Positions 1 to 64,000 of a stretch of 64,000 nucleotides of DNA are shown here, piece by piece. How positions within the stretch are numbered: position 1 is the stretch's first letter; each line of letters begins with the position of its first letter. Both the position numbers and the translations under genes were made by a program. Source of the stretch: Methyloversatilis sp. XJ19-49 (GTDB taxonomy: Bacteria > Pseudomonadota > Gammaproteobacteria > Burkholderiales > Rhodocyclaceae); assembly GCF_024580145.1 (NCBI RefSeq), contig NZ_JANINI010000001.1, positions 191,550 through 255,549 of the forward strand, written 5' to 3'. The notes under the pieces were generated by a model, which was not told where the DNA came from, made no database searches, and saw only the letters and a program-made list of their open reading frames with translations.

Positions 1-1
1 G

Positions 2-448
2 CTGCGCGGCACGGCGCGCGCGTTTTCGCCCGAGGTGCGCGACCAGCTCGAAGCGGGCATCCGGCGTGTCGCGGAAGGTGTGGCGGCGGCGCACGGGGTG
101 ACGGTCGCGGTCAGCTACCGGCGCGGCTATCCGCCGACGGTGAACACCTCGGCCGAGGCCGCATTCTGTGCGTCCGTGGGGCGTGAGCTGCTGGGCGACG
201 CCAGCGTGCGCACTGACTACCCGCCCAGCATGGGCGCGGAGGATTTTGCCTACATGCTCGAATGCAAGCCCGGTTGCTACATCTGGCTCGGCAATGGCGG
301 CGGGCCGGATACCGGCTCGCGCCCGGGCCATGAAGAAGGCGGCGGCTGCATGCTGCACAACCCGCGCTACGACTTCAACGATGCGGTCATTCCGCTCGGC
401 GTGGCGTACTGGACGCGGCTGGTCGAGCGCTTCCTGCAGGCGGAGTGA
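2..448 (+). CDS. M20 family amidohydrolase (hippurate hydrolase-like), C-terminal part
   Basis: The reading frame is open from the left edge, so the gene starts outside the window and only about 148 C-terminal residues are visible. The opening residues LRGTARAF and the later SMGAEDFAYML and GHEEGGGCMLHNPRYDFND segments are typical of the C-terminal half of M20 carboxypeptidase/amidohydrolases (hippurate or N-acyl-amino-acid hydrolases). The glutamate in GAEDF and the histidine in MLHNP belong to the metal-binding catalytic domain in this family. The family hydrolyses N-acyl amino acids in the cytosol using a di-metal centre; the precise substrate cannot be read from this fragment. It converges on the DUF779 gene. 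Confidence 0.9.
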   Translation: MRGTARAFSPEVRDQLEAGIRRVAEGVAAAHGVTVAVSYRRGYPPTVNTSAEAAFCASVGRELLGDASVRTDYPPSMGAEDFAYMLECKPGCYIWLGNGGGPDTGSRPGHEEGGGCMLHNPRYDFNDAVIPLGVAYWTRLVERFLQAE

Positions 449-466
449 GGCCGTCCGGGCGCGGCG

Positions 467-844
467 TCAGCCGTGCGCCGGCGCGCCCAGCAGCACCAGT
501 TCGGCTTCCTCGTGCGGCTCGTACAGCCGCGAGCGGGTCAGGAAGCGGATGCCTTCCGGTGATTCGATCGAAAAGCCGGCGCCCCGCCCTGGCACCGCAT
601 CGATGATCAGATGGGTGTGCTGCCAGTACTCGAACTGGGATTCGCTCATCCAGAACGGCATGCCGCCGATCTCACCCAGTTGCACATCGGAACTGCCGAG
701 CATGAATTCGCCCTGCGGGTAGCACATCGGCGCGCTGCCGTCGCAGCAGCCACCCGACTGATGGAACATCAGCGGGCCGTGCTTGCGCGCCAGCCGCTCT
801 ATCCAGTCCAGCGCCAGCGGTGTTGCGGATACGCGGGTCACCAT
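467..844 (-). CDS. DUF779 domain protein accompanying aldehyde dehydrogenase
   Basis: A 125-residue protein of the DUF779 family, recognisable from the N-terminal core GPLMFHQSGGCCDGSAPMC and the following segment about binding-site-like FWMSESQFEYWQHTHLIIDAVPGRG. The longer reading begins at 886, but the ATG at 844 is preceded by a GAGG ribosome-binding sequence and gives the usual family length. The family has no established biochemical function. It is typically found next to ExaC/AldB-type aldehyde dehydrogenases, exactly as here, where it lies downstream of and in the same orientation as the dehydrogenase gene with a gap of about 185 bases. The cysteine pair GGCC and nearby Cys suggest metal or redox chemistry, but this is inference. 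Confidence 0.85.
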   Translation of the reverse strand: MVTRVSATPLALDWIERLARKHGPLMFHQSGGCCDGSAPMCYPQGEFMLGSSDVQLGEIGGMPFWMSESQFEYWQHTHLIIDAVPGRGAGFSIESPEGIRFLTRSRLYEPHEEAELVLLGAPAHG

Positions 845-1029
845 GGTGTTGCCTCGCAAGGCATGAAGTTGAATCGAGATAACCAATGCAACTCAATGAT
901 TAATTGTTTATTTGCTTGAATACAACAATCCTGGATGGACGAAGAGGCGAACGATCTGCACCGTCCGCCCCTTCACCGATCCGGCTCACCCTGCCGCGGC
1001 GATCCGGACCGAGTTGCCACCTCGCAGGA

Positions 1030-2544
1030 TCAGAAGAATCCGAGCGCCTTCGTCGAGTAGCTCACCAGCAGGTTCTTCGTCTGCTGGTAATGGTCCAGCA
1101 TCATCTTGTGGTTTTCGCGGCCGATGCCCGACTGCTTGTAGCCACCGAACGCAGCATGCGCCGGATACAGGTGATAGCAGTTGGTCCATACGCGGCCGGC
1201 CTGGATGGCGCGGCCCATGCGGTAGGTGCGATGCACCGAACGCGACCACAGGCCGGCACCCAGACCGTACAGCGTGTCGTTGGCGATGGCCAGCGCGTCG
1301 GCTTCGTCCTTGAAGGTGGTCAGCGCCAGCACCGGCCCGAAGATTTCTTCCTGGAACACGCGCATCTTGTTGTGCCCCTTCAGCACGGTCGGCTGGATGT
1401 AGTAGCCGCCCGCTTCCTCTTCCTTGCGCACGCTGCCGCCGGTCAGCACCTCCGCGCCTTCCTTGCGGCCGATGTCGATGTAGGACAGGATCTTTTCGTG
1501 CTGGTCGGAACTGGCCTGGGCGCCGATCATGGTGTCGGTGTCCAGCGGATGACCGCCGCGCACCTTGTTCACGCGGGCAATGGCGCGCTCGATGAACTTG
1601 TCAGCAATGTTTTCCTGGACCAGCGCACGGCTCGGGCAGGTGCACACTTCACCCTGGTTCAGCGAGAACATCGCGAAGCCTTCGAGGCATTTGTCGAAGT
1701 AGTCGTCGTCGGCGTCCATCACGTCGTCGAAGAACACGTTCGGCGACTTGCCGCCCAGCTCCACGGTCGAGGGGATTATGTTCTGGGAAGCATATTGCAT
1801 GATCAGTCGGCCGGTCGTAGTTTCGCCGGTGAAGGCGATCTTCGCGATGCGCTTGTTGGTGGCCAGCGGCTTGCCGGCTTCGATACCGAAACCGTTGACG
1901 ATGTTCAGGATGCCGGGTGGCAGCAGGTCCTGGATCAGTTCGATCAGGACGAGCAGGCTGACCGGGGTCTGTTCCGCCGGCTTCATCACGATGCAGTTGC
2001 CCGCAGCCAGTGCCGGAGCGATTTTCCACGCAGCCATCAGGATCGGGAAGTTCCACGGAATGATCTGGCCGACGACGCCCAGCGGTTCATGGAAATGGTA
2101 GGCAACGGTGGTTTCGTCGATTTCGGACAGGGCACCTTCCTGCGCCCGGATGCAGCTGGCGAAGTAGCGGAAGTGGTCGATCGCGAGCGGGATGTCGGCC
2201 GCCAGGGTTTCTCGCACCGGTTTGCCGTTTTCCCAGGTTTCGGCGACGGCCAGCAGCTCGAGATTGGCTTCGAGGCGGTCGGCGATCCGGAACAGCACGG
2301 CGGCGCGTTGCGCCGGCGACGTGCGGGCCCAGCCTTCGCGTGCCTTGTGGGCGGCGTCCAGCGCCAGTTCGATATCGGCGGCCTGCGAACGGGCAACCTG
2401 GCAGAACACCTTGCCGGTGACCGGTGTCGTATTGTCGAAGTACTGTCCTTCAACCGGCGGTACCCACTCGCCGCCGATGAAATTGTCGTAGCGGGCCTTG
2501 AAAGTGAGTTTGGAACCGGGTTGACCGGGGTCGGCGTAGCGCAT
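1030..2544 (-). CDS. exaC: NAD-dependent aldehyde dehydrogenase, ExaC/AldB type
   Basis: A 504-residue aldehyde dehydrogenase that oxidises acetaldehyde and related aldehydes to carboxylates with NAD(P)+ in the cytosol. The sequence closely resembles the ExaC/AldB/AcoD branch. It has the NAD-binding segment IIPWNFP (about 161-167), the general-base Glu262 in [11 protein letters not shown] and the catalytic cysteine Cys301 in [11 protein letters not shown], a branch-specific double-cysteine form. The C-terminus has the [11 protein letters not shown] signature. The ATG at 2544 has a GAGGAG ribosome site; an in-frame upstream extension to 2841 overlaps the divergent regulator and is not credible. 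DUF779 downstream and the divergent GAF regulator make the usual acetaldehyde/ethanol oxidation module. Such enzymes serve PQQ alcohol dehydrogenases, none of which is in the window. Confidence 0.95.
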
Positions 2545-2665
2545 GATCTGTCTCCTCGAATGATCGGTTGCCCTGCGGCCGACGTCGAATGCGCGGCACA
2601 AGAACACAGGGTCAACCTGCACGCTAGTCCGTGCGGGGTAGGTATCCGGTAGGTGGAGGAGGCAT

Positions 2666-3856
2666 ATGAACAATACGGCAGGCCGGCTGGCGGATCGCCG
2701 GCGGCGCATCGAATCGCTGCGGCGCGGTGAGCGCAGCACCGGCGAACACATCGTCGTGGTGGGCATGGACATTGCCGGCTCATGGCAACGTTCGCGCGAA
2801 GCCGTGTCCGAGACCTGCTCGGCGGCACCGCTCGACGACACCGCACCGGACTGGACCGGTTCCGCCTACGGTCAGGCGCTGGTCGCCTGCGTCGACGAGC
2901 TGGAAACAGTGGCGATCGAAAGCGGCATGGTGGCGGCGGTCAGCGACGCCGATGGCCGTCTGCTGTGGACCGGCTGCAGCCGCAGCATGCGCACCCGCGC
3001 CGAGCGCGTGCATTTCGTGCCCGGCGGTCGTTGGGACGAACGTTCCGTCGGCACCAATGCGCTGGCCCTGGCGCTGCGTCATCGCCGTCCGGCCAGCGTG
3101 TTTTCGGCTGAACATTTCATTCCCGCGGTGCAGGACTGGGTGTGCTACGCCGCCCCGGTGCGCGACACGATAAGCGGCGAGGTGATGGGCGTGGTCGACC
3201 TGTCGACCACCTGGAACCGCCATTCGCCGCTGGCGCTGCATGCGGTCGAGCGTTTCGCAGAGCGCGTTTCGCAGGCCCTGCAGGGGGTCAGCCAGGCGCC
3301 GGTGCTGCGCCTGCGCATGCTCGGCACGCCACAGGCCTCGATACACGGCAAAGTGCTGCCGCTGTCGCCGCGACAGATGGAAATCCTCTGCCTGCTGGCA
3401 CTGCATCCGGAAGGGATGGATCTGGAACGGCTGCACGCGGCCATCTACGGCGACCGCACGGTCGGTGTGGCCACGCTGAAGACCGAAGTGTCGCAACTGC
3501 GCGAACGGCTCGGTGGCGCCATCGGCTCTCGCCCCTATCGACTGCTGGTGAACTGGCAGGCCGACTTCATGGATCTGGAACAGGCGCTGAATGCCGGTCG
3601 CGTCGAGGCGGCGCTGGCCGGTTACCGCGGCGACTTTCTGCCACGCACCGAAAGCCCGCTGCTGCGCACCTGGCGCGACTGCCTCGAGTCACGACTGTCT
3701 GATGCCATCTTCCGCATCGACGACCCCGACCTGCTGCTGACCCATCTCGGTCAGTCACCCGAAGCGGTCGACGCGGTGGAGCGGCTGGTCGACCTGTTGC
3801 CGGGCGACCACCCGGTGCGCGCGCGGCTGCTGCAGACCCGCGACAGCCAGCGCTGA
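2666..3856 (+). CDS. GAF-domain transcriptional regulator with C-terminal winged helix, divergent from exaC
   Basis: A 396-residue regulator. Residues about 60-205 form an AcoR-type GAF sensor region ([47 protein letters not shown]). The usual AAA+ sigma-54-activating domain is missing. Instead, residues about 215-300 look like a winged-helix DNA-binding domain ([29 protein letters not shown] split by a linker, then [14 protein letters not shown] and RPYRLLV), followed by a tail resembling bacterial transcriptional-activator domains. The ATG has a strong GGAGG site. It is divergent from exaC across about 120 bases, so it probably controls the aldehyde dehydrogenase. Effector and direction of control are unknown. 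Confidence 0.85.
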
Positions 3857-3867
3857 CGGACGGGGCA

Positions 3868-4956
3868 TCAAGGGCCGAACAGCAGTCGTTCGGCCGCCGG
3901 CACGTCGTATTCGACGCCTGCCTCATCCAGCGAATAACCGCTCATGTCCTGCGCCCGCGCCTGCCAGTCCGGCTGGCGCAGCAGGCTGCCCAGCACATCG
4001 AGCGTGCGGCGCGAGGCCGGGCTGTCGCGCAGCGCCAGAAAGTACATTTCCTCGAACAGCGGCTGGAATTCGAGGCCCAGCCGTCGCGCGAGGGCCTCCA
4101 GGCCCAGGCCCGCATCGGCCTCGTCACTGGCGATCAGCGCCGCCACCGCGGCATGGGTGTGCTCTTCATCGCCCTCGTTCAGCGCGCGGGTATCGAGCCC
4201 GGCCTGACGCGCCAGCTGGTCGAACGCGAGCCGCGTGCCGGCGCCGGGCTGACGATGCACAAAGCGCAGGTCGGCACGCGACAGATCGCTCAGCCCGCGC
4301 ACCCCCCGTGGATTGCCGCGGGCGAGGATCAAACCTTGCGTGCGGCGCGCGAAGCCGAGCAGACGCAGCCGCGGCAAGCCGTGCTGCGCGAGGTAGAGCG
4401 TCCAGATGTCGCGACCGAGTTCGCCGATCGGACAATGAAAGCCGGCGATGTCGCAGCGGCGTGCCGCCAGCGCAAGCAGCGATTCCAGGCTGCCGTGTGT
4501 GCTCAAGCTTGCGCTGCCGCCGTCGTGGCGCAGTTGGCGGATCAGGTCGTTCAGCAGCGGATCATGGCTGGCGGCGATGCGCAGTGCGCATGCCACACCA
4601 CCGGATGACTGCAGCGGCAGTTCGCGCATCGGCTGGCTGGCCGTGTGCAACGCGGCGGCGAGCGACTGCCGGGCATCGCGGTCGACGGCCAGCAACCGGC
4701 GGGCAAAGTCGTCCAGCGTCGAGCCACTTGCGCGCGCGGTCGAAATCAGCGTCTGGCCGAAGTAGCCCTGCCAGGCGTTGATCAGCCCCCAGGCGTTGCG
4801 ATACGAAAACCCGATGTGGCGCGCCGCGCCGGCGATCGACCCGGTCGTTTCGATCGCAGCGAGCAGCAACAGCAGCCGGCCGATGCCCGCCGGTGCGTCG
4901 GGCCCGAAATCCCACTCGATCCCGAGCCGTGGTGTGGTTACGGCATTTTCAGACAT
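3868..4956 (-). CDS. ModE-like HTH regulator with periplasmic-binding-protein-like domain
   Basis: A 362-residue regulator. Residues about 20-115 match the ModE/LysR-type winged helix (LLLLLAAIETTGSIAGAARHIGFSYRNAWGLINAW). Instead of ModE's TOBE ligand-binding repeats, the C-terminal about 230 residues (LRIAASHDPLLNDLIRQL ... FVHRQPGAGTRLAFDQL ... ADAGLGLEALARRLGLEFQPL split across the domain) form a PBP-like domain of the kind fused to HTH in molybdate/tungstate regulators. It is transcribed divergently from tupBCA, with about 120 bases between the starts, so control of tungstate uptake is the natural inference. The oxyanion bound and whether it represses cannot be read from sequence. The gene converges on the GAF regulator with an 11-base gap. 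Confidence 0.85.
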   Translation of the reverse strand: MSENAVTTPRLGIEWDFGPDAPAGIGRLLLLLAAIETTGSIAGAARHIGFSYRNAWGLINAWQGYFGQTLISTARASGSTLDDFARRLLAVDRDARQSLAAALHTASQPMRELPLQSSGGVACALRIAASHDPLLNDLIRQLRHDGGSASLSTHGSLESLLALAARRCDIAGFHCPIGELGRDIWTLYLAQHGLPRLRLLGFARRTQGLILARGNPRGVRGLSDLSRADLRFVHRQPGAGTRLAFDQLARQAGLDTRALNEGDEEHTHAAVAALIASDEADAGLGLEALARRLGLEFQPLFEEMYFLALRDSPASRRTLDVLGSLLRQPDWQARAQDMSGYSLDEAGVEYDVPAAERLLFGP

Positions 4957-5076
4957 ATAGGAAACCTTGTCGTAGAGCGCTAGCTTTCGAGATCTTATGT
5001 GTTTCAGAATGCAGATAATGAGTTTTCAGGGGCGGCGCACCAAACTGCCGCAGACCTTGCCCGGTGCCCGCCGGGC

Positions 5077-5781
5077 ATGAGCACACTCAGCGAAAGCTTC
5101 CTGACAGCGGGCGGGCTGGTGCTCGCCGGTGATCCACAACTGCTGAACATCGTGTCGCTCAGCCTGCAGGTCAGCCTGACGGCCGTGTTTCTCGCGTCCT
5201 GCATCGGCCTGCCGATCGGCGCTGCGGTGGCGGTCGGGCGCTTTCCCGGTCGCAAGCCGCTGACCGTCATCCTGAACGGCCTGATGGGGTTGCCGCCGGT
5301 GGTGATCGGGCTGCTGGTCTACCTGCTGCTGTCGCGCGCCGGCCCGCTCGGTTCATTCGGGCTGCTGTTCACGCCGACCGCGATGGTGATCGCGCAGGTG
5401 GTGCTGATCACGCCCATCGTCGCCGCATTGTCACGCCAGATCGTCGCCGACGCATGGCGCGACTACGAAGAACAGCTGCGTTCGCTCGGTGCCTCGACGC
5501 CACGTGCCGCCTTCACCCTGCTGGTCGATACCCGCTTCTCGCTCAGCACGGCGGTGCTGGCCGGACTCGGCCGGGCGGTGGCGGAGGTCGGTGCGGTGAT
5601 GATCGTCGGCGGCAACATCGACGGCGTCACCCGCGTCATGACCACCAGCATCGCGCTCGAAACCAGCAAGGGCGACCTGCCGCTGGCGCTGGCGCTCGGT
5701 TTCATCCTGATTGCCATCGTGCTGCTGCTCAATGCGCTGGCGCACGCGGTGCGCGAATGGGCGGTGCGTCGTTATGGCTGA
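5077..5781 (+). CDS. tupB: Tungstate ABC transporter permease
   Basis: An inner-membrane permease of about 234 residues, with several hydrophobic helices and the ABC-permease EAA-type loop (DYEEQLRSLGASTPRAAFTLL). The family signature RAVAEVGAVMIVGGNIDG is characteristic of TupB/ModB-like permeases for tungstate. The ATG at 5077 (MSTLSES) was chosen because the upstream GTG at 4999 adds a polar stretch with no homologous look; the ribosome site is weak for both, so the start is uncertain. The gene overlaps the ATP-binding subunit by 8 bases and is the first gene of tupBCA. Confidence 0.88.
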   Translation: MSTLSESFLTAGGLVLAGDPQLLNIVSLSLQVSLTAVFLASCIGLPIGAAVAVGRFPGRKPLTVILNGLMGLPPVVIGLLVYLLLSRAGPLGSFGLLFTPTAMVIAQVVLITPIVAALSRQIVADAWRDYEEQLRSLGASTPRAAFTLLVDTRFSLSTAVLAGLGRAVAEVGAVMIVGGNIDGVTRVMTTSIALETSKGDLPLALALGFILIAIVLLLNALAHAVREWAVRRYG

Positions 5782-6481
5782 CGCGCTGCTCACGCTCGAC
5801 GCACTGCGCTACGACGCCGGCGACCGCACGCTCATCCGCGACGTGTCGCTGCGACTCGAAGCAGGGCGACGCACGCTCATCCTCGGTCCCAACGGCGCCG
5901 GCAAAAGCGTGCTGATGCGTCTGATGCACGGGCTGATCGAACCGAGCGCCGGCCGCATCCTGTGGAACGGAGGCAGTGGCCGCCCGGCGCAGGCCATGGT
6001 GTTCCAGCGGCCGGTCATGCTGCGGCGCAGTGTCCTCGACAACGTCATCTATGCGCTCGATCTGGCCGGCGTGCCGGCAGCTGCGCGCCGCGCGCGCGCG
6101 CTCGACGTGCTCGAACGCGTCGGTCTGACCGCGCTGGCCGACCGGCCGGCGCGCGTGCTGTCCGGCGGCGAGCAGCAGCGCGCAGCGCTGGCCAGGGCCT
6201 GGGCGCTGCGCCCGCGCGTGCTGTTCCTCGACGAGCCGACCGCCAGTCTCGACCCGGGTGCAGCGGCCGAAGTCGAGCGGCTGATCCGCGTCATCGCCGA
6301 CGAAGGCTGCAGCATCGTCATGGTCACCCATCACCTCGGTCAGGCACGTCGCCTCGCCGACGACATCGTGTTCGTCGACGCCGGGCGCATCACCGAACAC
6401 ACGCCAGTCGCGGAATTCTTTGCGTCACCACGCTCGGCCGAAGCCGGGCTGTACCTCAGAGGAGAGCTTTCATGGACCTGA
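5774..6481 (+). CDS. tupC: Tungstate ABC transporter ATP-binding protein
   Basis: A 235-residue ABC ATPase that powers tungstate import. Walker A is GPNGAGKS (about residues 40-47), the Q-loop lies at MVFQRPVMLRR, the signature is LSGGEQQRAALARA, Walker B is VLFLDEPTASLD and the switch histidine sits in VMVTHH. The start ATG overlaps the tupB stop (ATGGCTGA), indicating translational coupling. It also overlaps the start of tupA by 10 bases. Length and motif spacing are normal for TupC. A longer in-frame start at 5711 lies inside tupB and is not supported. Confidence 0.92.
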   Translation: MADALLTLDALRYDAGDRTLIRDVSLRLEAGRRTLILGPNGAGKSVLMRLMHGLIEPSAGRILWNGGSGRPAQAMVFQRPVMLRRSVLDNVIYALDLAGVPAAARRARALDVLERVGLTALADRPARVLSGGEQQRAALARAWALRPRVLFLDEPTASLDPGAAAEVERLIRVIADEGCSIVMVTHHLGQARRLADDIVFVDAGRITEHTPVAEFFASPRSAEAGLYLRGELSWT

Positions 6482-7302
6482 TCCGCCGTTCCTTCATCGC
6501 CTCCGCGGTGGCTGCCGCCCTCGCGATGGGTAGCCCGTTCGCCGGCGCAGCAGACCGCTTCATCACCGTGTCGTCGACCACCTCGACCGAACAGTCCGGC
6601 CTGTTCAAGCATCTGCTCCCGGCGTTCCAGGCGAAGACCGGCATCGAGGTGCGCGTGGTCGCGCTGGGCACCGGCCAGGCGCTGGACATGGCACGCCGCG
6701 GCGACGCCGACGTCGTGTTCGTGCATGACAAGGTGGCGGAGGAGAAATTCATCGCCGAGGGCTTCGGCGTGAAGCGCCAGGAGGTCATGTACAACGATTT
6801 CATCCTGATCGGACCGAAATCGGACCCGGCCAAGGTTGGTGGCGGCAAGGACATCACCGAAGCACTGAAGACGATACAGGCGGCGCAGGCGCCGTTCGTA
6901 TCGCGCGGCGACAAGAGTGGCACGCATGCCGCCGAGTTGCGGCTGTGGAAGGCGGCTGGCGTCGACCTCGACGCGGCGAAGGGCGCCTGGTACCGGGACA
7001 CCGGCTCCGGCATGGGCCCGGCGCTCAACACCGCGGCATCGATGAACGCCTACATCCTGGCAGACCGCGGCACCTGGCTGTCGTTCAAGAACCGCGCTGA
7101 CCTGACCGTGTCGGTCGAGGGCGACAAGCGCCTGTTCAACCAGTACGGCGTGATCCTGGTCAATCCGGACAAGCACCCGCACGTGAAGAAGGCCGACGGT
7201 CAGGCCTTCATCGAATGGGTGGTGTCGGCCGACGGCCAGGCCGCCATCGCCGACTACAAGATCGACGGCCAGCAGCTGTTCTTCCCGAACGCGGTGAAGT
7301 AG
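6472..7302 (+). CDS. tupA: Tungstate ABC transporter substrate-binding protein
   Basis: A 276-residue periplasmic protein that captures tungstate for TupBC. A signal peptide is visible (MDLIRRSFIASAVAAALAMG, cleavage near GAADRFI). The mature N-terminus contains VSSTTSTEQSGLF; the TTTS-like motif of TupA proteins binds the oxyanion. Later motifs include FVSRGDKSGTHAAELRLW and the aromatic AWYRDTGSGMGPAL, both typical of TupA/extracellular PBP-like proteins. The start ATG is preceded by AGAGGAG and overlaps the tupC stop. Unusually, the binding protein is the last gene of the operon. Selectivity for tungstate over molybdate is inferred from family membership. Confidence 0.92.
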   Translation: MDLIRRSFIASAVAAALAMGSPFAGAADRFITVSSTTSTEQSGLFKHLLPAFQAKTGIEVRVVALGTGQALDMARRGDADVVFVHDKVAEEKFIAEGFGVKRQEVMYNDFILIGPKSDPAKVGGGKDITEALKTIQAAQAPFVSRGDKSGTHAAELRLWKAAGVDLDAAKGAWYRDTGSGMGPALNTAASMNAYILADRGTWLSFKNRADLTVSVEGDKRLFNQYGVILVNPDKHPHVKKADGQAFIEWVVSADGQAAIADYKIDGQQLFFPNAVK

Positions 7303-7326
7303 GGCGCTGCCGATCCGGGACGGGGG

Positions 7327-7539
7327 TGTTGGGCATCGCTGCGCTCACCCCAACCTACGATGGGGGCGGGGTGAAGGAGTGGATGTTGGGCATCGCTGCG
7401 CTCACCCCAACCTACGGTCGTTGCCGGGGCGGGCGTTTCGATCGCCTGACATCGTTTCGCTCAGCCCGACCTGCGGCGGGTAGCGGGAGCGAGGTGCTGG
7501 CGGGGTCGTAGGTTGGGGTGAGCGCAGCGATGCCCAACA
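7327..7539 (+). repeat. Cluster of 32-nt palindromic repeat units, downstream of tupA
   Basis: Two direct copies at 7327-7358 and 7384-7415 and one inverted copy at 7508-7539 share the same 32-base unit, whose core is TGGGCATCGCTGCGCTCACC. A degraded copy is visible near 7448-7480 (CATCGTTTCGCTCAGCCC). Another inverted pair of the same unit lies at 35399-35497. The direct and inverted copies can fold into a long cruciform or RNA stem. The cluster fills the 3' region between the convergent tupA and hydroxypyruvate isomerase genes, so it may act as a transcription end or mRNA-stability element. I see no gene in this stretch. Confidence 0.85.
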
Positions 7540-7541
7540 AA

Positions 7542-8342
7542 TCACACGACCCGGTCGCTCCCAACGTCGCGAAGGTCCCGCATCCAGCCCAGACCGGCCG
7601 TCGTGTTGCCGGCCGGCAGGTATTCAGCGCTGACCCAGCCGGTGTAGCCGATGCGATCGAGCCAGTCGAACAGGAAGGGGTAATTGATCTCGCCGCTGCC
7701 CGGTTCGTGGCGGCCGGGGTTGTCGGCGATCTGCACGTGGCCGATGCGCGCGAGCTCGCGTTGCAGCGTGCGGGCGAGGTCGCCTTCCATGATCTGCATG
7801 TGATAGACGTCGTACTGCAGCTTCACGTTCGGCTCGCCGACCCGTTCGATCAGCGCCAGCGTTTCGGCCGATTGGTTCAGCAGGAAGCCCGGCATGTCGC
7901 GGGTATTGATCGGTTCGATCATCAGTTCGATGCCCTCGCGCGACAGCGCGCGCGCAGCAAAGCGCACGTTGCGTTCCATCACGGCCAGCAGCGCCGCGCG
8001 GTCCGCGTCGTCCGGCGCCAGACCGGCCAGGCAATTGATGCGCCGGCAACCCAGCACGCGCGCGTAGTCGAGTGCCTGCCAGACGCCCGCTTCGAATTCA
8101 TCCACCCGGTCCGGAAGGCACGCGATGCCGCGCTCGCCGGCAGCCCAGTTGCCGGGGGGCAGATTGAACAGGACCTGTTCGAGCTGGTGGGCCTGCAGTT
8201 CGCCGGCCAGTGCCCCGGCCGGCACACCGTACGGAAAATGGCATTCGACACCAGTGAAGCCGGCGCCCGCGGCGGCGGCGTAGCGCGCGACGAAGGGCTG
8301 CTCCGTGAACAACAGTGACAGGTTGGCGCAGAAGCGGGGCAT
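7542..8342 (-). CDS. hyi: Hydroxypyruvate isomerase
   Basis: A 266-residue TIM-barrel protein of the Hyi family, which interconverts hydroxypyruvate and tartronate semialdehyde in glyoxylate/glycerate metabolism. It starts MPRFCANLSLLFTE and carries the family segments GVECHFPYG, INCLAGLAP, MIEPINTRDMPGFLL, NVKLQYDVYHMQIMEGD, HVQIADNPGRHEPGSGEINY and VSAEYLPAG. The Glu, Asp, His and Glu residues in these segments are the metal-binding set of the xylose-isomerase-like fold. The gene stands alone here. Two tartronate-semialdehyde-reductase-like genes at 27.3-29.0 kb act on the product. Its 3' end abuts the 32-nt repeat cluster. Confidence 0.92.
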   Translation of the reverse strand: MPRFCANLSLLFTEQPFVARYAAAAGAGFTGVECHFPYGVPAGALAGELQAHQLEQVLFNLPPGNWAAGERGIACLPDRVDEFEAGVWQALDYARVLGCRRINCLAGLAPDDADRAALLAVMERNVRFAARALSREGIELMIEPINTRDMPGFLLNQSAETLALIERVGEPNVKLQYDVYHMQIMEGDLARTLQRELARIGHVQIADNPGRHEPGSGEINYPFLFDWLDRIGYTGWVSAEYLPAGNTTAGLGWMRDLRDVGSDRVV

Positions 8343-8450
8343 GTGACGTCATTTCAGGCGAAGGCACGATTCTAATTGGCGGCGGACATGCGTTGTCCGG
8401 TCGCGCGGAGTATCGTCTGCGGCTTCGCGTATTTTCGCCCGGCCCCGTTC

Positions 8451-9200
8451 ATGCCCGCACACACCACTCACGGCGACGATCCGCATGCCCTCGCGGAATG
8501 CATCGCCACGCATGATTTCTGCTTCCTGCCGGCCGACCACACGAAAAACGGTCTGGCCAGCCTCGAAGCGGGCTGGAACAGCGACTGGGACCGTTTTGCC
8601 GCCAGCTGGGGCTCGCTGGAGCGCGATACCTACATGGCGGACGGCGGCCGCTACCGCCGCCGGCGTTATGCGGTGCTGAGCGCGCCGGCCGACCGCCTAG
8701 ACGCGGTGCTCGAGCCACATCAGCCGCATTACCAGAGCCTCGACTACAACAACCTGAATGGTGGCGTCGCACGGCATTTCGCACCGATCGCGCCCGAGGT
8801 GATGCAGGGGGCGACCATGCAGACCGCGATCCGGCTGGGTCTGGGCGTATTCCAGCGCCTGCATCCGAGCGCAGCGGCGCACATCGAGGTGCACCAGTTC
8901 CGCATCGAGGCGCTGCCCGACGGGGCCGGCAAGCCGACACCGGAAGGCGTACATCGCGACGGCGTCGATTTCGTGCTGGTGATGATGGTGCGGCGTGAGA
9001 ACGTCGAAAGCGGCACCACCGAAATCTTCTCGCCCGAAGGCGATCCGCTGGACAGCTTCACGCTGACCGCGCCGTGCGACGCGGCGCTGGTGAATGATCA
9101 GCGCGCGCTGCACGGTGTCACGCCCATCCATCCGCTGGACCCGTCGAAACCGGCCTGGCGGGATGTGCTGGTGGTGACCTACCGGCGCGCGACGCGCTGA
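8451..9200 (+). CDS. 2-oxoglutarate/Fe(II) dioxygenase family protein
   Basis: A 249-residue cytosolic protein of the 2OG-Fe dioxygenase group related to L-isoleucine 4-hydroxylases (PF10014-like). The iron-binding HxD motif is visible in GVHRDGVDFVLV and the distal His in RALHGVTPIHPLD, followed by an Arg-rich C-terminus (DVLVVTYRRATR) that would bind 2-oxoglutarate. The ATG at 8451 (MPAHTTHGDD) was preferred over the in-frame ATG at 8376, which would add a basic stretch with no homology appearance; the start is not certain. Substrate is unknown, with free amino acids plausible for the family. It is divergent from hyi. Confidence 0.82.
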   Translation: MPAHTTHGDDPHALAECIATHDFCFLPADHTKNGLASLEAGWNSDWDRFAASWGSLERDTYMADGGRYRRRRYAVLSAPADRLDAVLEPHQPHYQSLDYNNLNGGVARHFAPIAPEVMQGATMQTAIRLGLGVFQRLHPSAAAHIEVHQFRIEALPDGAGKPTPEGVHRDGVDFVLVMMVRRENVESGTTEIFSPEGDPLDSFTLTAPCDAALVNDQRALHGVTPIHPLDPSKPAWRDVLVVTYRRATR

Positions 9201-9428
9201 GCGCGTGTCGGCGAAGTTTGCCGACTGGCAATACCAGACATCGAAGTCATCGGCCGGCATGGGTCGGCCGACGTGACAGCCCTGCGCCTCGTCACAGCCA
9301 AGGCGGATCAGGGTCTGGCAGGTGTGCTTGGTCCCGACGCCCTCGGCAACTCCCTTCAGGCCGAAGGGTTGCGCCAACTCGATCGTTGAACGCACGATCA
9401 GATGGTGGAGGGCGTCCGTCCGGTCAGT
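9198..9428 (-). pseudogene. Remnant of an EAL-domain (c-di-GMP phosphodiesterase) gene
   Basis: On the minus strand the translation TDALHHLIVRSTIELAQP followed by FGLKGVAEGVGTKHTCQTLI and LGCDEAQGCHVGRPMP matches the C-terminal quarter of an EAL domain (usual form: IVRSTIELAHxLGLxVVAEGVE...LGCDxxQGYxxxRP). A stop codon lies upstream at 9429-9431. No EAL motif or N-terminal part is present, and the frame runs on into the oppositely oriented dioxygenase gene, so this is a decayed fragment. The rest of the 434-base space between the dioxygenase and the metallopeptidase shows no gene. Confidence 0.75.
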
Positions 9429-9634
9429 TCATCCTTACGGCACGGACTGCGCTGGATTGAAGAACGGTCGTCATTTTCCCGCACTGCAGCGCAGCAATCG
9501 CCTTTGCCGGCAAGCGGGTCGCCGAAGCCGCAAGTAAGAAAGCGGCTCGCATTCAGGTCGTGTAGGTACCGGACGCGTGTCGACCTCGGTCCACTGATCG
9601 CGGCGACCCATCGGAAACGACTGAAAGGAAGCGC

Positions 9635-10615
9635 ATGAAGCGCGCTCGCAGGATCTGGCTCGAAGCATTGCTGGTGAACAGCTTTCCGGCAGCGCTGTGC
9701 GCGGCAACGTCTGCGCACGCTGAGTGGCCCTCCGAAGGGCTGTCCGGCTTCGGGATGCCCTACGACGCCTTTGACACGATGCCCGCCCGCGAGTTGAACG
9801 TAACGGGCGGCGTCATCCGGCTGGCCATTGCGAGCGATCTGCCGGCAACGCAGCGTGCCGTGATCGAGGGCTGGGTGAGGCACAGCGCCCGCGCGATCGC
9901 CGATTTCTACGGACGCTTCCCCGTGCCGCACACCCGGTTGCTGTTCATTTCTGCCGACGGCAACCGGATCAACGGCACCACCTGGAGCTACAGTGGCCCG
10001 GCCATTCGCATCCCGATCGGCCGCTCGATCACGCCGGCGACGATGCTGGACAGCTGGGTGCTGATGCATGAAATGGCACATCTGGCGTTGCCTTCGCTGG
10101 CCGACGATCAGGTATGGCTGGAAGAGGGGGCCGCCACCTATGTCGAGTCAGTCGCACGGGTACGCATCGGGCAATCGACGCCGGCAAGCATCTGGGCCGG
10201 CTTCGTTCGCGGCATGCCGCACGGCCTGCCGCAAGCGGGAGATGAGGGGCTGGACCGCACGCACACCTGGGGTCGGACCTATTGGGGCGGCGCGCTGTTC
10301 TGTCTGCTGGCCGACATCGCCATCCGCGAAACCACCGGCAATCGCCACGGCCTGCAGCATGCACTGCGCGGCGTGCTTGCTGCGGGGGGGTCGATCGAAC
10401 AGCGCTGGCCGGTCGAACGGGTGCTGTCTGTCGCCGACGCTGCCACCGGGACCGCCGAATTGGCCACGCTTTATGCGCAGATGAAGGACGTGCCGGTACA
10501 GGTCGATCTACCCGCACTGTGGGCAACGCTGGGGGTGAAGTCGGTCGGCGGAACAGTCCGGCTGGATGATGGTGCACCTCTGGCGCATATCCGACGGGCC
10601 ATCACGGCGGCGTGA
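9635..10615 (+). CDS. Secreted gluzincin-type metallopeptidase-like protein
   Basis: A 326-residue exported protein. An N-terminal signal peptide (MKRARRIWLEALLVNS, cleavage near AHAEWP) is followed by a globular domain with the zinc-peptidase motif HEMAH at about residues 145-149 and a downstream glutamate in WLEEGAATYVESVA (about 161-174). This is the HExxH...E arrangement of M1/M61-like aminopeptidases. The length is short compared with full M1 enzymes, so it resembles the stand-alone peptidase domain. The start has a GAAAGGAAG ribosome site. Substrate and physiological role are unknown, and neighbours give no clue. Location is periplasmic or extracellular by inference. Confidence 0.75.
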   Translation: MKRARRIWLEALLVNSFPAALCAATSAHAEWPSEGLSGFGMPYDAFDTMPARELNVTGGVIRLAIASDLPATQRAVIEGWVRHSARAIADFYGRFPVPHTRLLFISADGNRINGTTWSYSGPAIRIPIGRSITPATMLDSWVLMHEMAHLALPSLADDQVWLEEGAATYVESVARVRIGQSTPASIWAGFVRGMPHGLPQAGDEGLDRTHTWGRTYWGGALFCLLADIAIRETTGNRHGLQHALRGVLAAGGSIEQRWPVERVLSVADAATGTAELATLYAQMKDVPVQVDLPALWATLGVKSVGGTVRLDDGAPLAHIRRAITAA

Positions 10616-10671
10616 GTGGCACCAAGTTTCAAGCGAAGCACGTGCCATCTCGCGTGCAGTCACCTCGGGAA

Positions 10672-11127
10672 TCAGCGGTCGAGCGCTTCCTGGAGCAGGG
10701 CATGGAACCGCTTTTCGTCTGGCGCGGTGTCGAGGCACTCTATGGATCGGTCGAATCGGCTCCAGGCGGGCGCACTGCGGGTCCATACGTTGATCTGCGG
10801 CCAGAAGATATCCGGGTCATCCAGGCTGCCGGCCCACAGACCCTGCAGGTCGGGCACCAGATCGGCGAGGATGAACAGGTTCGAGCCACAGTCGCCACAC
10901 AGACCGCGACTGACCAGGCGTCCGCTTTCTGCGTGCAGCGAGGCATAGCGCGCGGCAGGACCCGTTATCGTGAGCGCAGTTTTCGGGACATACATGACCG
11001 GACAGTAGGCCGCGCCACTTGCACGCTGACAATCACGACAGTGACAGTTCCAGGAAAACAGCGGTCTGGCGGCACATTCGTATCGGATGGCGCCGCACGA
11101 GCAGCCGCCGGCAAACGGTGTAATCAC
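10672..11127 (-). CDS. GFA family zinc-binding protein
   Basis: A 151-residue protein of the GFA/CENP-V fold family (glutathione-dependent formaldehyde-activating enzyme-like). The zinc-ligand cysteines appear as GGCSCGAIRYEC, WNCHCRDCQRASG and CGDCGSNLF. The GTG start at 11127 was chosen because an AAAGGAG ribosome site lies just upstream; in-frame starts to 11262 would add an unrelated leader. Family members were named from an enzyme proposed to add glutathione to formaldehyde, but most have no proven activity, so only the fold is secure. Its 3' end lies close to the convergent metallopeptidase gene. Confidence 0.85.
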   Translation of the reverse strand: MITPFAGGCSCGAIRYECAARPLFSWNCHCRDCQRASGAAYCPVMYVPKTALTITGPAARYASLHAESGRLVSRGLCGDCGSNLFILADLVPDLQGLWAGSLDDPDIFWPQINVWTRSAPAWSRFDRSIECLDTAPDEKRFHALLQEALDR

Positions 11128-11355
11128 GTCATCTCCTTTTCTTGTTGTCGGGCCCCCGGATGTCGGGCCTGCCAAGGTGTGTTTGCCGAATGCCTTGGCA
11201 CTGGGTCGGTGCGCGACGCAGTGCAGTCCTGGCGTCTGAACGGCCATGCGCTGTAAACACACTCCAGAAACAAGATAGGCGACGGCGCGCCTGCTTTCCA
11301 GAATCGTCGAGGCGCTGCCTCAGGCCGCGGGTGAAACGAAGGCCTGCCTTACAAC

Positions 11356-11379
11356 TTCTGAAAACAGTAATTTTCAGAA
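11356..11379. repeat. AT-rich hairpin downstream of the mnh operon
   Basis: TTCTGAAAA at 11356-11364 and its reverse complement TTTTCAGAA at 11371-11379 flank a 6-base loop. The hairpin lies about 45 bases past the mnhG stop, in the 300-base space between mnhG and the GFA start. There is no following T-run on the minus strand, so a role as terminator is only possible. Nothing else is seen in this space. Confidence 0.5.
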
Positions 11380-11425
11380 CATCAGGATTCGGAACGTGGG
11401 TGCCTGCAGAACCCTTTCAGCCCGT

Positions 11426-11788
11426 TCAGCTTCGCTTGCCAGAGGTTTCCGCACCGTCGTCGAAGACTGCCGGACGCCCGGCCTTCGATTGCACCTTCAG
11501 GTGCAGCGCAGCCTTGGCCATCAGATTGGCCGATACCGGCGCGGTGATGAACAGGAACAGCGTGATCAGCAATTCCGGCACGCCGAAACGGCCGCTGGCC
11601 CAGCTGTAGACCATCGCGGCGATCAGCACACCGCCAACGCCCAGCGTCGTGGCTTTGGTCGGTGCGTGCAGACGCATGAAGAAATCACCGAAGCGCGCGA
11701 GGCCGATGCCGCCGACCAGCGTGAACAGCGCACCGATGATGAGCATCAGCGATATCAGCGCGTCGACCAGTGGATGCAAAGTATCCAT
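11426..11788 (-). CDS. mnhG: Monovalent cation/H+ antiporter subunit G
   Basis: A 120-residue membrane protein, the last gene of a seven-gene Mrp/Mnh antiporter operon. Hydrophobic helices are seen in the first half (LISLMLIIGALFTLVGGIGL) and middle (GVGGVLIAAMVYSW, LLITLFLFITAPVSANLMAKAA). The motif FGDFFMRLHAPTKATTLGV is characteristic of the MnhG/PhaG family. The polar tail is typical. It follows mnhF with a short gap. The complex exchanges cytoplasmic Na+ or K+ for protons and supports pH and sodium homeostasis. Confidence 0.93.
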   Translation of the reverse strand: MDTLHPLVDALISLMLIIGALFTLVGGIGLARFGDFFMRLHAPTKATTLGVGGVLIAAMVYSWASGRFGVPELLITLFLFITAPVSANLMAKAALHLKVQSKAGRPAVFDDGAETSGKRS

Positions 11789-11799
11789 ATATGTATCCC

Positions 11800-12069
11800 T
11801 TACTCGATCACGTCGCCGCGTGTGAGGTAACGCGCCAGCGCCACCGTCGACACGAATCCCAGCATGGCGACGATCAGCGCCGCCTCGAACAGCAGTTCGG
11901 TCTGCTGGCGGATGCCCAGCAGCACGACCAGTGCCACCACATTGATGTAGAGCGTATCGAGCGCCAGCAGGCGGTCGGTCACTTCCGGACCACGGAACAG
12001 GCGGAATGCGCACAGCAGCATGGCCAGTGCGACGGCGGCGACGGCGATGTCGAGAGCCAGCGGCATCAT
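11800..12069 (-). CDS. mnhF: Monovalent cation/H+ antiporter subunit F
   Basis: An 89-residue membrane subunit with three hydrophobic segments. The conserved core GPEVTDRLLALDTLYINVVALVVLLG, here split between the first loop and second helix, is diagnostic for MnhF/PhaF. The start overlaps the mnhE stop, consistent with coupled translation; ATG at 12069 or 12066 are both possible. It belongs to the Mrp-type antiporter complex. Confidence 0.92.
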   Translation of the reverse strand: MMPLALDIAVAAVALAMLLCAFRLFRGPEVTDRLLALDTLYINVVALVVLLGIRQQTELLFEAALIVAMLGFVSTVALARYLTRGDVIE

Positions 12070-12572
12070 TCGAAAATCTCCCGCAGCGGTCGTTCGTAAC
12101 GGTTCTTGATATCCTGCGCCATCGCGGCCGGGTCACTGCAGTCGAGCGCATGCACCAGGATTTCGTGGCGGTCCTCGTCAATCACGCAGGACACCGTACC
12201 CGGTGTGGTCGTGATGACGGTCGCCAGCAAGGCGATGCCATTCGGGTGCCGGATGTCGAGTGGCACCGGTACCCAGGCGGGCTGTGGTTCGCGCGCCGGA
12301 TTGAGCACGATTTTCGCGACCGTGATGTTGGACACCACGATGTCCCACAGCACGATGCCGGTGAAGCGCACGACGGTCGCCCACGACGAAACCTTCACCT
12401 GCGGCCCGAGAAAACCCGCCAGTGCGCGCGGCAGCAGCAGCGCGAGCACGGTGGCGGTGATCAGCTGCGGCACGGCGAACGACTGCTGCAGCAGCAGCCA
12501 GCTGGCGGCGATGATGGCCGACATGAAAGGGTGCGCCAGCCAGCGCTTCGGGTGGGATGTTCCGGTCGCCAT
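12066..12572 (-). CDS. mnhE: Monovalent cation/H+ antiporter subunit E
   Basis: A 168-residue MnhE/PhaE subunit. Two N-terminal hydrophobic segments (FMSAIIAASWLLLQQSF and LITATVLALLLPRAL) precede a cytosolic domain containing the family motif LLATVITTTPGTVSCVIDEDRHEILVHALD, given here as overlapping parts ITTTPGTVSC and ILVHALD. The ATG at 12572 was chosen over the GTG one codon upstream because it overlaps the mnhD stop as TGATG and has AAGGAG at good spacing. Confidence 0.93.
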   Translation of the reverse strand: MATGTSHPKRWLAHPFMSAIIAASWLLLQQSFAVPQLITATVLALLLPRALAGFLGPQVKVSSWATVVRFTGIVLWDIVVSNITVAKIVLNPAREPQPAWVPVPLDIRHPNGIALLATVITTTPGTVSCVIDEDRHEILVHALDCSDPAAMAQDIKNRYERPLREIFE

Positions 12573-14188
12573 CACGGCTCTCCTTCCGCGCCCTGCCCGG
12601 CCGGTACGCCTGCCGCCGGTCGCGGGAAAACATAGGGCCGCGTGGTGTCGACGCCCTCGCCGCCCAGCACGCCGAGCGCGTAGGCGCGATGGTCGGTCAG
12701 CTGTGCAGCCGCGGCATCGGTGTAGCGCTTCAGCGGATCGGCCAGCACGGTCATCGCAACGCCGCCAATCAGCAGTGCGATCGTAGCGAGCACAAGCTTG
12801 CTGCTCGCACCCGCCGAGGTCCCGGTGCCGGCCAGTTCAGGGCGTGTGCTCCAGAACAGCAGACTGCCGGCGCGCGCCAGCCCGACCAGCGTCAGGAAAC
12901 CGACCGACAGTACGACGATCCAGATCCACACCTGCGCATCGTGACCACTGGACGCCTGCAGCACCATCAGCTTGCCGATGAAGCCGGGCAGCGGCGGCAG
13001 GCCGGCGGCCGAGGCGGCGGCCAGCAGCAGCATCAGACCAAGCAGCACCGGTTGCGCCACCGGTGCGCCGGGCTCGAGCCGGCTGTCGGCGTCGCCGCGT
13101 TGCGAAGCGACCAGTTCGACCAGCAGGAACAGTGCGGCGATGACCAGCGTGCTGTGCGCCATGTAATACAGCGCGGCGGACCAGGCCGCCGTGCTGAACA
13201 GGCCGAGCGACGCCAGTATCGTGCCGACCGACGCGATCGTGAGATAGGCGACCAGACGCGGCAGGGTCTGCGCGGCCAGCGCGCCGAATACAGCCAGCGT
13301 GCTGGTGCCCAGGGCCAGCGGCAGCAACCAGGGTTCGACCACCAGCGCCGAGGCGCCACCGTCTGCACCGAAGATGACGCCGTGCACGCGCACGATGCTG
13401 TACACGCCGACCTTGGTCATCAGCGCGAACAGTGCCGCCACCGGCGCGCTGGCTGCGGCATAGGTCGCCGGCAGCCAAAGGTAGAGCGGCAACATGGCTG
13501 CCTTGACGCCGAACACGACCAGCAGGATGAGTGCAGCGGCTTTCAGTACCAGCGTCTCGTCGCCGGTGACCAGCGGCACGCGCTGCGCCAGATCGGCCAT
13601 GTTCAGCGTGCCGGTGACCGCATAGATCAGCGCCACGCCGATCAGGAACAGCGCCGACGCGGCGAGATTGATCGCCACGTAGTGCACGCCGACACGGAAG
13701 CGCTCCCTGCCCTGGCCATGCACCAGCAACACGTAGGAGGCGATCAGCAGCACTTCGAAAAACACGAACAGGTTGAACAGGTCACCGGTGACGAAGGCGC
13801 CGCACAGACCCATCAACTGGAACTGGATCAGCGCATGGAAGTGCCGGCCGTGACTGTCCCAGCCGCCGCTCGCGTACAGCAGCACCGGCAGCGCGACCGC
13901 CTGGGTGAGCACCAGCATCAGGGCCGACAGCCGGTCGACCACCAGCACGATGCCGAACGGCGCCGGCCAGTCGCCCACGCGATACACGCGCAACTCGCCG
14001 CCATGCGCGTCGAGTGCAAGCTTGAGCGCCAGCAGCAGGCCGAGGGTGACCGAGGCCAGGGCGATGCGCCGCGCCAGCACCAGGCGTTCGCGGCTGTCGC
14101 CGATCAGCACCAGCAGCATCGCGGTGAAGGCGGGCAGCAGCACGGTGAGCACCGGCAGATGCGGCGAAATCAGGCTGGCAAGGCTCAT
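12572..14188 (-). CDS. mnhD: Monovalent cation/H+ antiporter subunit D
   Basis: A 538-residue integral membrane protein of the proton-translocating NADH dehydrogenase subunit N/M family. More than a dozen hydrophobic helices are visible. The stretch VVFGVKAAMLPLYLWLPATY contains the conserved Lys and the lumenal helix motif, and LFALMTKVGVYSIVRV the second conserved Lys. It probably forms one of the proton/cation channels of the Mrp complex. The start overlaps the mnhC stop by four bases (ATGA). Confidence 0.94.
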   Translation of the reverse strand: MSLASLISPHLPVLTVLLPAFTAMLLVLIGDSRERLVLARRIALASVTLGLLLALKLALDAHGGELRVYRVGDWPAPFGIVLVVDRLSALMLVLTQAVALPVLLYASGGWDSHGRHFHALIQFQLMGLCGAFVTGDLFNLFVFFEVLLIASYVLLVHGQGRERFRVGVHYVAINLAASALFLIGVALIYAVTGTLNMADLAQRVPLVTGDETLVLKAAALILLVVFGVKAAMLPLYLWLPATYAAASAPVAALFALMTKVGVYSIVRVHGVIFGADGGASALVVEPWLLPLALGTSTLAVFGALAAQTLPRLVAYLTIASVGTILASLGLFSTAAWSAALYYMAHSTLVIAALFLLVELVASQRGDADSRLEPGAPVAQPVLLGLMLLLAAASAAGLPPLPGFIGKLMVLQASSGHDAQVWIWIVVLSVGFLTLVGLARAGSLLFWSTRPELAGTGTSAGASSKLVLATIALLIGGVAMTVLADPLKRYTDAAAAQLTDHRAYALGVLGGEGVDTTRPYVFPRPAAGVPAGQGAEGEP

Positions 14189-14526
14189 GCGCCGGGCTCC
14201 TTGCCATCGACCTGATCGGTACCCGACTCATGATGGCTGCGCAGCGCCAGTTCGATGACGAAGCCGGTGGTGGCGAACCCGATGACGATGGCGGTCAGCA
14301 CCAGCGCCTGCGGCAGCGGATCCGCGATCACCTCGCCGTTGCCGATGATGGGTGGCGCACTGGTCCACAGGCGGCCCATCGCGAAGATGAACACATTCAC
14401 CGCATAGCCGATCAGCGTCAGGCCGAGCACGACCGGAAAGCTGCGGCCGCGCAGCATCAGGAACACGCCGCAGGCGGTGACCCAGCCGATGCCGCTGGCG
14501 ACCAGGAATTCCATGCTCACATTCAT
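14185..14526 (-). CDS. mnhC: Monovalent cation/H+ antiporter subunit C
   Basis: A 113-residue homologue of NuoK. Three hydrophobic helices are present, with the conserved LGLTLIGYAVNVFIFAMGRL region and DPLPQALVLTAIVIGFATT, which contains the family motif DPLPQALVLTAIVI. It overlaps mnhA at its start and mnhD at its end by four bases each. It is a small membrane subunit of the Mrp antiporter complex. Confidence 0.94.
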   Translation of the reverse strand: MNVSMEFLVASGIGWVTACGVFLMLRGRSFPVVLGLTLIGYAVNVFIFAMGRLWTSAPPIIGNGEVIADPLPQALVLTAIVIGFATTGFVIELALRSHHESGTDQVDGKEPGA

Positions 14527-17339
14527 CCGTGATTCTCCTTGCTGGCGGCGCCGAGCACCGACAGCATCAGCAGCGTTGCGCCAACCACGGTGATGTACAC
14601 CCCGAGGTCGAATACCGCGGCGCTGGCCAGTGGCAGTTCGCCCAGCACTGCAACCGTCGGGTGTCCGTGTGCGCTGGTCAGGAAAGGTTTGCCGAACACG
14701 AAGGCGGCGACACCGGTCAGCCCGGCGATCGCGAGGCCGCTGCCGATCCAGCGGCTGAAACGCCGCCCGGCCGCGCCATGCAGCACCGATTCGGCACGCG
14801 CCTGACCGAGCGCCATGAACTGCAGCACCAATGCCACGGCGGTGACCAGCCCGGCGATGAAACCGCCGCCCGGCAGGTTGTGCCCGCGCCAGAATATGTA
14901 GGCCGACACGACCAGCGCCAGCGGCAGCACGATGCGCGCCGCCACGCGCAGCAACAGCGGCTGCTGTTCGAAGGTCCATGCACGCCCGGCCGTATCGACG
15001 GTCGGCCGCTTCACGCGCAGGCCGTCGAGCAGCGCCAGCGCACCCAGCGCGGCAATGCCAAGCACGGTGATTTCGCCGAAGGTGTCGTAGCCGCGGAAGT
15101 CGACCAGGATGACGTTCACCGCATTGGTGCCGCCGCCGCCGGGCAAGGTGTTGTCGAGGAAGAACCAGGAGATCGAAGCGTGGTCGCGCGTCAGCATCAG
15201 CCAGGCCAGCGCCGCCACGCCGCCCCCGGCTGCCAGCGCCAGCGCGGCGTCACGGCCATAGCGCAGCGACGTCGATTCGCGCGGCGAGGTCTGCGGCAGC
15301 AGCGCAAGTCCCATCAGCAGCAGCACCGTGGACACCACTTCGACCGACAACTGGGTCAGCGCCAGATCGGGCGCCGACAGTGCGACGAAGGTGAGCGCGG
15401 TCACCATGCCGACGACGCCGGTCAGCACGACCGCCTGAAAGCGTGCGTGGTGCGTCCACACCAGTGCCGCGCCCGCCGCGAGCAGAAGTGCCCACACGAC
15501 GATGGCCAGCGGCGGTGCGTCGAGCAGCGTGCGGCTGCCGGCTTCCGGCAGTCTGTCTGCGGCGCTGAAAGGCGCCATGGCCAGTACCAGCACCAGCAGC
15601 ACCATCAGCGCGAGCGAGCGCTGGAGTGAGCCGTTCTCGATGCGGTCGGTCAGCCGGCCGGAAAAGGCGAACAGGCTGTCCGTCAGGCAGGTGAAGCTGG
15701 CCTTGCCGGACCAGCGCTGCGGCGTGTAGCCGGGCAGACCGAACGATTTCTGCAGCGTGAAATACAGCGCCAGTCCGCCCGCCACGGCGATGGCGCTCAT
15801 CAGCAGCGGCAGGTTGAAGCCATGCCAGATCGCCAGGTGATACTCGGGCGGCGCAGTACCGAGCAATGCGCTGGCGGCGACCTGCACCAGAGGGCCGTAG
15901 GTCACGGCCGGCAACACACCGACGACGACGCACAGCACGGCCAGCAGCGCGACCGGCGCCAGCATGCCGATCGGCGGGTCATGCGGGTGCGCGTCCGGCG
16001 GCAGATCCTTCGGCGCGCCATTGAAGAAGGTGGCGTGCACCAGCCGCACCGAGTAGGCCATCGAAAAGATGCCGGCAAGCGTGGCGATGACCGGTACGGC
16101 CACGCCCCACGGTAGCGTCGACTCGGCTGCTTCGTGGAAGAACATTTCCTTCGACAGGAAACCGTTGAACAGCGGAATGCCGGCCATCGCCGCAGCAGCG
16201 GTCATTGCGAACGTGGCCGTCCAGGGCATCAGCCGGTACAGCCCGCCGAGACGACGCAGGTCGCGCGTACCGGTTTCATGGTCGATGATGCCGGCGCTCA
16301 TGAACAGCGCCGCCTTGAAGGTGGCGTGATTCAGGATGTGGAACACGGCGGCCACCGCCGACAGCGGCGAACCCAGCCCGATCAGGAAGGTGATGAAGCC
16401 GAGGTGGCTGACCGTCGAGTAGGCGAGCAGCGCCTTCATGTCGTGCTTGAAGATTGCCACCCACGCCGCGAAGGCAACGGTTGCAAGCCCGAAACTGGCC
16501 ACCACGCCCTCGAACAGGTCGGTGCCGCCAAGCGCCGGATAGAGCCGCGCGAGCAGGAACACGCCGGCCTTCACCATGGTGGCCGAATGCAGGTAGGCCG
16601 ATACAGGCGTCGGGGCCGCCATCGCTTCCGGCAGCCAGAAGTGGAAGGGCACCTGCGCGCTCTTGGTGAAGCAGCCGACCAGTATCAACCCGAGCAGCAG
16701 CGGGTACAGCGGGTCGGCCTTGATGATGTCGCCGCGCGTCAGCAATTCGCTCAGTTCATAGGTGCCGGCAACCTGGCCGAGCAGCACGAAACCCGCCAGC
16801 ATGACCAGACCGCCGCCGCCGGTGACTGCCAGCGCCATGCGCGCACCGGCCCTCGCTTCTTCCTTGTGCCCCCAGTAGCCGACCAGCAGGAAGGACGACA
16901 CACTGGTGAGCTCCCAGAACACCACCAGCAGCATGATGTTGTCCGACATGACCACGCCGAGCATGGCTGCCATGAACAGCATCAGCAGCGTGTAGAACTT
17001 GCCGGCCGGGTCGGATGCCGCCAGATAGAAATGGGCGTAGATGACGATCAGCAGACCGATGCCGGTAATCAGCAGCGCAAACAGCAGGGCGAGGCCGTCG
17101 AGCCGCCACCCGATGGACAAGCCGAGCGACGGCACCCAGTCGGTGTGCGCGATCAGCGTCTGGCCGGCAAGTATCTGCGGCGCGAGCGACAGCAACAAGG
17201 CCAGCGCGGCGACTGTGACGCCGCCGGCCGCCAGGGCGGTCAGCGTGCGGCGGGCGGGCGAATTGTCGCGGCCCAGGCCGAAACACAGCAGGGTGCCTGC
17301 CAGCAGGGGCAGCAGCACTATCGTGGCAAGTGGATTCAT
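14523..17339 (-). CDS. mnhA: Fused monovalent cation/H+ antiporter subunits A and B
   Basis: A 938-residue membrane protein, first gene of the operon. The N-terminal about 750 residues are the NuoL-like MnhA proton channel, with motifs such as VFWELTSVSSFLLVGYW, FHFWLPEAMAAPTPVSAYLH and LLAYSTVSHLGFI. The C-terminal about 150 residues, beginning near the segment PLLLRVAARIVLPLALVVSA and containing GHNLPGGGFIAGLVTA, are the MnhB subunit, so A and B are fused as in Pha-type systems. The gene fusion explains why only six reading frames encode seven subunits. There is no upstream gene on the same strand; the promoter should lie in 17340-17480. Confidence 0.94.
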   Translation of the reverse strand: MNPLATIVLLPLLAGTLLCFGLGRDNSPARRTLTALAAGGVTVAALALLLSLAPQILAGQTLIAHTDWVPSLGLSIGWRLDGLALLFALLITGIGLLIVIYAHFYLAASDPAGKFYTLLMLFMAAMLGVVMSDNIMLLVVFWELTSVSSFLLVGYWGHKEEARAGARMALAVTGGGGLVMLAGFVLLGQVAGTYELSELLTRGDIIKADPLYPLLLGLILVGCFTKSAQVPFHFWLPEAMAAPTPVSAYLHSATMVKAGVFLLARLYPALGGTDLFEGVVASFGLATVAFAAWVAIFKHDMKALLAYSTVSHLGFITFLIGLGSPLSAVAAVFHILNHATFKAALFMSAGIIDHETGTRDLRRLGGLYRLMPWTATFAMTAAAAMAGIPLFNGFLSKEMFFHEAAESTLPWGVAVPVIATLAGIFSMAYSVRLVHATFFNGAPKDLPPDAHPHDPPIGMLAPVALLAVLCVVVGVLPAVTYGPLVQVAASALLGTAPPEYHLAIWHGFNLPLLMSAIAVAGGLALYFTLQKSFGLPGYTPQRWSGKASFTCLTDSLFAFSGRLTDRIENGSLQRSLALMVLLVLVLAMAPFSAADRLPEAGSRTLLDAPPLAIVVWALLLAAGAALVWTHHARFQAVVLTGVVGMVTALTFVALSAPDLALTQLSVEVVSTVLLLMGLALLPQTSPRESTSLRYGRDAALALAAGGGVAALAWLMLTRDHASISWFFLDNTLPGGGGTNAVNVILVDFRGYDTFGEITVLGIAALGALALLDGLRVKRPTVDTAGRAWTFEQQPLLLRVAARIVLPLALVVSAYIFWRGHNLPGGGFIAGLVTAVALVLQFMALGQARAESVLHGAAGRRFSRWIGSGLAIAGLTGVAAFVFGKPFLTSAHGHPTVAVLGELPLASAAVFDLGVYITVVGATLLMLSVLGAASKENHG

Positions 17340-17560
17340 GGGCGCTGCGAAGTCGGGCTACGTCTGTCCGGCCGAAGAATAACCTTGTTTGATCCGAGTG
17401 CTCCGATGGGCGGAGCGCTCGACAGGCTCGAGTCATTGTCGAATCGGGATGATCGTATCCCTGACTGACGCGAACCTGACCCGTGCAATCGCCGGTTGGT
17501 TCCGCAGGCCGGTTACCATCCGGCTGCCCTGCCCTGCAACGTTGTCCGCCCGATTCCGCC

Positions 17561-18802
17561 ATGAGTGACGAAAGCGCACTGCCCGAACTGCCGGTTCCGA
17601 TCCGTCCGCTGGACGAAGTCACCGTGCCCGCCGCGCTTGACGGTCACGACGGCATCAACCGCGCCGATGTGGCGCGGCTGCAGATCAGTGCCTCGAACGA
17701 CGTCGACGCCATCCGCTGCTTCCTGACCGAGTACGAACAGTCGCCCGGCACGCACCGTATCTACCAGCGCGAGTGCGAGCGGCTGCTGCTGTGGTCGCTG
17801 ATCGAATGCGGCAAACCGTTGTCCAGCCTGAACCGGCAGGACTTCGAGGGCTATCTGCACTTTCTGGCCGATCCGCAGCCGGCGAAGCTGTGGTGCGCAC
17901 CCAAGGTGCCGCGCGTGAAGCCCGCGTGGCGCCCCTTCGTCGGTCCGCTGTCGGATTCGGCGGTGCTCACGTCGATCGCGGCGATCAACTCGCTGATGGC
18001 CTATCTGGTCGACGCCGGCTATCTGTCCGGCAATCCGCTGGGCCTGATCCGGCAGCGCCGGCGCAAGCTGAACATGACGGCGACCGGACCTGCCCAGGTC
18101 ATCGCGCAGACCGAGGAAATGCAGAAGATCGAGCGCTTTCTCGACGCCGAAATGTGGCACGCGGTCACCCGCGCCATCGAGGCCCTGCCGCGCGAGACGG
18201 AGGGCGAACGCGACGAATACGAGCGCGCGCGCTTCATCGCTGCCCTGCTCTACATGCTGGCACCGCGTGCCGGAGAGCTGGAATCGCATCGCATGAACAG
18301 CTTTCGCGAGGAGCGCGGCCGCTGGTGGTGGCATGTCGTCGGCAAGGGCGGCAAGCAGGCCAGGGTGCCGGTGGCCGACGACATGGTGCATGCGCTGGTG
18401 CGCTACCGGAAGCATCTGGGGCTCAGCGCGATGCCGAAACGCACCGACCTCACGCCCTTGCTGGTGTCGATCAAGGACCGCAGCCCGATCACCGCACGCC
18501 GGTTGAACCAGATCCTGAAGAAGCTGTTCAACGCCGCCGCCGACCTGCTGCCCGAGGTCTCGGAACACAAGCGCGAAAAGCTGCGCGCCGCCTCGGCGCA
18601 CTGGGGACGCCACACCGGCATCACGGCCAAGCTCGACAGCGGCATGAACGAGCGCTTCGTGCAGAAGGACGCCCGTCATACCGACGCGCGCACGACGCAG
18701 CGCTACATCCACGAAGAGGAAGAACGCTGGCATGACGAGGCGCAGAAACAGCAGTTGCCCTGGGCAAACCTGTCAGATGAGGAGACGCTGAAGAAGCCCT
18801 GA
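17561..18802 (+). CDS. Tyrosine-type site-specific recombinase
   Basis: A 413-residue integrase-like protein. An N-terminal SAM-like core-binding domain (TEYEQSPGTHRIYQRECERL, VLTSIAAINSLMAYLVDAGYL split by turn) precedes the catalytic domain. The catalytic residues are visible in order: Arg in APRAGELESHR, Lys in VVGKGGKQARVPV, His-x-x-Arg in SAHWGRHTGI, a histidine in DARHTD and the nucleophile tyrosine in TTQRYIHEE. The ATG at 17561 gives the natural start after a non-homologous leader. No attachment sites, transposition genes or cargo are apparent nearby, so it may be a chromosomally domesticated recombinase. Its target is unknown. Confidence 0.87.
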   Translation: MSDESALPELPVPIRPLDEVTVPAALDGHDGINRADVARLQISASNDVDAIRCFLTEYEQSPGTHRIYQRECERLLLWSLIECGKPLSSLNRQDFEGYLHFLADPQPAKLWCAPKVPRVKPAWRPFVGPLSDSAVLTSIAAINSLMAYLVDAGYLSGNPLGLIRQRRRKLNMTATGPAQVIAQTEEMQKIERFLDAEMWHAVTRAIEALPRETEGERDEYERARFIAALLYMLAPRAGELESHRMNSFREERGRWWWHVVGKGGKQARVPVADDMVHALVRYRKHLGLSAMPKRTDLTPLLVSIKDRSPITARRLNQILKKLFNAAADLLPEVSEHKREKLRAASAHWGRHTGITAKLDSGMNERFVQKDARHTDARTTQRYIHEEEERWHDEAQKQQLPWANLSDEETLKKP

Positions 18803-18825
18803 TGCATGGGCAGCGAAAAAATTCT

Positions 18826-18857
18826 CCGGGTGAAGTAAGCATCGCGATGCCACCCGG
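18826..18857. promoter_or_regulatory. Nested inverted repeat between recombinase and bufA
   Basis: CCGGGTG at 18826-18832 is complementary to CACCCGG at 18851-18857, enclosing the perfect 12-base palindrome GCATCGCGATGC at 18839-18850. It lies 24 bases past the recombinase stop and about 110 bases before bufA. It could be a recombinase terminator, an operator for the buf operon or both; there is no downstream T-run. Confidence 0.5.
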
Positions 18858-18965
18858 GTCTAGTGGCGGGAGAGCGCAATGCGCGGGCCATCGGCCGGCG
18901 GGTGTTGTTCTCGCACAGACCCACACGGGCACACGCCCACATACACGCCCATTACCCAGGAGAAT

Positions 18966-19259
18966 ATGATGTCGACAATGAATTTCGGTGCTTCGATTGC
19001 TGCCGCTGCCGCTGCGCTCGCCCTGTCCGGTTCGGTTTTTGCCGCGGATGCCCCGGCAGGTTCGAAGGGCATGGCCATCGGTGCCAGCGACAAGGTGCAT
19101 TGCTATGGCCTGCATGCCTGCAAGGGCAACAGCGACTGCGCCACCGCAGAGCACAGCTGCAAGGGACAGAATGCCTGCAAGGGCCACGGCTTCAAGGGTG
19201 TTCCGGCCAAGGACTGCCTGACCCAGGGCGGCACCATCGGCGATCTGGTCGCCAAGTAA
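18966..19259 (+). CDS. bufA: Bufferin precursor peptide (BufA-type, periplasmic copper-binding RiPP)
   Basis: A 97-residue exported small protein. A signal peptide of about 26 residues ends at [10 protein letters not shown]. The mature part has six cysteines (46, 52, 58, 65, 71, 84) in Cys-Lys-Gly repeats: [25 protein letters not shown] and KDCLTQGG. This matches the BufA2-like bufferin family. In these peptides, some cysteines are modified by the BufB iron enzyme into copper-binding heterocycles. The following genes bufB and bufC confirm the context. The ATG at 18966 has AGGAG four bases upstream; the next ATG at 18969 is equally possible. A role in copper buffering is known for the family, not shown here. 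Confidence 0.85.
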
Positions 19260-19383
19260 GCCGACGCCTCAGCCTTTGCACCCCGCCGTTCGCGAAACGT
19301 TCACATGCCCGCCAAAGGCATGTCGCCCGGTCGCGAACGGTTTTCCATTTTCCGCGATGACGCCGGTGGACAGGACTGCCCCC

Positions 19384-20241
19384 ATGACTACCTTGACCCG
19401 TGAATCACCCGGATTCGGGCTGGGATTGCGCCCTGCCCACTACGCCGCGCTGCTCGAACAGCGGGCGCCGCTCGACTGGCTGGAAATCATCTCGGAAAAC
19501 TTCATGGTCGACGGCGGCAAGCCGATGGCGATGCTGGACCGGCTGCGCGCCGATTACCCGATGGCCATGCACGGCGTGGCGCTGTCGATCGGCTCCGACG
19601 AACCGGTTGATCGCCACTACCTCACCCGACTGAAGGCGCTGGCCGATCGCATCGATCCGCTGTGGATTTCCGATCACATCTGCTGGACCGGCATCAACGG
19701 CCGCAACTCGCATGACCTGCTGCCGCTGCCGTACACCGAAGCATCCGCCCGCCTGCTGGTGAGCAAGATCGGTCAGGTACAGCACGAACTGGGGCGCCGG
19801 CTGGTGCTCGAGAATGTGTCGAGCTATCTGGGCTACGGCATGTCGGATGCGACCGAGTGGGATTTCATCCGCGCGGTGGCCGACGAGGCGGATTGCCTGC
19901 TGCTGCTTGACGTCAATAACATCTATGTCAGCAGCGTCAATCACGGCTTCGACGCGCTCGACTTCCTGCACGCCATGCCGTCGAACCGCATCCAGCAGAT
20001 TCATCTGGCCGGTCATTCGACGCATGACGACCATCTGGTCGATACGCACGACCATCCGGTGTGCGAAGAAGTGTGGGCGCTCTATGACATCGCCTGCGGC
20101 ATGTTCGGCAACGTGGCGACCATGATCGAGCGCGACGACCACATTCCGGAACTGCCCGAACTGCTGCGCGAACTCGACCGCGCCCGCCGCATCGCGATCC
20201 GCGCCGAGCACAGCGCACCGTTCGAAAGGGCAGTGGCATGA
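19384..20241 (+). CDS. bufB: Multinuclear iron oxidase that modifies bufferin (MNIO/DUF692)
   Basis: A 285-residue TIM-barrel enzyme of the DUF692 family, now known as MNIO enzymes (relatives of MbnB). They bind two or three irons and oxidise cysteines of precursor peptides. Motifs include [89 protein letters not shown] and [12 protein letters not shown]; the His, Glu, Asp and Asn ligands of the iron site fall in these. The ATG at 19384 is preferred over a start at 19276. The gene follows bufA by about 125 bases and overlaps bufC by 4 bases (ATGA). Confidence 0.93.
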
Positions 20242-21005
20242 GCGCGCTCGCCAGCCTGCAGACGCAGTTCATCGATTACCTGCACGACAGGCCGAACGAC
20301 TTTCTGGATGCGCTGGCCGACGCCGGCGGTCTGGGTAAGGCCGACCGCGCGCACATCTATTTCAATGCTTACCGGCTCCGCCTGCTCGACACGCTGAAGG
20401 ACAGCTTCGACAAGACCTGGGCGTGGCTGGGCGACGATCGCTTCGAATCCACGGCGCTGGCCTGGATCGCCGACCACCCGCCACGCCACTTCAGCCTGCG
20501 GCCCTTCGGCGACAGCTTCGCCGACTGGCTGGGTGCGGTGTGGCCGGACGACCCGGAAGTGTCGGAACTGGCCCGGCTCGACTGGGCGATGCGGCAGGCC
20601 TTCGACGGAACCGACGCCGAACCGGTCACCGGCGCAACGCTGGCCGGCTTCGACGACGACGACTGGGCGCAGGTGGTGTTCCGCCTGCACCCGACCGCGC
20701 AATGGCTGGGCGTCACGCGCAACACGCTGGATCTGTGGCATGCGATGGACCGCGGCGATGCCCCGCCACCGGTCGAAGTACTGGAACGGCCGGGCCATCT
20801 GCTGGTATGGCGCAAGGGCTTCCAGCCGCACTTCCGTTCGATCGGCGACGATGAAGCAGCCATGCTGCAGGCGATGGCGTCGGGCACGCCCTTTGCCGCC
20901 GCCTGCGAATCCGTAGGCGCTGAAGATGCCCGCACCCTGATCGGCGGCTGGCTGGCGCGCTGGCTCGACGACGAATTGCTCGTCATCAGCCCGAACATGC
21001 CCTGA
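20238..21005 (+). CDS. bufC: BufC partner protein (DUF2063 family)
   Basis: A 255-residue protein of the DUF2063 family, formerly annotated as putative DNA-binding. In bufferin and methanobactin-like systems it is the partner that presents the precursor peptide to the MNIO enzyme. Recognisable parts are the N-terminal [20 protein letters not shown] motif and [18 protein letters not shown]. It overlaps bufB by four bases, so the two proteins are probably made in equal amounts. No DoxX-like BufD gene, found in some bufferin operons, follows; the next gene is convergent gdhA. Confidence 0.88.
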
Positions 21006-21036
21006 CGGTCGGCGCGGGATACCCTGCGGGCGGCCG

Positions 21037-22380
21037 TCAGATCACGCCCTGCGCCAGCATGGCGTCGGCCACCTTGACGAAGCCGGCGATGTTGGCACCA
21101 TCGACATAACTCAGGCGGCCATCCGGTCGCTTGCCGTACTGCAGGCAGGCGGCGTGTATGCCCTGCATGATGTGCAGCAACCGGGCATCGACTTCGTCTC
21201 GCGTCCACGACATCCGGATCGCGTTCTGGCTCATTTCCAGACCCGAGGTAGAGACACCGCCGGCGTTCGATGCCTTGCCCGGCGCATACAGCACGCCGGC
21301 CGACTCGAAGGCGCGCACCGCTTCCAGCGTCGACGGCATGTTGGCGCCTTCGGCCACGCACTTCACGCCATTGGCGATCAGCGTGCGGGCGTCGCGCTCG
21401 TCCAGTTCGTTCTGCGTCGCACACGGCAAGGCCAGTCCGACCGGAACCTGCCAGGGGCGCACACCCGCTTCGAAATGCGCGCCGACCTGCTTCGCGTAAT
21501 CGCTGATGCGTCCATAGGCGCGGTTCTTCACGTCCATCAGGATGGCCAGCTTCTCCGGCGTGAAGCCGTCCTCATCGATCACCGTGCCGGCGGAATCCGA
21601 CGCCGTCACGACGCGCGCGCCGAAGGCCATCGCCTTTTCGATTGCGTACTGCGCGACGTTCCCCGATCCGGACACCGCGACGCGCATGCCGTCCATCGAC
21701 TGGCCTGCATGGCACAGCATTTCCTCGGCGAAATACACCGTGCCGTAACCGGTCGCCTCCGGCCGGATCAGCGAACCGCCGAAACTGAGGCCCTTGCCGG
21801 TGAATACGCAGTCGGCGCGGTTGCTGAGCTTCTTCATCATGCCGGCCATGAAGCCGACTTCGCGGCCACCGACGCCGATGTCGCCCGCCGGTACGTCGGT
21901 GTCGGAACCGATGTGACGGAACAGTTCCGACACGAAAGCCTGGCAGAAGCGCATCACCTCACCCGGGCTGCATCCTTTCGGATCGAAGTCCGAACCGCCC
22001 TTGCCGCCGCCCATCGGCAGCGTGGTCAGCGCGTTCTTGAAGGTCTGCTCGAAGGCCAGGAACTTCAGGATCGACAGATTCACCGACGGATGGAAGCGGA
22101 TGCCGCCCTTGTACGGACCGATGGCCGAACTGTGCTGGATGCGGTAGCCGCGATTCACCTGCACATCGCCCTTATCGTCCACCCAGGACACGCGGAACAT
22201 CAGGACGCGCTCGGGTTCGACCAGCCGGTCGAGCAGCGCGTGTTCGGCGTAACGCGGATGCGTTTCGATGTAAGGCCACAGGCTTTCCATCACTTCCGTC
22301 ACCGCCTGCAGATATTCCGGCTGCCCAGGGTTGCGGCTGTCGACGTGCGCGATGAAAGTTCCGAAATTGCTGTGTTTCAC
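21037..22380 (-). CDS. gdhA: NADP-specific glutamate dehydrogenase
   Basis: A 447-residue enzyme, identical in length to E. coli GdhA. It reductively aminates 2-oxoglutarate with ammonium and NADPH in the cytosol. The active-site lysine region LPMGGGKGGSDFDPKG, the hexamer core GYRIQHSSAIGPYKGGIRFHP (two overlapping pieces), the nucleotide-binding GSGNVAQYA and the substrate loop GKASNAGGVSTSGLEM are all present. The GTG at 22380 has a GGAG site at seven bases and gives the standard length; an in-frame ATG at 22419 adds residues without support. It is divergent from amtB, with NtrC-like sites between. Confidence 0.96.
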   Translation of the reverse strand: MKHSNFGTFIAHVDSRNPGQPEYLQAVTEVMESLWPYIETHPRYAEHALLDRLVEPERVLMFRVSWVDDKGDVQVNRGYRIQHSSAIGPYKGGIRFHPSVNLSILKFLAFEQTFKNALTTLPMGGGKGGSDFDPKGCSPGEVMRFCQAFVSELFRHIGSDTDVPAGDIGVGGREVGFMAGMMKKLSNRADCVFTGKGLSFGGSLIRPEATGYGTVYFAEEMLCHAGQSMDGMRVAVSGSGNVAQYAIEKAMAFGARVVTASDSAGTVIDEDGFTPEKLAILMDVKNRAYGRISDYAKQVGAHFEAGVRPWQVPVGLALPCATQNELDERDARTLIANGVKCVAEGANMPSTLEAVRAFESAGVLYAPGKASNAGGVSTSGLEMSQNAIRMSWTRDEVDARLLHIMQGIHAACLQYGKRPDGRLSYVDGANIAGFVKVADAMLAQGVI

Positions 22381-22452
22381 TCGTTTCTCCAGGAAGAGGC
22401 CGGACATCCGATGCACCAAGGGCGCGCATTCTGAGGTAAATCAGGATATTCC

Positions 22453-22467
22453 GCACTTCTTTGGTGC
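22453..22467 (+). promoter_or_regulatory. NtrC-like binding site 1
   Basis: GCACTTCTTTGGTGC fits the NtrC consensus GCACY-N4-TGGTGC exactly. It lies 160 bases upstream of the sigma-54 promoter of amtB and 73 bases before the gdhA start, so it could serve both genes. Confidence 0.8.
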
Positions 22468-22520
22468 GAAATCACCTGGCATCGTCTGCGTTGACCTTGC
22501 CACGGCCGGCTGATCTTTTC

Positions 22521-22535
22521 GCACTGCAGCAGTGC
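22521..22535 (+). promoter_or_regulatory. NtrC-like binding site 2
   Basis: GCACTGCAGCAGTGC is a perfect inverted repeat (7+1+7) with NtrC-type half-sites GCAC/GTGC in the correct 15-base frame, 92 bases upstream of the amtB sigma-54 element. Confidence 0.75.
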
Positions 22536-22570
22536 ATGCAATGGCGTGTCCTCCACAAAACAGCTTTCCT

Positions 22571-22585
22571 GCACATGATCGGTGC
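22571..22585 (+). promoter_or_regulatory. NtrC-like binding site 3
   Basis: GCACATGATCGGTGC has GCAC and GGTGC half-sites spaced as in the NtrC consensus. It lies 28 bases upstream of the -24 element of the amtB promoter and 50 bases from site 2. Confidence 0.65.
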
Positions 22586-22612
22586 AATCCTTCAGTCATG
22601 AACGCCTTACTC

Positions 22613-22628
22613 TGGTGCGTTCTTTGCT
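22613..22628 (+). promoter_or_regulatory. Sigma-54 promoter of amtB
   Basis: TGGTGCGTTCTTTGCT matches the -24/-12 consensus TGGCACG-N4-TTGCW, with the GG and GC dinucleotides exactly 10 bases apart. The predicted transcript start is near 22639, 23 bases before the amtB ATG. Confidence 0.8.
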
Positions 22629-22661
22629 TTTCGCACCGCCACGGTGAATCGTGGAGGAATC

Positions 22662-23864
22662 ATGGAAAGTTTCAAGACATCGACCGATGTGCTGTTCGTA
22701 CTGCTCGGCGCCATCATGGTGCTGGCGATGCATGCCGGTTTTGCCTTTCTCGAAGTCGGGACGGTCAGACGCAAGAATCAGGTCAATGCCCTGGTCAAGA
22801 TTCTGGTCGATTTCTGCGTATCGACCCTGCTTTACTTCTTCGTCGGCTACGGCATCGCCTACGGCGTCAGCTTCTTCGGCAGCGCGACCGCCCTGACCCA
22901 GTCGAGCGGCTACGACCTGGTGAAGTTCTTCTTCCTGCTGACCTTTGCGGCCGCCATTCCGGCGATCGTGTCCGGCGGCATCGCCGAGCGCGCGCGCTTC
23001 TGGCCCCAGGTGGCGGCCACGGCGATGATCGTCGGCCTGCTCTACCCGTTCTTCGAAGGCATGGTGTGGAACGGCAACTTCGGTTTCCAGTCGTGGATGG
23101 AGGCGCAATTCGGCCATCCGTTCCATGATTTCGCGGGTTCCATCGTGGTGCACGCGGTCGGCGGCTGGATCGCGCTGGCCGCAGTGCTGCTGCTCGGCGC
23201 CCGGCGGGGGCGCTATTCGCGCGACGGCGGCATTTCGGCGCATCCGCCCTCGAGCATTCCCTTCCTGGCGCTCGGCGCCTGGATACTGACCGTGGGCTGG
23301 TTCGGCTTCAACGTGATGAGCGCCCAGAAGCTCGAAGGCGTGAACGGGCTGGTGGCGGTCAATTCCCTGATGGCCATGGTCGGCGGCACGCTGGCCGCAC
23401 TGATCGCGGGCCGCAATGACCCCGGCTTCACGCACAACGGACCGCTGGCCGGACTGGTGGCCGTCTGTGCCGGATCGGACCTGATGCATCCGCTCGGTGC
23501 GCTGGTGACCGGCGCGGTCGCCGGCGGCCTGTTCGTGTGGATGTTCACGCTGACCCAGAATCGCTGGAAGATCGACGACGTGCTCGGCGTGTGGCCGCTG
23601 CACGGCCTGTGCGGCACCTGGGGCGGCATCGCAGCAGGCATCTTCGGCACGCAGGCGCTGGGCGGTCTGGGTAATGTGAGCGTCATGTCGCAACTGGTGG
23701 GGAGCATCGCCGGCGTCCTGATCGCGCTGATCGGCGGCTTCATCATCTACGGTCTGCTGAAGACGCTCGTCGGTATCCGGCTCGATCCGGAACAGGAGCA
23801 CGAAGGCGCCGACCTCGCCATTCACCGCATCAGCGCGTCGCCGGAGAGGGAAACGCTGTGGTGA
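22662..23864 (+). CDS. amtB: Ammonium transporter
   Basis: A 400-residue inner-membrane channel of the Amt/Mep/Rh family with eleven predicted hydrophobic helices. The twin pore histidines correspond to His164 (IVVHAVGGW) and His314 (PLHGLCGTWGG), matching H168 and H318 of E. coli AmtB. It lacks a clear cleaved signal peptide and begins directly with MESFKTSTDVLFVLLGAIMV, a feature of one Amt subgroup. The C-terminal tail with GIRLDPEQEHEGADL-type ending contains the GlnK-binding region. The start has GGAGGA six bases upstream. No glnK gene is adjacent. A sigma-54 promoter with three NtrC-like sites lies upstream, so expression is expected under nitrogen limitation. Confidence 0.95.
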   Translation: MESFKTSTDVLFVLLGAIMVLAMHAGFAFLEVGTVRRKNQVNALVKILVDFCVSTLLYFFVGYGIAYGVSFFGSATALTQSSGYDLVKFFFLLTFAAAIPAIVSGGIAERARFWPQVAATAMIVGLLYPFFEGMVWNGNFGFQSWMEAQFGHPFHDFAGSIVVHAVGGWIALAAVLLLGARRGRYSRDGGISAHPPSSIPFLALGAWILTVGWFGFNVMSAQKLEGVNGLVAVNSLMAMVGGTLAALIAGRNDPGFTHNGPLAGLVAVCAGSDLMHPLGALVTGAVAGGLFVWMFTLTQNRWKIDDVLGVWPLHGLCGTWGGIAAGIFGTQALGGLGNVSVMSQLVGSIAGVLIALIGGFIIYGLLKTLVGIRLDPEQEHEGADLAIHRISASPERETLW

Positions 23865-23970
23865 TGCGAAGGCCCCTGTAGGCGGGCGGTGACAGCCGGA
23901 GGCCCGGGTCGGCGACAGCATGAGCAGGCGGGAGAGCGCACAATCGTGAGGTCTTCCACGGAGCTTTCCC

Positions 23971-25176
23971 ATGCACAGCATTTCCCGCCCTCCTTTTTCC
24001 CTGGCGCGACGGACCAACGGTCTGCTGGCCGGGCTGCTTGCGGCACTGACCACCCTGCCCGTCCAGGCCGATCTGCTGCTGGCCACGCGCCAGACGCAGA
24101 TCGAGCCGGGCCTGCCGCTGACGCTGACGGTGATCTCCACAGCCGGCGAAACGCTGCCTGACGATCTGAAGGCACGCGTCATCGTCGGCGTACGGGCGGC
24201 CGACGTCGCGCTGCGCGCCAGTGCCCCGGCGGAGGCCGGCCGGCGCGAGTACGCAGCCGTGTTTCCGACCGATCTCGAAGGTACCGGCCGCATCGAACTG
24301 ACCAGCGCGGCGTCCAGCGTGCTGCTGGTGCAATTGAAGCCGGCGCCACTGGCAGCCGGCGCCGTGGCCGTCACGACGCCGGACGCAGTGAGGGCCGCGA
24401 ACGGAGATGCCGCCACCGGCGAGCCGGTCGGCGTCGTGAACCTCGGCCGCAACCGGCTGGGTCTGTCCACACACGAGCCGGTCTATTTCGTGGCCGGTTC
24501 GCGCGGTGACACGACGGCGCGCTTTCAGCTGTCATTCAAGTTCCGGCTGTTCGACCCGGACGGCTGGGCGACCGAAATTCCGGTCGGCGAACTGCTGACC
24601 GGCCTGCATTTCGGCTATACGCAAACGTCGATCTGGGACTGGAGCAGCGATTCCAAGCCATTCCGCGACACGGTCTACAAGCCGAGCTTCTTCTACGAAT
24701 TCGGCCCGTACAGGCAGATCGGCTCGCGCCACACCTTCACCGCACAGGCCGGTTACGAACATCAGTCCAACGGTCGCGACGCCGACGAATCCCGCTCGAT
24801 CGACACCTTGTTCGTCAAGCCGTCATGGCGCTGGGATCTTGACCACAACACCCATGTCGGCGCCTCGCTGAAGGTCTTCGACTACACCGACCGCGACCCG
24901 ACCAATCGCGACATTTCGCGCTATCGCGGCTATGCGCTGCTCGGCGTCGAGGTGGGCAACGACGACGGCTGGCTGCTCAAGGCAGAAAGCTATCCGGGCA
25001 GCCAGGGTTCAATGCAGGTCGACCTGTCATACCGGCTCAAGCGCCTGCTGATCGCGGATGCGGGCGCCGGCGGCTTCCTGCACTTCCAGTACTTCAATGG
25101 CTATGGCGAAAGCCTGGTCGACTACAACCGCAGCGGCCCAGCCCAGTTCCGGGTCGGCTTTTCGATCGTTCGGTAA
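23971..25176 (+). CDS. pldA: Outer-membrane phospholipase A (PldA family)
   Basis: A 401-residue exported protein. A signal sequence is followed by an N-terminal extension of about 170 residues and a C-terminal beta-barrel of OMPLA type. The catalytic motif YEHQSNGRD (His-x-Ser-Asn) is visible near residue 265, and the later calcium-binding region ends with the barrel strand RVGFSIVR. HFQYFNGYGESLVDYN is the characteristic C-terminal OMPLA motif. The enzyme hydrolyses acyl chains from outer-leaflet phospholipids after membrane damage. The N-terminal extension, longer than in E. coli PldA, is typical of betaproteobacterial homologues. No operon partner is visible. Confidence 0.88.
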   Translation: MHSISRPPFSLARRTNGLLAGLLAALTTLPVQADLLLATRQTQIEPGLPLTLTVISTAGETLPDDLKARVIVGVRAADVALRASAPAEAGRREYAAVFPTDLEGTGRIELTSAASSVLLVQLKPAPLAAGAVAVTTPDAVRAANGDAATGEPVGVVNLGRNRLGLSTHEPVYFVAGSRGDTTARFQLSFKFRLFDPDGWATEIPVGELLTGLHFGYTQTSIWDWSSDSKPFRDTVYKPSFFYEFGPYRQIGSRHTFTAQAGYEHQSNGRDADESRSIDTLFVKPSWRWDLDHNTHVGASLKVFDYTDRDPTNRDISRYRGYALLGVEVGNDDGWLLKAESYPGSQGSMQVDLSYRLKRLLIADAGAGGFLHFQYFNGYGESLVDYNRSGPAQFRVGFSIVR

Positions 25177-25221
25177 GCGTGTCCTGCGGCGGGCGGGCGC
25201 GGCCGATCTCTGCGGCGCACG

Positions 25222-27267
25222 TCAGGCGTGCGGCACGCCATCGCTGCCGCGGAACACCGGCTCGGCCAGCAGATGCACGGTGAAACAGCTGCCTTCGCCC
25301 GGCGTGCTGCTCACCGTGATGCTGCCGCCGTAGCGCTCGACCAGACCGAGTGACACGGACAGACCGAGACCGGTGCCTTCGGCGCGCTTGGTCGTGAAGA
25401 ACGGATCGAACACGCGACCCAGGTTCTCCGCCGCAATGCCATGGCCGGTGTCGCGGACCAGGATGTCGGCACCAGGCCCCTCTTCGGCGGGTTCGTCCCG
25501 GTCGCGGCTGGCAAGGGTCAGCGTGCCGCCACCGGGCATGGCGTGCAGCGCGTTGACCATCAGGTTGACCAGCACCTGCTGCAGCTCGTCGCGGTTGATG
25601 CGCACGCGCGTCCCTGCCTGCAGATCGAACACGATGTCGACCGCCGGTGCCGGCACCTGATGCAGCACCAGCGGCAGCGTGTCGCGCAGCAGAGCCGACA
25701 CGTCCACCTCGTCGATGTAGCCGGCGAATTCACCTGGCCGCGCGTACTGCAGCAGTTTCGTGACGATCAGCCGGATGCGGTTGATCTGTTCGTCGAGCAG
25801 GCGGATTTCGGTCGCGACGCCGCTTGCAGCATCGCCCAGCAGATCGCGCATCAGGTCCAGATTGCCCTGCATGACGGCGATCGGATTGTTGATCTCGTGC
25901 GCGACGCCGGCCGTCAGCTGACCGATCGCCGCCAGTTTTTCCGAACGGACCAGCTGGCGCTGGGTTTCGCGCAGCTCCGCCGTGCGCTCGACCACCTTGT
26001 GGTCAAGTTCAGCGTTGAGCTGCTTCAGTTCCGCCTCGCGCGCCGCCACGGTGTCGAGCAGTGTGTCGAGGTGGGCCGCCAGTCGGGCCACTTCCTCACC
26101 GCCCGACACCGCGCCGGTGCGCGCCGCAGCGTCGCCCTGTTCGACCGCGCTGATCGTGGCATCCATGCGCTCGATCGGCCGGAAGATGCTGCGCGCGCCG
26201 CGCAGCGACAGCACGACTCCGGTGGCCATGATGAGCGCGAACAGCGCGATCAATGCCGCGAGGATGTTCTGCTTCACGTCGCGGAACGGTGCTTCGAGAA
26301 ATCCGACGTACAGCATGCCGACGCGTCGTCCCTCGCCGTCGACCACCGGCTCGTAGCCGGACACATACCAGTCGTTCACGACGAAGGCGCGGTCCAGCCA
26401 GCGCTCGCCGTTGTCGAGCACGCGGTGGCGCACCGCCGCCGACACGCGCGTACCGAGCGCGCGGTCACCGCCGAACATGCGCACATTGGTGGCGATACGC
26501 ACGTCGTCGAGAAACAGCGTGGCGGTGCCGCGCGACCCGAGCGGCAGCGCGCCGTCGTTGTAGACCAGATCGTTGATCGTATCGACGAAGTCTAGGTTGC
26601 GGTTCAGCAGCTGGCCACCCTCGAGCACCGCGATCTGCCGCCCCTGGGCGTCGACCACCGGACTGGCGACGTGGATCATCATGCCGCGCTCTTCTTCGGT
26701 GCGCGGATCAGGGCGTGCGTTCTCGGTGGGTACGATGGCCAGGCGGGCCCGCTCGCGCAGCGGTGGGCCGATCTGTTCGAGTTCGGGCGCACCGAAGATG
26801 GACAGGGCCACCTGCGCCTCACCGGCCAGCGCCGCAGCGACCACCGGCCAGTGGCTGCGCGGCGTGTCGCCGGGGTACCGAAGATGCGGACCGGCTTCAT
26901 CGGTGGAACTGGCAATGACGCGGCCGGTTTCGTCGAGCAGATGCAGGTAGTCGAAGCGACGCGACGTGGCCTGCTGCGCCAGCATGGCGCCGAGCGTCGC
27001 ATCGTCGCCCATGGCGCTGCGCAGGCGGCCCGATCCGGCCAGTCCGGCCACCGCAAGCTTCTGCGCTTCGAGCACCCGGTCCAGGTACTGACGGGCGATG
27101 GTCAGCTCGGCATTGACCTTGTACACGAGCAACCGGTCGTACGCCGAATTGCCCCAGTACACGACCAGACCGATCAGCAGCGGCAGCATCAGCAAGGGTG
27201 GCGCGAGCACCAGCAGCAGCAGGCGCGCGCGGACCGAACCCCCTCGCAGAGATGAAAGCAATCGCAT
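25222..27267 (-). CDS. Membrane sensor histidine kinase with cache domain
   Basis: A 681-residue kinase. A first membrane helix (about residues 15-37) and a second (about 300-322) enclose a periplasmic cache-type sensor domain of about 260 residues. Then come a HAMP-like segment with coiled coil, the dimerisation box with phosphate-accepting His457 in GVAHEINNPIAVMQGNLD, and the ATPase domain with N box LVNLMVNALHAMPGGG, G1 RDTGHGIA and G2 GTGLGLSVSLGLVERYGG. The ATG at 27267 comes 14 bases after the upstream reductase stop, so it is probably co-transcribed with the two reductases. No response regulator gene is adjacent. Ligand unknown; glycerate or hydroxyacids are a guess from the operon. 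Confidence 0.87.
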   Translation of the reverse strand: MRLLSSLRGGSVRARLLLLVLAPPLLMLPLLIGLVVYWGNSAYDRLLVYKVNAELTIARQYLDRVLEAQKLAVAGLAGSGRLRSAMGDDATLGAMLAQQATSRRFDYLHLLDETGRVIASSTDEAGPHLRYPGDTPRSHWPVVAAALAGEAQVALSIFGAPELEQIGPPLRERARLAIVPTENARPDPRTEEERGMMIHVASPVVDAQGRQIAVLEGGQLLNRNLDFVDTINDLVYNDGALPLGSRGTATLFLDDVRIATNVRMFGGDRALGTRVSAAVRHRVLDNGERWLDRAFVVNDWYVSGYEPVVDGEGRRVGMLYVGFLEAPFRDVKQNILAALIALFALIMATGVVLSLRGARSIFRPIERMDATISAVEQGDAAARTGAVSGGEEVARLAAHLDTLLDTVAAREAELKQLNAELDHKVVERTAELRETQRQLVRSEKLAAIGQLTAGVAHEINNPIAVMQGNLDLMRDLLGDAASGVATEIRLLDEQINRIRLIVTKLLQYARPGEFAGYIDEVDVSALLRDTLPLVLHQVPAPAVDIVFDLQAGTRVRINRDELQQVLVNLMVNALHAMPGGGTLTLASRDRDEPAEEGPGADILVRDTGHGIAAENLGRVFDPFFTTKRAEGTGLGLSVSLGLVERYGGSITVSSTPGEGSCFTVHLLAEPVFRGSDGVPHA

Positions 27268-27281
27268 CGCGCGAGGCGCCG

Positions 27282-28151
27282 TCAGGTCGGCGATGCTTCG
27301 AGCACGGTCAGCAGCGCCGAGGTATCGCGCGTCGCGCCGCCCTGCCCCATCAGCGCATTGAGCTGCTGCCATACCGCGGCTGACAGGGGCATCGCGAGGC
27401 CGAGCGAGGCCGCCTCGCCGAGCACGATGCCCATGTCCTTGTGGTGCAGGCGAGCCTGAACGCCGGCCGAGAAATCGCGCGCAGCCATCTTTCCACCAAA
27501 CAGGTCGAGTGCCCTGGAGGCGGCCGAGCCGTGCATCACCGCCTCGCGCACGGTGCCGAAATCGACGCCATTGGCGCGGGCCAGCCGCGCCGCCTCGGCC
27601 GCCGCCTCGATGAAGGCGCACAGCAGAAGCTGGTTGCACGCCTTGGCGACCTGGCCGGCACCGTTCGACCCGACATGCACCAGCGTACGGCCGACCGACG
27701 ACAGCAGCGGCCGCATGCGCTCGAACACTGCCGCATCGCCGCCCGCCATGATGGACAGGCTGGCGTCGATTGCGCCCCGTTCGCCGCCGGACACCGGCGC
27801 ATCGAGCATGTCGATGCCGCGTCGGGCAAGCGCATCGGCGATGTCGCGCGCAGTGGAGGGAGGAATCGTGCTGTGGTCGATGAAGACGCAGCCGGGCGAC
27901 GCGCCTTCGATCACGCCGTCGGCGCCGAGCGCGACCTGACGCACGTCCGGTCCCGCCGTCACCACGCACAGCACGGCATCGGCGCCGCGCGCGCAGTCCG
28001 CGGGCGACGCGGCCGCACGGGCACCGAGTGCGACGAGCGGCGCCATCGACTCGGCGCGCCGCGCCCACACGGCTACGTCATGGCCGGCGCGCAGCAGATT
28101 GGCGGCCATTGCGCGCCCCATCACGCCGAGGCCGATGAAGCCGGCCTTCAT
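27282..28151 (-). CDS. Beta-hydroxyacid dehydrogenase, second tartronate-semialdehyde-reductase-like protein
   Basis: A 289-residue member of the 3-hydroxyisobutyrate/tartronate semialdehyde reductase family. The NAD(P) motif is GFIGLGVMGRAMAANL at the N-terminus; the substrate motif DAPVSGGERGA and the catalytic Lys in GQVAKACNQ follow. The Arg/Glu composition after the first beta-strand (WARRAESMAP) suggests NADPH preference, which is inference. It overlaps the upstream paralogue by four bases, a tandem duplication with diverged sequence, so the substrates probably differ (tartronate semialdehyde, 3-hydroxyisobutyrate or a related beta-hydroxyacid). It may work with the hydroxypyruvate isomerase at 7.5 kb. 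Confidence 0.85.
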   Translation of the reverse strand: MKAGFIGLGVMGRAMAANLLRAGHDVAVWARRAESMAPLVALGARAAASPADCARGADAVLCVVTAGPDVRQVALGADGVIEGASPGCVFIDHSTIPPSTARDIADALARRGIDMLDAPVSGGERGAIDASLSIMAGGDAAVFERMRPLLSSVGRTLVHVGSNGAGQVAKACNQLLLCAFIEAAAEAARLARANGVDFGTVREAVMHGSAASRALDLFGGKMAARDFSAGVQARLHHKDMGIVLGEAASLGLAMPLSAAVWQQLNALMGQGGATRDTSALLTVLEASPT

Positions 28152-29032
28152 CCTTCGATGCCGCCCAGACCCTCCAGCACCTTGAGCACGGCGATCGAAT
28201 CTTCCTCGCCCAGCCCCTGGCCGACCATGGCATTGAGCATCTGCGCCGCGGCGGCGGCGGCGGGCAGCGCCAAACCCATCTGGTGCGCCTCGTTCATCAC
28301 GATGCGCAGATCCTTCTGGTGCATCCAGGACTTGAAGCCCGGCTTGAAATTGCGGTCCAGCATGCGCTGGCCGTGGTTCTCCAGGATGCGGCTGTAGGCG
28401 AAGCCGCCGAGCAGCGCTTCGCGCACGCGTGCCGCGTCGACGCCGCTCTTCTCGGCGAAGGCAAAGGCTTCGGCCAGCGCCAGCACGCCGACGCCGGTGA
28501 GGATCTGGTTGCAGGCCTTGGCCACCTGTCCGGCACCGCTGTCGCCGACAAGGGTCACGTTCTTGCCCATCAGCTGGAACAGCGGCAGCACGCGGTCGAA
28601 GGCGGGCTGCGGTCCGCCGGCCATGATGGTGAGCGCCGCGTTGATGGCACCCACTTCGCCACCCGACACCGGCGCATCGATCATCGCCACGCCCTTGGCC
28701 GCCAGCCGCGCGGCGATCGAACGCGCGGCGTCGGGCGCGATGGTGCTCATGTCGACGAAGATCAGATCGGCGCGTCCGGCTGCGCCCTCGGCAACACCCT
28801 GCGGGCCGAGCGCGACCGCTTCGACGTCAGGTGCGTCGGCGACCATGGAAAACACGACGTCGGCCTCGCGCGCCACATCGGCGATCGACGTGTGCAGCGT
28901 GGCACCGCTGTCGCGGAACGGCGCCAGCGACTCCGGCCGACGTGCCCACAGGTGCAGGCTGTGGCCGCCCGCGGCAAGGTGCCCGGCCATCGGCCGCCCC
29001 ATCAGTCCCAGTCCGATGAAACCAATCTTCAT
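28148..29032 (-). CDS. 2-hydroxy-3-oxopropionate (tartronate semialdehyde) reductase-like protein
   Basis: A 294-residue protein with the N-terminal dinucleotide motif KIGFIGLGLMGRPMAGHL, the family motif DAPVSGGEVGA near residue 120 and catalytic Lys in GQVAKACNQILTG. These place it in the GlxR/GarR branch that reduces tartronate semialdehyde to D-glycerate using NAD(P)H. The C-terminal helix region FKPGFKSWMHQKDLRIV is also typical. The ATG at 29032 has GAGGAG upstream, ten bases away. It is the first gene of an operon with its paralogue and a histidine kinase. No glyoxylate carboligase gene is in the window, so the pathway is only partly visible here. Confidence 0.9.
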   Translation of the reverse strand: MKIGFIGLGLMGRPMAGHLAAGGHSLHLWARRPESLAPFRDSGATLHTSIADVAREADVVFSMVADAPDVEAVALGPQGVAEGAAGRADLIFVDMSTIAPDAARSIAARLAAKGVAMIDAPVSGGEVGAINAALTIMAGGPQPAFDRVLPLFQLMGKNVTLVGDSGAGQVAKACNQILTGVGVLALAEAFAFAEKSGVDAARVREALLGGFAYSRILENHGQRMLDRNFKPGFKSWMHQKDLRIVMNEAHQMGLALPAAAAAAQMLNAMVGQGLGEEDSIAVLKVLEGLGGIEG

Positions 29033-29133
29033 GCTGTTCTCCTCGATGCGTTGTGCGCGCCTGTACCGGCGCTGCATGGACTTCCGACTATAACGCAGCA
29101 GGCCGCGCCGCCCGCGCTGGCATAATCCGGCCC

Positions 29134-30048
29134 ATGGACTACACGAAGCAGATCAAGGAAATCGGCCGCGGTGCCAAGGGCGCGCGCGCGCTGTCGCGCG
29201 ACGATGCACAGGCCCTGTTCGGCGACATGCTCGACGGTCGCGTACCGCCGCTGCAACTTGGCGCCATTGTGCTGGCGATGCGCATCAAGAGCGAATCACT
29301 GGATGAACTGCTGGGTTTCAAGGCGGCACTCGACGCGCGCCTGACCCGCGTCGAGGCACCGCCCGGCCCGCGCACCGTGGTGCTGCCGACCTACAACGGC
29401 GCGCGCCGCCGCCCCAACCTGATGCCGCTGCTCGCCATGATGCTGGCGCGCGAAGGGGTGCCGGTTCTGATCCACGGCCACTTCGACTTCGACAGCCGGG
29501 CCGATCCGTTCGCGCTGCTGGCCGCGCTCGATCTGCCGCTTGCCGACAGCGCCGCACACGCCGGCGAACTGCTCGCGAACCGGCGCATTGCCTGCATCCA
29601 GGTCGCGAAACTCAGTCCGGGGCTGGATGCGCTGCTGTCGTTGCGGCCGCAGTTGGGCGTGCGCAACTCGGCGCATTCGATCACGAAGATGATCGATCCG
29701 CTGCCCGGGCGCAGCGTACGCGTCGTGCCGGTAACCCATCCGGAGTATCTGGACAAGATGACGCAATTCCTGCGTCTGGATGGCGGCCATTCGATGCTGC
29801 TGCGCGGTACCGAGGGCGAGGCCTATGCCAATCCGGCGCGCCGGCCGTCGATGATCGGCTTCTTCGACGGCACTGAAAGGCTGTTGTGCGAGGCAGAGGA
29901 CGGCGCCTCGGCGCTGACCCAGCCGGAAGCCGGTATCGATGCAGCCGCCAATGCGGCGCTGATCGGCGAGCTGCTGGCCGGGCGGCTGCCGCTGCCGGCG
30001 CCGCTGCAGGCGCAGTTCGACGCCTGCCGGGAACTTGCGGGGTGTTGA
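29134..30048 (+). CDS. ybiB: YbiB/TrpD2 family protein (glycosyltransferase family 3-like, DNA-binding)
   Basis: A 304-residue protein with the fold of anthranilate phosphoribosyltransferase (GT3). The N-terminal helical domain contains LSRDDAQALFGDMLDGRVPPLQLGA, the central part PTYNGARRRPNLMPLLAMMLA, and later PQLGVRNSAHSITKMIDPL. The catalytic GTGG and ribose-phosphate motifs of true TrpD are absent, as in E. coli YbiB, which is a nucleic-acid-binding, LexA-regulated protein. It is not part of a tryptophan operon and is divergent from the reductase operon. A second paralogue sits in the nitrate cluster at 41.5 kb. Function in vivo is not known. Confidence 0.85.
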   Translation: MDYTKQIKEIGRGAKGARALSRDDAQALFGDMLDGRVPPLQLGAIVLAMRIKSESLDELLGFKAALDARLTRVEAPPGPRTVVLPTYNGARRRPNLMPLLAMMLAREGVPVLIHGHFDFDSRADPFALLAALDLPLADSAAHAGELLANRRIACIQVAKLSPGLDALLSLRPQLGVRNSAHSITKMIDPLPGRSVRVVPVTHPEYLDKMTQFLRLDGGHSMLLRGTEGEAYANPARRPSMIGFFDGTERLLCEAEDGASALTQPEAGIDAAANAALIGELLAGRLPLPAPLQAQFDACRELAGC

Positions 30049-30103
30049 CGCAAAGGCGGGGTCCGCGTTTTCAATGCAGACCCCGATATGGCATTGATGG
30101 GCC

Positions 30104-31591
30104 CTAGTTCAGCTTGAACTGCCGGCTCGCGCCGACCAGCGATTCGGCCGTGTCGCCGAGCCGTGCGGCGGTGGTGCGATCTTCCTCGGCGATCACCGCG
30201 GTGTCGTGCGCCAGCCCGGTGACCTGTTCGATCCCCTGCGCAATGCCGGTTGCCGCCAGCGTCTGCTCGCGCATCGAATCCGACATGCCGACGATGATGT
30301 TCATCATGGCGCCGATCTCGGCGGACACGGCGGCGATGGAATCGCTGACCGATGCCACCTGATCGACCCCGCGCTGCGCTGTCGCCACCGTGTTGGCCAC
30401 ACTTTCGAGCGCGCGGTCCTTGCTGGTCTGCATCGCGTCGACCGTGCGGGCGATGTCTTCGGTCGCCAGGCGGGTGCGTTCGGCCAGCTTGCGCACCTCG
30501 TCCGCAACCACCGCAAAGCCGCGTCCCTGCTCGCCTGCCCGGGCAGCTTCGATGGCGGCGTTCAACGCAAGAAGGTTGGTCTGGTCGGCGATTTCCTTGA
30601 TCAGCGCGACGATGGACTTGACGCTGTCGAACTGCGAGCCGATCAGCTCCATGCTGCTTTCCACCTCGTGGATCGCCTCGCCGGTCTGCCGGATGTCGCC
30701 GGCCAGCCCCTGCATGACGGCCACCCCGTTGTCGGCCGATTGGCCGCTGCGCTGCACCCGCGCACTGGCTTCATCCGCTTCGCCGGAAATGTGCTGGATC
30801 GACGTGGTCATCTGATGAACCGCGGCAGCCATGCGCTCGCTCGCTTCGCATTGTTCTCCGGTCGAGCGCGTGATGCGTTCCGAATTGACGCGCAGCGTAT
30901 CCGCCACGGTACGCGCGCTGACCGACTCGGTGACGATCAGACTGACCGTCTGCGCCAGCTTAAGCCGCATCGATTCCATCCTGCCCAGCAGCGGCATGCC
31001 CGGGTGCTGCGGCACATCGGACACCAGATCGCCGGCACCGATGCGTTCCGCGATGTCACCGATCAAGGCGGCCTGCAGGGCATCGCGCTTCAGGCCGATC
31101 GCCATGTAGCACAGCAGCCCGGCCTCGGCCACGACGAACGCTGCATGCACGAACACCATCGACAGATTCGCGCCACCGGCGAACACGAACACGCCGACAT
31201 CGGCTGCCTGCATGAAATTGAACGCCAGGTGATGCACGGCAATCACGCCGGCGGCCATCACGATCGGACGCCAGTCGCGGTAGTAGAGCAGGAAGGCGAG
31301 CATGACGAAAATGGCGAAGTGCGCTTCGATCAGGCCGCCGGTCAGCTGGATCAACAGCGCAGCCAGCACCATGAAGGCGCTGGCACAGGCCAGTCGGGTC
31401 ACCAATGCCCCCGGTGCCAGGCGATGGATCAGCAGCGGCACGACCGCCGCCGGCAAGCCGACCATCAGCGAAACAAGCAGGTCGCCGTACGCCACACCGA
31501 CCGTAATGCAAACGATTGACAGCAGTGATGCGCTGATCAGCATCACGCGATCGGCAGCCGAATGGGCCGATTGGAGAACGTGTTCGTTCAT
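30104..31591 (-). CDS. Methyl-accepting chemotaxis protein
   Basis: A 495-residue chemoreceptor. The N-terminal about 190 residues contain six hydrophobic segments with no large periplasmic domain, resembling integral membrane sensor modules. The C-terminal signalling domain has the conserved hairpin tip [20 protein letters not shown] and [18 protein letters not shown], which binds CheA and CheW. Its ATG overlaps the stop of a 62-residue upstream reading frame (ATGA). It is divergent from the nirB nitrate cluster, with the nirB promoter region in the shared space, so a link with nitrogen sources is possible but not demonstrated. Confidence 0.92.
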
Positions 31592-31776
31592 GGCGAAACC
31601 TTGTTGGTGACAGTCGGGGTGCGCGGGCTCGAACAGAGTTCCGCAGGCTTGTCCAGCATGTGTGCGGCCAATGCAAAGCCGCTGGCCATCAGCCAGCCGG
31701 TCAGCAGAAGCCAGGCCAGTCGATCTGCGGAACGGCTGTGCGGCCGGGCGGGACATGACATCGATGGGTAAGTCAT
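31588..31776 (-). CDS. Small putative membrane protein upstream of chemoreceptor gene
   Basis: A 62-residue reading frame beginning [20 protein letters not shown]. It has one hydrophobic segment ([22 protein letters not shown]) and a polar tail. The stop overlaps the chemoreceptor start as ATGA, suggesting translational coupling, and a TAAGGA ribosome site precedes the ATG. No recognisable family. It may be a small partner of the receptor or a leader; coding status is not certain. Confidence 0.45.
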
Positions 31777-31825
31777 GAAGTCCTTAACGGCAAAGGGGGC
31801 TCATTTCTTGAAAGGCAAGGGCATC

Positions 31826-31840
31826 GCACCACAAGAGTGC
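31826..31840 (+). promoter_or_regulatory. NtrC-like site upstream of nirB
   Basis: GCACCACAAGAGTGC shares the half-sites and 15-base frame of the NtrC consensus with one departure in the second half. It sits about 155 bases upstream of the sigma-54-like element, a normal enhancer distance. Confidence 0.6.
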
Positions 31841-31994
31841 ATCGTTGCGCGACAGCCGCCACTGCGGTGCGCAATCAATGCGTATCGCGGGTGAGCGCCA
31901 AAGCACGTCGCGCCGGGTGACGGCCACCGGAAAGCCTTGATGGCCGGGCGTTTCCGCCGGACCGGCGCGGCATGCCGGCAAGCCGCGATCACGA

Positions 31995-32010
31995 TGGCAA
32001 AGGATTTGCT
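31995..32010 (+). promoter_or_regulatory. Sigma-54-like promoter of the nirB nitrate cluster
   Basis: TGGCAAAGGATTTGCT matches the -24/-12 consensus with GG and GC separated by exactly 10 bases. The predicted transcript start is near 32021, leaving a leader of about 490 bases before nirB. From 31777 to 32510 no convincing coding region is seen apart from this regulatory content. Confidence 0.7.
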
Positions 32011-32347
32011 TAACGTCCTTCGGTCTCGTTGCATCCACGCGTGGTGGAACGTGACCGACGTTCTGTTCATGTCCCGATCATTCCTGCCGACACGGTGGCG
32101 CATCGCGCACCCGACCGGAGGAATAAAAGGCCAGGCAACCACGACGCAACGACGCGTCCTGCCTCGCCCGATTCGCGACCGCTGAACCGGGCCAACCACT
32201 CAGAGCGGTTTCCGACCGCCCCCACATCGCGTCGAGCATTGCGTCTCGACAGCATCAACGTCGCATCGGGCTCAGGCGTCCGATGCGGCCCGGCAGCAAG
32301 CGGCTTCCTCGTCCAGCGGCGGACTGGAACCGGCATATACCCATTCG

Positions 32348-32407
32348 ACCGGCACGTGCCGGTCACGATCGTTAGAAACTGACAGCCATCGGCGCTGACG
32401 CCGATGT
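32348..32407 (+). promoter_or_regulatory. Palindrome and hairpin in the nirB leader
   Basis: GACCGGCACGTGCCGGTC at 32348-32365 is a perfect 18-base palindrome. At 32388-32407, CATCGGCG and CGCCGATG form an 8-bp stem with the loop CTGA. Both lie in the long nirB leader 100-160 bases before the start codon. Nitrate-assimilation leaders in other proteobacteria carry such hairpins for NasT/NasR antitermination, but neither a T-run nor the hexaloop signature is evident here. Confidence 0.5.
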
Positions 32408-32510
32408 GTGCATCCGCTCGCGTGCGGGGTTCTCGACCCGACCGCCGGGCGACGCCGCTGCCGGATCGTCGGCCGCGCGATTCGCGGTCAGCACTCGCAG
32501 GAAGCAGACC

Positions 32511-34979
32511 ATGGAAAAGAAACGTCTTGTGATGGTGGGCAACGGGATGGCGGGCTGTCGCACGCTGGAAGAGCTGATCAAGATCGCGCCGGGGATGTAC
32601 GACATCACCGTGTTCGGCGCCGAGCCGCATCCCAACTACAACCGCATCCTGCTGTCGCCGGTATTGGCTGGCGAAATGACGGTGCAGGACATCATCCTGA
32701 ACGACTGGGACTGGTACCGCGACAACGGCATCACGCTGCACGCGGGCAAGAAGGTGGTGAAGATCGACCGCATCGCGCGCAAGGTGGTTGCCGAAGACGG
32801 CACCGAAGCCGAATACGACCGCCTGCTGCTGGCAACCGGTTCAAATCCCTTCATCCTGCCGGTATCGGGCAAGGACCTGCCGGGCGTGATCGCCTATCGC
32901 GACATCGCCGACACGGACGCGATGATCGAGGCGGCTGCGAACCACCGCCACGCGGTCGTGATCGGTGCCGGCCTGCTCGGCCTGGAGGCGGCGAACGGCC
33001 TTGCGCTGCGCGGCATGCACGTCACCGTGGTGCATCTGGGCGCATGGATCATGGAACGCCAACTCGACCGGCCGTCGGCCGACATGCTGCAGGCCTCGCT
33101 GGAAAAGAAGGGGCTGGCCTTCCTGCTCGAGAAGCAGACCGAGTCGCTGATCGCCGGACCGGATGGCCGCGTGTCGGCCGTACGCTTCAAGAGTGGCGAG
33201 ACGATACCGGCCGATCTGGTCGTGATGGCCGCCGGCATCCGTCCGAACACCACGCTGGCCGAATCGGCCGGCATCCACTGCAACCGCGGCATCGTCGCCA
33301 ACGACACGATGCAGACCTACGACCCGAAGATCTACGCGGTCGGCGAATGCGTCAGCCACCGCGGCATCGCCTACGGCCTGGTCGCGCCGCTGTTCGAACA
33401 GGCCAAGGTGTGCGCCAATCACCTCGCGCATTACGGCATCGGCACCTACAAGGGTTCGGTCACCTCGACCAAGCTGAAGGTGACCGGTATCGACGTGTTT
33501 TCCGCCGGCAACTTCACCGGCGGACCGGGCTGCGATGACATCGTGCTGCACGACCCTTCGGGCGGCGTGTACAAAAGGCTCGTGCTGGAAGGCGAACGTC
33601 TGGTCGGCGCCTGCCTGTATGGCGACACGGCGGATGGCGCCTGGTACTTCCAGCTGATCAAGGACGGTCAGGACATCCACGCGGTGCGCGACCACCTGAT
33701 GTTCGGCCAGAACCATCTGGGCGACGTCGGCCACAAGGGTCAGACGCAGGCCGCCTCGATGCCGGACACGGCCGAAGTTTGCGGCTGCAATGGCGTGTGC
33801 AAGGGCACCATCGTCAAGGCGATCAAGGAAAAGGGCCTGTTTTCGCTGGACGACGTGCGCAAGCACACCAAGGCGTCCAGTTCCTGCGGTTCGTGCACCG
33901 GCCTGGTCGAACAGATCCTCGCCTCGTGCATCGGCGGCGCCTACACGCCTGCCAGCTCCACTTCGAAGGCGATGTGCGGCTGCACCGACATGAACCACGG
34001 CGACGTGCGCGCGGCGATCCGCGACCGCCATTACATCGACATCCCGACCGTGATGCGCGAACTGCAGTGGAAGACGCCGAACGGCTGTGCGTCCTGCCGT
34101 CCGGCACTCAATTACTACGTGCAGTCGAGCTGGCCGCACGAGGCGAAGGACGATCCGCAGAGCCGCTACATCAACGAACGGGCGCACGCCAACATCCAGA
34201 AGGACGGTACCTATTCGGTGGTGCCGCGCATGTGGGGCGGCCTGACCACGCCGAACGAGTTGCGCGCCATCGCCGATGCGGCCGAGAAGTATCAGGTGCC
34301 GACGGTGAAAGTGACCGGCGGCCAGCGCATCGACCTGCTGGGCGTGAAGAAGGACGACCTGCCCGCCATGTGGGCCGACCTCGCGCAGGCCGGCATGGTG
34401 TCCGGTCACGCCTACGGCAAGAGCCTGCGCACCGTGAAGACCTGCGTCGGCGCCGAGCACTGCCGCTTCGGCACCCAGCTGTCGATGGGTCTGGGCGTCA
34501 AGCTGGAAAAGATGCTGTTCGGCATGTACAGCCCGCATAAGGTGAAGCTCGCCGTGTCCGGCTGCCCGCGCAATTGCGCCGAAGCCGGCATCAAGGACGT
34601 CGGTGTCATCGGTGTGGAATCCGGCTATGAAATCTATGTCGCCGGCAATGGCGGCATCAAGACCGAGGTCGCGCAGTTCTTCTGCAAGGTGACCAGCGAC
34701 GACGAGGTGATGGAGTACTCCGGCGCCTTCCTGCAGCTCTATCGCGAAGAAGGCTGGTACCTCGAACGCACGGTGCACTACATCGACCGGGTCGGCCTCG
34801 ACTACGTGAAGGGCAAGGTGGTCGACGACGCCGAGAACCGCCGGGCGCTTTACGAACGCCTGCTGTTCGCGCTGCAGGACTACAAGGACCCCTGGCTGGA
34901 ACGCGCGCAGGCCGACGCGAAGTCCGAACTGGGCCGCGAGTTCCGCACCATCGCCATCCGCCAGGCCATGAAGGCCTGA
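32511..34979 (+). CDS. nirB: Assimilatory nitrite reductase large subunit
   Basis: An 822-residue NAD(P)H-dependent siroheme nitrite reductase that makes ammonium from nitrite in the cytosol. The N-terminal half is a flavoprotein with FAD motif VMVGNGMAGCRTLEEL and NAD motif VVIGAGLLGLEAANGLA. Middle cysteine-rich BFD-like domains carry CGCNGVCKG...SSSCGSCTG and CGCTDMNHG...NGCASCRP clusters. The C-terminal sulfite/nitrite reductase domain has the siroheme/[4Fe-4S] ligands Cys645, Cys651, Cys685 and Cys689 in KTCVGAEHC and SGCPRNC. The ATG at 32511 follows GCAGGAAGC. It heads the cluster nirB-nirD-transporter-kinase-nasA-trpD2. Confidence 0.97.
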   Translation: MEKKRLVMVGNGMAGCRTLEELIKIAPGMYDITVFGAEPHPNYNRILLSPVLAGEMTVQDIILNDWDWYRDNGITLHAGKKVVKIDRIARKVVAEDGTEAEYDRLLLATGSNPFILPVSGKDLPGVIAYRDIADTDAMIEAAANHRHAVVIGAGLLGLEAANGLALRGMHVTVVHLGAWIMERQLDRPSADMLQASLEKKGLAFLLEKQTESLIAGPDGRVSAVRFKSGETIPADLVVMAAGIRPNTTLAESAGIHCNRGIVANDTMQTYDPKIYAVGECVSHRGIAYGLVAPLFEQAKVCANHLAHYGIGTYKGSVTSTKLKVTGIDVFSAGNFTGGPGCDDIVLHDPSGGVYKRLVLEGERLVGACLYGDTADGAWYFQLIKDGQDIHAVRDHLMFGQNHLGDVGHKGQTQAASMPDTAEVCGCNGVCKGTIVKAIKEKGLFSLDDVRKHTKASSSCGSCTGLVEQILASCIGGAYTPASSTSKAMCGCTDMNHGDVRAAIRDRHYIDIPTVMRELQWKTPNGCASCRPALNYYVQSSWPHEAKDDPQSRYINERAHANIQKDGTYSVVPRMWGGLTTPNELRAIADAAEKYQVPTVKVTGGQRIDLLGVKKDDLPAMWADLAQAGMVSGHAYGKSLRTVKTCVGAEHCRFGTQLSMGLGVKLEKMLFGMYSPHKVKLAVSGCPRNCAEAGIKDVGVIGVESGYEIYVAGNGGIKTEVAQFFCKVTSDDEVMEYSGAFLQLYREEGWYLERTVHYIDRVGLDYVKGKVVDDAENRRALYERLLFALQDYKDPWLERAQADAKSELGREFRTIAIRQAMKA

Positions 34980-34991
34980 AAAGCAGATGCA

Positions 34992-35059
34992 AGGTTCAAG
35001 GTACAAGGTGCAAGGAAGACCGCACCGCCCCTGAACCTTGCACCTTGAACCTTGAACCT
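34992..35059 (+). repeat. Large hairpin of 7-base tandem repeats between nirB and nirD
   Basis: The left arm at 34992-35015 consists of heptamers of the form AAGGTNC. The right arm at 35036-35059 is its reverse complement with one mismatch. They form a 24-bp stem around a 20-base loop. It lies 13 bases after the nirB stop and ends 12 bases before the nirD start, so it may balance the expression of the two subunits through mRNA stability or attenuation. Confidence 0.9.
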
Positions 35060-35071
35060 GAGACTCACGAA

Positions 35072-35383
35072 ATGACGACTTCCGACTGGGCGCTGGTCTG
35101 CGCGCTCGAAGACATTCCACATCTGGGCTCGCGCGTCGTGCGCAGCGACACCGGCGACATCGCCATCTTCCGCAATGACAACGAAGTTTTCGCGGTGCAC
35201 GACAAGTGCCCGCACAAGGGCGGCCCGCTGTCGCAGGGCATCGTCCACGGCAATACGGTCACCTGCCCGCTGCACAGCTGGAAGATCCAGCTCGATTCAG
35301 GCGACGCCATCGCACCGGACGTCGGCTGCACGCGCAGCTTCGAAGTAAAGGTCGAACAGGGACAGGTGCTGCTGAAGACCTGA
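35072..35383 (+). CDS. nirD: Nitrite reductase small subunit, Rieske-type
   Basis: A 103-residue small subunit of the assimilatory nitrite reductase. It is a Rieske [2Fe-2S] fold protein with the full ligand set: CPHKGG (Cys-Pro-His) and, 16 residues later, CPLHSWK (Cys-x-x-His). Many enteric NirD proteins have lost these ligands, so this copy can be an electron carrier. The ATG at 35072 is reached just after the long hairpin; the TTG upstream start lies inside the repeat and is rejected. No strong ribosome site is visible. Confidence 0.94.
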   Translation: MTTSDWALVCALEDIPHLGSRVVRSDTGDIAIFRNDNEVFAVHDKCPHKGGPLSQGIVHGNTVTCPLHSWKIQLDSGDAIAPDVGCTRSFEVKVEQGQVLLKT

Positions 35384-35398
35384 CAACCCTTACGCCCT

Positions 35399-35497
35399 TA
35401 GGTTGGGGTAAGCGCAGCGATGCCCAACATGCCCACGGCACTCGCTGCGATGCAACTCGAACGCTTGTTGGGCATCGCTGCGCTCACCCCAACCTAC
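35399..35497. repeat. Inverted pair of the 32-nt palindromic repeat
   Basis: A near-full copy at 35399-35429 (one base differing from the other copies) and an opposite copy at 35466-35497 share the unit also found at 7327-7539. They face each other across 36 bases and can fold into a long stem. The pair lies just after nirD and before the transporter, where it could act as an intercistronic stability or termination element. Nothing else is seen to 35620. Confidence 0.85.
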
Positions 35498-35624
35498 AAA
35501 TCATTACCGAAACGCCGCCTGGGGATGCTCGACGGCTCACCCATTTGATTCACAGCAAGCCCGAAGAACGGCTGTCCGCAACGATGCGCACAGGCCGGAT
35601 CGATAACGGGGAGGTCATCCACCG

Positions 35625-36839
35625 ATGGACAGGAAAGCATTTCTCAAGGCCGGCCACACGCCCACGCTGTTTGCCGCCTTTCTCTATTTCGATCTCGCCT
35701 TCATGGTGTGGGTGCTGCTCGGCCCGCTCGGCGTGCAGATCGCCCAGGACCTTCATCTGACGCACGCGCAGAAGGGCTTCATGGTGGCGGTTCCGGTGCT
35801 GGCCGGCGCGCTGCTGCGCATGCTGATGGGCGTATTGGTCGACCACCTGCAGCCGAAGAAGGCCGGCGCCATCGGCCAGGTCATCGTCATCGCAGCGATG
35901 TTCGTCGCCTGGCAGTTCGGCATCCACAGCTATGAACAGGCGCTGCTGCTCGGCTGCTTCCTCGGCTTCGCCGGCGCAGCCTTCGCGGTGGCACTGCCGC
36001 TGGCGTCGCGCTGGTATCCGCCGGAACACCAGGGCACGGCACTGGGCATCGCCGGCGCCGGCAACTCCGGCACCGCACTGGCTGCGCTGTTTGCACCGGG
36101 GCTGGCAGCGGCTTTCGGCTGGGTGAATGTGTTCGGTCTGGCGTTGATCCCGCTGGTCGCGGTCTTCATCCTCTATCTCATGGTGGCGAAGGATGCGCCG
36201 GAATGCCCGCCACCCAAGACGATGGCCGAGTACCTGAAGGTGCTGCAAGACCGCGACGCCTGGTGGTTCATGTTCTTCTACAGCGTCACCTTCGGCGGCT
36301 TCGTCGGGCTGGCTTCGTCGCTCACCATTTACTTCAACACCCAGTACGGGCTGGACGCGCAGATGGCCGGTTACTTCACCGCCGCCTGCGTGTTCGCCGG
36401 CTCGCTGGTGCGGCCGATCGGCGGCAACCTCGCCGACCGCATCGGCGGCATCCGTACGCTGACCGTCATGTATGTCGTCGCCGCAGCGTTCCTGTTCGGT
36501 GCGAGCTTCGGACTGCCGCAGGCCTGGATGGCGGTGGTCGTGTTCGTCGGCGCCATGCTGGCGCTGGGCATGGGCAATGGCGCGGTGTTCCAGCTGGTGC
36601 CCCAGCGCTTCCGACGCGAGATCGGCGTCATGACCGGCCTGGTCGGCATGGCCGGCGGCATCGGCGGCTTCTATCTCGCGTCGTCGCTCGGCTATTCCCG
36701 CGAAGCGACCGGCAGCTACCAGACCGGCTTTATCATCTTCGGGCTGCTTGCCGTGCTTGCGCTGATCGGGCTGACGCGGGTGAAGACGCGCTGGCGTACC
36801 ACCTGGGGGGCGGCACACCTCACCTCTGCGCGCATCTGA
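35625..36839 (+). CDS. nasA-associated narK: Nitrate/nitrite transporter, NNP/MFS family
   Basis: A 404-residue major facilitator with twelve predicted hydrophobic helices. The nitrate-nitrite-porter motif is visible in AGAGNSGTALAALFAPGLA and the second conserved glycine-rich motif in GMGNGAVFQLVPQRF. The Arg residues in helices 2 and 8, seen in the LLRMLMG and GSLVRPIGG regions, would bind nitrate. It sits between nirD and the kinase/phosphatase gene, so it provides substrate to the nasA nitrate reductase. The start ATG has a weak GGGGAGG site; there is a 240-base gap from nirD, partly filled by the inverted repeat. Confidence 0.93.
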   Translation: MDRKAFLKAGHTPTLFAAFLYFDLAFMVWVLLGPLGVQIAQDLHLTHAQKGFMVAVPVLAGALLRMLMGVLVDHLQPKKAGAIGQVIVIAAMFVAWQFGIHSYEQALLLGCFLGFAGAAFAVALPLASRWYPPEHQGTALGIAGAGNSGTALAALFAPGLAAAFGWVNVFGLALIPLVAVFILYLMVAKDAPECPPPKTMAEYLKVLQDRDAWWFMFFYSVTFGGFVGLASSLTIYFNTQYGLDAQMAGYFTAACVFAGSLVRPIGGNLADRIGGIRTLTVMYVVAAAFLFGASFGLPQAWMAVVVFVGAMLALGMGNGAVFQLVPQRFRREIGVMTGLVGMAGGIGGFYLASSLGYSREATGSYQTGFIIFGLLAVLALIGLTRVKTRWRTTWGAAHLTSARI

Positions 36840-36855
36840 CGCAGGGCTCCCGGTC

Positions 36856-38535
36856 ATGACATTGAAAGTGTCCATCGGCCAGTGCTCGATCGCCGGGCCG
36901 CGACCGCGCAACGAGGATTTCGCGGGCGCTGTGACGCCCGCGGGCGAAACGCTGGACGCCCGGGGCGTGCTGCTCGCCGTGGCCGACGGCGTCGGCGGGC
37001 ATGCCAAGGGGCGCGAGGCGGCCGAATTCACGGTCCGCGGTCTGCTCAACGACTATTACGCCACCCCCGACACCTGGAGCATCGCGCAGTCGATCGACCG
37101 CGTGCTCGGTGCACTCAATCGCTGGCTGATCGCGCACGCCGCGCGCACGCGCGAAGCCGCCGGCATGGCGACCACGCTGTCGGCGCTGGTGCTGCGCGGC
37201 ACGCGCTGGCATCTGGCCCACATCGGCGATTCGCGCATCTATCTGTACCGCGCCGCGGCGCTGACACGCCTGACCGAAGACCACACCTGGGCGCACCCCG
37301 AACTGTCGAACGTCCTGCATCGCGCGGTGGGGCTGGACGCCCGCCTTGCGGTCGACCACGCCGAGGGCGAACTCGAAGTGGGCGACTGCTTCGTGCTGCT
37401 GAGCGACGGTGTCTGGAACACGCTGCACGATGAAGGTATCGCCGGCGTGCTGGCGCGCGATGGCGAACCGGAGTCGCTGGCCTCGGCGCTGGTACTGCAG
37501 GCCGAAGCGCGTGGCGCCAACGACAACTGCACCGCGCTGGTGGTGCGCGTCGACGCGCTGGCCCGGGCGGCACTGCGCGACCGCCTTGCGCAGGCTGCGC
37601 AACTGGACCTGCCGCCGCGGCTGCATCCGGGCGATGTCGTCGACGGACTGAAGATCGAAGCGGTGCTGCACGAATCGCGTGTCACGCTGCTTTATCGCGT
37701 GCGCGACATCGCCAGCGCTGAAGTCAGGGTGCTCAAGACCCTGCGTGCGGACGCGGCCGATCCGGATGCCATCGCCGCGCTGGTGCACGAGGAATGGCTG
37801 GCGCGCCGGGTCGTGTCGCCACTGTTTCCGCAGGTGTCGAACCATGCCGGGCGAAGCAGCCTGTACTACCTGATGAGCTGGCACGAGGGCGCGACGCTGC
37901 GTGTCCGGCTTGATGCGGGCCACCACTTCGGCGTCGAGCAGATTGTCCGGCTGGGCTGCACCGTCCTGCGCGCGCTCGGCACCCTGCACCGGCTCGGCAT
38001 CGTGCATCGCGACATCAAGCCGGACAACCTGCATCTGGACGCCCAGGGCGCATTGCGCGTACTCGACCTCGGTGTCGCGGCGTCCGATGGCGAGGCGTTC
38101 GGAGAGATCAACAACCCGGGTACGCCGAGCTACATGGCGCCGGAACTGTTCGCCGGCTCGGTCGCCAGCGAGTCGAGCGATCTGTTCGCGCTTGGCGTGA
38201 CGCTGTACGAGTTGCTGACCCGGCGTTATCCGTACGGCGAGGTCGAACCCTTCCAGCGACCGCGCTTCGGCGATCCGCTGCCGCCCACGCGGTTTCGCCC
38301 GGACACGCCGGAATGGCTGGAAGCGGCGCTGCTCAAGGCTGTTGCGCGCACACCCGATGCGCGCTTTGAAACCGCCGAGGAATTCCTGCTGGCGCTGGAG
38401 CGCGGCGCACACCGTCCGCTTGCGCTGCCTCGGCGCACGCCGCTGATCGAACGCGCATCGACGCGCCTGCTGCGCCTTCTGCTCACCGGCTCAACACTCT
38501 TGAATCTGCTGCTGCTGTGGGCGCTGCTCGCATGA
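36856..38535 (+). CDS. Fused PP2C phosphatase and serine/threonine protein kinase
   Basis: A 559-residue two-domain signalling protein. Residues 1-235 are a PP2C phosphatase (RPRNEDF, LLAVADGVGGHAKG, HIGDSRIYLYR, LLSDGVWNTL, ANDNCTALVV). Residues about 255-520 are a Hanks-type kinase with HRDIKPDN (Asp386), DLG in place of DFG, and the APE motif MAPELFAG. A hydrophobic C-terminal helix (LLTGSTLLNLLLLWALLA) anchors it to the membrane. It follows the nitrate transporter by 16 bases and precedes nasA, so it is probably part of nitrate assimilation. Proteins of this arrangement are found in nitrate clusters of other proteobacteria, but their targets are unknown. Confidence 0.92.
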   Translation: MTLKVSIGQCSIAGPRPRNEDFAGAVTPAGETLDARGVLLAVADGVGGHAKGREAAEFTVRGLLNDYYATPDTWSIAQSIDRVLGALNRWLIAHAARTREAAGMATTLSALVLRGTRWHLAHIGDSRIYLYRAAALTRLTEDHTWAHPELSNVLHRAVGLDARLAVDHAEGELEVGDCFVLLSDGVWNTLHDEGIAGVLARDGEPESLASALVLQAEARGANDNCTALVVRVDALARAALRDRLAQAAQLDLPPRLHPGDVVDGLKIEAVLHESRVTLLYRVRDIASAEVRVLKTLRADAADPDAIAALVHEEWLARRVVSPLFPQVSNHAGRSSLYYLMSWHEGATLRVRLDAGHHFGVEQIVRLGCTVLRALGTLHRLGIVHRDIKPDNLHLDAQGALRVLDLGVAASDGEAFGEINNPGTPSYMAPELFAGSVASESSDLFALGVTLYELLTRRYPYGEVEPFQRPRFGDPLPPTRFRPDTPEWLEAALLKAVARTPDARFETAEEFLLALERGAHRPLALPRRTPLIERASTRLLRLLLTGSTLLNLLLLWALLA

Positions 38536-38658
38536 ATGCCGCGCACCGGGCGCACCAGTGGCATGCATGCACCGTTCATTGCGCCCCGCGAAGGAGCGCG
38601 CGCCCACGCCATCGCCGCAAAAGCGCCCGCACAGGCGCGCAAACAAGCCTTCAATAAC

Positions 38659-38674
38659 GTGGCATACGCCTTGC
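38659..38674 (+). promoter_or_regulatory. Sigma-54-like promoter of nasA
   Basis: TGGCATACGCCTTGCT matches the -24/-12 consensus with exact 10-base spacing. It is followed by AAACGTC, nearly the same extension (TAACGTC) as after the nirB promoter. The predicted start is about 12 bases before the nasA ATG, so the leader would be very short. Upstream, several GCACC half-sites occur near 38550-38580 but no full NtrC dyad. Confidence 0.65.
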
Positions 38675-38696
38675 TAAACGTCTGGCGGAGACAACA

Positions 38697-41426
38697 ATGA
38701 CCGATAAGCGACACGAAACCCGTTCGACCTGCTGCTACTGCGGTGTCGGGTGCGGCGTGATCATCGAACACGACGGCAGCCGTATCAGCGGTGTGCGCGG
38801 CGACCCCGAGCATCCGGCGAATTTCGGCCGGCTCTGTACCAAGGGCGCCACGCTGCACCTCAGCGCGCGTCCGGAAACGCGCGCCCTGTATCCGGAACTG
38901 CGCCTGGGCCGCGATGCGCCGCGCACGCGCGTGGGCTGGGACACTGCGCTCGACCATGCCGCCGACCGGTTTGCGTCCATCATCGATGCGCATGGCCCGG
39001 ACGCCGTCGCCTTCTACATTTCCGGCCAGCTGCTGACCGAGGATTACTACGCCTTCAACAAGCTGGCAAAGGGACTGATCGGCACCAACAATGTCGACAC
39101 CAACTCCCGCCTGTGCATGAGTTCGGCCGTATCGGCCTACAAGATGACGCTGGGCGCCGACGCCCCGCCCTGCGCCTATGAAGACATCGACCACACCGAC
39201 TGCCTGCTGATCGCCGGCGGCAATCCGGCCTACGCCCACCCCATCGTCTATCGCCGCATCGAGGACGCGCGGCGCGCCAATCCGGCGCTGAAGCTGATCG
39301 TCATCGATCCGCGCCGCACCGACACCGCGTCCGACGCCGACCTGCATCTGCCGCTGCTGCCCGGCACCGATGTCTGGCTGTTCAACGCCATGCTGCACGT
39401 GCTGCTGTGGGAAGGACACGCCGACGACGCCTTCATTCGCGCACACACCGAAGGCTTCGACGCACTGCGCAGGCACGTGCGCGACGTGACGCCGGCGGTT
39501 GCCGCGCAAATATGCGGCCTGCGCGCCGAAGACATCGTCACCGCCGCGCAGTGGTTCGGTTCGGCGAAGGCGGCGATGTCGATGTGGTGTCAGGGCCTGA
39601 ACCAGTCGCATCACGGCACGCACAACGGCACCGCGCTCATCGCGCTGCATCTGGCCACCGGCCAGATCGGCCGCCCGGGGGCCGGTCCGTTCTCGCTGAC
39701 CGGTCAGCCCAATGCGATGGGCGGGCGAGAAGTCGGCGGCATGGCCAACCTGCTGTCCGGCCACCGTGACCTCGCCAACCCGGCACACCGGGCCGAAGTC
39801 GCGCGCCTCTGGGGCATCGACGACGTACCGGCGCAACCCGGCCTGACCGCGGTCGATCTGTTCGAGGGCGTGCGCAGCGGCCAGGTGAAGGCGATCTGGA
39901 TCGCCTGCACCAATCCGGCACACTCGATGCCCGATCAGGCGCTGATCACCGAGGCGCTGCAGACGGCTGAATTCGTCGTCGTGCAGGACGCCTGCCGCAG
40001 CACCGAAACCGCCGCCTTCGCCGATCTGCTGCTGCCGGCGACCACCTGGGGCGAAAAGGAAGGCACGGTCACCAACTCGGAGCGCCGCATCACGCATGTG
40101 AAGGCCGCGCTGCCGGCACCCGGCGAAGCGCGCGCCGACTGGCGCATCGCCTGCGATTTCGCGCACGTGCTCGCACCCCGGCTCGGGCGCGATGCGATGA
40201 GCCTGTTCCCCTATGACAGCGTGGAACAACTGTTCAACGAGCACACCGAAACCACCCGCGGCCGCGACCTCGACATCACCGGTCTGAGCTACGCCCTGCT
40301 CGACCGGCTCGGACCGCAGCAGTGGCCCTTTCCCGCCGGCGCCGATGCCGGCCGGGCACGCCTCTACATTGAGCGCACGTTCGCGACAGCGGACGGCCGC
40401 GCACGCTTTGTCGTGCCGGTCACCACCACCACTGCGGAAAAGATCGACGCCCGCTTTCCGCTGCACCTGAATACCGGCCGCCTGCGCGACCAATGGCACT
40501 GCATGAGCCGCACCGGTCAGGTGGCGCAGCTGTACAGCCATGTCGACGAGCCGCGCGTCGAGGTGCACGCCGACGATCTGGCGCGCCGCGGTCTGGCCGA
40601 CGGCGACCTGGTCCGCATCCGCAGCCGACGTGGCGACATCGTGCTGCGCGCCCACGCCAGCGCCGCCCAGCGACCCGGCAGCGCCTTCGTCGCGATGCAC
40701 TGGGGGCGCAACACGCTTTCGAACAGCGGCGCCAATGCACTGACCGCAGGTCGGACCGACCCTTACTCGAAACAGCCCGAACTCAAGCACGCGGCCGTGC
40801 AGATCGCCCGCGCCGACCTGCCGCATCAGGCGCTGCTGCTGCGCACCGAAGCCAGCGACGAGGCCGCCGTCAGTGCGGCGCTACTGCGCTCGGAAGCGCT
40901 GGCTCCGGTGCTGGCCCGCTTTGCCTACGCCGCGCTGTCGCTGGCCGGCCGGGAGCGTCCGGTGCTGGTGCTGCGCATCGCGCACGACGCACCGATTCCG
41001 GACGACTGGCTGGCCGACATAGACCGCATCTGCGCGCTCGATGGCCCGGCCTGCCTGGTCTATCGCGACGCGCGGCGCGACATCACGAAGCGCGCGCTGA
41101 TCGAGGACGGGCTGCTGACCGGCATCCGGCTGACCGGCGAAACCGCTGCCGCCAGCTGGCTGCGCGACGTGATGACCGGTCGCCAGCCGACGACCGACCT
41201 GCGGCGCTGGTTGTTCGCGCCGCTGGTCACGCCGCCGGTGGCCACCGCCACACGCGGGCGCATCGTGTGCAACTGCCTCGATGTGGCCGAGCCCGACATT
41301 GCGCTCGCCATCGATGCCGGAGCGGATCTGCTGTCGCTGCAGCAGTCACTGCTCTGCGGCACCTCATGCGGGTCCTGCGTACCCGAGCTGAAACGCATGC
41401 TGGAAGCACGACGGCAGGCGGCATAA
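38697..41426 (+). CDS. nasA: Assimilatory nitrate reductase catalytic subunit
   Basis: A 909-residue cytosolic molybdopterin enzyme that reduces nitrate to nitrite. The N-terminal [4Fe-4S] motif begins CCYCGVGCGV (Cys12, 15, 19). The bis-MGD domains contain TNNVDTNSRLCMSSAVSAYK with Cys as the Mo ligand, GLNQSHHGTHNG and GQPNAMGGREVGGMANL. The molydopterin C-terminal domain follows, and the last about 60 residues are a BFD-like [2Fe-2S] domain, visible as VCNCLDVAEPDI and CGTSCGSCVPELKRML. This C-terminal extension is the usual architecture of NasA enzymes that receive electrons from a separate ferredoxin or flavoprotein. No NasB reductase is adjacent. Confidence 0.96.
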   Translation: MTDKRHETRSTCCYCGVGCGVIIEHDGSRISGVRGDPEHPANFGRLCTKGATLHLSARPETRALYPELRLGRDAPRTRVGWDTALDHAADRFASIIDAHGPDAVAFYISGQLLTEDYYAFNKLAKGLIGTNNVDTNSRLCMSSAVSAYKMTLGADAPPCAYEDIDHTDCLLIAGGNPAYAHPIVYRRIEDARRANPALKLIVIDPRRTDTASDADLHLPLLPGTDVWLFNAMLHVLLWEGHADDAFIRAHTEGFDALRRHVRDVTPAVAAQICGLRAEDIVTAAQWFGSAKAAMSMWCQGLNQSHHGTHNGTALIALHLATGQIGRPGAGPFSLTGQPNAMGGREVGGMANLLSGHRDLANPAHRAEVARLWGIDDVPAQPGLTAVDLFEGVRSGQVKAIWIACTNPAHSMPDQALITEALQTAEFVVVQDACRSTETAAFADLLLPATTWGEKEGTVTNSERRITHVKAALPAPGEARADWRIACDFAHVLAPRLGRDAMSLFPYDSVEQLFNEHTETTRGRDLDITGLSYALLDRLGPQQWPFPAGADAGRARLYIERTFATADGRARFVVPVTTTTAEKIDARFPLHLNTGRLRDQWHCMSRTGQVAQLYSHVDEPRVEVHADDLARRGLADGDLVRIRSRRGDIVLRAHASAAQRPGSAFVAMHWGRNTLSNSGANALTAGRTDPYSKQPELKHAAVQIARADLPHQALLLRTEASDEAAVSAALLRSEALAPVLARFAYAALSLAGRERPVLVLRIAHDAPIPDDWLADIDRICALDGPACLVYRDARRDITKRALIEDGLLTGIRLTGETAAASWLRDVMTGRQPTTDLRRWLFAPLVTPPVATATRGRIVCNCLDVAEPDIALAIDAGADLLSLQQSLLCGTSCGSCVPELKRMLEARRQAA

Positions 41427-41447
41427 CAATATTTCGAGGAGACGAAC

Positions 41448-41477
41448 ATGAGCATGGAGCGATCGCTGCGATGTTGA
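41448..41477 (+). CDS. Nine-codon leader reading frame overlapping trpD2 start
   Basis: ATG at 41448 has a strong GAGGAG site and encodes MSMERSLRC before TGA at 41475-41477. The trpD2 ATG at 41471 lies inside its last codons (ATGTTGA), so ribosomes finishing the leader can restart on trpD2, whose own ribosome site is poor. Probably a coupling leader; alternatively an old frameshifted start of the same gene. Confidence 0.4.
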   Translation: MSMERSLRC

Positions 41478-42475
41478 GCCAACAGACCCTGACAGACATG
41501 CTGTCCGCGCTCGGACGCGGCGGCGAAGACGGCCGGGATCTGGCGGAAGAAGAGGCCTACGGCCTGTTCGCCGACATGCTCGACGGCCGCATTCCGGCGC
41601 TCGAGCTCGGTGCCGTGCTGGCCAGCCTGCGCTGGAAGAACGAATCGGCCGACGAACTGGCCGGCTTCGCGCGCGCACTCAACGAGCGCGTTCCGGTCAT
41701 CGAACTGCCGCAGCATCGGCCTCGCATGGTGGTCATTCCGAGCTATTCGCGCGCCGGCCGGGCGCCCAATCTGATGCCTCTGCTCGCGCTGATGCTGGCG
41801 CGTCTCGAAGTGCCCGTGATGGTGCATGGACTCGTGGGGCACGGTGCGCGGGCGGGCAGCATCGACGTTTTCGAACGACTTGGCCATGGACCCTGCAGCA
41901 GTCTGGCCGACGCTCAGACGACGCTGAATTCAGGGCGCTGCGCGGTGGTACCGACCGAAATGCTCAGCCCCTCGCTCGACAGCCTGATCCGCTTGCGGGA
42001 TCGCATGGGGAACCGGAACACGGCACACGTCGTGGCCAAACTGCTCGATCCGGCGCCGCTGCGCAGCCTGCGCGTCATCTGCGTGGCCGACCCCCAGCTG
42101 TTGTCGCGACTGCATGACATGTTCCTGCGCGCACCGGAGCGTGCGCTGCTGATGCGCGCCCCTGACGACGATTCATTCGCCGACCCCATGCGCCGACCGC
42201 GCATACAGATGTTCGAACACCAGACCGCCCGCACGCTGTTCGAAGCAGAAATCGGTACCCCGCAGCTGGTCAATCCGCTGCCTCCCGCGGAAGACATCGA
42301 CGCGACCAGCGAATGCATACGTGAAATGCTGGAAGGCCACCGGGCCATCCCGCAACCGCTGCTCAACCAGGTGGCGGCCTGCCTGTTCGGCAGCGGTTCG
42401 GCGCGCGACCTGACGCATGCCAAGGCCACCGTTTCGCTCGGGTTGGCGCACGCAACACCGCACTCTGCCCACTGA
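41471..42475 (+). CDS. TrpD2/YbiB-like GT3 protein in nitrate cluster
   Basis: A 334-residue paralogue of the protein at 29.1-30.0 kb. Shared motifs are LAEEEAYGLFADMLDGRIPALELGA and PSYSRAGRAPNLMPLLALMLA; the N-terminal region, central MGNRNTAHVVAKLLDPAPLR and the C-terminus are diverged. True TrpD catalytic motifs are missing, so this is not anthranilate phosphoribosyltransferase. It follows nasA by about 45 bases and ends the nitrate cluster. Homologues often stand beside nitrate reductase genes, suggesting a regulatory or nucleic-acid-binding role in nitrate assimilation, but this has not been shown. Its start overlaps a nine-codon leader. Confidence 0.82.
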   Translation: MLSQQTLTDMLSALGRGGEDGRDLAEEEAYGLFADMLDGRIPALELGAVLASLRWKNESADELAGFARALNERVPVIELPQHRPRMVVIPSYSRAGRAPNLMPLLALMLARLEVPVMVHGLVGHGARAGSIDVFERLGHGPCSSLADAQTTLNSGRCAVVPTEMLSPSLDSLIRLRDRMGNRNTAHVVAKLLDPAPLRSLRVICVADPQLLSRLHDMFLRAPERALLMRAPDDDSFADPMRRPRIQMFEHQTARTLFEAEIGTPQLVNPLPPAEDIDATSECIREMLEGHRAIPQPLLNQVAACLFGSGSARDLTHAKATVSLGLAHATPHSAH

Positions 42476-42506
42476 CGCTCACCGCCGGGATCGGTGCTGC
42501 GCGGCG

Positions 42507-43388
42507 TCAAGCGCCGTTGGCGGCCATCCAGGCAAGGCAGCGCTGCCAGCCGTCCCTGGCGTCGGCTTCTCGATAGCTCGGCCGGAAATCGGCGTGAAAG
42601 CCGTGCGGTGCCTCCGGATACAGCACGATATCCGAGCGTCGCGCAGCATCGGCGGGCGACTTCGTCAGCGCATCGCGCATGGCATCGACGTCGCTGTTCG
42701 GGATCCCCTGATCCTTGCCGCCGTACAGGCCGAGCACCGGCGCCTTGAGCGCGTCGGCCAGATCGATCGGGTGGTTCGGCGTGAGTTCACCCGGCAGGCC
42801 GTCAAGCTTGCCGTACCACGCCACACCGGCGCGCAGCGCGGGTTGATGCGCGGCATACAGCCATGTGATGCGGCCGCCCCAGCAGAAGCCGGTCGCCGCC
42901 AGACGTGCCGCATCGCCGCCGGACTGTGCGGCCCAGGCGACGCAGCTGTCGAGATCGCTCATCACCTGCGCGTCGCCGACGCGCGACACGATGCGTTCGA
43001 GTATTTCAGGCACGCTGCTGATCTTCGACGGATCGCCCTGGCGAAAGTACAACTCGGGCGCAATTGCAAAGTAACCGGCCCGGGCAAAACGACGGCAGAC
43101 ATCACGGATGTGTTCGTGAACGCCGAAGATCTCCTGCACCACCAGCACTACCGGCGGCTTCGCCGTGGCGGCCGGACGGGCAAAATACACCGGCAGCTTC
43201 TGAGCATCGGCCGTACCGACCTCGGCCATGCCGGTGTCCAGACCTGTCGCGGGCGTCGTGATGATCTGCTGCGCCATCACCGGCTGCGCAGCCAGTGCGA
43301 AACCGGCCACCGTTGCGGTACGCAGGAAGTCGCGTCGTTCCGGATCGCCCGGCAGGCCGCTTTCAGGTTTTGCTGCGCTCGAATCCAC
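42507..43388 (-). CDS. Exported dienelactone hydrolase family protein
   Basis: A 293-residue alpha/beta hydrolase. A Tat-type signal is visible (ERRDFLRTATVAGFALAAQP). The mature enzyme has DLH motifs: the nucleophile Cys in TGFCWGGR, the acid in YGGKDQGI and the His in PHGFHADF. It most likely acts in the periplasm on a lactone or ester; the natural substrate is unknown. It converges on trpD2 with a 31-base gap and is followed upstream by a small secreted protein gene on the same strand. Confidence 0.88.
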   Translation of the reverse strand: MDSSAAKPESGLPGDPERRDFLRTATVAGFALAAQPVMAQQIITTPATGLDTGMAEVGTADAQKLPVYFARPAATAKPPVVLVVQEIFGVHEHIRDVCRRFARAGYFAIAPELYFRQGDPSKISSVPEILERIVSRVGDAQVMSDLDSCVAWAAQSGGDAARLAATGFCWGGRITWLYAAHQPALRAGVAWYGKLDGLPGELTPNHPIDLADALKAPVLGLYGGKDQGIPNSDVDAMRDALTKSPADAARRSDIVLYPEAPHGFHADFRPSYREADARDGWQRCLAWMAANGA

Positions 43389-43400
43389 GGCCAGCCCTCC

Positions 43401-43991
43401 TCAGCGATTGATGAAGCCGGGCTCGCGTGCCGGCACCGAGTCGGAGAACTCGTTCAGCTGACGCGCCAGATCCATCTTGCCGGCGGTCGCCACCTGCGGC
43501 ACGTAATTGCGGAACAGTTCGCTGATCGCCGCCCGCTCGCCGCCCTGGAACTGGCTGGCCACCGGGTACAGACGCTCGATCATGTCGATGCCTTCGGACC
43601 ACTTGTTCTGCGCGGCACAGGCGATCGACAGTTCGGCGAGGCGACGGGCCAGCGGCAGATCCGGGGCGCTGCCGGCGCGCTTTTCCTCGATGGTCAGCGA
43701 TTCGCGCAACAGCTCCTCCGCACCTTCCCAGTTGCCGAGCATGCGCTTCAGTTGTGCGTAGTTGTACAGGCGCTGCGACTTGGCATCCGGGGTGATCGCG
43801 TTCACATCCGGGTGCATCAGTGCCTTGTAGCAGAGCTCATCGGCCAGACCGATGTTGTTGTCGGCCCACGCCGCCCGGCATTCGCGGAAAAAACGGTCGG
43901 ACTGGTTGTCCTGCGCGGCCGAACCCGCGCTCGCGCCAAGCAGGCAGAACGTCGCGGCAAGTGCCGTCAGCAGATGTTGGTGGCGGGTCAT
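43401..43991 (-). CDS. Secreted helical-repeat protein of unknown function
   Basis: A 196-residue protein with a signal peptide (MTRHQHLLTALAATFCLLG, cleavage near SAAQDN). The mature part is alpha-helical with TPR-like segments (NNIGLADELCYKALMH, MLGNWEGAEELLRESLTIEE, LARRLAELSIACAAQNKW), suggesting a scaffold or binding protein in the periplasm. It lies 12 bases upstream of the dienelactone hydrolase on the same strand, so they are probably co-transcribed. I do not recognise the family. Confidence 0.7.
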   Translation of the reverse strand: MTRHQHLLTALAATFCLLGASAGSAAQDNQSDRFFRECRAAWADNNIGLADELCYKALMHPDVNAITPDAKSQRLYNYAQLKRMLGNWEGAEELLRESLTIEEKRAGSAPDLPLARRLAELSIACAAQNKWSEGIDMIERLYPVASQFQGGERAAISELFRNYVPQVATAGKMDLARQLNEFSDSVPAREPGFINR

Positions 43992-44033
43992 GGTCAGATC
44001 TCCTCGTGATGGGTACTGCGTTTTTTTCTGGCC

Positions 44034-44807
44034 TCAGGCGAGGCGTCTTCGGTATATCCACTGCGTGTCCGACGACGCCTCGCCGTCGAATGCGTAGCCG
44101 TCGACGGCAAAGTTTCGCAACGCCTCGACGTCATCGATGCGATGGTCGGCGGCATAGCGTGCCATCAGGCCACGCGCGCGTTTGGCAAAAAAGCTGATCA
44201 CCTTGTAGGTGCCGCCCTTCCAGTCCTGGAACACCGGCTGGATGACTTCTGCCTTCAGCGTCTTGCGCTTCACGGCCTTGAAGTACTCGTCGCTGGCGAG
44301 GTTGACCAGTACCGGCCGCGAATCGTTCTCCAGCACGGTGTTCAATGCCTGCGCCGGCAGATCGCCCCAGAACGCATAAAGATCCCTGCCCGACGGATTG
44401 ACCAGTCTGGTGCTCATTTCCAGCCGATACGGCAGCATCAGGTCGAGCGGACGCAGCACCCCGTAAAGCCCGGACAGGATGCGCACATGCTGCTGCAGCC
44501 AGTCCAGTCCGGCACGGTCGAGCGAACGGGCATCGAGTCCGTCGTAGACATCGCCGTTGAACGCCAACGCGGCCGGACGCGCGCGCGGAGCGTCGTAGTC
44601 CGGCGTCCAGTCGGCGTAGCGCGCGGCATTCAGCGCGGCCAGCGGATCGGAAATGCTCATCAGCGATGCGATGTCAGCCGGACTTCTGCGCTTCAGGATA
44701 TCCACCAGCACGGCCGAGCGCTCCAGAAAATCGGGCCGCGTCGCGCGGGCGGCGGGCAAGGGAGATTCGTAGTCGAGCGATTTGGCGGGAGACAGGACGA
44801 TTATCAT
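44034..44807 (-). CDS. yaaA: Peroxide stress protein YaaA
   Basis: A 257-residue member of the YaaA/DUF328 family, which binds iron or DNA and limits oxidative damage during hydrogen peroxide stress. The N-terminus [17 protein letters not shown] and the motifs [42 protein letters not shown] and [14 protein letters not shown] are diagnostic. The ATG at 44807 was preferred over an upstream start at 45038, which runs through the HU terminator. Cytosolic. No operon partner. Confidence 0.94.
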
Positions 44808-44991
44808 GGGCGTAACGCGAACAGGATTGACCCCGTGATGGTAGCGTGCGCCATCGAACCCGTGCGCTGCTTGCCTGTCCCAGAGCTGGATGAAACGAAT
44901 GGAGAAGAATGTGCAGCAAGTGCTGCAGGACTGCGGCGCACACGCAGCGGCCCGTCTGCGACGGTCCGCGAAACGTCTGACGCCCAACGAA

Positions 44992-45023
44992 AACGGAGGT
45001 GCCGCAGTGCGGACACCTCCGTT
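44992..45023 (-). terminator. Rho-independent terminator after the HU gene
   Basis: AACGGAGGTG at 44992-45001 pairs with CACCTCCGTT at 45014-45023. Read on the minus strand, the stem is followed by TTTTCG. It lies about 90 bases past the HU stop. The rest of the 307-base space between HU and yaaA shows nothing else. Confidence 0.75.
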
Positions 45024-45114
45024 GTTCCGGCCGGGCAAGCATGCACTTCCCGGGTCATGCCGGACAGTTCATCCGGGGCTGCGGATTCGCCGCGGCCCCG
45101 GGAAAGGAAACCGG

Positions 45115-45393
45115 TTACTTCTTGTTGATCGACTTCTTCAACGCAGCGCCTGCGGTGAATTTCGCAGTCTTGGCAGCAGGAATCTTGATCGTGGCGCCGG
45201 TGCGCGGATTGCGGCCGGTACGGGCAGCACGCTTGCCGGTGGCAAAGGTACCGAAACCGACCAGGGTCACTTTTCCACCCTTCTTCAGTTCGGTCGTGAC
45301 GGATTCGAGAAAACCGTCGAGCAGACGACCTGCTGCGGCTTTGGAAACGTCAGCTTTCTTGGCGAGTGCTTCGATCAGTTCTGCTTTGTTCAT
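45115..45393 (-). CDS. hupB: HU-family nucleoid DNA-binding protein
   Basis: A 92-residue basic histone-like protein. The dimerisation helices [21 protein letters not shown] and the arm sequence [20 protein letters not shown] are typical of HU. Length matches the family. The lysine-rich end [11 protein letters not shown] extends slightly past E. coli HU. The gene stands alone, with a terminator downstream and divergent from yciB. Confidence 0.96.
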
Positions 45394-45612
45394 CTAAGTC
45401 TCCTTCTTCGTTATGCGCAAATGCGCGCGGGAAAACCTGCAGCGATGATAGTGAGGCGCAGCGCGCTCCACAAGCGGCTTTGCAGACTTTCTTCATGAAT
45501 TTGCGCGCCCTCTAGCCACTTTTTCGCTGCCAAGCCAGTTCCATGCCCGATTTGGCATCCACACACCGATCCGGTTGGACACCCAGGTGCCCGAGGGGCA
45601 TAATCCGCGACC

Positions 45613-46221
45613 ATGAAATTTCTGTTCGATCTGCTGCCGGTCCTGCTGTTCTTTGCAGCCTACAAATTCGCCAACGCTTCGCCCGAGGCGTCCCATTCGC
45701 TGGTGACGCAGGTGCTGGGCAACGGTATTGCCGTCACCCAGGGGCCGATACTGATCGCCACCGCCGTCGCGATCATTGCGACGATAGGGCAGGTTCTGTG
45801 GCTGATGGCGCGCGGGCGCAAGGTCGAAATCATGCTGTGGGTCAGCCTGGGCATCATCGTCGTGTTCGGCGGTGCGACGCTGCTGTTTCATGACGCGACC
45901 TTCATCAAATGGAAACCGACCGTGTTGTACTGGTTGTTCGCAGGCACGCTTGCCGGTGCTGCTCTGTTCCTGAAACGCAACCTGATCCGCAGTCTGATGC
46001 AGGCCCAGATCGAACTGCCCGAAGCCGTGTGGACGCGGCTCAATCTGTCGTGGATCGGCTTCTTCGCAGTCATGGGCATACTGAATCTTTATGTTGCCTT
46101 CAGTTTCAGCGAAGAAACCTGGGTGGATTTCAAGCTGTACGGTGGCATGGGTCTCATGTTCCTTTTCGTGCTTGCGCAGGGGGCGATGCTGTCGCGTCAC
46201 GTTGACGAGAAGAACTCCTGA
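45613..46221 (+). CDS. yciB: Septation protein A / inner membrane protein YciB
   Basis: A 202-residue inner-membrane protein of the YciB/IspZ family, implicated in cell envelope and division. Five hydrophobic helices are seen. Family motifs are [27 protein letters not shown] and [20 protein letters not shown] with [12 protein letters not shown] following. It heads a small operon with yciI, a bolA-like gene and a parvulin. Confidence 0.95.
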
Positions 46222-46297
46222 ATTCGGCCGACTCGACGTTTCTGATCCAGCCCCGCCTTTTCCTTTCCCCGACATTGCCGAGACCACAGAGGTGACG

Positions 46298-46600
46298 ATG
46301 CTTTATGTTCTGATGGGTGAAGACGCGCCGGGCAGCCTGCCGAAGCGGCTCGCTGCGCGGCCTGACCACCTGCATCGCCTGCAGTTGCTGCAGGACGAAG
46401 GACGTTTGCTGCTGGCCGGTCCGATGCCGGCGATCGACGCGATCGACCCGGGCGAAGCCGGGTTCAGCGGCAGCCTGATCATCGCCGAATTCGATTCGCT
46501 CGACGACGCGCGCGACTGGGCTGATGAAGACCCCTACACTGTTCAGGGCGTGTTCGAGCGCGTCACGATCAAACCCTTCCGCAAGGTCTTTCCGTCGTGA
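46298..46600 (+). CDS. yciI: YciI family protein
   Basis: A 100-residue dimeric ferredoxin-like fold protein. The active-site-like His-Asp region is visible in [22 protein letters not shown] split over two strands, and [20 protein letters not shown] is the family end. The ATG at 46298 lies after an AGAGGTGACG stretch. It sits between yciB and bolA, the usual order. Biochemical role unknown. Confidence 0.92.
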
Positions 46601-46881
46601 ATCAAGCCTTGACCATCGAATCCGCCATCCGCGAGCGGCTTGCCGCGCTTGAACCGGTGGCGCTCGATCTGGTCGACGAATCGCATCTGCACGCCGGACA
46701 CGCCGGTGCGCGATCCGGCGGACGGCACTACCGGCTGTCCATCGAATCCGCCCGCTTCACGGGGCGACGGCTGATGGAACGCCACCGCCTCATCTACGCT
46801 GCACTGGGCGACCTGATGCAGCACGACATCCACGCCCTGTCGATCACGGCGCGCGCCCCCGGCGACGCGGATCCGGTTTGA
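46597..46881 (+). CDS. BolA family protein
   Basis: A 94-residue BolA-fold protein. The class II His in [20 protein letters not shown] (first part) and the [21 protein letters not shown] motif are clear. BolA proteins pair with monothiol glutaredoxins to handle [2Fe-2S] clusters. The GTG start overlaps the yciI stop as GTGA, indicating coupling. It precedes the parvulin gene by about 50 bases. Confidence 0.92.
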
Positions 46882-46933
46882 TCGACCACTTGTCCATTTG
46901 CAGTACCTGGCATTCACCCAGAAAGGTAACCCG

Positions 46934-47752
46934 ATGAAACACACGTTCTCGATTCTGTCCCTTGCCGTCATGACTGCCTTCGCCATACCTGCGATGGCGC
47001 AGCAGAAGGCAAAGGAAAAGCCGGCAGCCGCTTCGGCCGAGGGCGTGCTCGCCACGGTCAACGGCAAGACCATCCCGCAGGGCCGCGCCGACATCATGGT
47101 GCGTAATCAGATCGCCCAGGGCCAGCAGGACGGCGAGCAGCTGCGCAACGCCGTGCGCGAAGAGCTGATCCGCCGCGAAGTGCTGACGCAGGCCGCCGCG
47201 ACCAAGGGGCTGGACAAGAACGCCGCCCTGATGCACCAGGCGGATCTGGCCCGCCAGGCCGTGCTGATCCAGGCTTACCTGCAGGAATACGTTCGCGCCA
47301 ACCCGGTCAGCGAAGCGACCGTAAAGGCCGAGTACGACAAGGTGAAAGCCGGTCTGGGCGACAAGGAATACAAGGCGCGCCACATCCTGGTGAAGACCGA
47401 GGACAAGGCGAAGGAAATCATCGGCAAGCTGCAGGTCGGCGAGAAGTTCGAAGATCTGGCCAAGGACTCGGAAGATCCGGGCTCGAAGGACCGCGGTGGC
47501 GACCTTGGCTGGAGTGCACCGGCACAATACGTGAAGCCGTTCTCCGATGCGCTGACCAAGCTCGAAAAGGGCAAGTTCACGCCGCAGCCGATCCGCACCG
47601 ACTTCGGCTACCACGTGATCAAGCTCGAAGACGTTCGCGATCTGAAGGTGCCTCCGTTCGAAGAAGCCAAGGCACAGATCGCCCAGCGGCTCGAGCAGCA
47701 GACCATCGCGGCGCACGTGAACGAACTTCGCCAGAAGGCTTCGGTCAAATAG
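46934..47752 (+). CDS. Periplasmic parvulin-type peptidyl-prolyl isomerase
   Basis: A 272-residue PPIase. Signal peptide (MKHTFSILSLAVMTAFAIPAMAQ, two overlapping pieces) with cleavage near AMA-QQK. A SurA/PrsA-like N-terminal helical region is followed by the rotamase domain: YKARHILVKTEDKA, FEDLAKDSEDPGSKDRGGDLGW and FGYHVIKLEDVR. It catalyses proline isomerisation and aids folding of exported proteins. The ATG at 46934 has GAAAGG upstream. Part of the yciB-yciI-bolA group. Confidence 0.93.
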   Translation: MKHTFSILSLAVMTAFAIPAMAQQKAKEKPAAASAEGVLATVNGKTIPQGRADIMVRNQIAQGQQDGEQLRNAVREELIRREVLTQAAATKGLDKNAALMHQADLARQAVLIQAYLQEYVRANPVSEATVKAEYDKVKAGLGDKEYKARHILVKTEDKAKEIIGKLQVGEKFEDLAKDSEDPGSKDRGGDLGWSAPAQYVKPFSDALTKLEKGKFTPQPIRTDFGYHVIKLEDVRDLKVPPFEEAKAQIAQRLEQQTIAAHVNELRQKASVK

Positions 47753-47842
47753 GCCTGCGTCCGGTCCCGGGTGCGCTTACCTCAACCTGCGTGTCATCGA
47801 GCCGTTAAAGCGGACGGATGAGATGAAGAAGGAGGACGCGAA

Positions 47843-48217
47843 ATGTCTCGCGAAGCACCCGAACCCGGCGTCGAGCCGGGTGACCCGCTGACCATTCCGG
47901 CCGAGCCGTTCTGGCGCGTCTGGTGGCGTTTCTTCTGGCCTTTCCTGTACTTCCGTGACTGCACGCGTGGCAGCTGGCTGGAGCGCGTGCAGAGCTACCG
48001 TCACAACCGGTCGATGCGACGCTACCTGCCGGGCTTCATCCTGAAGTGGCTGGTATTCACGGCGTTCTTCTTCACCTTCGGCCACTTCTTCGACGATGCG
48101 GCCGGTCTGGTCATTCCGGCCGCCTGCTGTTTCGTGACCGGTACCTGGACCGGTGTGGTGTCGATCGTGCTGTTCATCGCCTGGGGATGGCTTGAACGTT
48201 TTCCGGAACTGTATTGA
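47843..48217 (+). CDS. Small membrane protein of unknown function
   Basis: A 124-residue protein with a Pro-rich N-terminus (PGVEPGDPLTIPAEPFW), a Trp/Phe-rich juxtamembrane stretch (WWRFFWPFLYFRDCTRG) and two hydrophobic segments (LVFTAFFFTFGHFF and VVSIVLFIAWGWL). The ATG has an excellent GAAGGAGG ribosome site. No family recognised. It is probably an inner-membrane protein and stands between the parvulin gene and the convergent flavodoxin gene. Confidence 0.7.
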   Translation: MSREAPEPGVEPGDPLTIPAEPFWRVWWRFFWPFLYFRDCTRGSWLERVQSYRHNRSMRRYLPGFILKWLVFTAFFFTFGHFFDDAAGLVIPAACCFVTGTWTGVVSIVLFIAWGWLERFPELY

Positions 48218-48258
48218 GTCGAACAGCGGGTGTCGCCTGACGCCCGCTGCCCTGCCCC

Positions 48259-48828
48259 TCAGCGGGCGGCCAGCCGCGCCGCCTGCTCCGCCACCCGCCG
48301 GCCGAACAGCCGTGCAGTCTGCAGGTCCCCATCCAGCATTTCGTCGACCGACGCATCGGACGGCGTCGAGGCCATCGCGCCGGCGAAGGACGCCACGTAG
48401 TTGATGTCGTTGCGCGTGGCGGCCTTGCTGTTGCTCGGCATCAGGCCGGTGCCGACCCACAGCATGCTGTGCTGCATCGCCAGCGTCACCAGGTAGTGCA
48501 GTGTCGAGTGCTTGTCACCATTCATAGAGGCGGAGTTGGTGAAGCCGGCCGCCAGCTTGTCCTTCCATTTCTGACCGAACCAGGGCTTCGAACTCGCATC
48601 GGCGAATTTCTTGAACTGCCACGACACGGTGCCCATATAGGTCGGGCTGCCGAACACGATGGCATCGGCGGAGGCCAGCGTGTCCCATGCCGCGTCAGGC
48701 ACATTGCCTTCTGCATCGACTTCGATGGCATGGACTTCGGCCGCCAGTGCGGCGCCGTCGGCGACGGCCTGTGCCATGCGGCGGGTGTGGCCATAGCCAC
48801 TGTGATAAACGATCGCTACCTGTGTCAT
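48259..48828 (-). CDS. Flavodoxin-family NAD(P)H:quinone oxidoreductase-like protein
   Basis: A 189-residue FMN-binding protein of the WrbA-like flavodoxin fold. The FMN phosphate loop is YHSGYGHTRRMA (residues about 7-18), then AIVFGSPTYMGTVSWQFKKF and GFTNSASMNGD form the rest of the pocket. It probably reduces quinones by two electrons. The ATG at 48828 has AAGGAG; the in-frame ATG at 48846 overlaps the upstream pirin stop region. It is downstream of and likely co-transcribed with pirin. Confidence 0.9.
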   Translation of the reverse strand: MTQVAIVYHSGYGHTRRMAQAVADGAALAAEVHAIEVDAEGNVPDAAWDTLASADAIVFGSPTYMGTVSWQFKKFADASSKPWFGQKWKDKLAAGFTNSASMNGDKHSTLHYLVTLAMQHSMLWVGTGLMPSNSKAATRNDINYVASFAGAMASTPSDASVDEMLDGDLQTARLFGRRVAEQAARLAAR

Positions 48829-48842
48829 GTCGGACTCCTTCG

Positions 48843-49556
48843 TCAAGATGCGGGGTTGCCAAGGTCGAACAGCAGCACATGTGCGCCCTGCCCGTTTTCA
48901 AACTTCACTTCCGTTTCATCGTCCAGCTTCAATGCGTCGCCGCCCTGCAGCCGCTGCCCATTGACGGTCAGCGCGCCATCCACCAGATGCACGTAGGCCT
49001 TGCGGCCGCGGGCCAGCGGGTGTTTGACCGACGCGTCGCCGGCATCGAGTCGCATGGCGAGCAGGGCCACATCGGAATGGATACCCAGCGCGCCATCGCG
49101 TGCCGGCGGATGGACCAGCGTCTGCAACCGCCCGCGTTGGGCAGCGCCTGGAAAGTGTGCCTGTGCATAATCTGGCGCGATGCCGCGCGCTTCCGGAAGC
49201 AGCCAGATCTGCAGCATGCGTACGGTGTCATCGCGGCCGTGATTCCATTCGCTGTGCAGCACGCCCTGGCCGGCGCTCATGCGCTGCACATCTCCAGTGC
49301 GCAGCACACCGGCATGGCCCATCGAATCGCGATGGGTCAGTTCGCCGGCCAGCACGACGGTGACGATTTCCATGTCGCGATGCGGGTGGGTGCCGAAGCC
49401 GCCGCCGGGCGCAATCGTGTCTTCCATCAGCGCACGCAGCACACCGAAGCCCATGTGCTCCGGATCGTGGTAATCCGCAAACGAAAAGCTGAAATGAGAG
49501 TGCCCCCAGCCGTGGTCGTCGAAACCGCGTTCTGAAGATTTGCGCAGACTGATCAT
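48843..49556 (-). CDS. Pirin family protein (quercetin 2,3-dioxygenase-like)
   Basis: A 237-residue bicupin. The metal-binding motif FGTHPHRDMEIVTVVLAG, then GVLRTGDVQRMSAGQGVLHSEWN (first part) carry the His-His-His-Glu ligands typical of pirins such as E. coli YhhW. The start MISLRKSSERG is standard. It is divergent from a LysR regulator and sits upstream of the flavodoxin gene, making a pirin-quinone reductase pair likely under LysR control, possibly for aromatic or redox stress. Confidence 0.92.
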   Translation of the reverse strand: MISLRKSSERGFDDHGWGHSHFSFSFADYHDPEHMGFGVLRALMEDTIAPGGGFGTHPHRDMEIVTVVLAGELTHRDSMGHAGVLRTGDVQRMSAGQGVLHSEWNHGRDDTVRMLQIWLLPEARGIAPDYAQAHFPGAAQRGRLQTLVHPPARDGALGIHSDVALLAMRLDAGDASVKHPLARGRKAYVHLVDGALTVNGQRLQGGDALKLDDETEVKFENGQGAHVLLFDLGNPAS

Positions 49557-49641
49557 GGCCCATCTCCTTGATTCATATGTCGATGACGGAATTCTGCTGA
49601 AGCGGAGCCCTGGCGTGTCCGCATGGCGCTGATATCATCGT

Positions 49642-49654
49642 TCAAAATATTTGA
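49642..49654. promoter_or_regulatory. Putative LysR box between pirin and lysR genes
   Basis: TCAAAATATTTGA is a perfect 13-base palindrome fitting the T-N11-A LysR motif. It lies 60 bases before the lysR start and 86 before the pirin start. Confidence 0.6.
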
Positions 49655-49713
49655 TCTCAAGCCAGGCGCGATCGCACGGCCTGCCACCTGCCCACTTCAC
49701 ATCTGGACACCCG

Positions 49714-50658
49714 ATGAGCGACCACGACCACCCGCTGACACCGGAAGCGATCCGCCTGATCGCCACCATCGATGAAGCGGGCAGCTTTGCCGCCGCGGCA
49801 CGCGTGCTCGGCAAGGTGCCGTCGGCGCTCAGCTACAGCGTGCGTCAGCTTGAAGACGCGCTTGACGTGCTGCTGTTCGATCGCGCCAGCCGCAGCGCCG
49901 TGCTGACGCCGGCCGGTCGCGAACTGCTGTCCGAGGGGCGGCGCCTGCTGATCGAAATGGATGCGGTCGCCAGTCGGGTGAAGCGGGTCGCCAGTGGCTG
50001 GGAAGGTCAGCTCGCGATCGCCGCCAATGCGCTGCTGTGCCCGCACACCTTGCTCGACCTTGTGGACGCCTTCTACAGCCAGCGCGACACCGCCCGCCTG
50101 CCGCCACCGACGCGTATCCGCCTGCGCCAGGAAGTGCTGTCCGGTACCTGGGAGGCCCTTCTGACCGGTGCGGCCGACCTGGCGATCGGCGTCGATGCCG
50201 ACGACAGCCGGGTCAGCGGCGTTCAGATCGAGCCGCTGGGCGATATACGGTTCGTGTTCGCGGTGGCACCGCAGCATCCGCTTGCACGCATCGAGTCGGT
50301 GCTGACACCCGCCGTGATTCGCGCGCATCGTGCCGTCGCGGTAGCAGACAGCGCGCTGAAGCTGTCGCCGGTGTCGCGCAACCTGCAACCCGGCCAGGAT
50401 GTGCTTACCGTGCCGACACTCGACATGAAGATCGACGCGCAGCTGCGCGGACTGGGCTGCGGCTTCCTTCCGGAAAGCCGCGTTCGCGGGCACATCGCAG
50501 CGGGACGTCTGCTGGCGAAGGACACCGGTGACACAAGGGTCTGCGGCTTTTCGATCGCCTGGCGCAGCGGCCCGCGCGGTCGCGCGCTCGACTGGTGGCT
50601 GCAGCAGCTGGCGACCCCACGTACCCGAACCGCACTGCTCGAGGGTGTGCCCGCATGA
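49714..50658 (+). CDS. LysR family transcriptional regulator
   Basis: A 314-residue LysR protein. The winged helix ([20 protein letters not shown] through [18 protein letters not shown]) occupies residues 8-68, followed by the effector-binding domain. The ATG at 49714 is chosen as the conserved start. It is divergent from the pirin gene and overlaps the following CobW-like gene by four bases, so it is also translationally tied to that GTPase. Effector unknown. Confidence 0.92.
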
Positions 50659-51620
50659 ACGACAGCCCGCTTCCGATCATCCTGTTGAGCGGGTTTCTGG
50701 GCAGCGGAAAGACCACGCTGCTGAATCGCCTGCTCGCCTCACCCGGCATGTCCGATACGCTGGTCGTCATCAACGAGTACGGCGACGCCTCGCTCGACCA
50801 TCTGCTGGTGACCCATTCGGCGGAACAGCCCGTGGTCGAGCTGCCGGGCGGCTGCGTCTGCTGCAGCCTGCGCGGCGACCTGGCGCAGACGCTGCGCGAC
50901 GCGCACTGGCGCTTCGCGCGCGCCGGACGCAGGCAATTCGAACGCATCGTCATCGAAACGACCGGTCTCGCCGACCCGGCGCCCATCCTGCGTACGCTGA
51001 CGCAGGACGCCCGCATCGCCGCGCGCTACCGCCTGCGCTGCACACTGACCGTGGTGGACGCGCTGCACGCCGCCGGCACGCTGGCGACACAGGATGAAGC
51101 CGTGCGCCAGATCGCCGCCGCCGACCGCCTGCTGATCAGCAAGTCCGATCTGACGGACGCCGACGCGCTCGGTGCGCTGCGTACCAGGCTTGAAGGCATC
51201 AATCCTTTTGCGCCGCAGACCGACCTTCAGTCGACGCCCGACGGCGCTGAATTGATGACGCTGCTCGACGCGCCACCACTCCTACCGGCCCGCTTCCGGG
51301 CGGTGATGACGGATGCACCGCACGCCATCCGTGCAGACAGCTTTGCCTTCGACCGGCCGATTGCCGCCGAGCGACTGGACGCCTTGCTCGCCGGCTGGCC
51401 GCACATCGCAGGACCTGGCCTGCTGCGCATGAAGGCGCTGCTCGATGTCGAGGGGCACACCAGGCCGGTGGCGATACACGGCGTGCAGCACACACTGCAT
51501 CCGCCAACGCCGCTGGCGGGCTGGCCCGACGCGGTCCGCGGCTCGACCGTCGTGTTCATCACGCGCGGCATCGCCGCCGAAGCACTGCGCGAATATGTGG
51601 CGCTGCTCGGGCTCGATTGA
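50655..51620 (+). CDS. CobW/COG0523 family GTPase, metal chaperone-like
   Basis: A 321-residue P-loop GTPase. Walker A is [16 protein letters not shown], the metal-binding CxCC motif is GGCVCCSL (about residues 72-79), and the Walker B-type ETTGLADP and base-recognition SKSDL follow. COG0523 proteins insert zinc, cobalt or iron into client proteins; YjiA and ZNG1 are relatives. The C-terminal CobW domain is present ([20 protein letters not shown]). It overlaps the LysR gene by four bases (ATGA). Client protein unknown. Confidence 0.9.
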
Positions 51621-51689
51621 ACCTGCAGCCAGTTACATCGCTCACAATAGGGTCTTGCGTACGCCCTGCCTCGCCCGAGCCCATCACCC

Positions 51690-53276
51690 ATGTCAATTGC
51701 CACCCGACGGCTCGATGAAATCGAGTTCGACAACCTGTTCGTGCGCAGCCTGCCCGCCGATCCTTCGGCTGACATGCGTTCGCGCCCGGTCATCGATGCG
51801 TCCTACACGCTGACGTCACCGACGCCGGTCGCGGCACCCGAGCTGCTGGCCTGGTCGGACGTGCTGGGCGCCCAGCTCGGTCTGCGCCGCCCGGCGCGCG
51901 TCGATGCCGCGGTCGAGGCGCTGGCCGGCAATCGCATCCTGCCCGGCATGCAGCCCTACGCGGCGCGCTACGGCGGCCACCAGTTCGGCAACTGGGCCGG
52001 CCAGCTCGGCGACGGCCGCGCCATCACGCTGGGCGAGATGATCGATACCATGGGTCAGCGGCAGGAACTGCAGTTGAAGGGCGCCGGCCCGACGCCTTAC
52101 TCGCGGCGTGCCGACGGCCGTGCCGTGCTGCGTTCGTCGGTACGCGAATTCCTGTGCAGCGAAGCCATGTTCCACCTGGGCGTTCCGACCACGCGCGCGC
52201 TCAGTCTGGTCGCGACCGGCGACCGGGTGGTGCGCGACATGTTCTACGACGGGCATCCCGAATACGAGCCGGGCGCCATCGTATGCCGCGTGGCCCCCAG
52301 CTTCGTGCGCTTCGGCCACTTCGAAATCCTCGCGTCGCATGAGGAGCTCGACCTGCAGCGCCGGCTTGCCGACTGGGTGATGACGCACCACTTCCCGCAC
52401 ATCACCGGGTACGCCGACTGGTTCGCCGAAATCTGCCGCCGCACGGCGGTGCTGATGGTCGAGTGGATGCGCGTCGGCTTCGTGCATGGCGTGATGAACA
52501 CCGACAACATGTCCATCCTCGGCCTGACCATCGACTACGGCCCTTACGGCTGGCTCGAAGGCGTCGACATGATGTGGACGCCGAACACGACCGACGCCCA
52601 GGGCCGGCGCTACTGCTACGGGCGCCAGCCGCAGATCGGCTACTGGAACCTGACGCGACTGGCTGCCGCGCTGTCGCCGCTGATCGACGATCAGGCGGCG
52701 ATCGATGCCGCACTCGAAGGCTACGAGCAGACCTTCTCCGACCGCTGGACACGCATGCTGGCCGACAAGCTCGGTTTGCCGGCAGCAGCGGACGAAGCGG
52801 AACAGGACATGCGCAGCGAACTGTTCCAGTTGCTGCAGGCGGAGGAATGCGACTTCACGATCTTTTTCCGCGCGCTGGCAGAGGTGCCTGTGGCGACAGC
52901 CCTCGCCGGCGATGCGGCTGCACTGGCGCCGCTGCACGAAGCCTTCTACAGCGCTGATGGCCCTTCCGCTGACCACGGTCGCGCGCTGCTTGCGTGGCTG
53001 CAGGGCTGGGCTCAGCGCGTCACGGCCGGCGGCGAAGCGGACGCGGCGCGCATCGCACGCATGAACGCGACCAACCCGAAATACATCGTGCGCAACTGGC
53101 TGGCGCAGCGCGCCATCGACGATGCGGGCGCCGGCGACACCGCGATGATCGAGCGACTGCTGAAGATGATGCAGCGGCCGTACGACGAACAACCTGAATT
53201 CAATGATCTGGCCGGGCGCCGCCCCGAGTGGGCGCGCAACAAGCCCGGCTGTTCCGCCCTGTCCTGCAGTTCATGA
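51690..53276 (+). CDS. selO: Protein adenylyltransferase SelO
   Basis: A 528-residue YdiU/SelO pseudokinase that transfers AMP from ATP to Ser/Thr/Tyr side chains. The kinase-like fold motifs are AARYGGHQFGNWAGQLGDGR, ELQLKGAGPTPYSR, RSSVREFLCSEAM, GVMNTDNMSILGLTIDYGP. The C-terminal CSALSCSS has the last redox cysteine where animal SelO has selenocysteine. Soluble in the cytosol. It is a single gene after the GTPase and is followed 16 bases later by the aspartoacylase-like gene. Confidence 0.95.
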   Translation: MSIATRRLDEIEFDNLFVRSLPADPSADMRSRPVIDASYTLTSPTPVAAPELLAWSDVLGAQLGLRRPARVDAAVEALAGNRILPGMQPYAARYGGHQFGNWAGQLGDGRAITLGEMIDTMGQRQELQLKGAGPTPYSRRADGRAVLRSSVREFLCSEAMFHLGVPTTRALSLVATGDRVVRDMFYDGHPEYEPGAIVCRVAPSFVRFGHFEILASHEELDLQRRLADWVMTHHFPHITGYADWFAEICRRTAVLMVEWMRVGFVHGVMNTDNMSILGLTIDYGPYGWLEGVDMMWTPNTTDAQGRRYCYGRQPQIGYWNLTRLAAALSPLIDDQAAIDAALEGYEQTFSDRWTRMLADKLGLPAAADEAEQDMRSELFQLLQAEECDFTIFFRALAEVPVATALAGDAAALAPLHEAFYSADGPSADHGRALLAWLQGWAQRVTAGGEADAARIARMNATNPKYIVRNWLAQRAIDDAGAGDTAMIERLLKMMQRPYDEQPEFNDLAGRRPEWARNKPGCSALSCSS

Positions 53277-53292
53277 ACCACCTTCCACCCCG

Positions 53293-54273
53293 ATGAATCC
53301 ATCCACGCACAGCCTCACCTCTCACACCTTCCACGGCCTGGAAGCCGGACCGCGCCTGATCGTGCTCGGCGCCGTGCACGGCAACGAAATCGGCGGCACG
53401 CGCGGCATCGAGCGCGTGCTCGACGAACTGGCGCGCGGCGACCTCGTCATCGTGCGCGGCACCGTCACCTTTGTACCGATCACCAATCCGCTCGCCTGGA
53501 CGCTGAAGCGGCGCGCCGGTGACCGCAACCTGAACCGCAATCTGCGCCCGGTGGCCGAGCCGCAGGACTACGAAGACCGCATCGCCAACGTGCTGTGCCC
53601 GCTGCTCGCCGCGCACGACGTACTGCTCGACCTGCATTCCTTCCACACCGGCGGCGAACCGTTCGCCATGCTGGGGCCGCAGGACAATGACGGCACGCTG
53701 GAAGCCTTTTCACACGCGGCCGCCGAAGAGGCGCTGGCGCTGCGCCTCGGTGCGCGCCGTCTGGTCGAGGGCTGGCTCGACACCTACGCGACCGGCGTGC
53801 GCAAGCGACTGGCCCGCACCGCGCCCACCGAACGCGCCCACCTGTTGTCGACCGATCCGGACTACGGCATCGGCACCACCGAATACATGCGCCGCATGGG
53901 CGGCTATGCCGTGACGCTGGAATGCGGCCAGCACGACGATCCGGCCGCGCCTGAATTTGCCTGGCGCGCCATCCGGAACACGCTGGCGCACCTGAAGCTG
54001 GTCGAAGCGCCCGCGCCGGCGGCGCGCGACAGCTTCGAACTGCTGCGCCTGACTGAAGTGATCGACCGGCTGCACCCGGACGATCAGTTCGCGCGCACCT
54101 GGTGCAGCTTCGACCCGGTCAGCGCAGGCGACGCGATCGGCACCCGCCATGACGGTACCCCGGTCATTGCGCCGCAGGACGGCTACATCGTGTTTCCGAA
54201 CCCGACCTCGACACCGGGCAACGAGTGGTTCTATTTCGCGCAGCGCAGCACGCGGGCGCTGCACCGGAACTGA
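53293..54273 (+). CDS. Succinylglutamate desuccinylase/aspartoacylase family protein
   Basis: A 326-residue zinc amidohydrolase. The zinc motif GAVHGNEIGGTRG (His-x-x-Glu), later LLDLHSFHTGGEPF (His) and the catalytic-type VTLECGQHDD are those of the AstE/AspA family. It removes acyl groups from N-acyl amino acids; the specific substrate is not clear. The ATG at 53293 starts the homologous part. It converges on the TonB receptor gene with only a base between stops. Confidence 0.88.
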   Translation: MNPSTHSLTSHTFHGLEAGPRLIVLGAVHGNEIGGTRGIERVLDELARGDLVIVRGTVTFVPITNPLAWTLKRRAGDRNLNRNLRPVAEPQDYEDRIANVLCPLLAAHDVLLDLHSFHTGGEPFAMLGPQDNDGTLEAFSHAAAEEALALRLGARRLVEGWLDTYATGVRKRLARTAPTERAHLLSTDPDYGIGTTEYMRRMGGYAVTLECGQHDDPAAPEFAWRAIRNTLAHLKLVEAPAPAARDSFELLRLTEVIDRLHPDDQFARTWCSFDPVSAGDAIGTRHDGTPVIAPQDGYIVFPNPTSTPGNEWFYFAQRSTRALHRN

Positions 54274-54274
54274 G

Positions 54275-56353
54275 CTAGAAGCGCCAGCGCAGGCTGGCGT
54301 AGCCATTGCGTTCGGGCATCGGGTAATAGGTTTCCGAAAAGGCGATGGTCGAATACACCTTGTCGAACACATTGTTGATGCCGGCCGCCAGTTGCGCACC
54401 GCCGCCCAGATCGAGGCGCAGCGCAAGATCGAACACCGTGTAGGACGGCAGTTCGGCGAAGCTGCGGTTGTCGAGGTCGTTGCCGTCGAAGCGCCGACCG
54501 GCGTGGCGCGCGGCGACGATCCAGCGCAGCGACGGCGTCTGCAGCCACTCCGCACGAGCATTCGCGGTCCAGCGCGGCACCAGCGGAATGTCGGCGTCAG
54601 TGCCCTTGAAGCGTGGCTGCACATACCCGGCGTTGGCAGCGAACAGCCAGGCGGCCGACGGCTGCCAGCGCGTTTCGAGCTCCACGCCGGTGCGTTGGGT
54701 CGGCAGGTCGTAATTGCGGTTCACGCTCGGCACGCCGGTGCTGTCGAAGTAGATTTCATCCTGGTTGCGCAGGCGGAACAGCGTCAACCCGAGCGAAAGA
54801 CTGTCGTCGGGCTGCAGGCGCACACCGGCTTCGATCGTGCGACCGCGCTGCGCGCGCAGATCGGACGACGCCAGCGCCAGTTCGTCGATGTTCGGGGTGC
54901 GGAAGTTGCGCGACACACTGGCAAAGGCGACCAGCGCCTTCACCGGCTGCCAGCTCACACCCAGCTCCGCAGCATGGCTTTTCGTGCTCGACGCGTAGCG
55001 GCTGTCAGATTCGAAGCCGGTGACGCAACTGCCCGGAATTTCCACCGGAATGAAGCCCAGTCCCGGAATGAACACGTTCTGGAACTGGCAGGTGCGCCGA
55101 TAGGTGGCTGCTTCGGTGCGGCTTTTCGTGTCATCGCTGCGCCAGCCGGCGTTCAGGCGCAGCGCATCGGTCGCGCGGAACACCGTCTCGGCATACCAGG
55201 CCTGACCGTTCAGGTCGCCGGTACGCACTCTTGACTGGTCGATCACGGTGCGGCCGACGTCGCGCCGCAGGTAGTCGGACGACTGCGTGACAAAGCCCGC
55301 ACCGAAAGAATGGATGCGGCCGAAGGCGCTGTAGTCGAGGTCGTAGCGCAACTGCACGTCGCGCCGCGTCGATTCGATCGTGTATTGCTGATCGCTGAGC
55401 GGCTGTGCCGGATTGACACCGATCAGGTAAGGATTGTCGCGCGTACGGTGGTCGGTCTGGAATTCGACCAGACCGAAATCGCCCAGATCGAAGCGCCACA
55501 GCGTGCCGAATTTGCGGTCGTCGGTGCTGCCGCCATCCAGCGGCGACGCCGTGCTCGAACGACGCAGCGCAGCACTGCCGGACAGGAAGCGTTCGCGCGA
55601 CACCGGACCGGGCAGCTTGTATTCATCGGTGTGGCGCGACACGCGCAGCAGCACGTCCATGAAGGACAGCGCTCCGTCCGGCATGATGCGCAGTTCCGCC
55701 GCTGTATCGCGCCGGCGCTGTTCGTCGTTGTCCCGGTAGCCGTTGCCGTCGAGCCGCCCGACATCGATGCGGCCAGACAGGGGCCCCGCGCCGCCGGACG
55801 CGCTGAAGCGCAGTTCATGCGTGTCGTACGAAGCGGTGCGCGCCTCGAATTCGCCCTTCAGCGGCCCGTTGCGCGGACGCCTTGTCAGTACGTGGATGAT
55901 GCCGCCCACAGCGCCGTCACCGTAGCGCACCGCGCCACCGCCACGCAGCACTTCGATGCGTTCGACCTGGGACAACGCGACCGACGACAGGTCGGCGCCT
56001 GACAGATCCGATGCGTTCAGCCTGACGCCATCGACCAGCACCAGCACATTACTGACCGCCGTGGCGCCGAAGCCGCGCATGTCGACGGTGGCACCCTTGT
56101 CGCGGCCGAAATAGCTCTGGATGTTGAGGTTGGCTTCGCGACCCAGCACTTCGGCCACGGTGCGCGATGGTGAATGCTCGATGTCTTCGGTGGTGATGAC
56201 GGACACGCTGTGCGGCACCATGCGCAACGTGTCGGCCGCCGACGGTGCGCTGATGACGACTTCGTCGAGCTCGTGCACGCGCGGCGCCGAAGCCTGTGCA
56301 AGGGCCAGGCCGGGCAACACGGTCAGCAACAGCAAAAGGCGGAAGCGATGCAT
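54275..56353 (-). CDS. TonB-dependent outer-membrane receptor, BtuB-like
   Basis: A 692-residue outer-membrane transporter. Signal peptide (MHRFRLLLLLTVLPGLALAQ). A TonB-box-like segment (HELDEVVISAP), plug domain (SVSVITTEDIEHSPSRTVAE, LVLVDGVRLNASDL, LSQVERIEVLRGGGAVRYGD, VGGIIHVLTRRP) and 22-strand barrel ending in SLRWRF follow. It is the last gene of an operon with two PEP-CTERM proteins under a cobalamin riboswitch, so its substrate is probably vitamin B12 or a corrinoid; this comes from context, not from residues. ATG at 56353 has been used; a TTG sits one codon earlier. Confidence 0.9.
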   Translation of the reverse strand: MHRFRLLLLLTVLPGLALAQASAPRVHELDEVVISAPSAADTLRMVPHSVSVITTEDIEHSPSRTVAEVLGREANLNIQSYFGRDKGATVDMRGFGATAVSNVLVLVDGVRLNASDLSGADLSSVALSQVERIEVLRGGGAVRYGDGAVGGIIHVLTRRPRNGPLKGEFEARTASYDTHELRFSASGGAGPLSGRIDVGRLDGNGYRDNDEQRRRDTAAELRIMPDGALSFMDVLLRVSRHTDEYKLPGPVSRERFLSGSAALRRSSTASPLDGGSTDDRKFGTLWRFDLGDFGLVEFQTDHRTRDNPYLIGVNPAQPLSDQQYTIESTRRDVQLRYDLDYSAFGRIHSFGAGFVTQSSDYLRRDVGRTVIDQSRVRTGDLNGQAWYAETVFRATDALRLNAGWRSDDTKSRTEAATYRRTCQFQNVFIPGLGFIPVEIPGSCVTGFESDSRYASSTKSHAAELGVSWQPVKALVAFASVSRNFRTPNIDELALASSDLRAQRGRTIEAGVRLQPDDSLSLGLTLFRLRNQDEIYFDSTGVPSVNRNYDLPTQRTGVELETRWQPSAAWLFAANAGYVQPRFKGTDADIPLVPRWTANARAEWLQTPSLRWIVAARHAGRRFDGNDLDNRSFAELPSYTVFDLALRLDLGGGAQLAAGINNVFDKVYSTIAFSETYYPMPERNGYASLRWRF

Positions 56354-56406
56354 CAATGCGCATCACCCGCGAACCGTGGAGGGCGCGCGGGTGATTCCTG
56401 GACCGA

Positions 56407-57207
56407 TCAGCCGCGACGGCGACGCGCGACCGCGCCGACCAGCGCCAGACCGGCCAGCAGCAGCGCTGCCTGTTCCGGTTCCGGCACCGCGGTGACGGTC
56501 AGATTGTCGAGTGCGAAATAGGCCGGCGTGTTGATGCCGAATTCACCGCTGTCGCTCGAAACCAGCGCGAACTGCAGACTGCTGACCGTGCCGAGCGCCG
56601 CGAGATCGACCCAGCGCCAGTCGGTCACCACGTAGTCCTGCGCGTTGTCGGCGAACCGGTAGTCGGCCAGCATGAAGTCGACGCTGCCGGTGGTCGCACC
56701 GCCACCGTCCTTGCCGATGATGGTCAGCTTCAGATAGTCGGGGTCATTGCCGCTGGCGCCGCCGAACTTCTTCGAGAAGCCGAACACGGTGTCGCCGTCA
56801 AGCATGGTGCGTCCGGTGAACGTCGTGTTGGTGACGTACGCACCCTGCACGCTGACCGCCGACGCAAAGCTGATCGTCGGCGCGCCGAAGTTGGCGATCG
56901 CGTAATGGGCCGATCCGTCGACGCCGCCGCCGGTGATCGCGCTGTGCTGGTTGGTGTAATTGCCGGTCGTCGTGTCGGTGCGGTTGGAATACACCCAGTC
57001 AACATGGCAGCAGCCGCCGCCGAAGTCCGAGTAAGTGTGATTGAAGGTGGCGGCTCCGCTGGAGAAGGTGGTCGTCACTTGCGGGAAGAAGTGGCTTTCG
57101 GACGCCAGCGGCACGTCTTCGAACGTGGCAACCGAGGGCGTCGCTGCATGCGCGCCATGGCTGACTGCCAGTGCGCCCAGCGCGAAGGCGAGAAGTGTCT
57201 TGTTCAT
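56407..57207 (-). CDS. PEP-CTERM protein with DUF4465-like domain
   Basis: A 266-residue exported protein. Signal peptide (MNKTLLAFALGALAVSHGAHA). The body has the beta-rich DUF4465 appearance: VATFEDVPLASES, SGGAATF-type loops, DWRWVDLAALGTVSSLQFAL and GEFGINTPAYFALDNL. The C-terminus carries the PEP-CTERM sorting signal VPEPEQAALLLAGLALVGA with an Arg-rich end, for processing by exosortase and anchoring at the surface. DUF4465-type proteins of Bacteroidetes associated with B12 loci bind cobalamin at the surface; a similar role here is inference from the riboswitch context. Middle gene of the operon. Confidence 0.85.
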   Translation of the reverse strand: MNKTLLAFALGALAVSHGAHAATPSVATFEDVPLASESHFFPQVTTTFSSGAATFNHTYSDFGGGCCHVDWVYSNRTDTTTGNYTNQHSAITGGGVDGSAHYAIANFGAPTISFASAVSVQGAYVTNTTFTGRTMLDGDTVFGFSKKFGGASGNDPDYLKLTIIGKDGGGATTGSVDFMLADYRFADNAQDYVVTDWRWVDLAALGTVSSLQFALVSSDSGEFGINTPAYFALDNLTVTAVPEPEQAALLLAGLALVGAVARRRRG

Positions 57208-57240
57208 GTCAGTGATCTTTCGTGGTGAGCTGGGGCGGCA

Positions 57241-58038
57241 TCAGCCGCGGCGACGGGCGACCAGACCGAGCAGGCCGAGTGCGGCGCAGTACATCGCCCA
57301 TTGCGACGGCTCGGGCACGGCCGGCAGTGCCGCGTAGTGGATGACGCCGACCGCGTCGAGGTCGAAGCCGCTGCTGCCGGTGGTCGGATACGGGTCGTAG
57401 ATGGGGTGCGGGCCGCCGAATTGGGCCGGGAAGCTGTCGAAGGTCGAGCCATTGCCGACGACATCGATCAGGCGCACGTACTGCACCTTGTTGACATCCA
57501 GACCGGCGACGCCGCTCAGCACATCGAGATCGAACGGCGTACCGAAGCCGGCGCGGTACTTGCCGGCCAGACCGTCGATATTGGTCGGGTCGATCAGGCC
57601 GAAGCCGCCGACCGGGCTGGCGGTGAAGGAGAAGTTCGGAAAGCGGAAAAAATCGGTACCGTTGGACGACACCTCGACGAACGCCAGTTCGAGGAAGGTG
57701 TCCATGAAGCCGTTTTCGAACACCGCGAAATCGGCGCCCGCACCGTTCGTGATGTAGCCGCCGAAGGTGAGCGTGATGCTGCCGCCGTCGCCGAGCACGA
57801 CGATGTCGGTCGCGCCGCCCTGGGCAACGCCCAGTCCCTTTTCCGGCGTTTTCCACGTGGCATCGACGTTTGCGCCCGGCAGGTAGTCACGGTAGCCGGT
57901 CGCCCACTGGACGAAAGCCGGACTGTCCTTGCTGATGGCCGTTGATCCGGGCTGACCGGCGGCCGGCGCGAACGGGCCGGCCTGGGCGGAGCCGGCGAAT
58001 GCCAGCCCGATGAGGGATGTGAGAAGAATGGTACGCAT
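57241..58038 (-). CDS. PEP-CTERM cell-surface protein, first gene of B12-regulated operon
   Basis: A 265-residue exported protein. Signal peptide ([20 protein letters not shown]). The body is a beta-rich domain with [47 protein letters not shown] and [18 protein letters not shown], a pattern of so-called cell surface proteins in cobalamin-linked loci. The end [20 protein letters not shown] with RRR is a PEP-CTERM sorting signal. The ATG at 58038 has an ideal AAGGAGGT site. Function is not known; corrinoid capture is the best guess from context. Confidence 0.85.
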
Positions 58039-58192
58039 GCAGACCTCCTTGCAGCGCCGGCAGCACCCGCCGGCGAATTGCGGAAATCCGATGATCTGAA
58101 ACGAACGGGAAGCGACGCACGACCTGCGCGGAAGAACGACCGGGCAACGGAAATACGCACCTCCGCCGCCCACCGCAGCCATCGGTCAAATG

Positions 58193-58386
58193 CGTCAGGC
58201 CGGTCTCCGGGCTCGCGAGGGAAATGTGCGATCCGCCTTCCCATGCATGGCGCACAGTGGCTGATTGGATCGCTACGACTCGCTTACCGTTGCGGGGGCA
58301 GCGCCGGGATCGCGACCTGATTGCAGGCACTCACCGGACTTCCCGTTTCACCCCTCGCAGCGAACGCTGGTCAGGACACCTGAAGC
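58193..58386 (-). ncRNA. Cobalamin riboswitch
   Basis: Read on the minus strand, the 5' part has GTGAAACGGGAAGTCCGGTG (58331-58350 region), then the core CTGCCCCCGCAACGGTAAGC, AGCCACTG, GGGAAGGCGG and finally GCCCGGAGACCGGCC. These are the invariant elements of the AdoCbl/B12 riboswitch in the right order. It lies about 150 bases before the first PEP-CTERM gene, so B12 should turn the operon off. The exact 5' and 3' borders are approximate. Confidence 0.95.
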
Positions 58387-58449
58387 ACGCGCAGGGTAGC
58401 CGTCAGCCTCACCTGTCGTCAATGACAATACTTGATGCAGGGTCAAAAA

Positions 58450-58474
58450 AAACCGGGGCACTCGGCCCCGGTTT
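58450..58474 (-). terminator. Rho-independent terminator after fdhA
   Basis: AAACCGGGGC at 58450-58459 pairs with GCCCCGGTTT at 58465-58474 around a 5-base loop. On the minus strand the stem runs into eight T residues (complement of A-run 58445-58452). It ends the formate dehydrogenase operon 20 bases after the stop codon. Confidence 0.9.
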
Positions 58475-58493
58475 CAAACTAACGATTGACGGA

Positions 58494-61298
58494 TCAAGCC
58501 GTTACCATTTTCGCCTGACCGCCGCCGTAGGTCGTCAGTCGGGTCGGCGTCCCGCCCTTCTTCAAGCGCACCGCGCAGTACTTGAACTCCGGAATCTTGC
58601 CGAACGGGTCCAGCGCTGGATTGGTCAGCATGTTGGCGGCGGCTTCGTAATACGCGAACGGGATGAACACGGCACCGATCGGCACGTTGCCATCGACACG
58701 CGCGTACAACGCGATCTTGCCGCGGCGCGATTCGACCGTCACCACCTCGCCCGGCCGCAGTTTCAGCTTCGCCATGTCGGCCGGGTTGATCGTGACGGTC
58801 GCGATCGGCTCGATGTTGTCGAGAACCGACGCCCGGCGCGTCATCGAGCCCGTGTGCCAGTGCTCGAGCTGGCGGCCGGTGATCAGCACCATCGGGAAAT
58901 CGGCATCCGGCTTTTCGTTGGCGCTGATCAGCTTGGCCGGCACCAGCTTGGCGCGGCCGGACTGGGTCGGGAAGCGTTCGATGAACACCACCTCATCGCC
59001 CGGGTCGCCCTCGTTCTCGCACGGATAGGTGACCGAGTGCTCCGCTTCCAGCCGTTCCCACGTGATGCCGGCGATCGAGTGCATCGCCTTGCGCATTTCG
59101 TTGAACACGTCCTTCGCGCCGTCGTAGTGCCAGTCCAGCCCCATGCCGTTGGCCATCTGCTGGATGATCCACAGGTCCTGCCGCGCATCGCCCGGCGGAT
59201 TGATCGCCTGACGACCCAGCTGCACCTGGCGGTCGGTGTTGGTGAAGGTGCCGGTCTTCTCCGGGAAGGCCGACGCCGGCAGCACGACATCCGCGAAATA
59301 GGCGGTTTCGGTCAGGAAGATGTCCTGCACGACCAGGCAGTCGAGCTTGGCCAGCGCATCGCGAGCGTGCTCGACGTCCGGATCGGACATGGCCGGGTTC
59401 TCGCCCATGATGTAGCAGCCGTTGAGCTTGCCGGCATGGATGGCGTCCATGATTTCGACCACGGTCAAGCCGGGGTTGGCATCGAGGCGGCTGCCCCACA
59501 ATTCTTCGAACTTGTCGCGGATGGTCTTGTTGCCGACCGCCTGATAGTCCGGGAACACCATCGGAATCAGGCCTGCATCGGACGCACCCTGCACATTGTT
59601 CTGGCCGCGCAGCGGATGCAGACCGGTGCCGCGACGACCGATCTGGCCGGTCATCATGACCATCGAAATCAGACAGCGCGCATTGTCGGTGCCGTGCACA
59701 TGCTGCGACACGCCCATGCCCCACAGGATCATCGACGCCTTCGAGGTCGCGAACATGCGCGCCACCTCGCGCAGCGTTTCGGCCGGAATGCCGCAGATCT
59801 TGGCCATGCGTTCCGGGCTGAAATCGGCCACGTTCTTCTTCAGCGCATCGAAACCCGAGGTGCGGTCGCGCACGAAGGCTTCGTCGACCAGACCTTCTTC
59901 GATGATGACGTGCATCATCGCGTTCAGCATGGCCACATCTGTGTCCGGCTTGAACTGCAGGAAGTGCGTGGCATAGCGCTGCAGGTCGTTGCGGCGCGGG
60001 TCGCACACGATGAGCCGCGCCCCCTGCTTGACCGCGTTCTTGATCCAGGTGGCGCCGACCGGGTGATTGACCAGCGGATTGGCGCCGATCAGGAAGATCA
60101 CGTCGGAGTGCAGCACATCGCGTACCGGGTTCGACACCGCGCCCGAACCGACCGCTTCCAGCAGCGCGGCGACCGACGAGGCGTGGCACAGGCGTGTGCA
60201 GTGATCGACGTTGTTGGTGCCGAAGCCGGTGCGGATCAGCTTCTGGAACAGGTAGGCCTCTTCGTTCGAGCCCTTGGCCGAACCGAAACCGGCCAGCGCG
60301 TTCGGCCCCTTGGTGTCGCGGATCGTGCGCAAGCGGCTCGTCGCGTACTCGATCGCCTCTTCCCAGCTGGCTTCGCGGAACGCCGACAGCGGATTGGCCG
60401 GATCGACGACAAAATTCTTGTGCTTCGGTGCATCGGCGCGACGGATCAGCGGCTTCGTGAGCCGCTGCGGGTGACGCGCGTAGTCGAAGCCGAAGCGGCC
60501 CTTGACGCACAGGCGCTCTTCGTTGGCCGGGCCGTCGCGGCCGGTCACCATCAGCACGCGGTCGTCCTTGACGTGATACGTCAGCTGGCAGCCGACGCCG
60601 CAGTACGGGCAGACGGAATCGACGGTCTTGTCCATCTTCACCATGCCGACACCGCCGGCCGGCATCAGCGCGCCGGTCGGGCAGGCCTGCACGCATTCGC
60701 CGCAGGCGACGCAGGTCGACGCGCCCATCGGGTCGTCCTGGTCGAACACGATCTTCGACGCCGAACCGCGGAAGGCATAGCCGATGACGTCATTGCCCTG
60801 CTCTTCGCGACAGGCGCGCACGCAGCGGTTGCACTGGATGCAGGCGTCGAGGTTTACGCTCATCGCCGGATGCGACTGGTCGCATGCCGGCTGATCACGG
60901 CCTTCGAAGCGCGACCCGGTGACGCCGAGCTTGTCCGCCCAGTGCGCCAGTTCGGAATCGGGCTTGTAGGTCTGGTCCGGCATGTCCGACAGCAGCAGTT
61001 CGACCACCATCTTCTGTGCCTTCAATGCGCGCTCCGATTCGGCTTTCACATTCATGCCGGGCGTCGGTGCGCGGCAGCAGCTCGGCGCAAGCACGCGTTC
61101 GCCGTCGATCTCGACCACACAGGCGCGGCAGTTGCCGTCCGGACGGTAGCCGTCCTTGTAGCAAAGGTGGGGGATGTCCACACCCTGGCGGGCGGCCGCC
61201 TGCAGGATGGTTTCGCCGACACGGGCCGTCATCGACTGACCGTCCAGGGTGAATTCGATCGATTGCGCGATCACCGAAGCATCAATGGGTGCATTCAT
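58494..61298 (-). CDS. fdhA: NAD-linked formate dehydrogenase, molybdopterin (probably tungsten) alpha subunit
   Basis: A 934-residue enzyme oxidising formate to CO2. The N-terminus is a NuoG-like region with a [2Fe-2S] ferredoxin (LCYKDGYRPDGNCRACVVEI), a His-Cys cluster and ferredoxin [4Fe-4S] pairs (CIQCNRCVRACRE, CVACGECVQACP). The catalytic domain begins CPYCGVGCQLTYHV. The motif NNVDHCTRLCHASSVAAL aligns Cys371 with the selenocysteine of E. coli FdhF, so this is a cysteine enzyme. The two-subunit organisation with fused NuoEF beta subunit resembles FDH1 of Methylobacterium, a tungsten enzyme; the metal here is inference. It lies 16 bases downstream of fdhB on the same strand. Confidence 0.95.
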   Translation of the reverse strand: MNAPIDASVIAQSIEFTLDGQSMTARVGETILQAAARQGVDIPHLCYKDGYRPDGNCRACVVEIDGERVLAPSCCRAPTPGMNVKAESERALKAQKMVVELLLSDMPDQTYKPDSELAHWADKLGVTGSRFEGRDQPACDQSHPAMSVNLDACIQCNRCVRACREEQGNDVIGYAFRGSASKIVFDQDDPMGASTCVACGECVQACPTGALMPAGGVGMVKMDKTVDSVCPYCGVGCQLTYHVKDDRVLMVTGRDGPANEERLCVKGRFGFDYARHPQRLTKPLIRRADAPKHKNFVVDPANPLSAFREASWEEAIEYATSRLRTIRDTKGPNALAGFGSAKGSNEEAYLFQKLIRTGFGTNNVDHCTRLCHASSVAALLEAVGSGAVSNPVRDVLHSDVIFLIGANPLVNHPVGATWIKNAVKQGARLIVCDPRRNDLQRYATHFLQFKPDTDVAMLNAMMHVIIEEGLVDEAFVRDRTSGFDALKKNVADFSPERMAKICGIPAETLREVARMFATSKASMILWGMGVSQHVHGTDNARCLISMVMMTGQIGRRGTGLHPLRGQNNVQGASDAGLIPMVFPDYQAVGNKTIRDKFEELWGSRLDANPGLTVVEIMDAIHAGKLNGCYIMGENPAMSDPDVEHARDALAKLDCLVVQDIFLTETAYFADVVLPASAFPEKTGTFTNTDRQVQLGRQAINPPGDARQDLWIIQQMANGMGLDWHYDGAKDVFNEMRKAMHSIAGITWERLEAEHSVTYPCENEGDPGDEVVFIERFPTQSGRAKLVPAKLISANEKPDADFPMVLITGRQLEHWHTGSMTRRASVLDNIEPIATVTINPADMAKLKLRPGEVVTVESRRGKIALYARVDGNVPIGAVFIPFAYYEAAANMLTNPALDPFGKIPEFKYCAVRLKKGGTPTRLTTYGGGQAKMVTA

Positions 61299-61314
61299 TT
61301 GGGTTGCCGTCCCT

Positions 61315-63003
61315 TCACTTGATTTCGTCAGGGAAATACTTGATGACGCAGCGCACCGGATTCGGTGCCGCCTGCCCGAGGCCGCAGATCGATGCGTCCA
61401 CCATGGTCTGTGACAGCTCCTCGACCAGATCGGTGTCCCACACCGGGGCTTCCATCAGCGTGTTCATCTTGGCCGTGCCAACGCGGCAGGGCGTGCATTG
61501 ACCGCACGACTCATGTTCGAAGAAGTGCATCATGTTGCGTGCCGCATCGGTTGCACGGTCATGGTCGGACAGGATGATGACCGCCGCCGAGCCGATGAAG
61601 CAGCCGTAGGGCTGCAGGGTGTCGAAGTCGAGCGGAATGTCGCCGAGGCTGGCCGGCAGGATGCCGCCGGACGCGCCGCCCGGCAGATAGCCGTACAGGG
61701 TGTGACCCGGCAGCATGCCGCCGCAGTATTCGTCGATCAGTTCGCGCACCGAAATGCCGGCCGGCGCCAGATGCACGCCCGGCTTCTTCACCCGGCCCGA
61801 CACCGAGAACGAACGCAAACCCTTGCGGCCGTTGCGGCCGTGGCCGGCGAACCATTCCGCGCCCTTCTCCACGATGTCGCGGATCCAGAACACGGTTTCC
61901 ATATTGTGTTCCAGCGTCGGATGACCGAACAGGCCGACCTGGGCGACGTAGGGCGGACGCAGGCGCGGCATGCCGCGCTTGCCTTCGATCGATTCGATCA
62001 TCGCCGACTCTTCGCCGCAGATGTAGGCGCCCGCGCCGCGGCGCAGGTGGATCGGCGGCAAAGCACAGGGCGGATCGGCCAGCAGCTTCTTCAGTTCCTT
62101 CTGCAGGATGTCGCGCACGTGCGCGTATTCGTCGCGCAGATAGACGTACACCTCACCGATGCCGACGCAGTACGCGGCGATCAGCATGCCTTCCAGAAAG
62201 CGGTGCGGATCGCGTTCGAGGTACCAGCGATCCTTGAAGGTACCCGGTTCGCCCTCGTCGATATTGATTGCCATCAGCCGCGGCGCGGCCTCCGCACGCA
62301 CGATGCGCCACTTGCGGCCGGCCGGGAATCCGGCGCCACCCAGGCCGCGCAGGCCGGAGTGCTCCATCGTCTGAATGACCGACTCGACATCGCGACGGCC
62401 TTCGACCAGATCGCGGAACAGCTGGTAACCACCGGCCTTCAGATAAGCCTTGTAGCCGACGTAACGGGGCAGCGGATGGGTCGATTCACTCGCCTTCACG
62501 GCGGCCTTCACGTCCGCTTCGGTGGCGCCGCCGAGCGCGTTCTGGCCGACCACGACGACCGGTGCCTGTTCGCAGCGGCCGACACAGGGTGCCGGAATGA
62601 CGCGTACTTTGGTGCCCAGGATGCCCGGCAGCTTCTTCAGCAGGTCGTCCGCTCCGGCCATCTTGCAGGACAGCGTGTCGCACACCCGGACGGTCAGTTC
62701 GGCCGGCGCGCCCTCGCCCTCGCGCAGCACGTCGAAGTGGTGATAGAACGTCGCGACCTCGTACACCTCGGCCTGCGACATCTTCAGTTCGGCCGCCAGC
62801 GCGGCGAGATGGCGCGCATGCACCGCGCGGTAGGTGTCCTGCAGCAGGTGCAGGCATTCGATCAGCAGATCGGGACGGCGCGGCATGCGGCCGAGCAGCG
62901 CCTGCACCTCTTCGACGGCAACCGGGTCGAGCGCGCGCCCCTTGGGCGTGGGCTTGACCATGCGGCGCATCTGCTCAAGCGGTATGGAAAACGGTTCCGA
63001 CAT
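61315..63003 (-). CDS. fdhB: Formate dehydrogenase beta subunit, NuoE-NuoF fusion
   Basis: A 562-residue NADH-forming subunit. The N-terminal about 160 residues resemble NuoE with the [2Fe-2S] cysteines VCDTLSCKMAG and CVGRCEQAPV. The rest is NuoF-like: FMN site GLRGLGGAGFPAGRKW, NAD site INIDEGEPGTFKDRW, CGEESAMIESIEG and the [4Fe-4S] motif ESCGQCTPCRVG. This fusion is typical of the two-subunit formate dehydrogenases of methylotrophs. The gene precedes fdhA; the 74-base space to the next upstream gene shows no promoter I can call with confidence. Confidence 0.94.
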   Translation of the reverse strand: MSEPFSIPLEQMRRMVKPTPKGRALDPVAVEEVQALLGRMPRRPDLLIECLHLLQDTYRAVHARHLAALAAELKMSQAEVYEVATFYHHFDVLREGEGAPAELTVRVCDTLSCKMAGADDLLKKLPGILGTKVRVIPAPCVGRCEQAPVVVVGQNALGGATEADVKAAVKASESTHPLPRYVGYKAYLKAGGYQLFRDLVEGRRDVESVIQTMEHSGLRGLGGAGFPAGRKWRIVRAEAAPRLMAINIDEGEPGTFKDRWYLERDPHRFLEGMLIAAYCVGIGEVYVYLRDEYAHVRDILQKELKKLLADPPCALPPIHLRRGAGAYICGEESAMIESIEGKRGMPRLRPPYVAQVGLFGHPTLEHNMETVFWIRDIVEKGAEWFAGHGRNGRKGLRSFSVSGRVKKPGVHLAPAGISVRELIDEYCGGMLPGHTLYGYLPGGASGGILPASLGDIPLDFDTLQPYGCFIGSAAVIILSDHDRATDAARNMMHFFEHESCGQCTPCRVGTAKMNTLMEAPVWDTDLVEELSQTMVDASICGLGQAAPNPVRCVIKYFPDEIK

Positions 63004-63077
63004 GTAGGCTCATCCTCATCGATCAATCTTGTTGTGTGGGGCACGGCTGCGAGCCGTATCCTGATTCACGTCTGACT

Positions 63078-64000
63078 TCACTGCGGGCCGAAGGCACGCG
63101 ATTCCCGGTGCAGATAGGCGAAATGCACGTTGCGGCGGTGCCACAGGGCATAGCCGTGCCAGTCGCGGAATTCCGCCAGTTCGACCTGATCCAGTGCCTC
63201 CTCGAGCGTCGCGCCGCCAACGAACAGCGCATCCACGCGCTCGACCAGTTGCTGCAGATAACGGCGCGGCGCGTCGAGAACTTCACGTCCACCCGGCGCG
63301 CCATGCGCCGGCACCACCTGCCGCGCGCCCAGCTCGATCAGCGCATCGAGCGCGGCGACCCAGCCGGTTTCATTCGCGTTGTACAGATCGGGCAGGTAAT
63401 GCGTCGCCGCCAGCTCGCCCGCGAACAGCGTGCCGCTGGCCTCGTCCAGCAGCGCGGTGGCGCCGGGCTGGAAGGTGTGTCCGTAGTGCAGCAACTTCAG
63501 CCGCCGGGTTACGCCGGTCAGCCAGCCTGAATGTTCGAAGGTCACGCTTGCGGGGGTGGGTTCAGTACCTGACATCATATTTTCGCCCAGCGCCGCCGTC
63601 AGGCGCTCGACACAGGTGTGGCAACTGGCCCGGATGAAGCGGTCTGTTTCAATATGCGCTGTAACCGGCACACCCCGTGACACAAACACGCGGTTGCCCA
63701 GCACATGGTCGCCACCGCCATAAAGATTGACCGCCGCGATGACCGGTTTGCCCAGCTCGCGTTCGACGAAGGCGAGCAGATGCTGCGCAAAACGCTGACT
63801 GGTGCCGGTGCCGACCAGGATGAGGCCGCGCGGGTCGACCAGCACCCCGATGTGTGTCACGAAACCGGCGTTGTCGGGACTGACTTCGGACGAAGCCGGA
63901 CGCAGTACGAAGACGCCATCGGCCAGCCGCGTCAGGCGCAGTTCAGGCAGTCGCTGCGCGAGCGCGGGCGCTGCGCTGGCCAGACATCCCGCGAAAATCA
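63078..64000 (-). CDS. Metallo-beta-lactamase-fold protein, incomplete at window edge
   Basis: The frame is open to the right edge; the visible part begins in a signal-peptide-like stretch (ASAAPALAQRLPELRL). An MBL fold is suggested by GFVTHIGVLVD, the position of NLYGGGDHVLGN, ALLDEASGTLFAGELA and VVPAHGAPGG. The usual metal motif HxHxDH is replaced by YGGGDH, with only the Asp-His pair kept. SCHTCVERLTAALGENM resembles the region found in quinoprotein-associated zinc hydrolases of methylotrophs. Metal binding and activity are therefore uncertain. It lies 74 bases upstream of fdhB on the same strand. Confidence 0.75.
   Translation of the reverse strand, partial: IFAGCLASAAPALAQRLPELRLTRLADGVFVLRPASSEVSPDNAGFVTHIGVLVDPRGLILVGTGTSQRFAQHLLAFVERELGKPVIAAVNLYGGGDHVLGNRVFVSRGVPVTAHIETDRFIRASCHTCVERLTAALGENMMSGTEPTPASVTFEHSGWLTGVTRRLKLLHYGHTFQPGATALLDEASGTLFAGELAATHYLPDLYNANETGWVAALDALIELGARQVVPAHGAPGGREVLDAPRRYLQQLVERVDALFVGGATLEEALDQVELAEFRDWHGYALWHRRNVHFAYLHRESRAFGPQ

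Follow-up and report, generated by a model that had tools for sequence, protein, structure and literature searches.

The operon at the centre of this analysis most probably encodes a surface capture system for cobamides, sorted by exosortase and repressed by B12, in which two exported proteins (P1 and P2), predicted to bind the vitamin, feed a BtuB-like TonB-dependent receptor. It lies in the window, the whole stretch of 64,000 nucleotides of Methyloversatilis sp. XJ19-49 analysed here. How B12 is captured at the cell surface ahead of its import is established for gut Bacteroides, where lipoproteins do this work. The original prediction held that PEP-CTERM proteins stand here in place of the BtuG, BtuH and DUF4465 lipoproteins that serve a BtuB-like receptor. 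Much of this stood, as P2 carries DUF4465, P1 is best read as BtuH-type and the partnership with the riboswitch is strong, whereas the receptor scores under the curated B12 cut-off. The likeness to BtuG was lost: neither P1 nor P2 resembles BtuG in Pfam, and a BtuG propeller within the operon was rejected, with no Pfam match of that kind.

A cobalamin riboswitch followed by three genes

The riboswitch, P1, P2 and the receptor follow one another in that order on the minus strand (Table 1), where P1 and P2 are 33 nt apart and the receptor ATG follows P2 after 53 nt. Together with the Pfam domains, these distances agree with the arrangement originally read, two exported PEP-CTERM proteins and a TonB receptor at tight spacing. 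The aptamer matches the complete RF00174 model (positions 1-189) at 108.8 bits (E = 2.5e-26; gathering score 31.5), which confirms the full set of B12 riboswitch core elements originally read on this strand; the interval 58193-58386, for which an RF00174 search had been proposed, falls within the matched span. No other RF00174 match occurs in the genome of 4.1 Mb.

From the Rfam 3′ end of the riboswitch to the P1 ATG there are 142 nt, and the Shine-Dalgarno sequence of P1 within this leader is a possible target for riboswitch control. Since the leader fold is no more stable than that of shuffled sequences (z = -1.31), and an expression platform is not discernible from it, we only infer control through this site. 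Upstream, a terminator-like stem separates a formate dehydrogenase-like gene from the riboswitch, so the operon is probably transcribed separately, as a unit of its own; a sigma-70 pattern scan found no promoter.

Table 1. Features of the operon, in positions of the window
Feature	Position	Strand	Basis
Rho-independent terminator-like stem and T run	58445..58473	-	sequence read by eye, no entry in pattern scan
Cobalamin riboswitch aptamer (RF00174)	58181..58398	-	covariance-model score over gathering threshold
Shine-Dalgarno AAGGAGG of P1	58044..58050	-	5 nt upstream of P1 ATG
P1, exported PEP-CTERM protein, 265 aa	57241..58038	-	ATG 58038, stop 57241
PEP-CTERM sorting signal of P1, residues 240-264	57247..57321	-	PF07589, 24.9 bits against cut-off 20.7
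P2, exported PEP-CTERM protein with DUF4465, 266 aa	56407..57207	-	PF14717 and PF07589
NTPAYF loop of P2 (HI-loop signature, B12-contacting tyrosine of DUF4465 proteins)	56515..56532	-	alignment
PEP-CTERM sorting signal of P2, residues 240-265	56413..56490	-	PF07589, 26.2 bits against cut-off 20.7
TonB-dependent receptor, BtuB-like	54275..56353	-	Plug PF07715 and TonB_dep_Rec PF00593; alternative start TTG 56356

P2 as a DUF4465 protein and P1 as a predicted BtuH relative

P2 is a member of the DUF4465 (BtuJ-type) family. It matches PF14717 with 167.6 bits against a gathering score of 25 (E = 4.6e-49), and phmmer aligned it with the solved members 9hmu (1e-25), 9qpm (1.1e-24) and 9fct, which is BtuJ1 (5e-24). 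Eight DUF4465 proteins bind B12, and the family's HI loop bears a TPxY signature with a B12-binding tyrosine (PMC13398666); from its sequence, P2 is predicted to bind cobalamin as well. Elsewhere P2 reads NTTF where eight relatives read NTTY, a stretch whose equivalence to the DE-loop tyrosine Y146 of BtuJ1 is ambiguous in the alignment. P2 thus resembles BtuJ and its DUF4465 relatives (PF14717, IPR027828; BtuJ1 9FCT, D5EK51 9HMU) in its score over the curated cut-off, in its signature loop and in being encoded behind a cobalamin riboswitch, in one operon with a TonB receptor gene. Unlike BtuJ, it is exported with a PEP-CTERM tail and is no lipoprotein, it belongs to a betaproteobacterial host, and its binding is a prediction. 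The original prediction needs a qualification here: in the accessible portions of PMC13398666 and PMC12751083, published in 2025-26, DUF4465 already appears as a B12-binding family, with IPR013424 tails on 88 of 824 members.

A Pfam search with P1 gave nothing besides the PEP-CTERM signal PF07589. The mature domain covers about residues 20-239, and the test for a lipoprotein signal was negative, the protein having a PEP-CTERM tail and, as judged by eye, no cysteine in its N-terminal signal stretch. An AlphaFold model of P1 (pLDDT 97.4), compared by Foldseek with 350,542 PDB chains, placed 8blw_B (BtuG1 including its BtuH domain, 4.6e-4), 7biz_B and 7biz_A (both BtuH2) at ranks 1-3. The structural comparison proposed at the outset therefore put BtuH2 and the BtuG1 H-domain on top for the window's P1, but not for the most divergent P1 copy, whose poorer model (pLDDT 80.7) retrieved discoidin/F5-8C folds, with BtuH absent among the 50 matches listed.

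Profile comparisons point in the same direction as the first model. A P1 profile run against 177,635 PDB sequences matched 8blw best (E = 0.022), within the H-domain; hhalign of the P1 family with 10 BtuH-domain sequences gave 86.9 %, spanning just 41 columns; and at E ≤ 10 a BtuH profile matched 73 of 74 P1 members against 4 of 962 shuffles. Both the P1 and the BtuH profiles also matched a bridging Bacteroidota protein, whose gene is flanked by those of a TonB receptor and of a BtuG-like propeller (BtuG part of 8blw, 5.1e-20; locus L154). A phmmer search of P1 against the PDB had no match, a 9-row P1 profile yielded weak chance matches only, and a viral fold library returned nothing at E ≤ 0.001. 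P1 as a DUF4465 paralogue was rejected, hhalign of the two families aligning the tail only.

P1 is best explained, from sequence and model, as a remote and divergent BtuH-type domain. BtuH (BtuH2, 7BIZ) and the BtuG1 H-domain (8BLW) are the closest solved structures to the window's P1 model and have in common with it an LG-GG...DF..xNxF stretch and the genetic setting. They differ from it in that the similarity is remote, most corrin-side residues have no evident match, PKD domains are missing from P1, a PEP-CTERM signal replaces the lipid anchor and the P1 family is spread far outside Bacteroidota. The LIC_13355 family lipoproteins (NF033170) match weakly in 60 of 74 P1 domains and are likely of the same superfamily, although the window's P1 reaches 22.6 bits against a cut-off of 120. 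We know of no function for that family.

Recurrence in other genomes and fused frames

Full-length P1 (4.4e-130 or better) and DUF4465 were found in the same nine of 300 genomes of the order, the window's own genome included. All nine DUF4465-holding genomes present the riboswitch, P1, DUF4465 and the receptor in that order, so this grouping is more than chance. The order-wide search with profile A1, in which at most eight candidates were scored per genome, matched 55 of the 300 genomes, nine at full length and the remaining 46 with no match better than E = 3.8e-9; among the matches listed for these 46, which leave out the weakest, all begin at model position 185 or later, in the tail region. 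Given this separation of full-length from tail-only matches, an explanation of the P1 relatives by their PEP-CTERM tail alone was rejected.

A second set comprised the best 80 of at least 528 confirmed P1 relatives, chosen by P1 similarity alone, and so represents the closest loci and no random sample; it overlaps partly with the contigs of the order's genomes (L025/L002, L029/L008, L034/L009). In these best 80 of at least 528, a cobalamin riboswitch lies upstream on the same strand in 61 (not detected in 19), DUF4465 is present in 54, a receptor on the same strand in 49 and a single P1+DUF4465 frame in 15, while 13, several of them cut by contig ends, have neither DUF4465 nor receptor. The DUF4465 and receptor profiles used here were started from the window's family and iterated inside those loci. 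The strict TPxY pattern occurs in 61 of their 71 DUF4465 domains, and five of six inspected among the 10 misses hold TP-containing loop variants. Contigs of the P1 family are labelled as 12 phylum-level groups; five groups consist of one row each and many contigs come from metagenome bins, so phylum mislabelling is possible.

These loci bear on the view, which we consider unlikely, that P1 is a non-binding structural or docking partner and that the DUF4465 protein alone captures the vitamin. According to the accessible part of PMC12751083, BtuK2 and BtuL, both encoded in Bacteroides B12 loci, did not bind cobalamin. The similarity of P1 to BtuH2 is remote, and by-eye matching gave no evident counterparts in P1 for the corrin contacts His476, Tyr510, Trp511 and Trp577, nor for the Gln333 contact. 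Against this, the nearest PDB relatives of P1 bind B12, and Asn399 and Phe401 of BtuH2 (GNAF) line up with a FEN-x-F motif of P1 (matched by eye, numbering counted by hand), in which N is found in 100 % and F in 82 % of 74 P1 rows. Moreover, 7 of the best 80 of at least 528 loci have P1 under a cobalamin riboswitch with no detected DUF4465 or receptor; five of them span 14.9-16.8 kb, and two (3.3 and 8.0 kb) are possibly cut short.

Six related genomes carry P1 and P2 in one frame with an internal PEP-CTERM. Such a frame is possibly a polyprotein, as read from its sequence: a signal-peptide-like stretch comes directly after the internal PEP-CTERM, so that cleavage by exosortase and by signal peptidase would yield two capture proteins from one precursor. 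Candidate starts at the junction make internal initiation possible in five of the six. In L006 and L007 an in-frame GTG, a possible signal-peptide start, stands just ahead of RRRRR, and L003, L004 (ATG) and L005 (TTG) hold further candidates; L030 is the only fused frame with no early start codon after the arginines and ahead of the AxA stretch. Tentatively, and with more doubt than confidence, P1 may found a family of proteins binding B12 at the surface that spans phyla and is so far undescribed, is related to BtuH, lacks a Pfam entry and is paired with DUF4465, the pair being a cassette anchored by the sorting system of each host (exosortase, type IX or dockerin) and a polyprotein in one betaproteobacterial group.

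From proposed surface capture to the receptor and the host

In the proposed capture system, low intracellular cobalamin would let the riboswitch permit expression of P1 (BtuH-type) and P2 (BtuJ/DUF4465-type), and both would be exported through their N-terminal signal peptides. The genome encodes two exosortases over the Pfam cut-off, one of them XrtA (TIGR03109, 346.6 against 208), which would recognise and remove the PEP-CTERM tails, leaving the binding domains on the outer surface or in exopolysaccharide. There they would bind scarce cobamide and pass it to the co-expressed receptor. It also seems improbable that P1 and P2 are instead released into exopolysaccharide or vesicles as shared or distant cobamide traps rather than surface partners of the receptor. 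Cleavage would leave no membrane anchor; PEP-CTERM sorting is described as exopolysaccharide-associated in what was available of the citing text (Haft 2006, as cited), and B. thetaiotaomicron BtuJ proteins deliver B12 via vesicles (PMC12751083, accessible part). The receptor gene, however, shares their operon and lies only a short distance away.

A 17-row profile of the operon receptors, compared with the PDB, retrieved E. coli BtuB first (167.9 bits), making it the closest solved receptor to this family, and YncD/PqqU second (153). In contrast to E. coli BtuB, the operon receptor falls under the curated B12-receptor cut-off, with 140.4 bits on TIGR01779 (TonB-B12), far from the required 599.7; a siderophore model gave a higher score of 183.5 bits, likewise under its cut-off. 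It ranks best of the genome's 20 TIGR01779 matches, none of which passes the cut-off, with a nearly equal runner-up (105 against 107 bits). That the receptor takes up a siderophore, haem or PQQ, while the riboswitch and the PEP-CTERM proteins serve another process such as biofilm formation, draws on the siderophore score and on the second place of YncD/PqqU, yet it is very improbable given the first place of BtuB, the gene order repeated in all nine DUF4465-holding genomes of the order and the frequency of same-strand receptors of this kind in the closest P1 loci.

Within the capture reading, a BtuF/BtuC-like system encoded elsewhere would carry the cobamide over the inner membrane; the genome has a transporter cluster that matches BtuF and BtuC best. 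The cobamide would then serve MetH and methylmalonyl-CoA mutase (MCM), both of whose models are matched over cut-off. CbiC was not found in the genome, and the host is probably unable to make vitamin B12.

Locus 1 of Bacteroides thetaiotaomicron, btuK1-btuK2-btuH1-btuB1-btuG-btuJ1 in the accessible part of PMC12751083, likewise brings together a riboswitch, a receptor and surface proteins of BtuH and BtuJ type. The operon described here differs from it in having three genes only, no BtuG propeller by Pfam and exosortase sorting. For E. coli, the Fig. 1 legend of PMC10404256 gives btuBFCD, a system with no capture proteins at the surface. The partially accessible literature yielded nothing useful on Methyloversatilis and B12, on BtuH in Planctomycetes or Verrucomicrobia, or on PEP-CTERM proteins with TonB receptors in nutrient acquisition.

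The operon would extend the capture logic of the gut to environmental proteobacteria and would give PEP-CTERM proteins a nutritional role, which to our knowledge few of them have. With P1 lacking Pfam annotation and a riboswitch upstream in most of its closest loci, a single test of binding could be enough to tell what the family does. The capture operon may also offer a handle on how auxotrophs compete for B12 in habitats other than the gut.

Organization of the operon and its DUF4465 protein

A whole-genome search with RF00174 returned a single match, the riboswitch that leads the operon. The original prediction had described a B12 riboswitch on the minus strand followed by two PEP-CTERM proteins and a TonB receptor at tight spacing, and these sequence observations were right: Rfam recovers the riboswitch on that strand, the tails of the first and second gene products, P1 and P2, both score above the Pfam cut-off, and the gaps measure 33 nt between P1 and P2 and 53 nt between P2 and the receptor. 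An AAGGAGG motif lies upstream of P1, and a terminator-like stem, read by eye on the minus strand, separates the riboswitch from a formate dehydrogenase-like gene.

Features of the cobalamin operon (window coordinates)
Feature	Position	Strand	Remarks
Cobalamin riboswitch RF00174	58398-58181	minus	complete; 108.8 bits, E 2.5e-26
P1	58038-57241	minus	first gene 3' of riboswitch
P2	57207-56407	minus	second gene
TonB-dependent receptor	56353-54275	minus	third gene

P2 matches DUF4465 (Pfam, E 4.6e-49), and its nearest solved structures are the DUF4465 proteins 9hmu, 9qpm and 9fct (BtuJ1), at 1e-25 to 5e-24. Passages of PMC13398666 report that eight divergent DUF4465 members bind B12 and that the conserved tyrosine of these proteins sits in an NTPAYF-type loop. 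This loop is present in P2, which reads NTTF at the site where its eight relatives carry NTTY.

Probable kinship of P1 to BtuH

The closest named relatives of P1 come from Methyloversatilis contigs (97 and 96 % identity), which makes this genus the very probable source of the window. Besides PEP-CTERM, no Pfam domain was found in the window protein or in any of 74 family members scanned, eight of which extend into the tail. An AlphaFold model of P1 built from the 74-row alignment (pLDDT 97.4, pTM 0.93) was compared by Foldseek with 350,542 PDB chains, and the three top-ranking matches were 8blw_B, 7biz_B and 7biz_A (E 4.6e-4 to 3.9e-3, query TM-score 0.48-0.49). The first is BtuG1, whose C-terminal extension is described in one source passage as a BtuH domain; the other two are BtuH2 with B12. 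Discoidin and CBM32 folds rank below these chains. A sequence search with P1 against 177,635 PDB sequences also placed the BtuG1 chain of 8blw first, with the match at residues 424-473 (E 0.022).

A set of BtuH domains was gathered from Bacteroidota loci for comparison; one is clearly related to BtuH2 (7biz, 1.4e-206), and the remaining sequences are 33-48 % identical to it. The profile-profile probability between P1 and BtuH was 75.9 % over 37 columns with six BtuH sequences and 86.9 % over 41 columns with ten. At E ≤ 10, with the search space set to 1000, the BtuH profile detected 73 of 74 P1 members versus 4 of 962 shuffled sequences. Furthermore, a 299-residue Bacteroidota protein with no Pfam match (L154:988-1884, minus strand) is recognized by both profiles, that of BtuH with E 1.5e-4 and that of P1 with 64 bits. 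Its gene is flanked by those of a TonB receptor (PF00593, E 5.6e-31) and of a BtuG1-related propeller (8blw, 5.1e-20); the protein therefore bridges both families.

The structural resemblance to BtuH was seen with the model of the window's P1 but not with that of the most divergent copy, whose poorer model (pLDDT 80.7, 33 rows) retrieved discoidin-type folds, with BtuH absent among the 50 Foldseek matches listed. Weighing fold, profile and bridging evidence against this divergent copy, we regard P1 with good confidence as a BtuH-type domain; that it binds B12 is predicted with reasonable confidence.

Conservation of the locus and fused frames

Among 300 Burkholderiales genomes, DUF4465 occurs in nine, the source genome included. 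The P1 profile matches 55, with full-length matches (E ≤ 1e-129) solely in the same nine; in the other 46 the best E-value is 3.8e-9 or weaker and, among the matches listed, all fall in the tail region. The order riboswitch, P1, DUF4465, receptor is found in all nine genomes (eight relatives and the source genome).

A wider scan of 84,980 species, with one genome each, yielded at least 528 P1 relatives, of which the best 80 were selected on P1 similarity alone. Their loci belong to Pseudomonadota, Verrucomicrobiota, Planctomycetota, Bacteroidota, Kiritimatiellota, Myxococcota, Thermodesulfobacteriota and others. The P1 tree, with 12 phylum-level labels among its 74 rows, requires 24 label changes versus 43.7 in shuffles (minimum possible 11), so that labels are clustered, which does not prove transfer; Bacteroidota form a single clade, while Pseudomonadota and Verrucomicrobiota are split. 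In these 80 loci a DUF4465 frame accompanies P1 in 54, a receptor in 49, both in 36 and neither in 13, the partners always being on the P1 strand. A model built from nine aptamers (E ≤ 0.01) located a riboswitch in 33 loci; Rfam confirmed all 20 of those rechecked, and the remaining 13 score 88 bits or more with the nine-aptamer model. Rfam added 28 among the other 47 loci (27 RF00174 and one AdoCbl RF01482). All 61 riboswitches lie upstream of P1 on its strand, and neither method found one in the remaining 19 loci. Writing H for P1, J for DUF4465 and B for the receptor, riboswitch-led orders include H-J-B, B-H-J, J-H-B, B-J-H, H alone and others, a variation that fits partners held together by function, as expected.

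Six verrucomicrobial loci (L039, L055, L060, L062, L081, L092) combine receptor and P1, five of them with DUF4465, and show no riboswitch at the Rfam threshold; this may reflect either another regulation or a divergent aptamer. L024 has a second cobalamin riboswitch (2028-2166, minus strand; model R1, 81.9 bits), which lies about 5.5 kb away from the P1 operon and precedes a different TonB receptor frame.

In 15 of the 80 loci a single frame encodes both P1 and DUF4465, with either of them first. Nine of these frames are planctomycete and join a single P1 domain to two or three copies of DUF4465 behind a cobalamin riboswitch; could they be multivalent B12 traps? These giant frames (L045, L047, L057, L063, L065, L069, L072, L073, L076) exceed 1000 aa, with a maximum of 2021 aa, and some end at contig ends. 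A dockerin lies inside L057, and a Bacteroidales fusion (L086) carries a type IX sorting domain after P1/DUF4465.

In the window, P1 and P2 are separate genes. They form a single open frame in five of the nine Burkholderiales genomes (L003-L007) and in L030 (7944-9488). All six fused frames keep the first PEP-CTERM, giving two PF07589 stretches; its arginines are followed by a hydrophobic, AxA-ended stretch resembling a signal peptide and then by DUF4465, with a longer arginine-rich linker before the hydrophobic stretch in L005. Such an arrangement would be compatible with exosortase and signal peptidase cutting the product to yield two mature proteins, making the fused frame a possible exosortase-processed polyprotein. 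Internal initiation of the second half is a serious alternative to cleavage, because alternative in-frame start codons occur near the junction in five of the six frames.

Receptor, host genome and proposed surface B12 capture

The operon receptor scores under the TIGR01779 cut-off. The nearest solved structure to a 17-row profile of operon receptors is E. coli BtuB, and the receptor itself tops, by a narrow margin, the 20 matches to the B12-receptor model in the genome. Methionine synthase MetH and methylmalonyl-CoA mutase are encoded above cut-offs. A permease/ATPase/binding-protein cluster has BtuC as best permease match and BtuF as best binding-protein match, below cut-off; for its ATPase, haem and other models outscore BtuD. 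CbiC was not found in the genome, and the absence of this one gene suggests that a full de novo corrin pathway is lacking. Exosortase A and a second exosortase are present. On both contigs C15 and C16 of this genome, matches come in twos of equal score, separated by about 10 kb, which points to a duplicated stretch or redundant assembly.

IPR013424 is presumably the PEP-CTERM entry. It is reported on 88 of 824 DUF4465 proteins in a passage of PMC12751083. BtuH, BtuG and BtuJ of Bacteroides are described, in passages of PMC8941943, PMC10404256 and PMC12751083, as surface lipoproteins. No report of PEP-CTERM proteins in B12 uptake was found in the open-licence PMC literature, and both PEP-CTERM and exosortase are absent from the main text of the 2026 DUF4465 paper. 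The proposal of PEP-CTERM B12-capture proteins with a BtuB-like receptor is very probably right. The operon very probably represents surface capture of B12 of the Bacteroides type, here with sorting by exosortase and with P1 as a probable BtuH relative; new relative to the Bacteroides systems would be this sorting and a BtuH relative without a Pfam entry.
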